Shown one piece after another: positions 1 to 38,042 of a stretch of 38,042 bases of DNA. This DNA is from Alistipes sp. (GTDB taxonomy: Bacteria > Bacteroidota > Bacteroidia > Bacteroidales > Rikenellaceae), in contig JAFNXN010000006.1 of assembly GCA_017379015.1 (NCBI GenBank), forward strand, positions 1 through 38,042, in the 5' to 3' direction. How positions within the stretch are numbered: position 1 is the stretch's first letter; each line of letters starts with the position of its first letter. Position numbers and translations under genes: made by a program. The notes under the pieces were generated by a model, which was not told the DNA's origin, did no database searches, and saw only the letters and a program-made list of their open reading frames with translations.

Positions 1-75
1 GTAGTACTAAAGCGTACGTCCCATTGGTGGCATTTTTTGTTAGGGGCCGCAATCGACCCCTTATCACAACAAATA
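1..75. repeat. Truncated copy of the palindromic intergenic element
   Basis: This is the right-hand half of the repeat found twice at 4417-4668 and twice at 12279-12526; the left half lies outside the window. The apical hairpin GTAC-TAAAGC-GTAC is at 4-17, followed by the right stem arm (GTCCCATTGG...), a small GGGG/CCCC hairpin around 43-59, and the terminal TTATCACAACAAAT. Sequence identity to the other copies is moderate, but the order of parts is the same. It lies just beyond the terminator of rpmH. Confidence 0.6.
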
Positions 76-104
76 AAGAAAAGGCTGCCCATAATGGACA
101 GCCT
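71..104 (-). terminator. Rho-independent terminator of rpmH
   Basis: On the minus strand a stem AGGCTGTCC / GGGCAGCCT (one G-T pair, loop ATTAT) is followed directly by the T-rich run TTTTCTTTATTT. It starts 24 bases after the rpmH stop codon. Confidence 0.85.
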
Positions 105-127
105 AACCCTTCCGCGTCGACAGACGA

Positions 128-295
128 CTAGTTGTACTTGAATGTAGCCTCGTCTGATACGGTCAACTTCTTGCGACCCTTAGCGCGACGTGCAGCCAAT
201 ACCTTGCGGCCATTAGCAGTAGCCATTCTCTGACGGAAACCGTGCTTGTTGATTCTCTTACGACGAGATGGCTGGTAAGTTCTTTTCATTGCCAT
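128..295 (-). CDS. rpmH: 50S ribosomal protein L34
   Basis: This encodes the small basic protein L34 of the large ribosomal subunit. The 55-residue translation begins [10 protein letters not shown] and contains the family signature [14 protein letters not shown], followed by the basic core [21 protein letters not shown]34 proteins usually begin at MKRT, so the ATG at 289 (53 residues) is an alternative start two codons in. It has its own promoter about 70 bases upstream and its own terminator, so it appears to be a single-gene unit. rpmH is often beside rnpA and dnaA in other phyla; rnpA is not on its 5' side here. Confidence 0.96.
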
Positions 296-362
296 AGTTG
301 TATCTGTTTTTTATTGTTTTTGTTCCGTAATTTTCTTCCAATAACGCTTCTTTTGCGAGGTG

Positions 363-393
363 CAAAGGTATAATCTTTTTTTTGAATTACAAA
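363..393 (-). promoter_or_regulatory. Bacteroidetes-type promoter for rpmH
   Basis: Minus strand: -33 box TTTG (complement of 390-393), 19-base spacer, -7 box TACCTTTG (complement of 363-370). Both match the phylum consensus TTTG / TAnnTTTG. Confidence 0.8.
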
Positions 394-437
394 CAATTCC
401 GCAAATTATTTTCGTTTTTAGCCCTCAAATTCCCAAA

Positions 438-998
438 TCACTCCTCAAAAAGATCTATCTCACCACGCTCAACCTTGCCATAAATCGCAGCAAGCTCGCC
501 CACAGCTGGCGAGATGACAGCAAGCGTATCGCTGATAACGCTCTCGCCACCACCCTTAATGCGGTAGAGAAGCGTGGCATAGAGCGCGCGGAAGCAGAGC
601 TCTGTATCGCTAATCTCCCCTATCTCGCTATCGTCGAGCACCATACGCAGACGTGGCAGCTCTGCCGAAAGACGCTGATAGGTTGCTCGGTAGTGCTCTC
701 CCACGGGGAGCTGCATGAGCTGTAGGTGGAGGTTGTGAAGATCGCCTATGAGGTGCAACGTATGGTCTATATGACCCTTACTCTCCTTACCCTCCTTGCG
801 CAGAAGCTCGACAATCTGCATATACCAATTAAATATATTCTCCTTCTGCTGCTCGTCGAGGCCCGCAGTCTTATCAACAAGCGTTGTGTAGATCGCCTCG
901 GGGCTAAACTGCAAGGCGCGGAGCAGGTCCTCAACCTGCCAAAGGTAGAGGATATACTCGGCGATATTCTCCTTGCGCTTTTGTAGTGCTATAAGCAT
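438..998 (-). CDS. DUF4924 family protein
   Basis: The 186-residue protein begins MLIALQKRKENIAEYILYLW, which I recognise as the start of the Bacteroidetes-restricted DUF4924 family. It has no signal peptide or membrane segment and reads as mostly helical, so it is probably cytoplasmic. Its function is unknown. It is the last gene of the minus-strand cluster that begins with cdd and starts 12 bases after the nuclease gene. No clear terminator follows it; the next signal downstream is the rpmH promoter. The family assignment is fairly secure; no biochemical role can be given. Confidence 0.8.
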   Translation of the reverse strand: MLIALQKRKENIAEYILYLWQVEDLLRALQFSPEAIYTTLVDKTAGLDEQQKENIFNWYMQIVELLRKEGKESKGHIDHTLHLIGDLHNLHLQLMQLPVGEHYRATYQRLSAELPRLRMVLDDSEIGEISDTELCFRALYATLLYRIKGGGESVISDTLAVISPAVGELAAIYGKVERGEIDLFEE

Positions 999-1010
999 AA
1001 TATATATCGT

Positions 1011-2312
1011 TTATAACCAGTCACTTGCATTAAATGTGCTCTTAGGAGCATTTGGCACATTGCTGAAATAGGTGAAGCCTGTGATGCGCTCCAGCTCCTC
1101 GATAGAGATGATGTCGCGCGCCTCGGGCTTATGGCCCTTGCTCTGCTCGTGACAGATGACAAAGGCGGCACACTGAAGCTCCGACGCCGAGCAATCCTTG
1201 ACACACTTACCCGTTGAGCCACTCTTGGTGCGCAACAGAGCATAGTAGAACATCGTTGGGCGCGACACATCTGAGCGACCACCAAACGAGATCTTCTTAG
1301 GGGTGCCAGTGTTGCCATACTTGTCGGTGTATGTATCGAAGTAACAGCCAATTACCGTATATAGTGTATCGCGACACACAAGGCCATCGATATGATCCTC
1401 AAGGTTGTTCCACGCGCCACCACCCGTATTAAAGGTGTTGGAGTACTGCGGTGCGATGTTCGAGAAGTAGAATACCTGCTTGTTGGTCTCTGTCGACGAG
1501 GTGCGCTCCGCCGAGCCGAGCATGTGACCATTATTGCAACCGCTATCGGCATCCTTACGCACATACTGAATATTCGATGGTATCTGTGGGTCGTGCGCAT
1601 AGGCATCGGTACGCTTTGCCGATCCCGAGTACATCGCATGGCGTGGTGCAGCCACCCACACGGGGCAGTGGTGCTCCGACGAGAAGCATACAGAGTAGTT
1701 GCGCGCCTTGCCACTATGCTGGGCATTCTGCTCCGAGCCACCACAGAGGTGGTGAGCATAGTAATATGTAGAATTCTTGTCGTCGCAACCGTCGCCGTTC
1801 GCATCCACCTCGACTGGCAACTCGTACCAACCTAGACGATATGTTAACCCGCCTGTAGGCTCTGGCTCTGGCTCTGGATCGGGCTCGGGTTCTGGTTCTG
1901 GATCGGGCTCTGGATCGGGCTCTGGATCGGGCTCTGGATCGGGATCTGGATCGGGATCGGGATTAGGCTCTTCGCCCTCAGCCAGCGTTCTAAAACTTCC
2001 ACCATGGAGGTTCCAAACATCATCAACAGCATATATCACAATACGGAAATCGTACTGAGTATCAGCCTCCAAGCCATCTATCCTACACGAAACGATACGT
2101 CCACGTTCGGCACGATAGAACTCATCGCCGAGCAGAAATCCCACGCGATCGATCTTCGCATAGTCCGAAGCATTGATGATCGCCTGAAGCTCCACATAGT
2201 CAACACCTACAGCCTCAACACTACGCTCCACAACACTACATGTAAATGTCTCCTCTCTCTCACATGCCACGCCGATAAGCGCAATGGCAACAATTAAAAA
2301 CAATCTCTTCAT
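1011..2312 (-). CDS. Secreted DNA/RNA non-specific endonuclease lipoprotein (NUC1 family) with PD/PE linker
   Basis: The 433-residue product has a lipoprotein signal peptide ending GVAC (Cys17), so it is probably anchored in the outer membrane. Residues about 20-110 look like an Ig/fibronectin-like beta domain. A proline-acidic linker of alternating PD/PE covers residues 116-152. Residues about 155-433 are a NUC1-type nuclease: NNGH at 260-263 is the equivalent of the classical DRGH with the catalytic His kept, then SNIAPQ (284-289), and a W-NNLE motif (301-305) for metal binding. The Asp and Arg of DRGH are both Asn here. Cysteines are abundant, fitting an exported, disulfide-bonded protein. 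The start overlaps the dtd stop (TAATG), indicating co-transcription. A nutritional or DNA-scavenging role is inferred. Confidence 0.85.
   Translation of the reverse strand: MKRLFLIVAIALIGVACEREETFTCSVVERSVEAVGVDYVELQAIINASDYAKIDRVGFLLGDEFYRAERGRIVSCRIDGLEADTQYDFRIVIYAVDDVWNLHGGSFRTLAEGEEPNPDPDPDPDPEPDPEPDPEPDPEPEPEPDPEPEPEPTGGLTYRLGWYELPVEVDANGDGCDDKNSTYYYAHHLCGGSEQNAQHSGKARNYSVCFSSEHHCPVWVAAPRHAMYSGSAKRTDAYAHDPQIPSNIQYVRKDADSGCNNGHMLGSAERTSSTETNKQVFYFSNIAPQYSNTFNTGGGAWNNLEDHIDGLVCRDTLYTVIGCYFDTYTDKYGNTGTPKKISFGGRSDVSRPTMFYYALLRTKSGSTGKCVKDCSASELQCAAFVICHEQSKGHKPEARDIISIEELERITGFTYFSNVPNAPKSTFNASDWL
1857..1967 (-). repeat. In-frame tandem repeat encoding the PD/PE linker
   Basis: Imperfect 6- and 12-base repeats (GGCTCT/GGATCG on the plus strand) encode residues 116-152 of the nuclease lipoprotein. 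The units are multiples of three, so length changes by slippage would stay in frame and vary only the linker. Confidence 0.85.
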
Positions 2313-2764
2313 TATTCTCTACTCTTTGAATCTATCCAAATGGTGACAGGGCCATCGTTGATAAGCTCAATCTGCATATCGGCACCAAAGCTTCCTGTTG
2401 CCACACTACGACCTAAAAGTCGCTCTACCTCTGACACAAACTCCTCATAAAGGGGTCGCGACACCGCCTCCGGCGCCGCCTTAATCCATGATGGACGATT
2501 ACCCTTCTTGGTCATGGCATGGAGCGTAAACTGACTCACCACCATGATCTCGCCAGCAACATCCTGCACCGAGAGGTTCATCACCCCCGCCTCATCGTCG
2601 AAGATGCGCAGCTGCACAAGCTTCTTGGCTAGCCACTCGACATCTTCGCGCGTCTCGTCGTTGCCAACACCCACCAGCACAACCATGCCTCCGCCTATCT
2701 CGGAGAAGACCTCACCCGCAATGCGGCAGCGCGCCTCGGTAACACGTTGAATCAAAATTCTCAT
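2312..2764 (-). CDS. dtd: D-aminoacyl-tRNA deacylase
   Basis: It hydrolyses D-amino acids (and mischarged Gly) from tRNA in the cytoplasm. The 150-residue length is normal for the family. The protein begins MRILIQRVTEA, carries the SQFTL active-site motif (residues about 77-81) and the NDGPVT cross-subunit Gly-Pro motif near residue 137. The start codon overlaps the stop of the upstream pseudouridine synthase gene (ATGA), and its own stop overlaps the start of the nuclease gene, so the three are translationally coupled. Confidence 0.96.
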   Translation of the reverse strand: MRILIQRVTEARCRIAGEVFSEIGGGMVVLVGVGNDETREDVEWLAKKLVQLRIFDDEAGVMNLSVQDVAGEIMVVSQFTLHAMTKKGNRPSWIKAAPEAVSRPLYEEFVSEVERLLGRSVATGSFGADMQIELINDGPVTIWIDSKSRE

Positions 2765-3453
2765 CCCTGCGCCTCTTCAAAGAACGACCATAGGCTATCT
2801 CCCTTAGGCACTGGTGCCGTGATGGTTATAGGCTTACCACCTACGGGGTGAGCAAACTCCACACGTCGCGAGTGTAGCGATATGCCTGCATCCTTATTTG
2901 AACGCTTAGCACCATACTTCAGATCGCCCTTTATCGAACAACCTACGGCTGAGAGCTGGGCACGTATCTGATGGTGGCGACCCGTCTTGAGGTCCACCTC
3001 GATGAGCGTGTAGTTTGTCGAGGCACCAAGCACACGATAGCTCAGCAATGCCTCCTTACCATCCCCCTTAGGACGCTGATGGGCATGCGAACGATTGGTC
3101 TTAGGGTTGCGCACAATCCAATGACGCAACTCACCCTCCTCCTCCGAGGGACGGTTCTCTGTGATTGCCCAATAGGTCTTCGTTATCTCGCCCTTGCGAA
3201 TCATCTCGTTAAGGCGCGCTAGAGCCTTTGAGGTCTTAGCAAAGATCACCGCGCCACTCACAGGACGGTCGATACGATGCACCACGCCGAGGAAGACTGC
3301 CCCAGGCTTGTGGTCGCGAATCTTAATCATCGCCTTGATCTGATCCTCAATAGCCTCAGTGCCATCGGGGTCGCTCTGCACAAGATCTCCAGCATGCTTG
3401 TTTACCACAAGCAGATGGTTATCCTCATAGAGGATGTCGTTGATTGTAAACAT
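2761..3453 (-). CDS. RluA-family pseudouridine synthase
   Basis: It is predicted to isomerise uridine to pseudouridine in rRNA or tRNA. The 230-residue protein carries HRIDRPVSG (59-67) with catalytic Asp62, and the downstream GRHHQIRAQL motif. No N-terminal S4 domain is present, so it is closer to single-domain RluA/TruC-type enzymes than to RluC/RluD; the exact target base cannot be read from sequence. It starts one base after the cdd stop codon and overlaps dtd at its end. Confidence 0.92.
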   Translation of the reverse strand: MFTINDILYEDNHLLVVNKHAGDLVQSDPDGTEAIEDQIKAMIKIRDHKPGAVFLGVVHRIDRPVSGAVIFAKTSKALARLNEMIRKGEITKTYWAITENRPSEEEGELRHWIVRNPKTNRSHAHQRPKGDGKEALLSYRVLGASTNYTLIEVDLKTGRHHQIRAQLSAVGCSIKGDLKYGAKRSNKDAGISLHSRRVEFAHPVGGKPITITAPVPKGDSLWSFFEEAQG

Positions 3454-3454
3454 C

Positions 3455-3910
3455 TTATAGTTTAAATGTAAATGGTAGTAGTTTCTCTGCGCTATCGACT
3501 ACTGTTGCCGAGTCTGCGCCACTCATGATTACGCGTATGGGTCTACCCTGACGACGCTCCACATCGACAATCACCTGACGGCACTGCCCACAGGGGTAAC
3601 ACTCACGCTCGGCAGGATTTGAGGCTATCGCCAACGCCTCGATGGGATCGTCGGCATAGTTCGACTCGACGAAGAATAGCAACGAGCGCTCGGCACATAG
3701 ACCTGCAGGGTACACCTCGCTCTCGAAGTTTGAGGCATGGAGCGTACGGCCGCTGTGAAGACGCACAGCAGCACCCACCGAGAAGTGCGAGTATGGGGCA
3801 TGAGCCTTCTCGGTTGCCGACTCCGCCTCGCTCACCAACACCTGATCAGCGACATCGAGGTCCGCTATCTTGTCGTAGTGTTCGTAATTTAGTTCCAATG
3901 TTCGTTTCAT
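3455..3910 (-). CDS. cdd: Cytidine deaminase
   Basis: It deaminates cytidine/deoxycytidine to uridine in pyrimidine salvage. The zinc site is clear: CAE (Cys72, catalytic Glu74) and PCGQC (Cys107, Cys110). I place the start at the ATG at 3910 (151 residues, MKRTLELNYEHYDK). The frame is open further up to a GTG at 3937, but that adds nine residues and the GTG falls in a small CCCCT/AGGGG hairpin (3937-3952). It is the first gene of the cluster and lies about 60 bases from a good promoter. Confidence 0.93.
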   Translation of the reverse strand: MKRTLELNYEHYDKIADLDVADQVLVSEAESATEKAHAPYSHFSVGAAVRLHSGRTLHASNFESEVYPAGLCAERSLLFFVESNYADDPIEALAIASNPAERECYPCGQCRQVIVDVERRQGRPIRVIMSGADSATVVDSAEKLLPFTFKL

Positions 3911-3968
3911 AGCATCAACGATTTTGGTTATGACCACCCCTTACAATAGGGGCACGCCTAGCAATTTA

Positions 3969-3999
3969 CAAAGGTACAAATTATTTCTTAGTATGCAAA
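3969..3999 (-). promoter_or_regulatory. Promoter of the cdd operon
   Basis: Minus strand: TTTG (complement of 3996-3999), 19 bases, TACCTTTG (complement of 3969-3976). The expected transcript start is near 3962, giving a leader of about 50 bases that contains the small hairpin at 3937-3952. Confidence 0.8.
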
Positions 4000-4027
4000 A
4001 AACATGCAGAAAAATGGAAGAAAGGGC

Positions 4028-4257
4028 GTTTAAGGAGATTGAGGAGTTTTAGGGAGGAGCGCGGACGACAGAGAGACAACAGGGAGAAGCGCGGACAACA
4101 GGGAGAACAGAGAGAGGCGCAGTCAACAGAGAGACAACAGAGACGAGAGAGACGCAGAGACGACAGAGAGAGGCGCAGTCAACAGAGAGAAAAAAACAAC
4201 AAAAAATATGATGCTCGACTTCGTTTTCGTCTCTTTCGTCTTTTTCGTCTCTCTGTT
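4028..4257. repeat. Low-complexity composite repeat around a conserved core (copy A)
   Basis: Three parts are visible. At 4028-4056 are about three copies of a 9-base motif, read on the minus strand as CTAAAACTC / CTCAATCTC / CTTAAAC. From 4057 to 4172 is a purine-rich tract built from GAGACAACAGAGA-like words. A conserved core at 4173-4225 (GCGCAGTCAACAGAGAG, A7, CAACAAAAAATATGATGC, TCGACTTCG) is followed by a pyrimidine-rich TCGTCTCT tract to 4257. The core recurs at 11858-11911 and 12078-12117. The purine and pyrimidine tracts are partly complementary and could fold into a long imperfect stem. Open frames here are low-complexity and probably not translated. Confidence 0.8.
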
Positions 4258-4351
4258 CGTCATTGCGAGAGCCGCAAGGCTCGTGGCAATCTCATCCTTA
4301 GCGCGTTACCGAGGAGATTCCCACGGTCGCTAAAGCTCCCTCGGAATGACG
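4258..4351. repeat. CGTCATTGCGAG-type two-armed palindrome
   Basis: The left half (4258-4293) folds as ATTGCGAGAGCC-GCAA-GGCTCGTGGCAAT. The right half carries the inverted counterpart, from GAGATTCCCACGG to CTCGGAATGACG. Short elements with CATTGCGAG...GTGGCAATCT arms are widespread interspersed repeats in many bacterial genomes. A half copy is at 30344-30379. Confidence 0.75.
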
Positions 4352-4388
4352 CGCAGTTTACTCTCTGCCCTCTCTGTCTTTACGTCAA

Positions 4389-4668
4389 TTAGCAGATTGC
4401 GGCTTAATACAAAAAATTTCTTGTCAGAAGACGTGAGATGTGGTGACAAATGAAAACTCCTCGGATGGGACATACTTAGCGTATTTCCCATTCGGGGAGG
4501 TGAGTTTGGTGCCGCAGATTGCGGCTTATCACAAGAAAGAGACAATTTCTTGTCAGAGTGGTGCTAATGTGGTGCTGACACGAGAAAGCCCGGATGGGAC
4601 ATACTTGACGTATTTCCCATTCGGGCTTTTGACTGAAGTGCCGCAGTAGCACCACTATCACAAGAAAT
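4389..4668. repeat. Tandem array of palindromic intergenic units (locus A: one partial, two full)
   Basis: A truncated 3' end of a unit (4389-4416) is followed by unit A1 (4417-4539) and unit A2 (4545-4668). A2 has 21-base terminal inverted repeats matching at 19 positions (4545-4565 / 4648-4668). Each unit has a central stem: A1 4457-4470 with 4486-4499; A2 4585-4599 with 4615-4629, fully paired if G-T is allowed. The loop carries ATAC-TTAGC-GTAT (A1) or ATAC-TTGAC-GTAT (A2). A smaller GTGCCGCAG hairpin lies 3' of it. The array's right end runs into the sdaA stop codon. No T-run follows the stems on either strand, so they are not classical terminators. Confidence 0.9.
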
Positions 4669-5854
4669 CCTTAGCTAGACCACCCTCACCCGTCTCCTTA
4701 TAGATAGATGGTAGGTCGTGACCCGTCTGCTTCATAACCTCAACAACACGATCAAAGGATACGCGGTGGTGACCATCGGTGTACATAGAGTAGAGGTTGG
4801 CATCGAGAGCGCGTGCTGCAGCGTATGCATTACGCTCAATACAGGGGATCTGCACTAGACCACATATTGGGTCACATGTCATGCCTAGGTGGTGCTCAAG
4901 ACCCATCTCGGCTGCATACTCGATCTGTGCCGGAGTGCCACCAAAGAGCTGATTTGCCGCCGCAGCAGCCATGGCACAGGCGACGCCCACCTCACCTTGG
5001 CAGCCTACCTCGGCACCCGAGATTGATGCTTTATGTTTAACCACGTTGCCGATAAGACCAGCGGTAGCTAGCGCGCGACAAATGCGTGTCTCGGAGAACT
5101 CGCGTGTCTTCCATAGGTGGTATAACACTGCTGGCAGCACGCCCGACGAGCCACACGTTGGAGCTGTCACAATACGTCCGCCACAGGCATTCTCCTCGCT
5201 TACCGCCAGGGCGTACGAGAAGATAAGGCCTCGCGACTTAAGGCTCTGGCTATAGCCCGAGGCGCGCACATTATAGCGCATGGCGCGACGAGCGAGGTTA
5301 AGCGGACCAGGAATTACACCATCGGTCTCGATGCCACGCTCAACGGCCTCGCGCATCACACGCCACACCTTAGCGAGGAATATCCAAATCTCTTTGCCCT
5401 CGTGCAGCTCGACATACTCCCAAAATGTGCGACCGTTATCGCGACACCAGATGAGTATATCTGTGAGATTTGTATTGGGATAGATGTCGGCACTCTCGAT
5501 AGGGGTGCTATTCTCCTCGGCGAGTGCTCCACCGCCAACGCTATATACGGTCCAATCGTCAACAACACGGTCACCCTCAATAGCCTCAAAACGCATTCCA
5601 TTGGGGTGGAAGGGGAGGAATACAGATGGCTCCCACACCAGCTCCACCTCGCCATGAGGCTTGAGCGTATCAAGGATCGCCACATCGGTTAAGTGACCTC
5701 GACCTGTTGCTGCAAGGCTACCATAGAGCGTCACACGAAACCTCTGGCAACTTTGGTTTCGACGCTGAAACATCTCAGCAGCGCGACGTGGTGCCATCGT
5801 ATGACTACTCGATGGTCCTGTACCTATACGATACAACTCTTTGATACTCTTCAT
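4658..5854 (-). CDS. sdaA: L-serine ammonia-lyase, iron-sulfur dependent, single chain
   Basis: It converts L-serine to pyruvate and ammonia using a [4Fe-4S] cluster. The 398-residue chain fuses the two modules that are separate subunits in Bacillus. The N-terminal half starts with the GPSSSHTMAP motif (13-22). The C-terminal half has TAPTCGSSGVLPA, GCQGEVGVAC and CDPICGLVQIPC, which supply the cluster cysteines. The start at 5854 is the first in-frame ATG and fits the family. The last codons and the TGA stop (4658-4660) lie inside the terminal inverted repeat of the adjacent palindromic element. Confidence 0.95.
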   Translation of the reverse strand: MKSIKELYRIGTGPSSSHTMAPRRAAEMFQRRNQSCQRFRVTLYGSLAATGRGHLTDVAILDTLKPHGEVELVWEPSVFLPFHPNGMRFEAIEGDRVVDDWTVYSVGGGALAEENSTPIESADIYPNTNLTDILIWCRDNGRTFWEYVELHEGKEIWIFLAKVWRVMREAVERGIETDGVIPGPLNLARRAMRYNVRASGYSQSLKSRGLIFSYALAVSEENACGGRIVTAPTCGSSGVLPAVLYHLWKTREFSETRICRALATAGLIGNVVKHKASISGAEVGCQGEVGVACAMAAAAANQLFGGTPAQIEYAAEMGLEHHLGMTCDPICGLVQIPCIERNAYAAARALDANLYSMYTDGHHRVSFDRVVEVMKQTGHDLPSIYKETGEGGLAKDFL

Positions 5855-5884
5855 AGTCTATAACTTTAAGTAATTATACCAACG

Positions 5885-5892
5885 CAAAGGTA
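5885..5892 (-). promoter_or_regulatory. Probable -7 box for the serine ammonia-lyase gene
   Basis: TACCTTTG on the minus strand, 31 bases upstream of the ATG. No good TTTG is present at the expected -33 distance, so only half of the promoter is supported. Confidence 0.5.
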
Positions 5893-5934
5893 ATATTTTT
5901 GTGAGGAAATATCGCCAAGATACCCATTTTTTTG

Positions 5935-5942
5935 TAACTTTG
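5935..5942 (+). promoter_or_regulatory. Probable -7 box for hemW
   Basis: TAACTTTG matches TAnnTTTG and lies 17 bases before the hemW ATG. No matching -33 TTTG is seen. It diverges from the serine ammonia-lyase promoter in the same 105-base gap. Confidence 0.45.
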
Positions 5943-5959
5943 TCCTCAACATAAGATAG

Positions 5960-7072
5960 ATGTCAACACTATATTTACATATACCCTTCTGCAAACGCAT
6001 CTGCTCCTACTGCAACTTCTACCGCGTAGGGGCAGTACAACTGCTACATAGAGCCATCGAGGGAATGCACCTTGAGCTCGAAAAGCGAGCTTCGTATCTT
6101 AAGGATCGCAATATCACATCCATATATTTTGGTGGCGGCACACCCTCACTTCTTGCCCCCGCCCAGATTGAGCGGATCATAAACCATGCCCGAGAGCTAT
6201 TCTTAACAGATCAGCTCACCGAGATTACCATTGAGGCCAACCCCGACGACATCACCCCAGAGTATGCGAAGGCTTTAGAAGAGACGAGCGTAAACCGCGT
6301 AAGCCTTGGCATACAATCCTTTGATGACAAGGTGCTTAGGTTTATGAATCGCCGACACACGGGCAACGAGGCAGAGAGGGCCGTTGAGCTGCTACGCAGT
6401 GTGGGCATCGACAACATCTCCATCGACCTTATCTTCGGCACTACGGGCTTCGACAACGACCACCTCGGGGAGTCGTTACGACGAGCTATAGCACTCGACG
6501 TGGAGCACATCTCCGCCTACCACCTCACCGTGGAGGATGATACACGCCTCGGCATCATGACACGCAGGGGTGAGTACCACCCTATCGACGACGAGGGCTC
6601 TGAGCGCGAGTTTCTACGTGTACACCAAGCCCTCACTAAGGCGGGGTATGACCATTATGAGGTCTCTAACTTTGCCAAGCGCGAACGCTATGCCCAGCAC
6701 AACTCGGCATATTGGCGCGGTGTGGAGTATCTCGGCATTGGTGCTGGCGCACACTCCTTCTCGGGTAACAACCGCACATGGTGCATATCAACAGCCAAGG
6801 AGTATGCCGAAGAGATATTTCGTTACGAAAGCGAAGAGCTCACCACAGAGGATAGGCTCAACGAGTACGTAATGGTGTCGCTACGCACCAAACAGGGCAT
6901 AGACCTACGATATATTGCCGAGGAGTTTGGCGAGATCGAGCTTAGACGTATCGAGCACACGGCAGCACGATGGATTGAGAGAGGGTGGCTCATTAATAAG
7001 GGGTTGCGCATGATGATTCCTGCCGAACACTTCCTAATTTCCGATGCTATAATTGAATCACTTTTTAAATAA
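5960..7072 (+). CDS. hemW: Radical SAM heme chaperone HemW (coproporphyrinogen III oxidase-like)
   Basis: The 370-residue protein begins MSTLYLHIPFCKRICSYCNF. The CxxxCxxC cysteines (11, 15, 18) bind the radical-SAM cluster, and YFGGGTPSLL (GGGTP 58-62) contacts SAM. The length and the C-terminal HemW-like domain fit the HemW group rather than true HemN, which is about 450 residues. HemW proteins are thought to deliver heme to respiratory enzymes; many older annotations call them oxygen-independent coproporphyrinogen oxidase. It stands alone: the next gene has its own promoter. Confidence 0.9.
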   Translation: MSTLYLHIPFCKRICSYCNFYRVGAVQLLHRAIEGMHLELEKRASYLKDRNITSIYFGGGTPSLLAPAQIERIINHARELFLTDQLTEITIEANPDDITPEYAKALEETSVNRVSLGIQSFDDKVLRFMNRRHTGNEAERAVELLRSVGIDNISIDLIFGTTGFDNDHLGESLRRAIALDVEHISAYHLTVEDDTRLGIMTRRGEYHPIDDEGSEREFLRVHQALTKAGYDHYEVSNFAKRERYAQHNSAYWRGVEYLGIGAGAHSFSGNNRTWCISTAKEYAEEIFRYESEELTTEDRLNEYVMVSLRTKQGIDLRYIAEEFGEIELRRIEHTAARWIERGWLINKGLRMMIPAEHFLISDAIIESLFK

Positions 7073-7075
7073 ATG

Positions 7076-7107
7076 TTTGGAGGTTTAAATTATTTTTCGT
7101 AATTTTA
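7076..7107 (+). promoter_or_regulatory. Promoter of the glycogen operon
   Basis: TTTG at 7076-7079, a 20-base spacer, then TAATTTTA at 7100-7107 (one mismatch to TAnnTTTG). The predicted leader is about 120 bases and contains a hairpin AATAGGCT / AGTCTATT (7148-7155 with 7171-7178, 7 of 8 paired) ending immediately before the upstream ATG at 7179. Confidence 0.6.
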
Positions 7108-7232
7108 CTATCCAGATAACAAACTTTTTTATTCAAGCTCTCGGTGTAATAGGCTAAATATTTGATATATAGTCTATTATGTCGACTACACATCATATAA
7201 GCTTAAGAGAAACTAACAAATACAGATCAACT

Positions 7233-9257
7233 ATGTCAGGACTTAAATTCGACAAGCGTGAATTGGGCAACTTGGAGTATTCGCTCGATCGAGAGATGCT
7301 CGCAACGGATCGTCGCGGTGGATATATGAGCACCACGATCGTATGCTGCAATACACGCAAGTATCATGGTTTGATGGTTGCACCCATCGACCAGAGCGAG
7401 CGTACGTACGTTCTGCTATCATCGCTCGATGAGACACTCATCCAGCACGACCAAGCATTCAACCTCGCTCTACATCGCTTCAATGGTATCTATGAGCCTC
7501 GCGGACATAAGTATATCACCGACTTTGAGTACACGCCAACACCCACAATCACCTATCGTGTAGGTGGTGCCGTGCTTCGCAAGGAGCTACTTTGGATTCA
7601 CAAGCGTACGCAGCTGATGATTCGCTACACGCTGCTCGATGCCCACTCAGAGACAACCTTACGCCTACGCCCACTCTTGGCATTCCGCGACAAGCACTCT
7701 TTGTCGAAGGCAAACATGGAGGCAGATGGTCGTGCATACCCTATTCCTTACGGTGTTAAGTGTCGCCTCTACGATGGCTTCCCATGGCTACACATGCAGC
7801 TAGACAAGAAGGAGGCAGAGTTCGTAGCAGCACCCGACTGGTACTACAACTTTGAGTATCAGAAGGAGCTACGTCGTGGCTACGAGGGTCATGAGGATCT
7901 GCTCACCACTGGCTACTTCGAGTTTAACATCAAGAAGGGCGAGAGCGTGATATTCTCGGCCTCTACCGACATGATGGCATCGCCCGAGACAATCTCGGCA
8001 GTCTACGAGGCATCGTTGGCACGTCGCACACACAAGATCGACTTCCTTAGCTGTCTTGAGCACTCAGCACGCCAGTTTATCATTCGCCGTCCGGGTGATC
8101 GCACCGAGGTTGTTGCCGGCTACCCATGGTTCGGATCATTCATGGAGGATACATTTATGTCGCTGCCAGGACTCACCCTCACACAGGGTCACAAGGAGGA
8201 CTGCGTCGATGTTCTCGATACGGCTGTCCGCGACCTAGAGTCTAGCGGCTTGTTCGAGGGCAAGTACCCACAACAGACTGTCGATGCACCACTATGGTTC
8301 TTCTTCACCCTTCAGCAGCTCGAGGCACACATCACCCAGAAGGAGCTTTGGGCGAAGTATGGCAGCGTGATGAAGCGCATCCTTGAGGCATATCGCAACG
8401 GCTTTGGCGACGATATAAGACTCCATCCAAATGGTCTTGTATGGGCATCTGCCGAGCGTCCACTAACATGGATGGGCACAATTGTCGATGGTACACCAAT
8501 CACCCCACGTCGCGGCTACCCTGTTGAGCTTCAGGCACTATGGTACAACGCCGTACAGTACACCTTGGCAGTGGCTAAGAAGCAGGGCGACAAGGAGTTT
8601 GTTGCTCAGTGGAAGGATGAGCCTAATAAGACCAAGGAGGCATTCATCTCGAAGTTCTGGCTCGAGGAGGAGGGCTACTTGGCAGACTACGTGAACTATG
8701 ACGAGGTAAATAAATTCATCCGCTGCAACATGGCAGTAGCCTGCGGTCTTGACTACCGCATGCTCAACGACGAGCAGCTTGTGGCAACACTCCAGACCAT
8801 ACATCAGCACCTGCTCACGCCTCGCGGCTTGCGCACACTCTCGCCACGCAACATGCTCTACAAGTCGAACTACAACGAGGATCAGCGTTCGCAGGACCTT
8901 GCTTCGCGCAACGGCTCAGCGTGGATTTGGCCTCTGATGTTCTACGTTAAGGCGTGCTTCGACCTTGGTGGCGCAAACTACCTTGCCGATGCAGAGCGCA
9001 TCCTGGAGGAGTTCGACGACGAGCTACAGACAAAGTGCGTAGGCTCGCTCTCGGAGCGTTTCGAGGGAGATCCTCCACACGGACCACGCGGTTCAGTATC
9101 ACACGCAACATCAGTTGCTGGCCTACTCTTCATAGCAGAGCTTATCAAGAAGCATACGCCTAAGAAGAGTACCCGCAAGAAGGCTGCACCTAAGGCTGAA
9201 AGCACAACCGAGGAGAAGCCAAAGAGAAAGTGTGTACGTAAGAGTGTAAAAAAGTAA
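7233..9257 (+). CDS. Glycogen debranching enzyme (amylo-alpha-1,6-glucosidase, GH133 type)
   Basis: It is predicted to remove alpha-1,6 branches from glycogen. An N-terminal bacterial GDE_N domain (about 1-250, with CNTRKYHGLMVAP) is followed by an alpha/alpha-barrel glucosidase domain (about 270-630). YPWFGSFMEDTF (acidic pair Glu305/Asp306), VDAPLWFF and NGSAWIWPLMFY match conserved family segments. I use the ATG at 7233 (674 residues, MSGLKFDKREL), which fits known family starts; an ATG at 7179 would add 18 residues. The C-terminus carries an unusual Lys/Arg-rich tail of about 36 residues (KKSTRKKAAPK...). It is the first gene of a three-gene glycogen cluster. Confidence 0.92.
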   Translation: MSGLKFDKRELGNLEYSLDREMLATDRRGGYMSTTIVCCNTRKYHGLMVAPIDQSERTYVLLSSLDETLIQHDQAFNLALHRFNGIYEPRGHKYITDFEYTPTPTITYRVGGAVLRKELLWIHKRTQLMIRYTLLDAHSETTLRLRPLLAFRDKHSLSKANMEADGRAYPIPYGVKCRLYDGFPWLHMQLDKKEAEFVAAPDWYYNFEYQKELRRGYEGHEDLLTTGYFEFNIKKGESVIFSASTDMMASPETISAVYEASLARRTHKIDFLSCLEHSARQFIIRRPGDRTEVVAGYPWFGSFMEDTFMSLPGLTLTQGHKEDCVDVLDTAVRDLESSGLFEGKYPQQTVDAPLWFFFTLQQLEAHITQKELWAKYGSVMKRILEAYRNGFGDDIRLHPNGLVWASAERPLTWMGTIVDGTPITPRRGYPVELQALWYNAVQYTLAVAKKQGDKEFVAQWKDEPNKTKEAFISKFWLEEEGYLADYVNYDEVNKFIRCNMAVACGLDYRMLNDEQLVATLQTIHQHLLTPRGLRTLSPRNMLYKSNYNEDQRSQDLASRNGSAWIWPLMFYVKACFDLGGANYLADAERILEEFDDELQTKCVGSLSERFEGDPPHGPRGSVSHATSVAGLLFIAELIKKHTPKKSTRKKAAPKAESTTEEKPKRKCVRKSVKK

Positions 9258-9276
9258 AACGTAAAATATATTGATT

Positions 9277-10593
9277 ATGAGAGTCTTAATGTTCGGATGG
9301 GAGTTTCCTCCCCATATTGCTGGAGGTCTTGGCACTGCCTGCTATGGCATGACTCAGGGCCTAGCACGCAACAATGTGGAGGTTATCTTCGTGATGCCCA
9401 AGGCATCGGGTGACGAGGATCAGAGCTTTGTCAAGGTTGTCAACGCCAGCGACATCGAGGCACGCTATTGTGACTCAAGCATTGAGGGCGCAGATGACAT
9501 CATGCGTAAGATTTCGTTCATCCATATCGACTCAAATATGGTTCCCTACATCTCTCCTGAGGAGTGGGCAACATATCGCGAGGGCTACGAGCGCACTGGC
9601 AAGAAGTTCTGGGAGCGCAAGGGCGACAGCTGGACACAGCGTTACACCTTCTCGGGTAAGTATGGTGCCAACATCATGGAGGAGGTTGCTCGCTACGCCG
9701 TTGTTGCTGCCGAGGTAGCACAGCAGCTCGAGGGTCAGTTTGATGTAATCCATGCCCACGACTGGTTGACATACTTTGCTGGTATCGCCGCAAAGCGCGT
9801 ATCGGGCAAGCCTCTTGTGGTACACATGCACGCTACGTCGTTCGACCGTTCATCGAGCGATAACATCGACACACGTGTCTACGAGATTGAGCGCGCAGGT
9901 ATGGCTGCTGCCGACATGGTTATTGCCGTATCGAACCTCACACGCAACATCGTCATCAACAAGTATAACATTGAGCCAGAGAAGGTTGTAGCAGTACACA
10001 ATGCTGTTCAGTTTGCCGAGAACGACAACCCACTTCCCGAGCGTGGTGTCGATGATAAGATCGTTACGTTCCTCGGTCGTATCACCTTCCAGAAGGGTCC
10101 CGACTACTTCATCGAGGCGGCTGCCAAGGTGCTCAAGCGTGTGCCTAACGTGCGCTTCGTGATGGCTGGTTCGGGCGATATGATGAACCATTGTATCCGT
10201 CGTGCTGCACAGCTCGGCATCTCGGATCGCTTCCACTTCACAGGCTTCCTCAAGGGCGATGACGTGCAGAAGATGTTCCAGCTCTCGGACGTATATGTGA
10301 TGCCATCGGTATCAGAGCCTTTCGGTATCTCTCCTTTGGAGGCTATGCGCTCGAACGTGCCAACCATCATCTCGAAGCAGAGTGGTGTTGCAGAGGTTCT
10401 CGACTACGCAGTGAAGGTCGACTATTGGGATGTTGACGCTATGGCTGACTCGATCTACGGTCTTATCACCTACCCAGCCCTTGCCAAGATGTTCTCGGAG
10501 AAGGGTATGGACGAGGTAAATAACCTTAAGTGGTTCAATGCTGCTACAAAGATTAAGGATGTATATCAGCAGGCTATCGATAAGTGTAAATAA
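9277..10593 (+). CDS. Glycogen synthase-like glycosyltransferase
   Basis: This GT-B fold glycosyltransferase (GT4/GT5 type) of 438 residues begins MRVLMFGWEFPPHIAGGLGT. The glycine-rich N-terminal loop is typical of enzymes that elongate alpha-1,4-glucan from a nucleotide sugar. HAHDWLT and the C-terminal EPFGISPLE (Glu347, Glu355; the E-x7-E motif of retaining GT-B enzymes) are present. A TTG at 9271 is also in frame, but the ATG six bases later is preferred. It is 19 bases downstream of the debranching gene. The gene order debranching enzyme / glycosyltransferase / GH57 is typical of Bacteroidetes and supports a glycogen role; the donor sugar is inferred. Confidence 0.9.
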   Translation: MRVLMFGWEFPPHIAGGLGTACYGMTQGLARNNVEVIFVMPKASGDEDQSFVKVVNASDIEARYCDSSIEGADDIMRKISFIHIDSNMVPYISPEEWATYREGYERTGKKFWERKGDSWTQRYTFSGKYGANIMEEVARYAVVAAEVAQQLEGQFDVIHAHDWLTYFAGIAAKRVSGKPLVVHMHATSFDRSSSDNIDTRVYEIERAGMAAADMVIAVSNLTRNIVINKYNIEPEKVVAVHNAVQFAENDNPLPERGVDDKIVTFLGRITFQKGPDYFIEAAAKVLKRVPNVRFVMAGSGDMMNHCIRRAAQLGISDRFHFTGFLKGDDVQKMFQLSDVYVMPSVSEPFGISPLEAMRSNVPTIISKQSGVAEVLDYAVKVDYWDVDAMADSIYGLITYPALAKMFSEKGMDEVNNLKWFNAATKIKDVYQQAIDKCK

Positions 10594-10611
10594 TAATAAA
10601 GGTAACAATAT

Positions 10612-11790
10612 ATGAAGACAGTTTGTTTCTACTTCCAGGTACACCAGCCCTGGCGTTTGAAGACCTATCGTTTCTTCCAGATGGGCAAAGATCACAACTA
10701 CTTGGATGACTTCACCAATCGCTCTATCATGCAGAAGATTGCTCGTGAGTGTTATCTTCCAATGAATGCACTTCTTCTAAGCCTCATTGAGAAGCATCAG
10801 GGTGCGTTTAAGTGTACATTCTCAATCACAGGTTCGGCTGTTGAGCAGTTTAAGGCATACGCTCCTGAGGTTCTCACATCGTTTAAGCGTCTTGCCGAGA
10901 CTGGCTGCGTTGAGTTCCTTGCCGAGACCTACTCTCACTCGCTCTCGTCACTCTTCTCTGTAGATGAGTTCAAGCAGGAGGTTAAGCTTCACACACAGAT
11001 GCTTAAGGAGGAGTTTGGTGTTAAGCCTACGGCATTCCGCAACACCGAGCTTATCTACTCTGACGAGATTGCTAAGGCTATCGAGGGCATGGGCTTCAAG
11101 ACTATGTTGGCTGAGGGTGCTAAGCATATCCTCGGTTGGAAGTCACCTAACTTTGTATACACCGACGCTGTCGACAACAAGCTTCGCCTCTTGTTGCGCA
11201 ACTATAAGCTATCGGACGATATTGCCTTCCGCTTCTCTAACGAGGGCTGGCCAGAGTGGCCTCTTACGGCAGATAAGTATGCTGGCTGGGTAGCCTCAGA
11301 GAGTGGTGATGTTGTCAACCTCTTCATGGACTACGAGACCTTCGGCGAGCACCAGAAGGCTGCAACGGGCATCTTCGACTTTATGAAGGCCCTTCCAGAG
11401 GCTATGTTGGCAACTGGCGAGCTTGAGTTTGCTACAGCTAGCGAGGCTGCAAAGCGTCTACAGCCAGTAGCAGTGCTCCACTGTCCTTACGCTATGTCAT
11501 GGGCCGACGAGGAGCGCGACGTTACAGCATGGCTTGGTAACGATCTTCAGAATGAGGCGTTTAGCAAGCTATACGCTCTAGCACCAAAGGTTAAGAAGGC
11601 TAAGAATAAGGACTTTGAGTTCGTATGGCACTTTATGCAGAACTCTGACCACTTCTACTATATGGCTACCAAGTGGTTCTCTGACGGTGACGTACACTCA
11701 TACTTCAACCCATACGGTTCGGCTTACGAGGCCTTCATCAACTACATGAACGTGTTGGCAGACTTCGAGATCGAGCTCAACAAGTTGTAA
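10612..11790 (+). CDS. GH57 alpha-glucanase (alpha-amylase/branching-type)
   Basis: The 392-residue protein shows the five GH57 motifs: HQP (11-13), GCVEFLAETYSHSL (about 98-111), FRNTELIYS with predicted nucleophile Glu146, MDYETFGEH with predicted acid/base Asp240, and SDHFYYM near the C-terminus. There is no signal peptide, so it should act on intracellular alpha-glucan. GH57 members include amylases, 4-alpha-glucanotransferases and branching enzymes; sequence alone does not decide. No other branching enzyme is visible in this cluster. It ends 26 bases before a strong terminator. Confidence 0.92.
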   Translation: MKTVCFYFQVHQPWRLKTYRFFQMGKDHNYLDDFTNRSIMQKIARECYLPMNALLLSLIEKHQGAFKCTFSITGSAVEQFKAYAPEVLTSFKRLAETGCVEFLAETYSHSLSSLFSVDEFKQEVKLHTQMLKEEFGVKPTAFRNTELIYSDEIAKAIEGMGFKTMLAEGAKHILGWKSPNFVYTDAVDNKLRLLLRNYKLSDDIAFRFSNEGWPEWPLTADKYAGWVASESGDVVNLFMDYETFGEHQKAATGIFDFMKALPEAMLATGELEFATASEAAKRLQPVAVLHCPYAMSWADEERDVTAWLGNDLQNEAFSKLYALAPKVKKAKNKDFEFVWHFMQNSDHFYYMATKWFSDGDVHSYFNPYGSAYEAFINYMNVLADFEIELNKL

Positions 11791-11816
11791 TTATCTGATA
11801 GGCTTAAAGCAACGAT

Positions 11817-11847
11817 GACCGCTACCCACAAGGGTGGCGGTCATTTT
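11817..11847 (+). terminator. Rho-independent terminator of the glycogen operon
   Basis: Stem GACCGCTACCC / GGGTGGCGGTC (11 pairs, one G-T, loop ACAA) at 11817-11842, followed by ATTTTG. Confidence 0.85.
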
Positions 11848-11857
11848 GTCGTTGTTG

Positions 11858-12240
11858 GCGCAGTCAACAGAGAGAAAAAAACAACAAAAAAATATGATGC
11901 TCGACTTCGTTCTCGTCTCTTTCGTCTCTTTCGTCCCTCTCTCAGAGATGCAAAGACAACAGAGACGTAGAGACAACAGAGACGCAGAGACAACAGAGAG
12001 GGCGCAGTCAACAGAGACGAAGAGACGCAGAGACAACAGAGAGAAGCGCGGACAACAGAGACAACAGAGACAACAGTGAGAAAAAAACAACAAAAAAATA
12101 TGATGCTCGACTTCGTTCTCGCCCCTCTCGTCCCTCTCGTCTTGCTCGTCTTTCTCGTCCCTCTCGTCTTTCTCGTCCCTCTCGTCTTTCTCGTCTCTCT
12201 CGTCTCTCTCGTCCCTCTCGTCTCTCTCTCGTCTCTCTCT
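11858..12240. repeat. Low-complexity composite repeat with two cores and a nonamer tract (locus B)
   Basis: The core found at 4173-4225 recurs at 11858-11911 (nearly identical, one extra A) and, shortened, at 12078-12117. Between them is a purine-rich tract of GAGACAACAGAGACG-like words. From about 12118 to 12235 lie roughly 13 copies of a 9-base unit CTCGTCYYT. The 9-base period makes open frames encoding Arg-Glu-Thr-Arg-like tripeptides on the minus strand; I treat these as noncoding. The region sits between the glycogen terminator and the palindromic array. Confidence 0.8.
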
Positions 12241-12250
12241 CTTTGTGTCA

Positions 12251-12526
12251 ATTAGCAGATTGCGGCATAATACAAAAAATTTCTTGTCAGAGTGGTGCTA
12301 ATGTGGTGCTGACACGAGAAAGCCCGGATGGGACATACTAAGCGTATTTCCCATTCGGGCTTTTGACTGAAGTGCCGCAGTAGCGCCACTATCACAAAAA
12401 ATTTCTTGTCAGAGTGGTGCTAATTTGCCGCCGATTAAGAGATTGGGCTGGAAGGGACATACTAAGCGTATTTCCCTTTCAGCCCAATGATTGAGGTGGC
12501 GAAGTAGCGCCACTATCACAAGAAAT
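12251..12526. repeat. Tandem array of palindromic intergenic units (locus B: one partial, two full)
   Basis: A truncated 3' end (12251-12278) precedes unit B1 (12279-12400) and unit B2 (12401-12526). Central stems pair 12319-12333 with 12349-12363 (B1) and 12442-12457 with 12473-12488 (B2). B2 has a different stem sequence (ATTGGGCTGG...) but remains fully paired, so changes on one arm are matched on the other. Both loops carry ATAC-TAAGC-GTAT. The 3' hairpin is GTGcCGC-AGTA-GCGcCAC in B1 and fully paired GTGGCG / CGCCAC in B2. The last base of the array is the first base (complement strand) of the gcvP stop codon. Confidence 0.9.
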
Positions 12527-15357
12527 TACATGCAGCGGCAAACCAAATTACGATCACCATAACCATTGTCGATCTTGGTAACGTATGGGAAGAACTTACC
12601 CTCAGCAATCCACTCGAGTGGGAAGGCAGCCTCCTCACGAGAATATGGATGGTTCCACTCGCCAGCAAGCTCACGTGCAGTGTGTGGGGCGTTGACAACA
12701 ACGTTGTCGGCATTGCCAGAGGCAGCAGCAGCCTCGCACTCACGCTTAATCTGGATGAGCGACTCGATGAAGCGATCCATCTCCGCCTTAGACTCACTCT
12801 CAGTAGGCTCAACCATCAAGGTCTCGTGAACAGGGAATGAGAGGGTTGGCGCGTGGTAGCCGTAGTCCATAAGACGGTGAGCTATATCGCCACAGTCGAT
12901 ATTGTAGTCGTGCTTGAAGCGAGTGAGGTCGAGGATCATCTCGTGACCTACGCGACCAGTCTCGCCAGAGTAGAAGGTGCGGTACTCGTCCTTAAGCGCA
13001 GATGACATGTAGTTAGCATTAACGATAGCCATCTCTGTCGAACGACGCAAGCCCTCGAAGCCGAGCATGCGGATATAGCCATAGGTGATAGGGAGCAACA
13101 TTGCAGAACCCCATGGTGAAGATGATACTGCAGTGATACCCTCCTCGCCACCAGTCTCCATGAGCGAGTGGGTAGGCAAGAACTTAACGAGGTGCTCAGC
13201 AACGCATACAGGACCAACACCAGGACCGCCACCGCCGTGAGGCATTGCAAAGGTCTTGTGGAGGTTGAGGTGGCAGACGTCAGCACCGATGTAGCCAGGG
13301 TTAGTAAGACCCACCTGAGCATTCATGTTAGCACCGTCCATATATACCTGACCGCCAGCATCGTGGATCGCATCAACGATATCACGAATACGGCTCTCGA
13401 AGACACCGTGAGTAGATGGGTATGTCACCATCAAGCCGCAGAGCTCCGATGAGTGCTCCTCAGCCTTCTTCTTAAGGTCATCAACATCGATGTTACCATT
13501 CGCGTCACATGCCACAGTTACGATCTTCATGCCCGCCATAGCTGCCGATGCTGGGTTAGTACCGTGAGCCGATGATGGGATGAGGATGATGTTACGATAG
13601 CCCTGACCACGGCTCTGGTGGTATGCACGAATCATCATAAGACCTGTGTACTCGCCCGCAGCACCAGAGTTTGGCTGGAGAGTACATCCCGCAAAGCCAG
13701 TGATTGTTGCGAGGTAGCTCTCGAGGTTAGCGATAAGCTCGCGATAGCCCTCAGCCTGATCAGCAGGAGCAAATGGGTGCATATTCTGGAAGCCAGCCAA
13801 TGAGAGTGGCTGCATGAGCTGAGCAGCGTTGAGCTTCATGGTACATGAGCCGAGCGAGATCATAGAGTTCATCAACGAGATGTCGCGCAACTCAAGACGC
13901 TTGATATAACGCATCATCTCGGTCTCGGTGCGGTATGAGTTGAAGATTGCCTCGGTGAAGAAGTCGCTCTCACGCTTTACGTCATCAGCGATCTGAGCAG
14001 CCTCAACACGCTTAACAGCCTTAGCCTTCTTGCCACGTGCCTCAGCAAAGATGTCAACGATGGTCTGAAGCTCTGAGTCGGTAGTCACCTCGTCGAACGA
14101 CATGCGTACGCAGTCGTCGGCAGGATAGTAGAGGTTAATCTCGCGTGCAAGGGCAATATCCTGAATTACAGATGCCTCCGCCTCAACCTCAAGGGTGTCG
14201 AAGAGAGCCTTTGTGCGAACTACATAGCCCATAGCCTCCAACGCAGCCTTAACGGTGAGAGCTGCAGTGTGGGCATTGAGTGCTGCACGCTGCAATCCCT
14301 CCTTACCATTATATATACAGTAGAAGCCCACCATCGAAGCCATAAGAGCCTGTGCAGTACAGATATTCGATGTAGCCTTCTCACGCTTGATATGCTGCTC
14401 ACGCATCTGGAGCGACATGCGCAACGCCTTATTACCAAGACGGTCTACCGATACGCCGATGATACGGCCAGGCATCTGACGCTTATAGGCATCGCGAGTA
14501 GCCATATAGCCTGCGCTAGGACCACCAAGACCCATAGGGCAACCAAGACGCTGAGTAGTACCTACAGCGATGTCGGCACCCCACTCTGCTGGCGACTTCA
14601 ACAATGCCAACGACAATAGGTCGGCAACAGCCGTAACGGTTACACCTGCCTCATGAGCCTTTGCTGCGAACTCAGCGTAGTTACGTACCTCACCATTAGC
14701 TGCTGGGTACTGCAAGATAGCACCGAACTCCTTGCCTGAGAACTCATACGATGCGAAGTCGTCACGGATAATCTCGATGCCAAAAGGCTCGGCACGTGTG
14801 ATGAGCACATCGAAGGTCTGTGGGAAGATGTTCTCGTCAACGAAGATCTGGTTGCGACCCTGCTTTACTGCCTCGCGCGAGCGCAAAGCATACATCATAA
14901 GCATAGCCTCAGCCGAAGCAGTAGCCTCGTCGAGCAACGAGCAGTTAGCCACCTCCATGCCTGTAAGCGAGAGGATGGCAGTCTGGAAGTTGAGCAACGC
15001 CTCAAGACGACCCTGCGAGATCTCAGCCTGGTAAGGGGTGTATGAGGTGTACCATGCTGGGTTCTCGAATACGTTGCGCGACACTACGGCTGGCACTACG
15101 TTAGGATAGTAACCCATACCGATGAATGAACGGAAGGTACGATTCTTAGATGCTAGCTCAGCGATGTGTGCTGCATACTCATACTCGCTCATAGCCTCAG
15201 GGAGGTCCAAAGCCTTCTTAAGGCGGATATTCTGTGGGATAACCTGCTGAAGAAGCTCCTCAACAGAAGCCACACCAATGGTTGCGAGCATCTCCTGGAG
15301 ATCCTCCTTAGAGTTTAGACCGACATGGCGGTCAACAAAGCTGTCAAAGGTTTTCAT
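12526..15357 (-). CDS. gcvP: Glycine dehydrogenase (decarboxylating), P protein
   Basis: This is the PLP-dependent P protein of the glycine cleavage system; it decarboxylates glycine and passes the aminomethyl group to the H protein lipoyl arm. The 943-residue single-chain form begins MKTFDSFVDRHVGLNSKEDL. HLNLHKTFAMPHGGGGPG carries the PLP lysine (Lys701). Full-length P proteins are about 950 residues, so it is intact. It follows the nucleoside kinase by 30 bases and may be co-transcribed with it. No gcvT or gcvH is in the window. Its 3' end abuts a palindromic array. Confidence 0.97.
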   Translation of the reverse strand: MKTFDSFVDRHVGLNSKEDLQEMLATIGVASVEELLQQVIPQNIRLKKALDLPEAMSEYEYAAHIAELASKNRTFRSFIGMGYYPNVVPAVVSRNVFENPAWYTSYTPYQAEISQGRLEALLNFQTAILSLTGMEVANCSLLDEATASAEAMLMMYALRSREAVKQGRNQIFVDENIFPQTFDVLITRAEPFGIEIIRDDFASYEFSGKEFGAILQYPAANGEVRNYAEFAAKAHEAGVTVTAVADLLSLALLKSPAEWGADIAVGTTQRLGCPMGLGGPSAGYMATRDAYKRQMPGRIIGVSVDRLGNKALRMSLQMREQHIKREKATSNICTAQALMASMVGFYCIYNGKEGLQRAALNAHTAALTVKAALEAMGYVVRTKALFDTLEVEAEASVIQDIALAREINLYYPADDCVRMSFDEVTTDSELQTIVDIFAEARGKKAKAVKRVEAAQIADDVKRESDFFTEAIFNSYRTETEMMRYIKRLELRDISLMNSMISLGSCTMKLNAAQLMQPLSLAGFQNMHPFAPADQAEGYRELIANLESYLATITGFAGCTLQPNSGAAGEYTGLMMIRAYHQSRGQGYRNIILIPSSAHGTNPASAAMAGMKIVTVACDANGNIDVDDLKKKAEEHSSELCGLMVTYPSTHGVFESRIRDIVDAIHDAGGQVYMDGANMNAQVGLTNPGYIGADVCHLNLHKTFAMPHGGGGPGVGPVCVAEHLVKFLPTHSLMETGGEEGITAVSSSPWGSAMLLPITYGYIRMLGFEGLRRSTEMAIVNANYMSSALKDEYRTFYSGETGRVGHEMILDLTRFKHDYNIDCGDIAHRLMDYGYHAPTLSFPVHETLMVEPTESESKAEMDRFIESLIQIKRECEAAAASGNADNVVVNAPHTARELAGEWNHPYSREEAAFPLEWIAEGKFFPYVTKIDNGYGDRNLVCRCM

Positions 15358-15387
15358 TAGTTTAATCGTTTTATTGTTGTTTTTTGG

Positions 15388-17067
15388 TTAATACTTAAAT
15401 GAGCTGCCACCGATAAACTCGCGCAGCAGCGATGTTGGTGGTATCTCGTCGGGCGAGATAGGCACAAAGTTATCCAAGAACTTAAGCATGCGCTTAGCCT
15501 CGGCATACTCTGGAATATTATCGGGCACCTCGCGAAGTATAGGCTCTGCCAAAGCACGAAGCACCGAGAGCTCATAGAAGAGCGACGAGTTGAACATCAC
15601 GTCGGCATTCTCCTGATAGGGGAATATATGCTTCTCCTCGCCACGACGCACCGAGGGCCACATACCTAACGTACGTTGAGCGTTATTGCCTCGCGTAGCA
15701 TTGTCACGAATCGTGCGACGCAACATGCGGTTGTCGGTTGTTGGTATGCGCGAGAAGTTATCCATCGCAATGGAGGTGAAGCACGATATATAGATCTTAA
15801 ACTTCTGACCATCAGCCACACTAGGTGTGAGGCGGGGATTGAGAGCGTGAATACCCTCAAGGATGAGTATCGAACGATCGGTAAGCTTAAGTGGCTTCTC
15901 GTGCCACTGACGCTTGCCCGAGATGAAGTCGTAACGTGGGATCTCAACACTCTCACCCCTTGATAGACGGCTGAGGTGGTCGTTGAGCGTTGCAAGGTCG
16001 ATAGCCTCGAGTGCTTCGAAGTCGGGCTTGCCATCCTCATCTAGCGGAGTCTTGTCGCGATCTACGAAGTAGTCGTCAAGGGCGATTAGCACAGGGTCGT
16101 AGCCACGCACACGTAGCTGCACACCAAGACGCTTCGAGAATGTTGTCTTGCCACTCGACGATGGTCCCGAGATGAGGGCCATGCGCACACCACGCTGCTC
16201 ATTTGCCTCGGCAATAGAGCGAGCTATTGACGAGATCTTAAGATCGTGGAACGCCTCAGCAATCTTGATGAGCTCCGAGGCATCGCCCTCCATGATGCGA
16301 CGATTGAGATCGCCCACCGTAGGCACACCCATGATGTCGATCCACTGCTGATACTCGTGGAAGATGTCGAACATCTTATCGAGTTTTATATCGGCATTAA
16401 CCACATCGGGATTTGATCGCTCGGGGAGTGCTACGTACAGACCATTATAGTAGCGCGCAACGTCAAATCGCTCGACATAAGATGAGTCGGGAGCCAAAGG
16501 GCCATAGAAATAGCCAGGCATCGCTCCGAGGTAGTTCACCGAGCTATAGAGGTGCGGACGCGTCTGCAGCAGCTCCACACGATCATCGAAATCGTAGCTC
16601 TCATACTCGGCAATGACATCTACCGTAAGACGCTTTGTGCGACTGATGGGCAGTGCCTTAGCCACAATCTCGCGCATCTTGAGTTTAAGTTTCTCGATCT
16701 CAGCCTCATCAAGAGTACGCAAGCTGTCGAACTCAGCATAGAAGCCACTACCCAACGAGTGACGAATACGTAGTTTCTCCTCAGGGAAGAGCTCGAGTGT
16801 TGCCATCTGCATCACGAAGGAGAGGGTACGCTGATAGACGCGATAGCCCTCATAGTGACGCATATCGAAGAACTCAACAGTGATTGGCTTATATATCTTG
16901 TAGCTCAGGTCTTTGTAGACATTGTTGACTCGCGCAGCGATGATAGGATAGCTCTGCTCGATAACAAGCCCCGACAATAGTTCATGAAGCGATGTGCCGA
17001 ATTCAACCTCCAAGCACTCTCCAATATTGAGGCAGTGCACCTCTATGATTTGCCCTTTTTTATTCAT
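15388..17067 (-). CDS. Nucleoside (uridine-type) kinase with N-terminal TGS/ThrRS-like domain
   Basis: The 559-residue protein has an N-terminal half resembling the TGS and second additional domains of threonyl-tRNA synthetase (residues about 1-230, including HSLGSGFYAEF). A P-loop kinase domain follows, with Walker A GPSSSGKT (301-308), ALDDYFVDRDKTP and LILEGIHALNP, as in uridine kinase/phosphoribulokinase-like enzymes. This fusion is common in Bacteroidetes and Firmicutes. It probably phosphorylates uridine/cytidine; what the ThrRS-like part does is not known to me. It could be confused with a ThrRS fragment, but no catalytic aminoacylation core is present. Confidence 0.85.
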   Translation of the reverse strand: MNKKGQIIEVHCLNIGECLEVEFGTSLHELLSGLVIEQSYPIIAARVNNVYKDLSYKIYKPITVEFFDMRHYEGYRVYQRTLSFVMQMATLELFPEEKLRIRHSLGSGFYAEFDSLRTLDEAEIEKLKLKMREIVAKALPISRTKRLTVDVIAEYESYDFDDRVELLQTRPHLYSSVNYLGAMPGYFYGPLAPDSSYVERFDVARYYNGLYVALPERSNPDVVNADIKLDKMFDIFHEYQQWIDIMGVPTVGDLNRRIMEGDASELIKIAEAFHDLKISSIARSIAEANEQRGVRMALISGPSSSGKTTFSKRLGVQLRVRGYDPVLIALDDYFVDRDKTPLDEDGKPDFEALEAIDLATLNDHLSRLSRGESVEIPRYDFISGKRQWHEKPLKLTDRSILILEGIHALNPRLTPSVADGQKFKIYISCFTSIAMDNFSRIPTTDNRMLRRTIRDNATRGNNAQRTLGMWPSVRRGEEKHIFPYQENADVMFNSSLFYELSVLRALAEPILREVPDNIPEYAEAKRMLKFLDNFVPISPDEIPPTSLLREFIGGSSFKY

Positions 17068-17105
17068 ATTTTATAAAATAGTTCGTAAAGATAATGATTT
17101 TTTTG

Positions 17106-17113
17106 TAATTTTG
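17106..17113 (+). promoter_or_regulatory. Probable -7 box for the UshA-like lipoprotein gene
   Basis: TAATTTTG matches TAnnTTTG, 22 bases before the ATG. A weak -33 (TTCG at 17082-17085, 20-base spacer) precedes it. Confidence 0.5.
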
Positions 17114-17135
17114 TTGCAATTAAAACGAATAACTT

Positions 17136-18593
17136 ATGCGAAAATTTTTATTTCTTGGTCTATTTTCTCTACTAATGCTCGTCGCTTGTGGGCAAAAGGA
17201 GGATGCGATATACATCATCTCGACAAACGATATGCACGCCTCGATAGATGCCTTCCCCGAGCTCGCGACACTCATCCATAGCTACGAACGACGTGGCGAG
17301 GTATTAGTTGTCGACTCTGGCGACCGTGTTGCGGGTAATGCCTATGTTGACGACGCCGAGCAGGATGGCATGCCTATAATCGAGCTTATGAACGCCGTGG
17401 GCTACGACATAGTGACCCTTGGCAACCATGAGTTCGACAAGGGGTACGACGCACTACGAACAATGGTTGAAGGCTCGGAGTTTGTCTGGACATGCGCCAA
17501 CATGCAGACCCTCGACGAGCAATACCCCCTAGAGCGATACACCACACACGAGATCATAGGCATCAAGCTAGGCTTCTTCGGCATTGTTGACACCGACCAG
17601 AAGGGTCACCCTCTGGGTAAGGATGATGTCTACAAGGAGTTTATCTTTGAAAACGATGTGGATTGTGCGGAGCGTGTCGCAGAGGAGATAGCCCCAGAGC
17701 ACGACTTTGTAGTGCTACTCTCACACATGGGTCTACGCATGGATGGCCGCCTTACGGAGCGCAATGCCAAGATCAACTGGATTGCTGGCGGACATAGCCA
17801 CGACCTACTATGCGAGAGCAAGAACGGCATACACCTCTCGCAGAATAACAAGAATCTACGCTATGTAACCGTAGCCAAGCTCTCGGTTGACAATGGTGCA
17901 ATATCAGGGGTGGAGTACGAACAGGTCAACCTATCGACAATCGAGGAGGATCGCGACATTCGCGAGCTTGTCGACCGCATCAAGCTATCCGATCCCAAGC
18001 TCAACGAGGTGATAGCCACTGCCAACGAGGAGTTCTCACACGACGGTGTTGCAAATCTCACGATAGATGCCCTTATGAACTACCCATATCACGATGGTTT
18101 CCAGCCCGAGGTCTGCTTCTACCACTTCGGTGGTGTGCGCCTTTCGTCGCTAGCAAAGGGCGATGTGCGCCTTGTCGACATTCTAAACAACGACCCATTC
18201 CTCTCAACCATCTACCTCGGCGAGATGACCGCTAGCGATATACGCAAATTCATCCTCGACAAATATAACAGCGGAACACCCGAGCAGCCTGACAAGGAGT
18301 CACACTACGTCTACTTCCGCTCGAACATACCATACCAGATCATCCTTGGCAACGAGCCCGCAGAGTACCCCGACGCAATTGACATCAAGTTTGACCTTGA
18401 AGAGGGACACCTCTACCGAGTTGCTATGTGCAACTACATTGCCGAGAGCTATATCGACAAGGAGCTAGTCGCAAGACAACTCTGGGATAGCAATACGCTC
18501 GTTCGCGAGGCAATGCTCCACTATGTCGAGAATCTAGAGTCGGGACTCACGCCCAACAACGTATCTCTTCAAACAGAGGTAAAAAGCGAGTAG
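17136..18593 (+). CDS. UshA-like 5'-nucleotidase / metallophosphatase lipoprotein
   Basis: The 485-residue protein has a lipoprotein signal ending LVAC (Cys18). The N-terminal metallophosphatase domain has STNDMHASI (Asp32, His34), SGDRVAGN (Asp63), LGNHEFDKG (Asn97, His98) and GGHSH (His220, His222), which are the dinuclear metal ligands. The second half (about 280-470) resembles the 5'-nucleotidase C-terminal substrate domain. It probably dephosphorylates nucleotides outside the cytoplasm, releasing nucleosides. rnhB starts five bases after its stop, so the two are likely co-transcribed. Confidence 0.88.
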   Translation: MRKFLFLGLFSLLMLVACGQKEDAIYIISTNDMHASIDAFPELATLIHSYERRGEVLVVDSGDRVAGNAYVDDAEQDGMPIIELMNAVGYDIVTLGNHEFDKGYDALRTMVEGSEFVWTCANMQTLDEQYPLERYTTHEIIGIKLGFFGIVDTDQKGHPLGKDDVYKEFIFENDVDCAERVAEEIAPEHDFVVLLSHMGLRMDGRLTERNAKINWIAGGHSHDLLCESKNGIHLSQNNKNLRYVTVAKLSVDNGAISGVEYEQVNLSTIEEDRDIRELVDRIKLSDPKLNEVIATANEEFSHDGVANLTIDALMNYPYHDGFQPEVCFYHFGGVRLSSLAKGDVRLVDILNNDPFLSTIYLGEMTASDIRKFILDKYNSGTPEQPDKESHYVYFRSNIPYQIILGNEPAEYPDAIDIKFDLEEGHLYRVAMCNYIAESYIDKELVARQLWDSNTLVREAMLHYVENLESGLTPNNVSLQTEVKSE

Positions 18594-18598
18594 CCAGG

Positions 18599-19195
18599 AT
18601 GTTAGAGACCACATTCCAACGAGAACTCATTGAGGCGGGATGCGACGAGGCGGGACGTGGATGCCTCGCCGGCTCGGTCTTCGCGGCGGCGGTAATCCTA
18701 CCAGCAGACTTTCACCACCCGCTACTCAACGACTCGAAGCAGATGACCGAGCGTAGGCGCAACCAGCTACGCGAGATCATCGAGCGCGAGGCTCTAGCAT
18801 GGTCGGTGCAGGAGGTTACAGCCGAGCGTATCGACCAGATAAACATCCTAAACGCCTCAATCGAGGGTATGAACCTAGCACTCAAGGCACTATCCATACG
18901 TCCGGAGTATATCATTGTGGATGGCAATCGCTTCAAGACCGACCTCGACATCCCCTACCGCACCATAGTCAAGGGCGACGGCAAGTATGCCAACATAGCA
19001 GCTGCATCGGTACTCGCCAAGACCCATCGCGACGAGTATATGTTGCGCCTTGCAGAGGAGTATCCCCAATATGGCTGGGCAAAGAACAAGGGCTACCCAA
19101 CACGCGAACATCGACTTGCCATCCGCGAGCATGGACTAACCCCATATCACCGTCTTACATTCAACTCCTCACCCGAACAGTTGGAGCTCTTCTAG
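18599..19195 (+). CDS. rnhB: Ribonuclease HII
   Basis: It removes ribonucleotides from RNA-DNA hybrids. The 198-residue length is standard. The catalytic start motif GCDEAGRGCLAGSV (first acidic pair Asp-Glu), the SKQMTERRR segment and the AAASVLAKTHRDEYM region are all present. It starts five bases after the UshA-like gene. No clear T-tailed terminator follows; only a short CTAGCT/AGCTAG palindrome lies at its end. Confidence 0.95.
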   Translation: MLETTFQRELIEAGCDEAGRGCLAGSVFAAAVILPADFHHPLLNDSKQMTERRRNQLREIIEREALAWSVQEVTAERIDQINILNASIEGMNLALKALSIRPEYIIVDGNRFKTDLDIPYRTIVKGDGKYANIAAASVLAKTHRDEYMLRLAEEYPQYGWAKNKGYPTREHRLAIREHGLTPYHRLTFNSSPEQLELF

Positions 19196-19275
19196 CTGGA
19201 GCTAGATTGATCTTAGATAAATTCCGTATCAGCTGCTGATAGGGCCTCTACTTGGCACACTTTGTGCAGAAATAT

Positions 19276-19306
19276 TTTGCTAATTCAAAAAAATGAGCTA
19301 CCTTTG
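19276..19306 (+). promoter_or_regulatory. Promoter of greA
   Basis: TTTG at 19276-19279, 19-base spacer, TACCTTTG at 19299-19306: a full match to the Bacteroidetes consensus. The leader to the greA ATG is about 85 bases. Confidence 0.85.
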
Positions 19307-19325
19307 TAGTGCATTTTTGGAAGGG

Positions 19326-19362
19326 TTCTAATCTCACAAGGATTGGAATTCATTATTTTTTT
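19326..19362 (+). promoter_or_regulatory. Terminator-like hairpin in the greA leader
   Basis: TTCTAATC (19326-19333) pairs with GATTGGAA (19341-19348), with one G-T pair and loop TCACAAG. A run of seven T follows at 19356-19362. It lies between the promoter and the greA start, so it could cause early termination. Confidence 0.55.
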
Positions 19363-19398
19363 ATGCTTACCGAAAAGAGTTAAATAAAATATATAGTT

Positions 19399-19875
19399 AT
19401 GAGCAACGAAATTATCTATCTTACTGCCGAGGGCATGAACAAGCTCAAGGAGGAGCTTAACCACATGCTATCAGTGGAGCGTCCAGCCGCAGCAGCAGCC
19501 ATCGCTGAGGCTCGCGACAAGGGTGACCTATCGGAGAATGCCGAGTACGACGCAGCACGCGAAGCACAGGGCCTCCTCGAGATGCGCATAGCACAGCTCG
19601 AGCACACTCTATCAAAGGCACGCATCATCGACGAGAGCAAGATTGACACCTCAAAGGTGCAGATACTTAGCCGCGTAAAGCTTCTCAACCACAACGTGAA
19701 GCGCGAGGTGGAGTACACCATCGTATCGGAGAATGAGGCAAACCTTCGCGAGGGTAAGCTTGCCATTGGCACCCCTATCGCCAAGGCTCTCTTGGGCAAG
19801 AAGGTAGGCGAGATTGTCGAGGTTCAAGTACCAGCAGGCACTCTTAAGCTAGAGATCCTCAACATCTCAATCTAA
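19399..19875 (+). CDS. greA: Transcription elongation factor GreA
   Basis: GreA enters the RNA polymerase secondary channel and stimulates cleavage of backtracked RNA. The 158-residue length is exact for the family. The N-terminal coiled coil contains GDLSENAEYDAAREAQ, with the acidic tip residues. The C-terminal FKBP-like domain ends GTLKLEILNISI. It appears monocistronic, with its own strong promoter and a terminator after it. The leader contains a terminator-like hairpin. Confidence 0.97.
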   Translation: MSNEIIYLTAEGMNKLKEELNHMLSVERPAAAAAIAEARDKGDLSENAEYDAAREAQGLLEMRIAQLEHTLSKARIIDESKIDTSKVQILSRVKLLNHNVKREVEYTIVSENEANLREGKLAIGTPIAKALLGKKVGEIVEVQVPAGTLKLEILNISI

Positions 19876-19882
19876 AAACTAT

Positions 19883-19927
19883 GAGGGCTACAACACAAAA
19901 CAGTGCTGCAGCCCTCACGATTTGCTT
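19883..19927. terminator. Probable bidirectional terminator between greA and a convergent gene
   Basis: GAGGGCT (19883-19889) pairs with AGCCCTC (19910-19916). On the plus strand an imperfect T-rich stretch (ATTTGCTTTTA) follows; on the minus strand the stem is followed by ATAGTTTTTAG. It fits the convergent gene pair. Confidence 0.6.
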
Positions 19928-20332
19928 TTAAGCAAAGATCTCTATATTGTCGCCCGACCACTGATTGATCATGTAGCGATGCTTGTAACAGAGTCGCTCG
20001 CCCTGCGTGATGGTGACCACAAGCTCAAAGGGCTCGGCATCGGGGATACGCTCAACAGAGGGCAGGGTGTGGGGCAATAGATATATGTATAGCCTAAGAG
20101 AGTCACCCGCACCAGCCTCAATCGAGATGGTGGTAGGACGATGGTAGGTGGCTGGCATAGCGGGCAGGTTGGTGCCAACAGGAGCAACCTCGTCAACATG
20201 CTTGACAATATTTTGGGACTTACCCAAGGCTGACACCTCGCCATGAACGATTAGATTGTAGCGCCAAAACTCCGCAAAAGAGCAATCGAGGGTGATGTTA
20301 TAGGGCAAAAACTGGTTGTTATCTCGTGCCAT
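19928..20332 (-). CDS. Hypothetical protein, not recognised
   Basis: The 134-residue protein begins MARDNNQFLPYNITLDC. I do not recognise a family. It has no signal peptide or membrane segment, and the composition (alternating hydrophobic stretches, few long helices) suggests a beta-rich fold. The frame is clean, starts with ATG, and has a -7-like TATTTTTG (complement of 20375-20382) about 45 bases upstream, so I think it is a real gene. It is convergent with greA and divergent from yceD, so neighbours give no functional hint. Confidence 0.65.
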   Translation of the reverse strand: MARDNNQFLPYNITLDCSFAEFWRYNLIVHGEVSALGKSQNIVKHVDEVAPVGTNLPAMPATYHRPTTISIEAGAGDSLRLYIYLLPHTLPSVERIPDAEPFELVVTITQGERLCYKHRYMINQWSGDNIEIFA

Positions 20333-20389
20333 AGCAACTGGTAGTAATTACTTAATTGTATAATTTTTTCGATACAAAAATAGTAATAA

Positions 20390-20421
20390 TTTGCAGATTT
20401 TAGTTTTTTGTAGTAAATTTG
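20390..20421 (+). promoter_or_regulatory. Promoter of the yceD-rpmF-plsX cluster
   Basis: TTTG at 20390-20393, 20-base spacer, TAAATTTG at 20414-20421. This rules out the TTG at 20419 as the yceD start and supports the ATG at 20440. Confidence 0.75.
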
Positions 20422-20439
20422 CAAGCTATTTATGCTGAA

Positions 20440-21012
20440 ATGGAGCAGATTAGACTATATGAGATAGCCTACAAGGGCTTAAAAAATGGGAGCTACGACT
20501 TTGATTTTCAAATAGATGACTCGCTATTTGAGGCGTATGATCGTGTTGAAATAAAGTCGGGCAACTGCAAGGCACATGTAGAGCTTAAGCGTAGCGAAAC
20601 AATGCTTGAGCTAACCATCGACATCGCGGGCGAAGTTATTTGCGAGTGCGACAGATGTCTTGAAGATTGCCCCATTGACGTAGATTACTCGGGTGAGCTC
20701 GTAGTAAAGTTCTCAGATGAGATCGACGACTACGACGGCGAGGTGATGTGGATCTCACCTTCGGAGGATATCCTCAACCTCACACAGTATATCTACGAGA
20801 GTATAGTGCTCTCACTACCCTACCGTCGCGTACACGAGGAGGGAGAGTGTAACCCCGAGATGTTGGCTCAGTTCACTGCTCTAAGCGAGGTGGAGTTTGA
20901 ACAGCTCGAAGCTGAGGCTGAGGAGGCAGCAGAGGAGGGCGAGGTTGTGGCTCTTGACGACCATAACCTAAGCATTCTCGAGGCACTGAAAAAGAGCATG
21001 GAGAGTAAATAG
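20440..21012 (+). CDS. yceD: YceD/DUF177 family protein
   Basis: The 190-residue protein has the CECDRCLEDC cysteine motif of the DUF177/YceD family and an acidic C-terminal tail. In many bacteria and plastids YceD homologues are linked to 23S rRNA accumulation, and the gene sits directly before rpmF, as here. The start is set by the promoter: an ATG 19 bases after the -7 box. The gene order yceD-rpmF-plsX is a conserved block. Confidence 0.9.
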   Translation: MEQIRLYEIAYKGLKNGSYDFDFQIDDSLFEAYDRVEIKSGNCKAHVELKRSETMLELTIDIAGEVICECDRCLEDCPIDVDYSGELVVKFSDEIDDYDGEVMWISPSEDILNLTQYIYESIVLSLPYRRVHEEGECNPEMLAQFTALSEVEFEQLEAEAEEAAEEGEVVALDDHNLSILEALKKSMESK

Positions 21013-21095
21013 AGTATTGAGCCTGTGGCGAGGTTTATCCGTCAAGCAGCGACACAAGCAAAACGAAACATAAAACTTAAAAATTATATTGTAAG

Positions 21096-21281
21096 ATGGC
21101 ACATCCTAAACACAAAGTTTCGTCTACACGACGTGACAAGAGAAGAACTCACTACAAGGCAGTAGTTCCTACTGTAGTAACTTGCTCGAACTGTGGTTCA
21201 GCAGTACTCTACCACCGCGTATGCCCAGAGTGCGGCTTCTATCGCGGTAAGCTCGCAATCGAGAAGAAGGCTGCTGAGTAG
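21096..21281 (+). CDS. rpmF: 50S ribosomal protein L32
   Basis: The 61-residue protein begins MAHPKHKVSSTRRDKRRTHY, the L32 signature, and has a CxxC...CxxC zinc ribbon (CSNCG, CPECG). It lies 83 bases after yceD and is followed by a strong hairpin with a T-run before plsX. Confidence 0.97.
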   Translation: MAHPKHKVSSTRRDKRRTHYKAVVPTVVTCSNCGSAVLYHRVCPECGFYRGKLAIEKKAAE

Positions 21282-21295
21282 TCTTCAACACTAAC

Positions 21296-21336
21296 AAAGA
21301 GCACACCGCGAAAGTGGTAGTGCTCTTTCTTTTTTT
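21296..21336 (+). terminator. Terminator or attenuator between rpmF and plsX
   Basis: AAAGAGCAC (21296-21304) pairs perfectly with GTGCTCTTT (21320-21328), followed by CTTTTTTT. plsX starts 20 bases further with no obvious separate promoter, so partial read-through is likely. Confidence 0.85.
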
Positions 21337-21356
21337 ACACCTAGAACCATACAACT

Positions 21357-22400
21357 ATGATTAAGATAGGTATCGACGCCATGGGTGGCGACTTTGCCCC
21401 TGAAGTAGCTATCGAAGGCGCAATAATGTCACTAAAGCATATTGCCAATGACAGCAGAATTGTACTCTTCGGTGACCAAAATCGCATCAGCGAACTGCTA
21501 GCAAAACATGGTTGCCCCACCTCTAACTTTGACATCGTACCTACTACTGAGACCATTGAGATGGGTGACCACCCAGCAAAGGCCTTTGTTGCTAAGAAGG
21601 ATTCGAGCATCACCGTAGGATTCCGCTACCTCTCTGAGGGTAAGATAGACGGCTTTGCTAGCGCAGGATCTACCGGCGCAATGATGGTTGGCTCAATGCA
21701 GGTCATCAAGCCCATTGAGGGTGTTATACGCCCTGTGCTCGCCACACTCATCCCCACAGTATCTGCCGAGAAGGGCATTCAGCAGGCGGTGCTTATGGAT
21801 GTAGGTCTTAATGTCGATGCCAAGCCAGAGGTTTTGGCTCAATATGGTCTTCTTGGCTCGATCTACGCCAAGCATGCTCTACACATGGAGAACCCTCGCG
21901 TAGCACTTCTCAACATCGGTGAGGAGGAGGGCAAGGGTAATGCCCAGGCAAAGGCTACGTACGACCTTATGAAGGCAGACAAGCGATACAACTTCGTGGG
22001 TAACGTCGAGGCCTCGTACATCTTCACAGGCAAGATTGGCGATGTTGTGGTTGCCGACGCCTTTGTAGGTAACAGCCTACTTAAGATGGCTGAGGCACTC
22101 TACCGCATCAACTTCAAGCTTGGAGGTGGCAAGCCACGCTTCAAGAACTTCTTGCGCCCAGTGCTTGGACGTATCATTCCTAAGCTCTACTTCCAGAACG
22201 ACTTCTGGGAGGCAATGAATGCCGAGAGCGTTGGAGGTCTTCAGGTTATGGGTATCAACGCCCCAGTGATGATTGGTCACGGCAGCTCGTCGGCACGTGC
22301 AATATGTAGCATGATACTTGCCATGGAGCGCGACATCAAGAGTAACTTCCCAACAAAGCTTCGCGAAGCACTCAAGGAGTCTAACGTGGAGGAGCAATAG
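21357..22400 (+). CDS. plsX: Phosphate acyltransferase PlsX
   Basis: It makes acyl-phosphate from acyl-ACP for phospholipid synthesis at the inner membrane surface. The 347-residue protein begins MIKIGIDAMGGDFAP, the family signature, and contains GFASAGSTGAMM and the conserved NIGEEEGKGN segment. The length is normal. In many bacteria fabH follows plsX; here the next gene is convergent and fabH is absent. Confidence 0.97.
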   Translation: MIKIGIDAMGGDFAPEVAIEGAIMSLKHIANDSRIVLFGDQNRISELLAKHGCPTSNFDIVPTTETIEMGDHPAKAFVAKKDSSITVGFRYLSEGKIDGFASAGSTGAMMVGSMQVIKPIEGVIRPVLATLIPTVSAEKGIQQAVLMDVGLNVDAKPEVLAQYGLLGSIYAKHALHMENPRVALLNIGEEEGKGNAQAKATYDLMKADKRYNFVGNVEASYIFTGKIGDVVVADAFVGNSLLKMAEALYRINFKLGGGKPRFKNFLRPVLGRIIPKLYFQNDFWEAMNAESVGGLQVMGINAPVMIGHGSSSARAICSMILAMERDIKSNFPTKLREALKESNVEEQ

Positions 22401-22439
22401 CTCAAATCCCCAGAAAGCTAACATGGGGGGGAAAACAAC

Positions 22440-22471
22440 GGGGCTGACTAAAAAGTAACTTAGCCAGCCCC
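22440..22471. terminator. Stem-loop between convergent plsX and queA
   Basis: GGGGCTG pairs with CAGCCCC, extended by CTAA/TTAG. It lacks a T-run on the plus strand; on the minus strand GTTGTTTTCC follows, so it may help end the queA transcript. Confidence 0.45.
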
Positions 22472-22473
22472 AT

Positions 22474-22598
22474 AAGAGAATGAATAAAAAGATGTAGTTT
22501 TAGGCTTGCGAAGCCCGAAAAAGCGGAGTTTACTAAAGCGTAAATGAGCATTTTGAGGGCAAGCGTAACGACAAAATACACTTTTTATTCACTCTCTT
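22474..22598. repeat. Inverted-repeat element with the same apical hairpin as the palindromic family
   Basis: Arms of about 26 bases (22474-22501 and 22573-22598) match at about 24 positions with two one-base bulges. The 71-base interior holds a GGCTT-GCG-AAGCC hairpin and TTTAC-TAAAGC-GTAAA (22529-22544). The latter has the same loop as GTAC-TAAAGC-GTAC at 4-17. It occupies most of the 214-base gap between the convergent genes plsX and queA; no gene is seen in this gap. Confidence 0.75.
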
Positions 22599-22614
22599 TC
22601 GTGTGATCAACCTG

Positions 22615-23835
22615 CTAATCAACTTTTAGCAGTGACGAATCTCCATAACTTAAAAAACGGAAATTGTTTTGAAGTGCATAGTCATAGATGCGCCTCCACT
22701 CATCGCCCACATAGGCACTAACCAAGAGCAGAAGCGTAGACTTAGGCTGGTGGAAGTTGGTGATGATATACTTTACAATGCGGAAGCGATAGCCTAGAGG
22801 GGTTATCATAATCTGCGTAGAGGCCTTTAACTCCTCAAGCCCGTTGCGCGTCATATAGTCGAGCAACACCTCAAGTGCAACATCGCCCGTAAACTCATGT
22901 GGTAGATCATAGAGCTCCCACTGCCCCACCGTACGCTCAGCATCGGGCGTTCCAGAGCACTTAATGCGCCATGCAAGAGCCGACAAAGACTCTAGCGTTC
23001 TAACAGAGGTAGTGCCCACCGAGACGATACGCCCATACGAAGCCTTAAGACGCTCAACGGTTGAACGACGAATCACGAAATGCTCAGTGTGCATCGGGTG
23101 GTGCGCAGCATTCTCCTCCTTAACGGGAAGGAATGTACCAGCACCCACATGCAGGGTAACCTCCTCAAAATCAACACCTCTGCCACGCATCGACTCAATA
23201 AGCTCCGGAGTAAAGTGTAGTCCAGCCGTAGGTGCTGCCACCGAGCCCTCATACTTGGCATAGACCGTCTGATAGCGCGTGTTGTCAAGTTCCTCGCTAT
23301 CACGATTTAGGTATGGCGGAATAGGGATCCTACCAAGCAACTCCAAGAGCTCGCCAAAGCTAAGGTCGGCACTCCACCTAAAGCGCACGATATGCTCACG
23401 TGTGCCGCGCTCAACGATCTCGGCAGTGAGTGTTTGCTCAGCACCCCCATGCTCAAAGTTAATGACCACCTCACCCTCTTTCCACTTCTTAAGGTTGCCC
23501 ACAACGCAGCTCCACTCCGACTCGCCACGCATGGCAAAGGCACGCTCATAGTCGGCAGGGCGGTGTGGCTCAAGACAGAAGACCTCGATACGCGCACCAG
23601 AGGGTTTATGCATAACGATACGAGCACGCACCACACGCGTGTTGTTGAAGACAAGCATCGCACCCTCGGGCAGATGGTCGGCAACACATGAGAAGCGACT
23701 CTCAGTAATCGACCCATTATGATAGACCAAGAGCTTCGACTCGGAACGCTCCTCAAGTGGAAACTTGGCTATACGTTCGTTAGGCAGGTCGTAGTTGTAA
23801 TCATTAATATCTATATGACGGTCAGCTGGTTGCAT
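22615..23835 (-). CDS. queA: S-adenosylmethionine:tRNA ribosyltransferase-isomerase
   Basis: It transfers and isomerises the ribosyl part of SAM onto preQ1 in tRNA to make epoxyqueuosine. The 406-residue protein has SVAAPTAGLHFTPELI, HVGAGTFLPVK and NFHQPKSTLLLLVSAYVG, all diagnostic. It is longer than the ~345-residue enterobacterial form, with extra sequence mainly in the N-terminal half and around residues 285-310. It is the last gene of the murA-tdk-tsaC-thioesterase-queA run, seven bases after the thioesterase gene. Confidence 0.96.
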   Translation of the reverse strand: MQPADRHIDINDYNYDLPNERIAKFPLEERSESKLLVYHNGSITESRFSCVADHLPEGAMLVFNNTRVVRARIVMHKPSGARIEVFCLEPHRPADYERAFAMRGESEWSCVVGNLKKWKEGEVVINFEHGGAEQTLTAEIVERGTREHIVRFRWSADLSFGELLELLGRIPIPPYLNRDSEELDNTRYQTVYAKYEGSVAAPTAGLHFTPELIESMRGRGVDFEEVTLHVGAGTFLPVKEENAAHHPMHTEHFVIRRSTVERLKASYGRIVSVGTTSVRTLESLSALAWRIKCSGTPDAERTVGQWELYDLPHEFTGDVALEVLLDYMTRNGLEELKASTQIMITPLGYRFRIVKYIITNFHQPKSTLLLLVSAYVGDEWRRIYDYALQNNFRFLSYGDSSLLKVD

Positions 23836-23841
23836 AGTTTG

Positions 23842-24246
23842 TTATTCAGTTAGATAGGCAGAGAGTTTGAGCTTCCACTCCTCGGGCATCGGCACAGTCT
23901 GCTGGGTCTCAAAGTCGAAGGCCACCATCACCGAGGAGCTCTCCGTAAGGATCTTATCGCCAAGCATAATGCACTGGTGCAACGTCATGCTCTTATTACC
24001 TATTCGCGACACGTCGGTCTTAACGACAATATCATCCGTCAGGCGCACCTGACCGAGATAATCGGTATGTGTCGAGGCTGTGATTATACGCAGCTTGTCG
24101 AATACACCAGTGATACCCAAGACCTTAGTATAGAAGTCGGTCTTGCCCATATCGAAATAGCTCTGCTGCCAGATGTTGTTCACGTGCATGAATGAGTCCA
24201 CATCCGAGAAACGCTTCTGCACGGGAGTTATAAGATACTCAGCCAT
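23842..24246 (-). CDS. Acyl-CoA thioesterase, 4HBT/hot-dog fold
   Basis: The 134-residue protein begins MAEYLITPVQKRFSDVDSFMHVNN, the FSDVDxxxHVNN pattern of YbgC/4-hydroxybenzoyl-CoA thioesterase-like enzymes; the Asp in this segment is the usual catalytic residue. It probably hydrolyses an acyl thioester in the cytoplasm; the substrate cannot be told. It lies seven bases after tsaC in a tight operon. Confidence 0.87.
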   Translation of the reverse strand: MAEYLITPVQKRFSDVDSFMHVNNIWQQSYFDMGKTDFYTKVLGITGVFDKLRIITASTHTDYLGQVRLTDDIVVKTDVSRIGNKSMTLHQCIMLGDKILTESSSVMVAFDFETQQTVPMPEEWKLKLSAYLTE

Positions 24247-24252
24247 AATTCA

Positions 24253-24816
24253 TTAGCTTCTAATTATCTCAACTTCGCCACCCTCGCCAAAGGCAATTAT
24301 CGAACTTGGCTTGAGCGTTGGCTTACCCTCGAAACGTGGGGGCACAACAAAATCGACACCCGAAAGGATCTCCTCCGAAACATCCTTAAGACGCTTGGCT
24401 GCAGCCTCACCTGAGATGTTTGCCGACGTAGATACTATCGGACGACCAAACTTGCGAAGTAACGCCTGGCAGAAGTCGTGCTGCGGAATACGAACGCCAA
24501 GTGTCTGGCTTTCAGGGATAAGATTAGAGGCAACACCCTTAGCTCCAGGGAGTATCGTGGTAAGGGGCTTGTCCGATAGCTCCATAACCTCGAAGGCGAT
24601 GCCTGGGGCACGATCGACATAACGTACAATCATATCGGCATTCTGCATAAGACAGAGCATCGAGCGTTTGTCCTCGCTACGCTTAAGCTCGTAGACCTTG
24701 CGCACAGCCTCCTCATTTGTTGCATCGCAACCAATACCCCACACCGTGTCGGTAGGATAGAGGATGATACCTCCGTTGCAAAGCACCTCAACACATTTTT
24801 CTACACACTTCTGCAT
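24253..24816 (-). CDS. tsaC: L-threonylcarbamoyladenylate synthase (YrdC/Sua5 family)
   Basis: It makes threonylcarbamoyl-AMP from Thr, bicarbonate and ATP, the first step of the t6A37 tRNA modification. The 187-residue protein has GGIILYPTDTVWGIGCDA, the YELKRSEDKR nucleotide-binding region and GRPIVSTSANISG, all typical of YrdC domains. No C-terminal Sua5 domain is present. It starts two bases after the tdk stop codon. Confidence 0.93.
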   Translation of the reverse strand: MQKCVEKCVEVLCNGGIILYPTDTVWGIGCDATNEEAVRKVYELKRSEDKRSMLCLMQNADMIVRYVDRAPGIAFEVMELSDKPLTTILPGAKGVASNLIPESQTLGVRIPQHDFCQALLRKFGRPIVSTSANISGEAAAKRLKDVSEEILSGVDFVVPPRFEGKPTLKPSSIIAFGEGGEVEIIRS

Positions 24817-24818
24817 CG

Positions 24819-25388
24819 TTACTTGCTATTTTTCAGTTCGTTAAAACAGTGGCGACAGATGGGCTGGTAGGTGTCATGAGCACCCAACACCACCTGCTTA
24901 TCATCGGTAGTTAAACGATGCGAGTGGTTTGCCAAGTCGCCACAACGCACACATATAGCATGCACCTTAGTGACATACTCTGCCGTAGCCATAAGTGCCG
25001 GCATAGGACCAAACGGAACACCGAGATAGTCCATATCAAGACCTGCGACAATGACGCGAATACCGCTATTTGCCAACTGACGGCAGACATCCACGATGCC
25101 ATCATCGAAGAACTGCGCCTCGTCGATGCCGACAACATCGACATCAGAGGTCAAAAGCAGGATGTTCTGTGCCGACTCCACAGGGGTCGACTGTATTGCA
25201 TTAGCATCGTGCGACACCACCTCCTCCTCGGAGTAGCGCACATCGATAGAGGGCTTGAAGATCTCCACCTTAAGGTTTGCAAACTGGGCACGCTTCATTC
25301 GGCGGATAAGCTCCTCGGTCTTTCCCGAGAACATCGAGCCACAGATCACCTCAATCCAACCCTTATGTTTATTATTCTCTAGAAACAT
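24819..25388 (-). CDS. tdk: Thymidine kinase
   Basis: It phosphorylates thymidine to dTMP (type II/TK1-like). Walker A GSMFSGKT is at 17-24, and [13 protein letters not shown] holds the catalytic Glu. Zinc cysteines CVRCGD and CRHC are near the C-terminus. The ATG at 25388 gives 189 residues; an upstream in-frame TTG (25400) is less likely. It is the second gene of the murA operon. Confidence 0.96.
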
Positions 25389-25406
25389 TGTTATAATCAA
25401 TTTATC

Positions 25407-26717
25407 TTATTCATCAATACGTGTAATGCGCGCACCAAGGGCATTAAGTCGTGTCTCAATATCGCGATAGCCACGATCTATCTGCTCGATATTCTGTATG
25501 GTGCTAACACCCTCGGCACTCATCGCCGCTATGAGCAACGCTACACCCGCACGAATATCGGGCGAGGTCATATTGGCTGCTCTAAGAGGCATCTGGTGGT
25601 CGTGACCAATAACCGTGGCACGGTGAGGATCGCAGAGGATGATCTGCGCACCCATGTCGATAAGCTTGTCAACAAAGAATAGACGACTCTCGAACATCTT
25701 CTGATGGATGAGCACAGAGCCCTTAGCCTGAGTTGCGACAACCAAGAAGATCGACAAGAGGTCGGGCGTAAGACCTGGCCATGGTGCATCAGCAATGGTC
25801 ATAATAGAGCCATCAATGAAGCTCTCGATGCTATAGTGGTCCTGCTGAGGGATATAAATATCGTCGCCACGCTGTTCAAATCTAATGCCCATACGAGCAA
25901 ACTGCGCTGGGATGATACCAAGGTTCTCATACGACACATCCTTGATCGTGAGTTCCGAGCGATTCATCGCCGCCATGCCGATAAAGCTACCGATCTCAAT
26001 CATATCGGGGAGCATCGTATGCTCCGTGCCACCAAGCGACTCGACACCGTCGATGGTGAGGAGGTTCGAGGCGATACCAGAGATCTTAGCACCCATGCGG
26101 TTAAGCATCTTGCAGAGCTGCTGTAGGTAGGGCTCGCAGGCAGCATTGTAGATCGTTGTGCGACCCTCTGCCAACACAGCTGCCATGACGATGTTTGCAG
26201 TACCCGTAACGGAAGCCTCATCGAGGAGCATATATGTACCCTTAAGACGCTTAGCCTCAACAGTGTAGAACTCGTCGCTGAGATCAAAGTTAAACTCTGC
26301 ACCTAGCTTCTGAAAGCCAAGGAAATGGGTATCAAGACGACGGCGACCAATCTTATCGCCACCAGGCTTAGGCATATAACCACGACCAAAGCGCGTAAGC
26401 AACGGACCAATCATCATCACCGAGCCACGCAGACGACGACACCTTTTATGATAGTCGCTAGAGCGTAGATAATCGAGGTTTATATCATCTGCCTGAAACG
26501 CGAAGCTATCCTCCGACAGACGCTCAACCTTCACACCCATAGCCTCCATAAGCTCAATGAGCTGCATCACATCGGCAATTGTTGGAACATTCTTAAGTAT
26601 CACACGCTCTGATGTCAGCAGCGTTGCGCATATTATTTGAAGTGCCTCATTCTTGGCACCTTGTGGGACAATCTCACCACTGAGGCGATGACCTCCTTCA
26701 ACTCTAAATTTTGCCAT
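25407..26717 (-). CDS. murA: UDP-N-acetylglucosamine 1-carboxyvinyltransferase with Asp in place of the catalytic Cys
   Basis: It transfers enolpyruvate from PEP to UDP-GlcNAc, the first committed step of peptidoglycan synthesis. The 436-residue chain shows the family start (VEGGHRLSGEIVPQGAKNEAL; Lys22 and Asn23 at the active site). The flexible loop reads PKPGGDKIGRRRLDTH. In E. coli the loop is PGGCAIG, and its Cys115 is the residue alkylated by fosfomycin; here the position is Asp121. The ATG at 26717 is preferred over a GTG six bases upstream. It is the first gene of a five-gene operon. Confidence 0.96.
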   Translation of the reverse strand: MAKFRVEGGHRLSGEIVPQGAKNEALQIICATLLTSERVILKNVPTIADVMQLIELMEAMGVKVERLSEDSFAFQADDINLDYLRSSDYHKRCRRLRGSVMMIGPLLTRFGRGYMPKPGGDKIGRRRLDTHFLGFQKLGAEFNFDLSDEFYTVEAKRLKGTYMLLDEASVTGTANIVMAAVLAEGRTTIYNAACEPYLQQLCKMLNRMGAKISGIASNLLTIDGVESLGGTEHTMLPDMIEIGSFIGMAAMNRSELTIKDVSYENLGIIPAQFARMGIRFEQRGDDIYIPQQDHYSIESFIDGSIMTIADAPWPGLTPDLLSIFLVVATQAKGSVLIHQKMFESRLFFVDKLIDMGAQIILCDPHRATVIGHDHQMPLRAANMTSPDIRAGVALLIAAMSAEGVSTIQNIEQIDRGYRDIETRLNALGARITRIDE

Positions 26718-26733
26718 GATCACAAATTTTTAC

Positions 26734-26766
26734 CAAAGGTACGAAAAAATGTACGATAACCACAAA
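26734..26766 (-). promoter_or_regulatory. Promoter of the murA operon
   Basis: Minus strand: TTTG (complement of 26763-26766), 21-base spacer, TACCTTTG (complement of 26734-26741). It is very close to the ATG at 26717, so the leader is short. Confidence 0.75.
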
Positions 26767-26799
26767 TTTTATATAGGTAAGTTTTCAACAATCGCCCCT

Positions 26800-26896
26800 T
26801 TTGCCCAATATAGGCAAACACTCCTTTAGTTCAATCTTTTGTTCATTTAGTCGTTATACGACATAAATATAAGTAATATTTACCACAATAAGTGGT
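26800..26896. promoter_or_regulatory. Three short palindromes between murA and the AraC-type gene
   Basis: TTTGCC-caatata-GGCAAA (26800-26818), GTCGT-tat-ACGAC (26850-26862) and ACCAC-aataa-GTGGT (26882-26896) lie in the divergent gap, upstream of both promoters. They could be operators for the AraC-type regulator or another factor; no direct evidence. Confidence 0.4.
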
Positions 26897-26913
26897 CTTT
26901 TTGTCTTATCGGG

Positions 26914-26945
26914 TTTGCAAATATCAAATTATGTTTATTACTTTG
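26914..26945 (+). promoter_or_regulatory. Promoter of the AraC-type regulator gene
   Basis: TTTG at 26914-26917, 20-base spacer, TTACTTTG at 26938-26945 (one mismatch). It overlaps the TTG at 26915 and so excludes that codon as start. Confidence 0.6.
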
Positions 26946-26983
26946 CACTAGACATAACAAAGAAAATAAACTTTAGAAAAGAT

Positions 26984-27865
26984 ATGGGCAACAGCTTAAA
27001 GGATTTTTTTAGACGCATCGATATCGACTACACCAACTTCTCGGAAGATAAGATCATCATCGGCGACGACCTAGTAATGGGTGCATTTGGAGATGGCAAA
27101 AATAAGCATTGCGAACCCTCAAAGATCGAGAATGCATCCATCATGATATGCATCAAAGGCACTATGCAACTTAGCATTAGCCTTGAGCAGCACGAGATAA
27201 CAGCACCATCGCTTATTACGCTTATGCCGGGACAGATTATAGAGTACACCCACTTAAGCGAGGATCTGCAATGCTACAACATCTCGCTCTCGAAACGCTT
27301 CATCGACATGATCAACATCCCTGGATGGCAACAGCAGTACATGAACATGTACAACAACCCTATCCACCCTATCGATGAGCAGGCTCTGCGCGCATTGTAC
27401 ATATTCTACACGATACTATACCAGGCGGCATCCAACACCGAGAATCCATTCCGCCTTCAGGTGATCGAGAACCTTATTCGCGTATTCTACTATGGAGGCA
27501 TCAGCAACCTCCAGCAGACCAATAACAGCATCCCGACGAGCAAAAACAACATCGTGCGCCGCTTCATGGATCTTGTGCAGGAGCACTACCGCGAGGAGCG
27601 ACTCATAGGCTTCTATGCCAACAAACTCTGCATAACGCCAAAGTATCTGTCGAAGCTCATCAAAGAGAATACCGGACGCTCGGCAGGCGACTGGATTGAG
27701 AACCATGTCATCCTTGAGGCCCGCGCCATGCTACAATCATCCGACATGACAATACAGCAGATCGCCTCATCGCTAAACTTTCCAAACCAGTCATTCTTTG
27801 GCAAGTACTTCAAGCGAGCCACAGGACTATCGCCCAAGCAGTATCGCCACAATCATTCAAAATAA
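26984..27865 (+). CDS. AraC-family transcriptional regulator
   Basis: The 293-residue protein has an N-terminal cupin-like sensing region (about 1-160) and a C-terminal AraC DNA-binding domain (about 190-290). The latter has two helix-turn-helix segments: LIGFYANKLCITPKYLSKL and MTIQQIASSLNFPNQSFFGK, followed by the family ending GLSPKQYR. The start ATG at 26984 (MGNSLKDFF) is about 39 bases after the -7 box. It is a single gene bounded by its own promoter and a strong terminator. The ligand and targets are unknown; neighbours are housekeeping genes. Confidence 0.9.
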   Translation: MGNSLKDFFRRIDIDYTNFSEDKIIIGDDLVMGAFGDGKNKHCEPSKIENASIMICIKGTMQLSISLEQHEITAPSLITLMPGQIIEYTHLSEDLQCYNISLSKRFIDMINIPGWQQQYMNMYNNPIHPIDEQALRALYIFYTILYQAASNTENPFRLQVIENLIRVFYYGGISNLQQTNNSIPTSKNNIVRRFMDLVQEHYREERLIGFYANKLCITPKYLSKLIKENTGRSAGDWIENHVILEARAMLQSSDMTIQQIASSLNFPNQSFFGKYFKRATGLSPKQYRHNHSK

Positions 27866-27904
27866 AAACAAATTAGCTGTTCAGAAGAACAGCTAATTTG
27901 TTTT
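27865..27904. terminator. Perfect bidirectional terminator
   Basis: An 18-bp perfect stem (27865-27882 with 27887-27904, loop AGAA) with A/T-rich ends supplies a U-tract in both directions. It overlaps the last base of the AraC gene stop codon and two bases of the convergent TPR gene stop codon. Confidence 0.9.
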
Positions 27905-28592
27905 ACCTCAGCGATTTAATAAATTCAGGGAACTCCGCCCACAGGGGCTCGGTAAGCAACCACCACTCTCGCGCCTCGGCGCGCTGCGAGGGACGCTCAG
28001 AAGATATATCGCGACGGAACGCCTCATCGTCGGGGTGATCATCTGCCGTCAGCTCCTCATAGTAGCTCTTATGGCGCGACTTAAGCAGCTGCAAGAGCTT
28101 ATCATCCAACCTACCGTCACGCTGCAATGATGCCCAAAGGCGAGCCACAACAGCCTCTGCCGACTTATCGGTAAGATCCAAAAGTAGCTCATCAAAGGCA
28201 TCCCACTCCTGCATAGCTATATAACATAGTGCCAATAGATTAACGCTCTCAAAGTGATCATCAGGATCGCACTCAACAAGCAACTCGAGTTGCGCCATAG
28301 CCATCTCAAGATCGCCAATACGGAAGTGGTCGACTGCCGAGCCATATAGGATGGTAACCGCCGCCCTACTATTGGCATGTTCCCACCTCAATGGCATAGC
28401 CTCATCCTCGGGCAGAGCCTCAGCAAGCACCATGAAAGCCTCGTAACGGGCCTCACACGCTTCGGCATATCGGCCCTCGGCAACAAGTCGATCAATGCGT
28501 CCCTTATGGCGCACAAAATTATATTTTCCCTCACCCTCAAGCTCAAACTCTTGGTCCTGCGTAGGGTTAAATCGTAGCTCCGCGTTTGACAT
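27903..28592 (-). CDS. TPR-like hypothetical protein
   Basis: The 229-residue acidic protein has no signal peptide. Residues about 85-150 (VDHFRIGDLEMAMAQLELLVECDPDD...LLALCYIAMQEWDAFDELL) read as one or two tetratricopeptide-like helical hairpins, and the rest is helical. I do not recognise a named family. Its start lies inside the end of cstA (26-base overlap), so it is probably translated from the cstA transcript. A link to CstA function is only suggested by this coupling. Confidence 0.7.
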   Translation of the reverse strand: MSNAELRFNPTQDQEFELEGEGKYNFVRHKGRIDRLVAEGRYAEACEARYEAFMVLAEALPEDEAMPLRWEHANSRAAVTILYGSAVDHFRIGDLEMAMAQLELLVECDPDDHFESVNLLALCYIAMQEWDAFDELLLDLTDKSAEAVVARLWASLQRDGRLDDKLLQLLKSRHKSYYEELTADDHPDDEAFRRDISSERPSQRAEAREWWLLTEPLWAEFPEFIKSLR

Positions 28593-30000
28593 CCTTATGA
28601 ATTTTAAGCATTAATAATCCCGAAATAACTGCCGTCATAGCCGCGCCATAGAGATAAGCAAGCTCTGTAGCCCCCATACCTACAAACTGGTTAGACACAA
28701 ATATAAATGATGAGCAGACATAGGTCATGATGAGGGCAGGAACAAGCGACAAGATAACCGCCCGACTATGTTTGCGCATAAGCCATGCTGTGATCATCCA
28801 TAATGTGATGACTGAGAGTGCCTGATTAGACCATGCAAAGTAACGCCAGATAACGTCAAAGTCGACGAAAGCGATAAAGACGCCTATTGCAAAGAGTGGC
28901 AAGCTGACAACAAGACGCTTATAGACAGGCTTTTGATCATACTTGATCATATCTGCAATAATCAGACGTGCCGAGCGAAAAGCCGTATCGCCAGAGGTAA
29001 TTGGGGCGATGACAACGCCCAAAATAGCAAAGATGCTACCTACACGACCGAGCGTTGTATCGCAGATAATCGAGACCGCAACACCCGCATTACTACCATT
29101 CTCACGCATAAAATCGTTAAGCTGCTCAACACCGCCAAAGAATGCCATAGCCATAGCCGCCCAGATAAGAGCAATGATCGACTCCGAGATCATAGCACCG
29201 AAGAATATCGGACGCGACTGACACTCTGAAGTCATGCAACGCGCCATAAGTGGCGACTGCGTAGCATGGAAGCCCGATATAGCGCCACAAGCGATACTGA
29301 TGAAGAGTGTCGGAACAATGGGAAGCTTAGAGGCATTAAAGTGCATGTTATCCAGCGTGGTAAGCTCTGGAATACGATAGTCACCGAAAAACAGCACTCC
29401 AAGCAGGGCTATAGCCATGAATATCAGCGCAGCACCAAACACCGGATAGATCTTGCCGATGATCTTATCAACGGGCAACACCGTAGCCACAAAGTAGTAG
29501 ACGATGATTACCGCCACCCAGACAAGATATGGTAGATCAGTCTTATCGGTAAGTATCTGCGAGGGGGTCACGATAAACACAGCACCCACCAAAATCATAA
29601 GAACAGGGATTACCACAAGGGTAAATCGGTGCATGCCACGACCCAAATATTTACCAATAATCTCTGGCAGACTCTGTCCACCGTTTCTTAGCGAAATTAC
29701 ACCCGACATAAAGTCGTGCATAGCACCCATAAAAATGCCGCCTATCGTAATCCACAGAAAGGCAACAGGACCATAACATGCTCCGAGTATAGCACCAAAG
29801 ATTGGACCAGTACCAGCGATGTTAAGTAGCTGAATTAGAAATATTCTCCAACGAGGAAGGGGCATAAAATCGACTCCGTCATAGTGAGTCTTTGAGGGCA
29901 CTTCAGCAGCAGCATCTACACCCACAATACGCTCCAAAACTCTACCATAAAGGAAGTAGGAAGCAATCAGTATAAAAAGACAAACTAAAAAAGTAATCAT
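28567..30000 (-). CDS. cstA: Carbon starvation protein CstA (peptide/pyruvate transporter family)
   Basis: The 477-residue polytopic membrane protein has at least a dozen hydrophobic segments. NIAGTGPIFGAILGACYGP and GAMHDFMSGVISLRNGGQSLPE are conserved CstA segments. It is much shorter than E. coli CstA (about 700 residues) but matches the short form found in Bacteroidetes. E. coli CstA and its relative BtsT have been linked to peptide and pyruvate uptake. The upstream region has no convincing promoter match (best -7 is TAAATTCG). Confidence 0.92.
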   Translation of the reverse strand: MITFLVCLFILIASYFLYGRVLERIVGVDAAAEVPSKTHYDGVDFMPLPRWRIFLIQLLNIAGTGPIFGAILGACYGPVAFLWITIGGIFMGAMHDFMSGVISLRNGGQSLPEIIGKYLGRGMHRFTLVVIPVLMILVGAVFIVTPSQILTDKTDLPYLVWVAVIIVYYFVATVLPVDKIIGKIYPVFGAALIFMAIALLGVLFFGDYRIPELTTLDNMHFNASKLPIVPTLFISIACGAISGFHATQSPLMARCMTSECQSRPIFFGAMISESIIALIWAAMAMAFFGGVEQLNDFMRENGSNAGVAVSIICDTTLGRVGSIFAILGVVIAPITSGDTAFRSARLIIADMIKYDQKPVYKRLVVSLPLFAIGVFIAFVDFDVIWRYFAWSNQALSVITLWMITAWLMRKHSRAVILSLVPALIMTYVCSSFIFVSNQFVGMGATELAYLYGAAMTAVISGLLMLKIHKDVKRGATI

Positions 30001-30086
30001 CCCTAAAAAAGTTTTAATTATAGTGCGAATTTAATAAAAAATTACGATATTTGCACCGTCAAACAAAAAAGTTTGACCATTAGGAC

Positions 30087-30159
30087 GCCTTAATAGCTCA
30101 GCCGGTAGAGCACTTCATTCGTAATGAAGGGGTCGGGGGTTCGAGTCCCCCTTAAGGCT
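30087..30159 (+). tRNA. tRNA-Thr (anticodon CGT)
   Basis: Acceptor GCCTTAA (30087-30093) pairs with TTAAGGC (30152-30158), discriminator T159. The anticodon stem CTTCA/TGAAG encloses loop TTCGTAA with anticodon CGT (30120-30122), reading ACG. The T arm is GGGGG-TTCGAGT-CCCCC. CCA is not encoded. A terminator follows. Confidence 0.97.
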
Positions 30160-30165
30160 CGGTAG

Positions 30166-30195
30166 GATCGCAGCTGTCTGCTGCGGTCTTTTTTT
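30166..30195 (+). terminator. Rho-independent terminator of tRNA-Thr
   Basis: ATCGCAGC pairs with GCTGCGGT (one G-T), loop TGTCT, followed by CTTTTTTT. Confidence 0.88.
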
Positions 30196-30270
30196 ATTGT
30201 TAGGCAAGAGGTTGTTAATAGCGCAACTAGAAGGGACAAAGGGAGCGCGCTATCATCATTAGGATAAAAC

Positions 30271-30324
30271 ACTAAATTCCCTAAATTCCTTAAACTCCCT
30301 AACCTCCCTAACCTCATTAACCTC
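30271..30324. repeat. Six tandem copies of a pyrimidine-rich nonamer (CCTAAMYTC)
   Basis: Units: ACTAAATTC, CCTAAATTC, CTTAAACTC, CCTAACCTC, CCTAACCTC, ATTAACCTC. The same motif occurs inverted at 4028-4056. The rest of the 30196-30450 gap holds a TAGCGC/GCGCTA inverted repeat (30219-30252) and the hairpin listed next; no gene is seen. Confidence 0.85.
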
Positions 30325-30343
30325 TATTTCTCATTTTTGCTGT

Positions 30344-30379
30344 TCATTGCGAGCGAATCTAATGAGCGTGGCAATCTCC
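30344..30379. repeat. Half copy of the CATTGCGAG palindrome
   Basis: TCATTGCGAGCG...GAGCGTGGCAATCTCC, matching the left arm of the element at 4258-4351. The inverted right arm is missing. Confidence 0.7.
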
Positions 30380-30449
30380 TTTTAAGCACGCTTCGGCGAT
30401 ACACACTTCAAACTTTCACTCAACGTTTTCAGATTTGAGATTTTTTTCG

Positions 30450-30500
30450 TACCTTTGGACGCTATTTATGTACACACGTAGCACGTACACGCACGCATGA
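30450..30500 (+). promoter_or_regulatory. -7 box and ten-codon leader ORF upstream of the large envelope protein
   Basis: TACCTTTG at 30450-30457 is followed by an ATG at 30468 that opens a 10-codon ORF (MYTRSTRTHA). Its TGA stop (30498-30500) overlaps the start of the main gene as ATGA. The -33 position has only TTTC. Translation of the small ORF is not shown. Confidence 0.45.
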
Positions 30501-33490
30501 GGAGAATATTAATGTTCATACTACTGATAATCTGCGGTTTATCAATCGCAGAGAGATCTCATGCGCAGTATTACAGCTGGGGAGCCGACCCAACATCGTT
30601 CAACTGGCGACAGCTCAAGGGCGACAAATACAGGGTCGTCTATCCTGACACAGCCCGATACATAGCCACCGAGATGTCGCTATACCTTGATGCCGTATCC
30701 GAGGATATAGCCTACGGATACCGACACCCTCAGATGTCGATACCATTTGTTGTCCACCCATCAAACATGAACTCGAATGGTCTTGTAATGTGGCTACCAA
30801 AGCGTATCGAATTTCTCTCGTCGCCCTCGATTGAGGGGTATTCAATGCCATGGGTCAAGCAGCTCGTGGCACACGAATATCGCCATGCCGTGCAGTACAA
30901 CAACCTCAATCGCGGCTTCGTGAAGGCACTGAGCTACATCCTCGGACAGCAGAGCTCAACCATAGGTCTACTCTTCATGCCTCTATGGATGATGGAGGGC
31001 GATGCCGTGATGATAGAGACCGAGATGTCTACATTCGGACGAGGCAAGCAACCCTCGTTCTCACTCGCCTACCGTGCCCATGGCAACATATCCACCCTCT
31101 ACAAGAACTATAATAAGTGGTTCTGCGGCTCGTTTAAAGACTTTATCCCCGACCACTACCAGCTTGGCTACTTCATAAACAGACATGGTTATGATCGCTA
31201 CGGCGTCTGTCTGGGCGACGACATGGCGGAGATCACCTCGCGCCGTCCCTATATGATCCTATCGCGATCATGGGTCTTCAAAAAGCTCTATGGAGTATCA
31301 CAAAAGGAGCTATTTGAAAATACGTTCACCGAGCTAAACGACCACTGGGAGAGTCTTCCTAAGGTGGAGCAGACAACCGAGCATATCGCCATACCCGAGC
31401 CCAAGAGCTACACCAAATATGCCTACCCGATGACAACCGCTGAAGGGCAGGTGATCTACCTCAAAGAGGATCTAGACTCGACATCAGCATTCGTAGTTGT
31501 CGACACCACAACACGAAGCCAGCGACGCCTAACTCGCACAGGATTAGTATCGTCGCGCCCAGCACTAAGCCCAACGGGGGTTATCTGGTGGACAGAGTAT
31601 CGCCGCAACCCACTCTTTGAGCAGAAGGTGACATCGCGCCTATACTCATTCGACACACGCAGTGGCTATATCAGCTCCCTACCATGCAGCAACAGTGTGC
31701 TATACCCTACGCCTACCGATGGTCATGGCATAGCATGGGTCGAGTACACCATAGATGGACGCTATCACGTCGCCATCAACGGACCTTCAACGATAGGCAA
31801 CCATATCGACATCGAACGTGGCAAGGAGGTGCATGGCATGGCATGGGACAACCTCACACAGTCACTCTACCTCATCCTGACCGATGACAATGGCATGCAC
31901 ATCGCACGCCTAACGGCCGATGGCACGCAGCCCATAACACGTGCCGCATATACAACGCTAAGCAACCTACGCGCCAAGGATGGCAAGCTATACTTCGGCT
32001 CGATAGCCTCGGGACGCGACGAGATGCACTATCTCGACCTCGTCACAAACAAGGAGTATCGACTCTCGTCGTCGACCTACGGATCGTTCCACCCTGCGCC
32101 CTACAACGAGAATTATGCGGTGGGCACGAGCTATGACAAGCGTGGCTACCTCCCCGTACTACAACGCATCGAGGGGGCAGAGGAGGTTGAGTATGCACCT
32201 CACGCCAACCCAATGCTACTACCCGAGGTAAGGGCATGGGGCGTAGTGAACCTTGACACCGTGCGACTAGATGAGCGCAACAGCGAAATGATGATAAGCA
32301 AGCACCCTTCACGCCGCTTCAGCCGCGTAGGACATGCGCTAAACATCCATAGCTGGGCACCAGCATCCTACAACCCTTACGAGATTACCGAGGAGTCGAA
32401 GGTGGCATTTAACCTCGGAGCAACCGTCATGTCGCAGAACATACTCTCGACAACCGAGGGCTTCCTATCGTGGGGATGGAACCACGACGAGGGATCGGTA
32501 TTCAAGGGCATGGTACGATATTACGGTCTGGGCGTCAACCTATGGGCAAGGGGAACATACGGAGGTAAGCAGACCATACACACCGTCTACATATACAACC
32601 CCGACACCGGAAAGCTCGAATATCCCGACACGCCAAATCGTGACAAATACTACTCGATAGGTGCTGGAGCGACACTTCCGCTGCTCTTCAATCGTGGTTA
32701 CCACACCTCGCAGCTTACGCTCTCGGCATCATGGAACTACTCGAATGGCCTAACCGCAAAGGTAGGCAAGCTAGGCTTCGACTGTGGCAAGTTCACCAAC
32801 TTCCACACCGTGGGCTATAGTGAGGGTATCCACCAGCTGAGCTTCGGAGTATCGTACAGCGATCAGGTGCGCATGGCGTATCGCGACTTCCTGCCACCGT
32901 GGGCAATAGTTGTCTCGGCAAGCTACACGCTTAACCCCACCACCGACAACTTCGGACACCTTCCTGTGATCTACGGAAAGCTATATACGCCCGGCTTCAG
33001 TGCCCACCACTCGCTATCCGTTGCAGCGACATACCTTACACCCATCGGGGGCTTTGAATCTGACCTAATGCTCTCCGACATATCATTTAAGTCGACGCCA
33101 CTTCTACCACGAGGCTTCTCGTCGTACACGGTGACAAACAAGGGTTATATGAACTATCTGGCAACATCAATAAACTACCAGATGCCCGTATGGTATCCTG
33201 ACGGAGGTTTGAGTGGCATCATATTCTTCAAACGCCTAAGACTTAACCTTGGCGGCGACTACGCATCGTATCAAAAACCTGTGATCAACTCAACAACAGG
33301 CGACATAGATCGAGCATGGCGCAGGATATGGTCCTACGGAGGCGACATCATAGTAGATTTCAACCTCCTCAATCTACCCCATTCGGCAACAATAACTGCG
33401 ACGCTTTCGTTATATGGCAAGGGGGCAACTTTCCCGATGCGCAACAAAGATAAGTTCTATATATCAGCAGGCCTAGGACTTCCATTCTAG
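30497..33490 (+). CDS. Outer-membrane protein: gluzincin-like peptidase domain, beta-propeller and C-terminal beta-barrel
   Basis: The 997-residue product has a Sec signal peptide (about 1-23, ending SHA-Q). Residues about 25-290 resemble a peptidase-MA/gluzincin domain: HEYRH at 126-130 is an HExxH site, and WMMEGDA places a third ligand at Glu167. Residues about 300-600 contain repeated beta segments (YLKEDLDSTSAFVVVD, LYSFDTRSG, MHYLDLVTNKEYRLS) like a TolB/WD40-type propeller. From about residue 620 to the end, alternating aromatic/Gly strands ending YISAGLGLPF suggest an outer-membrane barrel (BamA/surface-antigen style, terminal Phe). Such domain chains occur in Bacteroidetes, but I cannot name this one. 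It may be followed by the PBP gene in one transcript. Confidence 0.75.
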   Translation: MRRILMFILLIICGLSIAERSHAQYYSWGADPTSFNWRQLKGDKYRVVYPDTARYIATEMSLYLDAVSEDIAYGYRHPQMSIPFVVHPSNMNSNGLVMWLPKRIEFLSSPSIEGYSMPWVKQLVAHEYRHAVQYNNLNRGFVKALSYILGQQSSTIGLLFMPLWMMEGDAVMIETEMSTFGRGKQPSFSLAYRAHGNISTLYKNYNKWFCGSFKDFIPDHYQLGYFINRHGYDRYGVCLGDDMAEITSRRPYMILSRSWVFKKLYGVSQKELFENTFTELNDHWESLPKVEQTTEHIAIPEPKSYTKYAYPMTTAEGQVIYLKEDLDSTSAFVVVDTTTRSQRRLTRTGLVSSRPALSPTGVIWWTEYRRNPLFEQKVTSRLYSFDTRSGYISSLPCSNSVLYPTPTDGHGIAWVEYTIDGRYHVAINGPSTIGNHIDIERGKEVHGMAWDNLTQSLYLILTDDNGMHIARLTADGTQPITRAAYTTLSNLRAKDGKLYFGSIASGRDEMHYLDLVTNKEYRLSSSTYGSFHPAPYNENYAVGTSYDKRGYLPVLQRIEGAEEVEYAPHANPMLLPEVRAWGVVNLDTVRLDERNSEMMISKHPSRRFSRVGHALNIHSWAPASYNPYEITEESKVAFNLGATVMSQNILSTTEGFLSWGWNHDEGSVFKGMVRYYGLGVNLWARGTYGGKQTIHTVYIYNPDTGKLEYPDTPNRDKYYSIGAGATLPLLFNRGYHTSQLTLSASWNYSNGLTAKVGKLGFDCGKFTNFHTVGYSEGIHQLSFGVSYSDQVRMAYRDFLPPWAIVVSASYTLNPTTDNFGHLPVIYGKLYTPGFSAHHSLSVAATYLTPIGGFESDLMLSDISFKSTPLLPRGFSSYTVTNKGYMNYLATSINYQMPVWYPDGGLSGIIFFKRLRLNLGGDYASYQKPVINSTTGDIDRAWRRIWSYGGDIIVDFNLLNLPHSATITATLSLYGKGATFPMRNKDKFYISAGLGLPF

Positions 33491-33560
33491 GCGGCTAGCA
33501 ACAAGAACAAGAGTGATAAATTAACATACTAATGAGGAATAAAATATAAAACCAAACGAT

Positions 33561-36047
33561 ATGACAAAGAAGGAACAAACAAAGAAGAGAGCACTAGGCT
33601 GGAGGCTATGGCTGGTGATCTCTATGTGGGGCGTCACACTCGCTGGCGTAGTAGGTCTTACCCTCCTATTCACACTTGCTCGCCTCGAGGTGCTAGGCCC
33701 TATGCCTACCTTTGATGAGTTGGAGAACCCTCAAACAAACCTCGCCACAGAGATCTACTCTGCCGATGGCGTATTGCTGGGTACATACTTCGTTGAGAAC
33801 CGAACACACCTCACCTTCGAAGAGCTCTTTCCTCTCAACAGCGATCAGTGGCTAACCATCGATGGTCACGAGCTACCTCCCATCGTAGCAGCACTCATCG
33901 CCACCGAGGATCTCCGCTTCTTCGACCACTCGGGAATCGACTTTCAGGCTACAGCGCGTGCCGGCATCAAGACGGTGCTGCTCGGACAGAAGGAGCAGGG
34001 AGGTGGTAGTACCATCACCCAGCAGCTTGCCAAGAACCTCTACAAGACACGTCGACGCGACACAGGTCTTGAGGGTAAGGCGGGAACGATAAGTGCCAAA
34101 GCACAGGAGTATGTCATCGCGACACAGCTTGAGTATAACTATACCAAGGAGGAGATCGTGGCGATGTATCTTAACACGGTGGAGTTCTCAAGCTCTAACT
34201 TCGGTATTCGCTCTGCGGCAAACAACTTCTTTGGCAAGGAGCCTCACGACCTAAGCATCGACGAGGCGGCAGTGATCGCAGGACAGGTGAAGGCCCCGGG
34301 AACATACGCGCCACTACGTGCTGGCAAGGCAAACCCCAAGGCACTGGAGCGACGCAATCTTGTGCTTGAGAGAATGGTCGTTGCAGGTGCTATCACTAAG
34401 CATACGGCAGACTCCCTCATGCAGCTTCCTATCGACCTCTCACGCTACCACCGCGCCGCAGATGCCCACAACGAGGGTGTGGCAACCTACTTCCGCGAGA
34501 TGGTGCGTCGTAACCTCACAGCCTCTGAGCCACGACGCAACGAATATCTCACCGAGTACGACTACGAGCAGGCAAAGCTTCTCTACGAGGAGGATCCACT
34601 CATTGGCTGGTGCAAGAAGAACCTTAAGAGCAATGGTGAGCCATACGACATCTATCGCGATGGCTTGCGCATCTACACCACACTCGACTACGACATGCAG
34701 ATCCTCGCCGAGGAGGCTGCTGCCGAGCACATGCGTGAGGTTGTTCAGCCTCAGATGAATCGCCAGATAAAGGCTACCGGACAGCTCTACCTACAGGTAA
34801 ACAAGGCAAAGACCGAGCAGAAGATTCTCGCAGCGATGCACCAGACCGACCGCTGGCGACACATGGTGCGCGAGGGATACTCCGAGGAGGATATTCTCAA
34901 GGTATTTGGCACGAAGGTACACATGGAGGTGTTTACATATAACGGCGTGCGCGACACCATGATGTCTCCACGCGACTCGATCATACACCACAAGTCGATC
35001 ATGCGCCCAGCGATGGTGGCTGTAGACCCATCGACAGGTCACGTGAGAGCCTATGTCGGAGGTCCCGACTACCGCTTCTTCAAGTATGATGCTGCAACAC
35101 AGACAAAGCGTCAGATTGGCTCTACGGCAAAGCCATTCATCTACTCATACGCCATCGAGGTACTCGGCATGGACCCATGCAAGGCTGTGCGTAACGAACG
35201 CGTGACGATCAAGTATCATGGTCGCGAGTGGTCGCCAAAAGAGGCGGGCGGTGGCAACTACGACGGCACTTACCACCCTCTATATTGGGGCTTGATGAAG
35301 AGCCGCAACAACTACTCGGCATTCATCATGCAGAATGCAAAGAACCCCGAGAAGGTTGCCCAGTATATCCACGACATCGGCATCAGAAGCTGGATCGAGC
35401 CTGTGCCATCGCTTTGTCTTGGTTCGTACGATAGTAACCCCTTCGAGATGGCTGGTGCGTATAGTACATTTGTCAACCAGGGTGTTCGTATCGACCCGAT
35501 ATATGTGACTCGCATCGAGGATAAGCAGGGTAACGTGCTTGCCACCTTCACACCAAAGGCAAACCACGTACTCCCAGAGCGTGTGGCACACACCGTCATC
35601 GAGATGATGAAGCGCGTGATCACCGATGGTACAGGACGACGCATGATGTCGCAGTTTAATATTGGTGGTGGCGGCATGGACATAGCAGCCAAGACTGGTA
35701 CTACGAATAAGAATGTCGACGCGTGGTTTATGTGCGCTGTGCCTAACCTCGTTATCGGCACATGGGTAGGTGGCGAGGAGAACGCCATTCGCTTCCAGCG
35801 TAGTGCCGACGGTTCGCGCATGGCACTGCCAATCACGGGTAAGTTCCTATCAAAGGTCTACGACAATGGCTCACTAGGCGTAAACCGCAGTGATAAGTTT
35901 AAGTTCACTACGCCTGCTCCTAAGTTCAACTGTCGCATGCCTAACGAGAACGCCATGGTAACCGATCACAAGATCTCGGAAGAGAGCATCGAGAATACCG
36001 ATGTAGTACCAGATGAATTTATCGACCAGGAGGGTGACTTCTTCTAG
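33561..36047 (+). CDS. mrcA: Class A penicillin-binding protein (transglycosylase/transpeptidase)
   Basis: It polymerises and cross-links peptidoglycan. After a short cytoplasmic N-terminus there is one membrane anchor (about 17-40). The GT51 domain has ATEDLRFFDHSGID (catalytic Glu116) and GGGSTITQQLAKNLYK (148-163). The transpeptidase domain has STAK (Ser521, Lys524), SRN (581-583) and KTGT (711-714). The 828-residue length matches PBP1A-type enzymes of this phylum. It is 70 bases downstream of the large envelope gene with no clear promoter between them. The 17-40 anchor and full motif set indicate an intact protein. Confidence 0.95.
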   Translation: MTKKEQTKKRALGWRLWLVISMWGVTLAGVVGLTLLFTLARLEVLGPMPTFDELENPQTNLATEIYSADGVLLGTYFVENRTHLTFEELFPLNSDQWLTIDGHELPPIVAALIATEDLRFFDHSGIDFQATARAGIKTVLLGQKEQGGGSTITQQLAKNLYKTRRRDTGLEGKAGTISAKAQEYVIATQLEYNYTKEEIVAMYLNTVEFSSSNFGIRSAANNFFGKEPHDLSIDEAAVIAGQVKAPGTYAPLRAGKANPKALERRNLVLERMVVAGAITKHTADSLMQLPIDLSRYHRAADAHNEGVATYFREMVRRNLTASEPRRNEYLTEYDYEQAKLLYEEDPLIGWCKKNLKSNGEPYDIYRDGLRIYTTLDYDMQILAEEAAAEHMREVVQPQMNRQIKATGQLYLQVNKAKTEQKILAAMHQTDRWRHMVREGYSEEDILKVFGTKVHMEVFTYNGVRDTMMSPRDSIIHHKSIMRPAMVAVDPSTGHVRAYVGGPDYRFFKYDAATQTKRQIGSTAKPFIYSYAIEVLGMDPCKAVRNERVTIKYHGREWSPKEAGGGNYDGTYHPLYWGLMKSRNNYSAFIMQNAKNPEKVAQYIHDIGIRSWIEPVPSLCLGSYDSNPFEMAGAYSTFVNQGVRIDPIYVTRIEDKQGNVLATFTPKANHVLPERVAHTVIEMMKRVITDGTGRRMMSQFNIGGGGMDIAAKTGTTNKNVDAWFMCAVPNLVIGTWVGGEENAIRFQRSADGSRMALPITGKFLSKVYDNGSLGVNRSDKFKFTTPAPKFNCRMPNENAMVTDHKISEESIENTDVVPDEFIDQEGDFF

Positions 36048-36095
36048 TAGTCCCCTCAGGCTATAAAGAGATATTAACACTAACACATTTTGACT

Positions 36096-37097
36096 ATGAA
36101 GATTGCAATCGTTGGCGCAAGTGGCGCCGTAGGTCAGGAGTTCCTCGCCATATTGGAGAACCACCCGATCGAGATCGAGGAGCTGCGTCTGTTTGGCTCA
36201 AAGCGTAGTGCGGGCAGCACCTATCGCTTTCGTGGTGAGGAGATCGTAGTACGTGAACTTCAACATAACGACGACTTTAAGGATATAGACGTAGCACTAT
36301 GTTCGGCAGGAGGCTCAACCTCTATCGAGTATGCCGAGACCATCACCAAGCATGGTGCTTTTATGATCGATAACTCTAGCGCATTCCGCATGGAGGATGA
36401 TGTGCCGCTGGTAGTTCCCGAGGTGAATGGCGAGGATGCCTTCAACGCTCCACGCCGCATCATCGCCAACCCCAACTGCACAACTATCCAGATGGTTGTA
36501 GCCCTTGGTGCTATCGAGCGTCTGTCGCACATCACACGTGTGCATGTAGCCACCTACCAGTCGGCAAGTGGCGCAGGTGCTACGGGCATGCAAGAGCTTA
36601 GCGAGCAGCAGAAGGCTATTGCCCTAGGCGAAGATCCTAAGATCGAGAAGTTTGCATACCAGCTAGCCTACAACCTAATCCCTCATATCGATGTATTCGG
36701 CGATAACGACTACACCAAGGAGGAGATGAAGATGTTCCATGAGACACGTAAGATTATGCACTCCGACATTCGCACATCGGCGACCTGTGTGCGCGTGCCA
36801 GTTATGCGTGCTCACTCGGAGGCTATATGGGTGGAGACCGAGGAGGAGCTCACGGTAGAGCAGGTGCGCGAGGCATTCGCCTCAACAAAGGGCATAGTTC
36901 TTATCGACGAGCCAGGCGAGAAGCGCTACCCAATGCCTCTATTTGCACAAAATAGCGACCCTGTATACGTAGGTCGTGTGCGTAAGGATTTGTGCAACGA
37001 GAATGGCATCACGTTCTGGTGTGTAGCCGACCAAATACGCAAGGGCGCAGCACTTAATGCCATCCAGATCCTCGAGCTTCTTATTGCTAATAAATAA
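36096..37097 (+). CDS. asd: Aspartate-semialdehyde dehydrogenase
   Basis: It reduces aspartyl phosphate to aspartate semialdehyde with NADPH, feeding Lys/DAP, Thr and Met synthesis. The 333-residue protein begins [16 protein letters not shown] (nucleotide-binding loop). Catalytic Cys128 is in NPNCTT, and the active-site His is in [13 protein letters not shown]. The ATG at 36096 is used; an in-frame TTG six bases upstream is unlikely. It is 48 bases after the PBP gene; both serve cell-wall synthesis through diaminopimelate. Confidence 0.96.
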
Positions 37098-37157
37098 GGA
37101 TATGGTTTTTTCGACCAAGCTTGGCGACATAGATAGATAAAATAATTTTTACAGAGT

Positions 37158-37189
37158 GTTGCAAATAACTATATTTTTGTCTACCTTTG
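37158..37189 (+). promoter_or_regulatory. Promoter of the tryptophanase gene
   Basis: GTTG at 37158-37161, 20-base spacer, TACCTTTG at 37182-37189. The leader is about 100 bases and contains TTTATATAA / TTATATAAA inverted arms and a four-codon ORF (MSIK). Confidence 0.65.
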
Positions 37190-37296
37190 TCAAGTTATTT
37201 ATATAAATGAGCATAAAATAGCCGATTATATAAACTAATAGCAACAGAAAAAGAATATATTGTTAAACTAATAATAACCTAAAAAACTACACAATT

Positions 37297-38042
37297 ATGG
37301 AAATTCCATTTGCAGAAGCGTATCGAATTAAGATGGTTGAGCCTTTGAAGAAGAGCACACGCGAGGAGCGTGAGCAGTGGCTCAAGGAGGCACACTACAA
37401 CCTCTTCGGTCTTAAGTCTGAGCAGGTTTACATCGACTGCTTGACTGACTCAGGTACTGGTGCTATGAGCGACCGTCAGTGGGCTGCTATGATGACTGGT
37501 GACGAGGCTTACGCTGGTTCAAAGTCATTCTTCCAGCTTAAGGAGACTATCTTCAACATCACTGGCTTCGAGTATGTTATCCCTACTCACCAGGGTCGTG
37601 CTGCTGAGAACGTACTCTTCTCACACCTTGTAAAGGCTGGCGACATCATCCCAGGTAACTCACACTTCGACACTACTAAGGGTCACATCGAGTTCCGTAA
37701 GGCTATAGCTTTGGACTGCACTATCGACGCAGCTAAGGATACTCAGCTTGAGATTCCTTTCAAGGGTGAGGTAGACTGCGCTAAGCTTGAGAAGGCTTTG
37801 GCTGAGAACGCTGAGAAGATTCCTTTCATCATCGTTACTGTTACTAACAACACAGCAGGTGGTCAGCCTGTATCAATGAAGAACTTGCGCGACGTACGTG
37901 CTATCGCTGACAAGTATGGCAAGCGTGTAGTATTCGACTCAGCACGTTTCGTTGAGAACGCTTACTTCATCAAGACTCGCGAGGAGGGCTACGCAGATAA
38001 GACTATCAAGGAGATCTGCAAGGAGATGTTCTCTTACGCTGA
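37297..38042 (+). CDS. tnaA: Tryptophanase, 5' part (runs off the window)
   Basis: The 248 complete codons present begin MEIPFAEAYRIKMVEPLKK. LTDSGTGAMSDRQWAAMMTGDEAYAGS, PTHQGRAAENVLF and PGNSHFDTTKGHIEFRKA match Bacteroidales tryptophanase. The TTKGHIEFRKA stretch favours tryptophanase over tyrosine phenol-lyase, a close relative. It cleaves tryptophan to indole, pyruvate and ammonia using PLP. The PLP lysine lies beyond the window end. Codon choice is strongly biased to GCT and a few preferred codons, as expected for a highly expressed gene. The 3' end is outside the window, so completeness cannot be judged. Confidence 0.9.
   Translation, partial: MEIPFAEAYRIKMVEPLKKSTREEREQWLKEAHYNLFGLKSEQVYIDCLTDSGTGAMSDRQWAAMMTGDEAYAGSKSFFQLKETIFNITGFEYVIPTHQGRAAENVLFSHLVKAGDIIPGNSHFDTTKGHIEFRKAIALDCTIDAAKDTQLEIPFKGEVDCAKLEKALAENAEKIPFIIVTVTNNTAGGQPVSMKNLRDVRAIADKYGKRVVFDSARFVENAYFIKTREEGYADKTIKEICKEMFSYA

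Follow-up and report, generated by a model that had tools for sequence, protein, structure and literature searches.

The window (the whole stretch of 38,042 nucleotides analysed here) is contig C10 of a 1.71-Mb host genome with a completeness of 78%. It carries two arrays of a repeat of about 125 bp, each consisting of two full units with a truncated copy on their left. Array 1 adjoins a serine dehydratase gene and array 2 adjoins gcvP. The features are as follows.

4389..4414, plus strand: truncated copy flanking array 1 on its left, retaining the right-hand end of a unit (assigned by eye)
4415..4539, plus strand (the structured strand, antisense to the right-hand gene): unit A1; covariance model match 4417-4540
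4467..4489, plus strand: tip (core) of A1
4544..4668, plus strand: unit A2, gene-proximal; covariance model match 4546-4669
4596..4618, plus strand: tip (core) of A2
4658..5854, minus strand: serine dehydratase gene, upstream of array 1, with its stop codon (4658-4660) within the A2 base
12253..12277, plus strand: truncated copy flanking array 2 on its left (by eye; repeat family D7)
12278..12402, plus strand: unit B1; covariance model match 12280-12403
12330..12352, plus strand: tip (core) of B1
12402..12526, plus strand: unit B2, gene-proximal; covariance model match 12402-12527
12454..12476, plus strand: tip (core) of B2
12526..15357, minus strand: gcvP (glycine cleavage P protein), upstream of array 2, with a TAA stop (12526-12528) that overlaps the B2 base

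The first-pass annotation had placed two full units in each array at about these positions and a truncated copy at the start of each, and both points hold, the truncated copies being right-hand unit ends recognised by eye. A 68-bp repeat pair (family D7) spans the truncated copy of array 1 and its counterpart in array 2. Without gaps, A1 and A2 are 67% alike, and A2 and B1 are 96% alike.

Several other repeats occur in the window. Beside each array (4060-4260 and 11860-12245) lie short-period repeats that are purine-rich and then pyrimidine-rich, and in relatives the comparable stretch has a G-rich tract facing a C-rich one, e.g. (TTTAGGGAG)n and (CTCCCTAAA)n, at several loci per genome. We found no strand bias in the folding of this downstream G-rich/C-rich stretch. 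The short repeat CATTGCGAG (family D10) occurs as a pair at 4239-4269 and 30323-30353, and its first copy appears by eye to be part of another palindrome-like stretch, unrelated to the units, at about 4262-4350. An imperfect 12-bp tandem repeat occupies 1846-1983 within a minus-strand ORF (1011-2312) that matches a DNA/RNA non-specific endonuclease. A 58-bp repeat pair, 74% alike, lies directly upstream of ORFs at 20390-20447 and 30426-30483 and is possibly a shared promoter sequence.

The plus strand of all four window units folds into one long hairpin (-59.8 to -74.2 kcal/mol), with z scores of -8.4, -11.1, -9.7 and -12.9 against 200 dinucleotide shuffles each. The stem pairs named in the first-pass annotation are present, with G.T wobbles among them, such as the G.T adjoining the tip. 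The smaller 3' hairpin that it had described as separate did not stand: its bases belong to the right arm, which is paired with the left one in a single 125-nt hairpin, the consensus of 42 units agrees, and a local right-arm hairpin is at most an alternative fold. In the set of 42, which combines the four window units with 38 of 61 representatives and leaves out 23 more divergent ones, 97.7% of cells are paired. Shuffles give 78.7%, with 0 of 500 reaching the observed value, and sliding the partners along the alignment gives 41-51%. Changes on both sides were seen in 29 of the 43 pairs. The consensus retains a C.T mismatch in the tip and is most conserved in the tip and not at the ends, a result favoured by the sampling of units by tip pattern.

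For the wider comparison, units were gathered by this tip pattern, so that some of the tip's invariance follows from the sampling. The 162 segments obtained gave 160 units after removal of two reverse duplicates, with 158 distinct 125-mers; the 121 that have at least 38 hairpin pairs are the filtered set for the strand, array and terminator counts. It had been proposed that the matched changes in the stem reflect selection on a folded structure and not just recent copying. A covariation test with a phylogenetic null bears this out for a folded single strand. Using 89 units less than 95% alike, drawn from the 121 pre-filtered by pairing, 15 of 7260 column pairs passed at an E value of 0.05; 14 of these are exact helix pairs and one is adjacent. 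The null consisted of 20 alignments simulated on a FastTree tree and is a simplified one of our own, not R-scape. Since the pairing filter could itself favour covariation, we repeated the test on all 158 units (123 representatives); here 11 of 7503 pairs passed, comprising ten exact helix pairs, one adjacent pair and none elsewhere.

The two strands of the hairpin are not equivalent. With units oriented by their tip, the strand that is antisense to the upstream gene has the more stable RNA fold in all 121 filtered units (mean -68.4 versus -52.6 kcal/mol) and in 156 of 158 units without the pairing filter. A G.T pair on one strand is an A.C mismatch on the other, so a structure read in double-stranded DNA, or mutation alone, should give no bias between them. 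On the antisense strand, the stems of the 121 units contain 545 G.T and 43 A.C. Among 51 units less than 85% alike the counts are 224 and 21 (177 and 21 without one fixed G.T), with 31 positions favouring G.T and six favouring A.C. The bias is the same for either direction of the left-hand gene (G.T:A.C of 197:12 and 197:24). We conclude that the antisense strand is selected, either as RNA or as single-stranded DNA.

The units also have a fixed relation to gene ends. With the 160 units oriented by their tip and genes assigned by simple ORF calling, 127 of 146 right-hand genes lie on the minus strand and end towards the unit, and 19 point the other way; left-hand genes are unbiased (70 plus, 76 minus). 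In 52 units the stop codon starts exactly at +61 from the unit centre (47 TAA, 4 TAG and 1 TGA). Further stop peaks occur one and two unit lengths away, and most of the other stops lie at these distances, as expected of arrays. Two bases of the docked TAA are part of the palindrome. The right junction usually falls between T and AA; the left flank is usually CC and not TA. Of the open frames that enter a unit (n = 110), 61 stop at the docking point and eight use a TGA inside the unit. At four gcvP ends (L174, L176, L179 and L180) we saw by eye that the frame continues into the unit (GGAGTAATTTC, with the TAA out of frame), and the last residues of the gcvP protein may be encoded by the repeat at these loci.

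Hairpins with other tips, selected by loop motif and folding (n = 73, including 12 near-variants of the main tip and four copies of its reverse strand), behave alike: 64 of 70 right-hand genes lie on the minus strand, and a stop lies 55-70 nt from the centre in 34 of 73. There thus seem to be several subfamilies with a common loop. Other tips, e.g. GGATAGTAC-loop-GTACAGCC and GGAGCATAC-loop-GTATGTGAG, also occur at the end of the gene at locus L111 (at L278, L282, L284, L286-L289, L291 and L292), which suggests sister subfamilies with their own internal loops. Stem-loops are generally enriched within 50 bp after stop codons according to the excerpted text of PMC1590033. This general enrichment tempers the positional finding but explains neither its one-base precision nor the single orientation. 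The docking, the fixed orientation and the strand asymmetry go beyond what the first-pass annotation had seen.

The family is common in its genus and restricted to it. A BLAST search of the host genome with one unit gave 31 matches, and the covariance model gave at least 93 matches at E ≤0.01 on both strands, with 150 of 420 candidates scored; these fall in at least 66 distinct places. The tip GGGACATACTNNNCGTATTTCCC has 22 sites with up to three mismatches in the host genome, whereas its reversed control has none. An exact scan of named genomes returned at least 118 stretches, and all 118 listed come from Alistipes or Rikenellaceae metagenome genomes. Among 180 genomes of the genus, which have 0 to 40 copies of the exact tip each, 57 contain it; none of 392 other genomes of the order does. 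With up to 19 candidates scored per genome, the covariance model finds the family in at least 101 of the 180. Carriage on viral contigs was considered and rejected, as none contains the exact core. An Rfam search of the window returned only a tRNA (30087-30159) above the gathering score; the absence of a family name in the first-pass annotation agrees with Rfam, where no unit matches a family at that score. Among the open-licence papers listed for Alistipes, none is titled on such a palindromic repeat, which is weak evidence of absence.

To see how arrays arise, we compared neighbouring copies. Nine adjacent full pairs have a mean identity of 0.81, compared to 0.80 with all other copies in their genomes, and for eight of the nine a closer copy lies elsewhere; the pair at L077 is a plain duplicate (0.99 identity). 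Tandem duplication is therefore rejected as the main source of arrays, since neighbours in an array resemble each other no more closely than they resemble unrelated copies. The gcvP genes of L179 and L180, from two species, are 94.9% identical, while the adjoining 135 bp are only 62% alike. With all loci oriented, we scanned orthologous gene ends for a tip-bearing hairpin of at least 30 pairs within 110 nt of the gene end and found one at 10 of 30 gcvP loci, 5 of 30 for sdaA and 10 of 28 usable loci for the L111 gene. These counts are floors, since units seen by eye at sdaA L202 and at gcvP L174 and L184 were missed by the strict scan. We read these comparisons, with different units or none at orthologous gene ends, as repeated arrival at the same gene ends. 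No clean empty site was found at the gcvP, sdaA or L111-gene ends, and no transposition event or target duplication was found. In five genomes, homology between loci often extends past the hairpin, by up to about 450 nt, through a tail and short-period repeats. What moves may thus be larger than the hairpin, or the copying may be done by gene conversion.

Taken as a whole, we think the units probably form a genus-restricted family of mobile palindromes that are short, non-coding and non-autonomous and that resemble ERIC in size and behaviour, and hold this with moderate confidence. Of the three options raised by the first-pass annotation (a small nonautonomous mobile element, a 3'-UTR regulatory RNA or a protein-binding palindrome), the first fits best. 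The second, as a regulatory RNA in the 3'-UTR of the upstream gene, is disfavoured because the selected strand is antisense to that gene, although the sense strand retains a weak terminator-like character.

The hairpin could instead be a lineage-specific transcription terminator, or an mRNA 3'-end stabiliser of the upstream gene, selected at gene ends and homogenised by gene conversion. Its exact position after stop codons fits this reading. So does the result of a crude scan of gene ends where no unit was found, where a terminator-like hairpin often takes the place of the unit (13 of 20 for gcvP, 15 of 25 for sdaA and 16 of 18 for the L111 gene). The sense strand also folds strongly, and it shows a weak stem-plus-T signature: 40 of 121 units versus 11 of 121 on the other strand when six of eight positions are T, and 69 versus 38 at five of eight, with 0 and 0 at the strictest setting of seven of eight. 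However, the better structure lies on the other strand in nearly all units. Gene ends with a unit show terminator-like signals no less often (35 of 82, many of the 35 inside the hairpin itself) than those without (63 of 246), and the family was found in only 101 of the 180 genomes with up to 19 candidates scored in each. We consider a terminator an unlikely primary explanation. It is distinctly less probable that the units encode a structured antisense RNA with a function of its own, small regulatory or protein-binding, spread by recombination and not selfish. Strand-specific structure with about one wobble per ten stem pairs, a proportion usual for RNA, and the conserved tip would be expected of such an RNA, yet no promoter or strong motif was seen beside the hairpin, where we observed only a weak C-rich pattern. 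Read-through from the left-hand gene cannot be its source, because the antisense bias is identical for both directions of that gene.

Two further readings appear far less plausible. Palindrome correction by template switching is a known mutational process, and the units are near-perfect palindromes with modular arms, so that matched changes might result from replication with no selection at all. This predicts equal strands and is already contradicted by the excess of G.T over A.C, about twelve-fold; the C.T mismatch is also kept in the consensus tip, and we regard the idea as very improbable. An integron-like attC site, with the bottom strand folding and recombining, would share the location 3' of genes, the antisense-strand folding and the conservation of shape over sequence. 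The integron integrase model TIGR02249 scores above its cut-off in none of the 180 genomes, and the weak matches in 179 of them recur in all 14 control genomes, so an integrase was rejected. The neighbours in the window are housekeeping genes, and it is the tip and not the ends that is conserved, with the sampling by tip favouring that result. We give the attC reading hardly any credence.

Within the reading as a mobile palindrome, we looked for an enzyme that could move it. A Y1 transposase (PF01797) occurs in 2 of the 180 genomes (G003 and G004), both of which lack the element; a RAYT or IS200-605 origin was rejected because carriers have no Y1 transposase. The combination of precise right ends and left-truncated copies led us to consider dependence on an RVT_1 reverse transcriptase, and this was rejected as well: the domain is present in 15 of 57 exact-core carriers and in 46 of 123 other genomes (Fisher p 0.18), and it is missing from eight of the 15 genomes with at least ten copies.

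We put forward a more specific scheme tentatively, as a possibility that we rate clearly below the general one: a stop-codon-homing mobile element that inserts in one orientation at the ends of unrelated genes, is recognised by the constant tip of its folded antisense strand (RNA or single-stranded DNA) and is served by an enzyme of an undescribed kind, its copies queueing at gene ends and able to replace the terminator. In the general reading, the most economical one, the palindrome would act through its folded antisense strand: a trans-acting factor would recognise that strand, as RNA or single-stranded DNA, probably via the conserved tip, and thereby spread the unit. The right-hand end of the unit would be joined to the gene end at the stop codon. 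Later copies would land between the stop codon and an older copy, so that the array would grow next to the gene while the older, distal copies would decay. A unit might secondarily serve its gene as a terminator.

Although small palindromic repeats are common, ideas about their movement and function are largely guesses. The present family, with its stop-codon docking, strong covariation and clear strand asymmetry in many related genomes, offers a means to test how an element finds gene ends, whether its active form is RNA or single-stranded DNA, and where new gene-end hairpins originate. The covariance model built from it can be used to annotate these repeats in uncultured Alistipes.

Among known systems, integron attC sites are hairpins located 3' of genes in which the strand antisense to the gene folds and shape is conserved over sequence; the Alistipes element differs in having neither an integrase above cut-off nor cassettes. 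SPRITE repeats of pneumococcus are, in the excerpted text of PMC3049150, hairpin repeats near gene 3' ends for which co-option as terminators has been suggested. As described there, SPRITE is AT-rich with a long T tract, whereas the Alistipes element has a GC-rich stem and no strong T tract. REP sequences with their RAYT are palindromic, lie mostly downstream of coding regions, form arrays and are recognised as a single-stranded hairpin (PMC3733652, in excerpt). They measure 20-40 bp and bear a GTAG or CGTC tag as described in that excerpt, in contrast to the 125 nt of the Alistipes element, whose carriers lack a Y1 transposase. YPAL (RU-2) of Yersinia is a palindromic mobile repeat of about 168 bp, with targets that span or adjoin dyad symmetry and co-transcription with upstream genes (PMC2229807, in excerpt). 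The inverted repeats of YPAL are internal and its target duplications measure 3-26 bp in the same excerpt, and neither feature was seen in the Alistipes element.

The nearest known system is ERIC, which the Alistipes element resembles in size, palindromic form and dispersal. Yersinia copies of ERIC are reportedly found overlapping or adjoining stop codons, mostly in one orientation. ERIC (IRU, RU-1) is described in the excerpted text of PMC2229807 as a palindromic, hairpin-forming, non-autonomous intergenic repeat of about 127 bp that has TA ends, duplicates a TA target and affects the upstream mRNA in an orientation-dependent way. The Alistipes element shows exact docking, strong covariation and selection on the antisense strand, and no report of them for ERIC was found in the part of PMC2229807 consulted. 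ERIC occurs in enterobacteria and the element described here in Alistipes, where it is short (about 125 nt), non-coding, palindromic and dispersed, as an ERIC-like MITE is in size and form.
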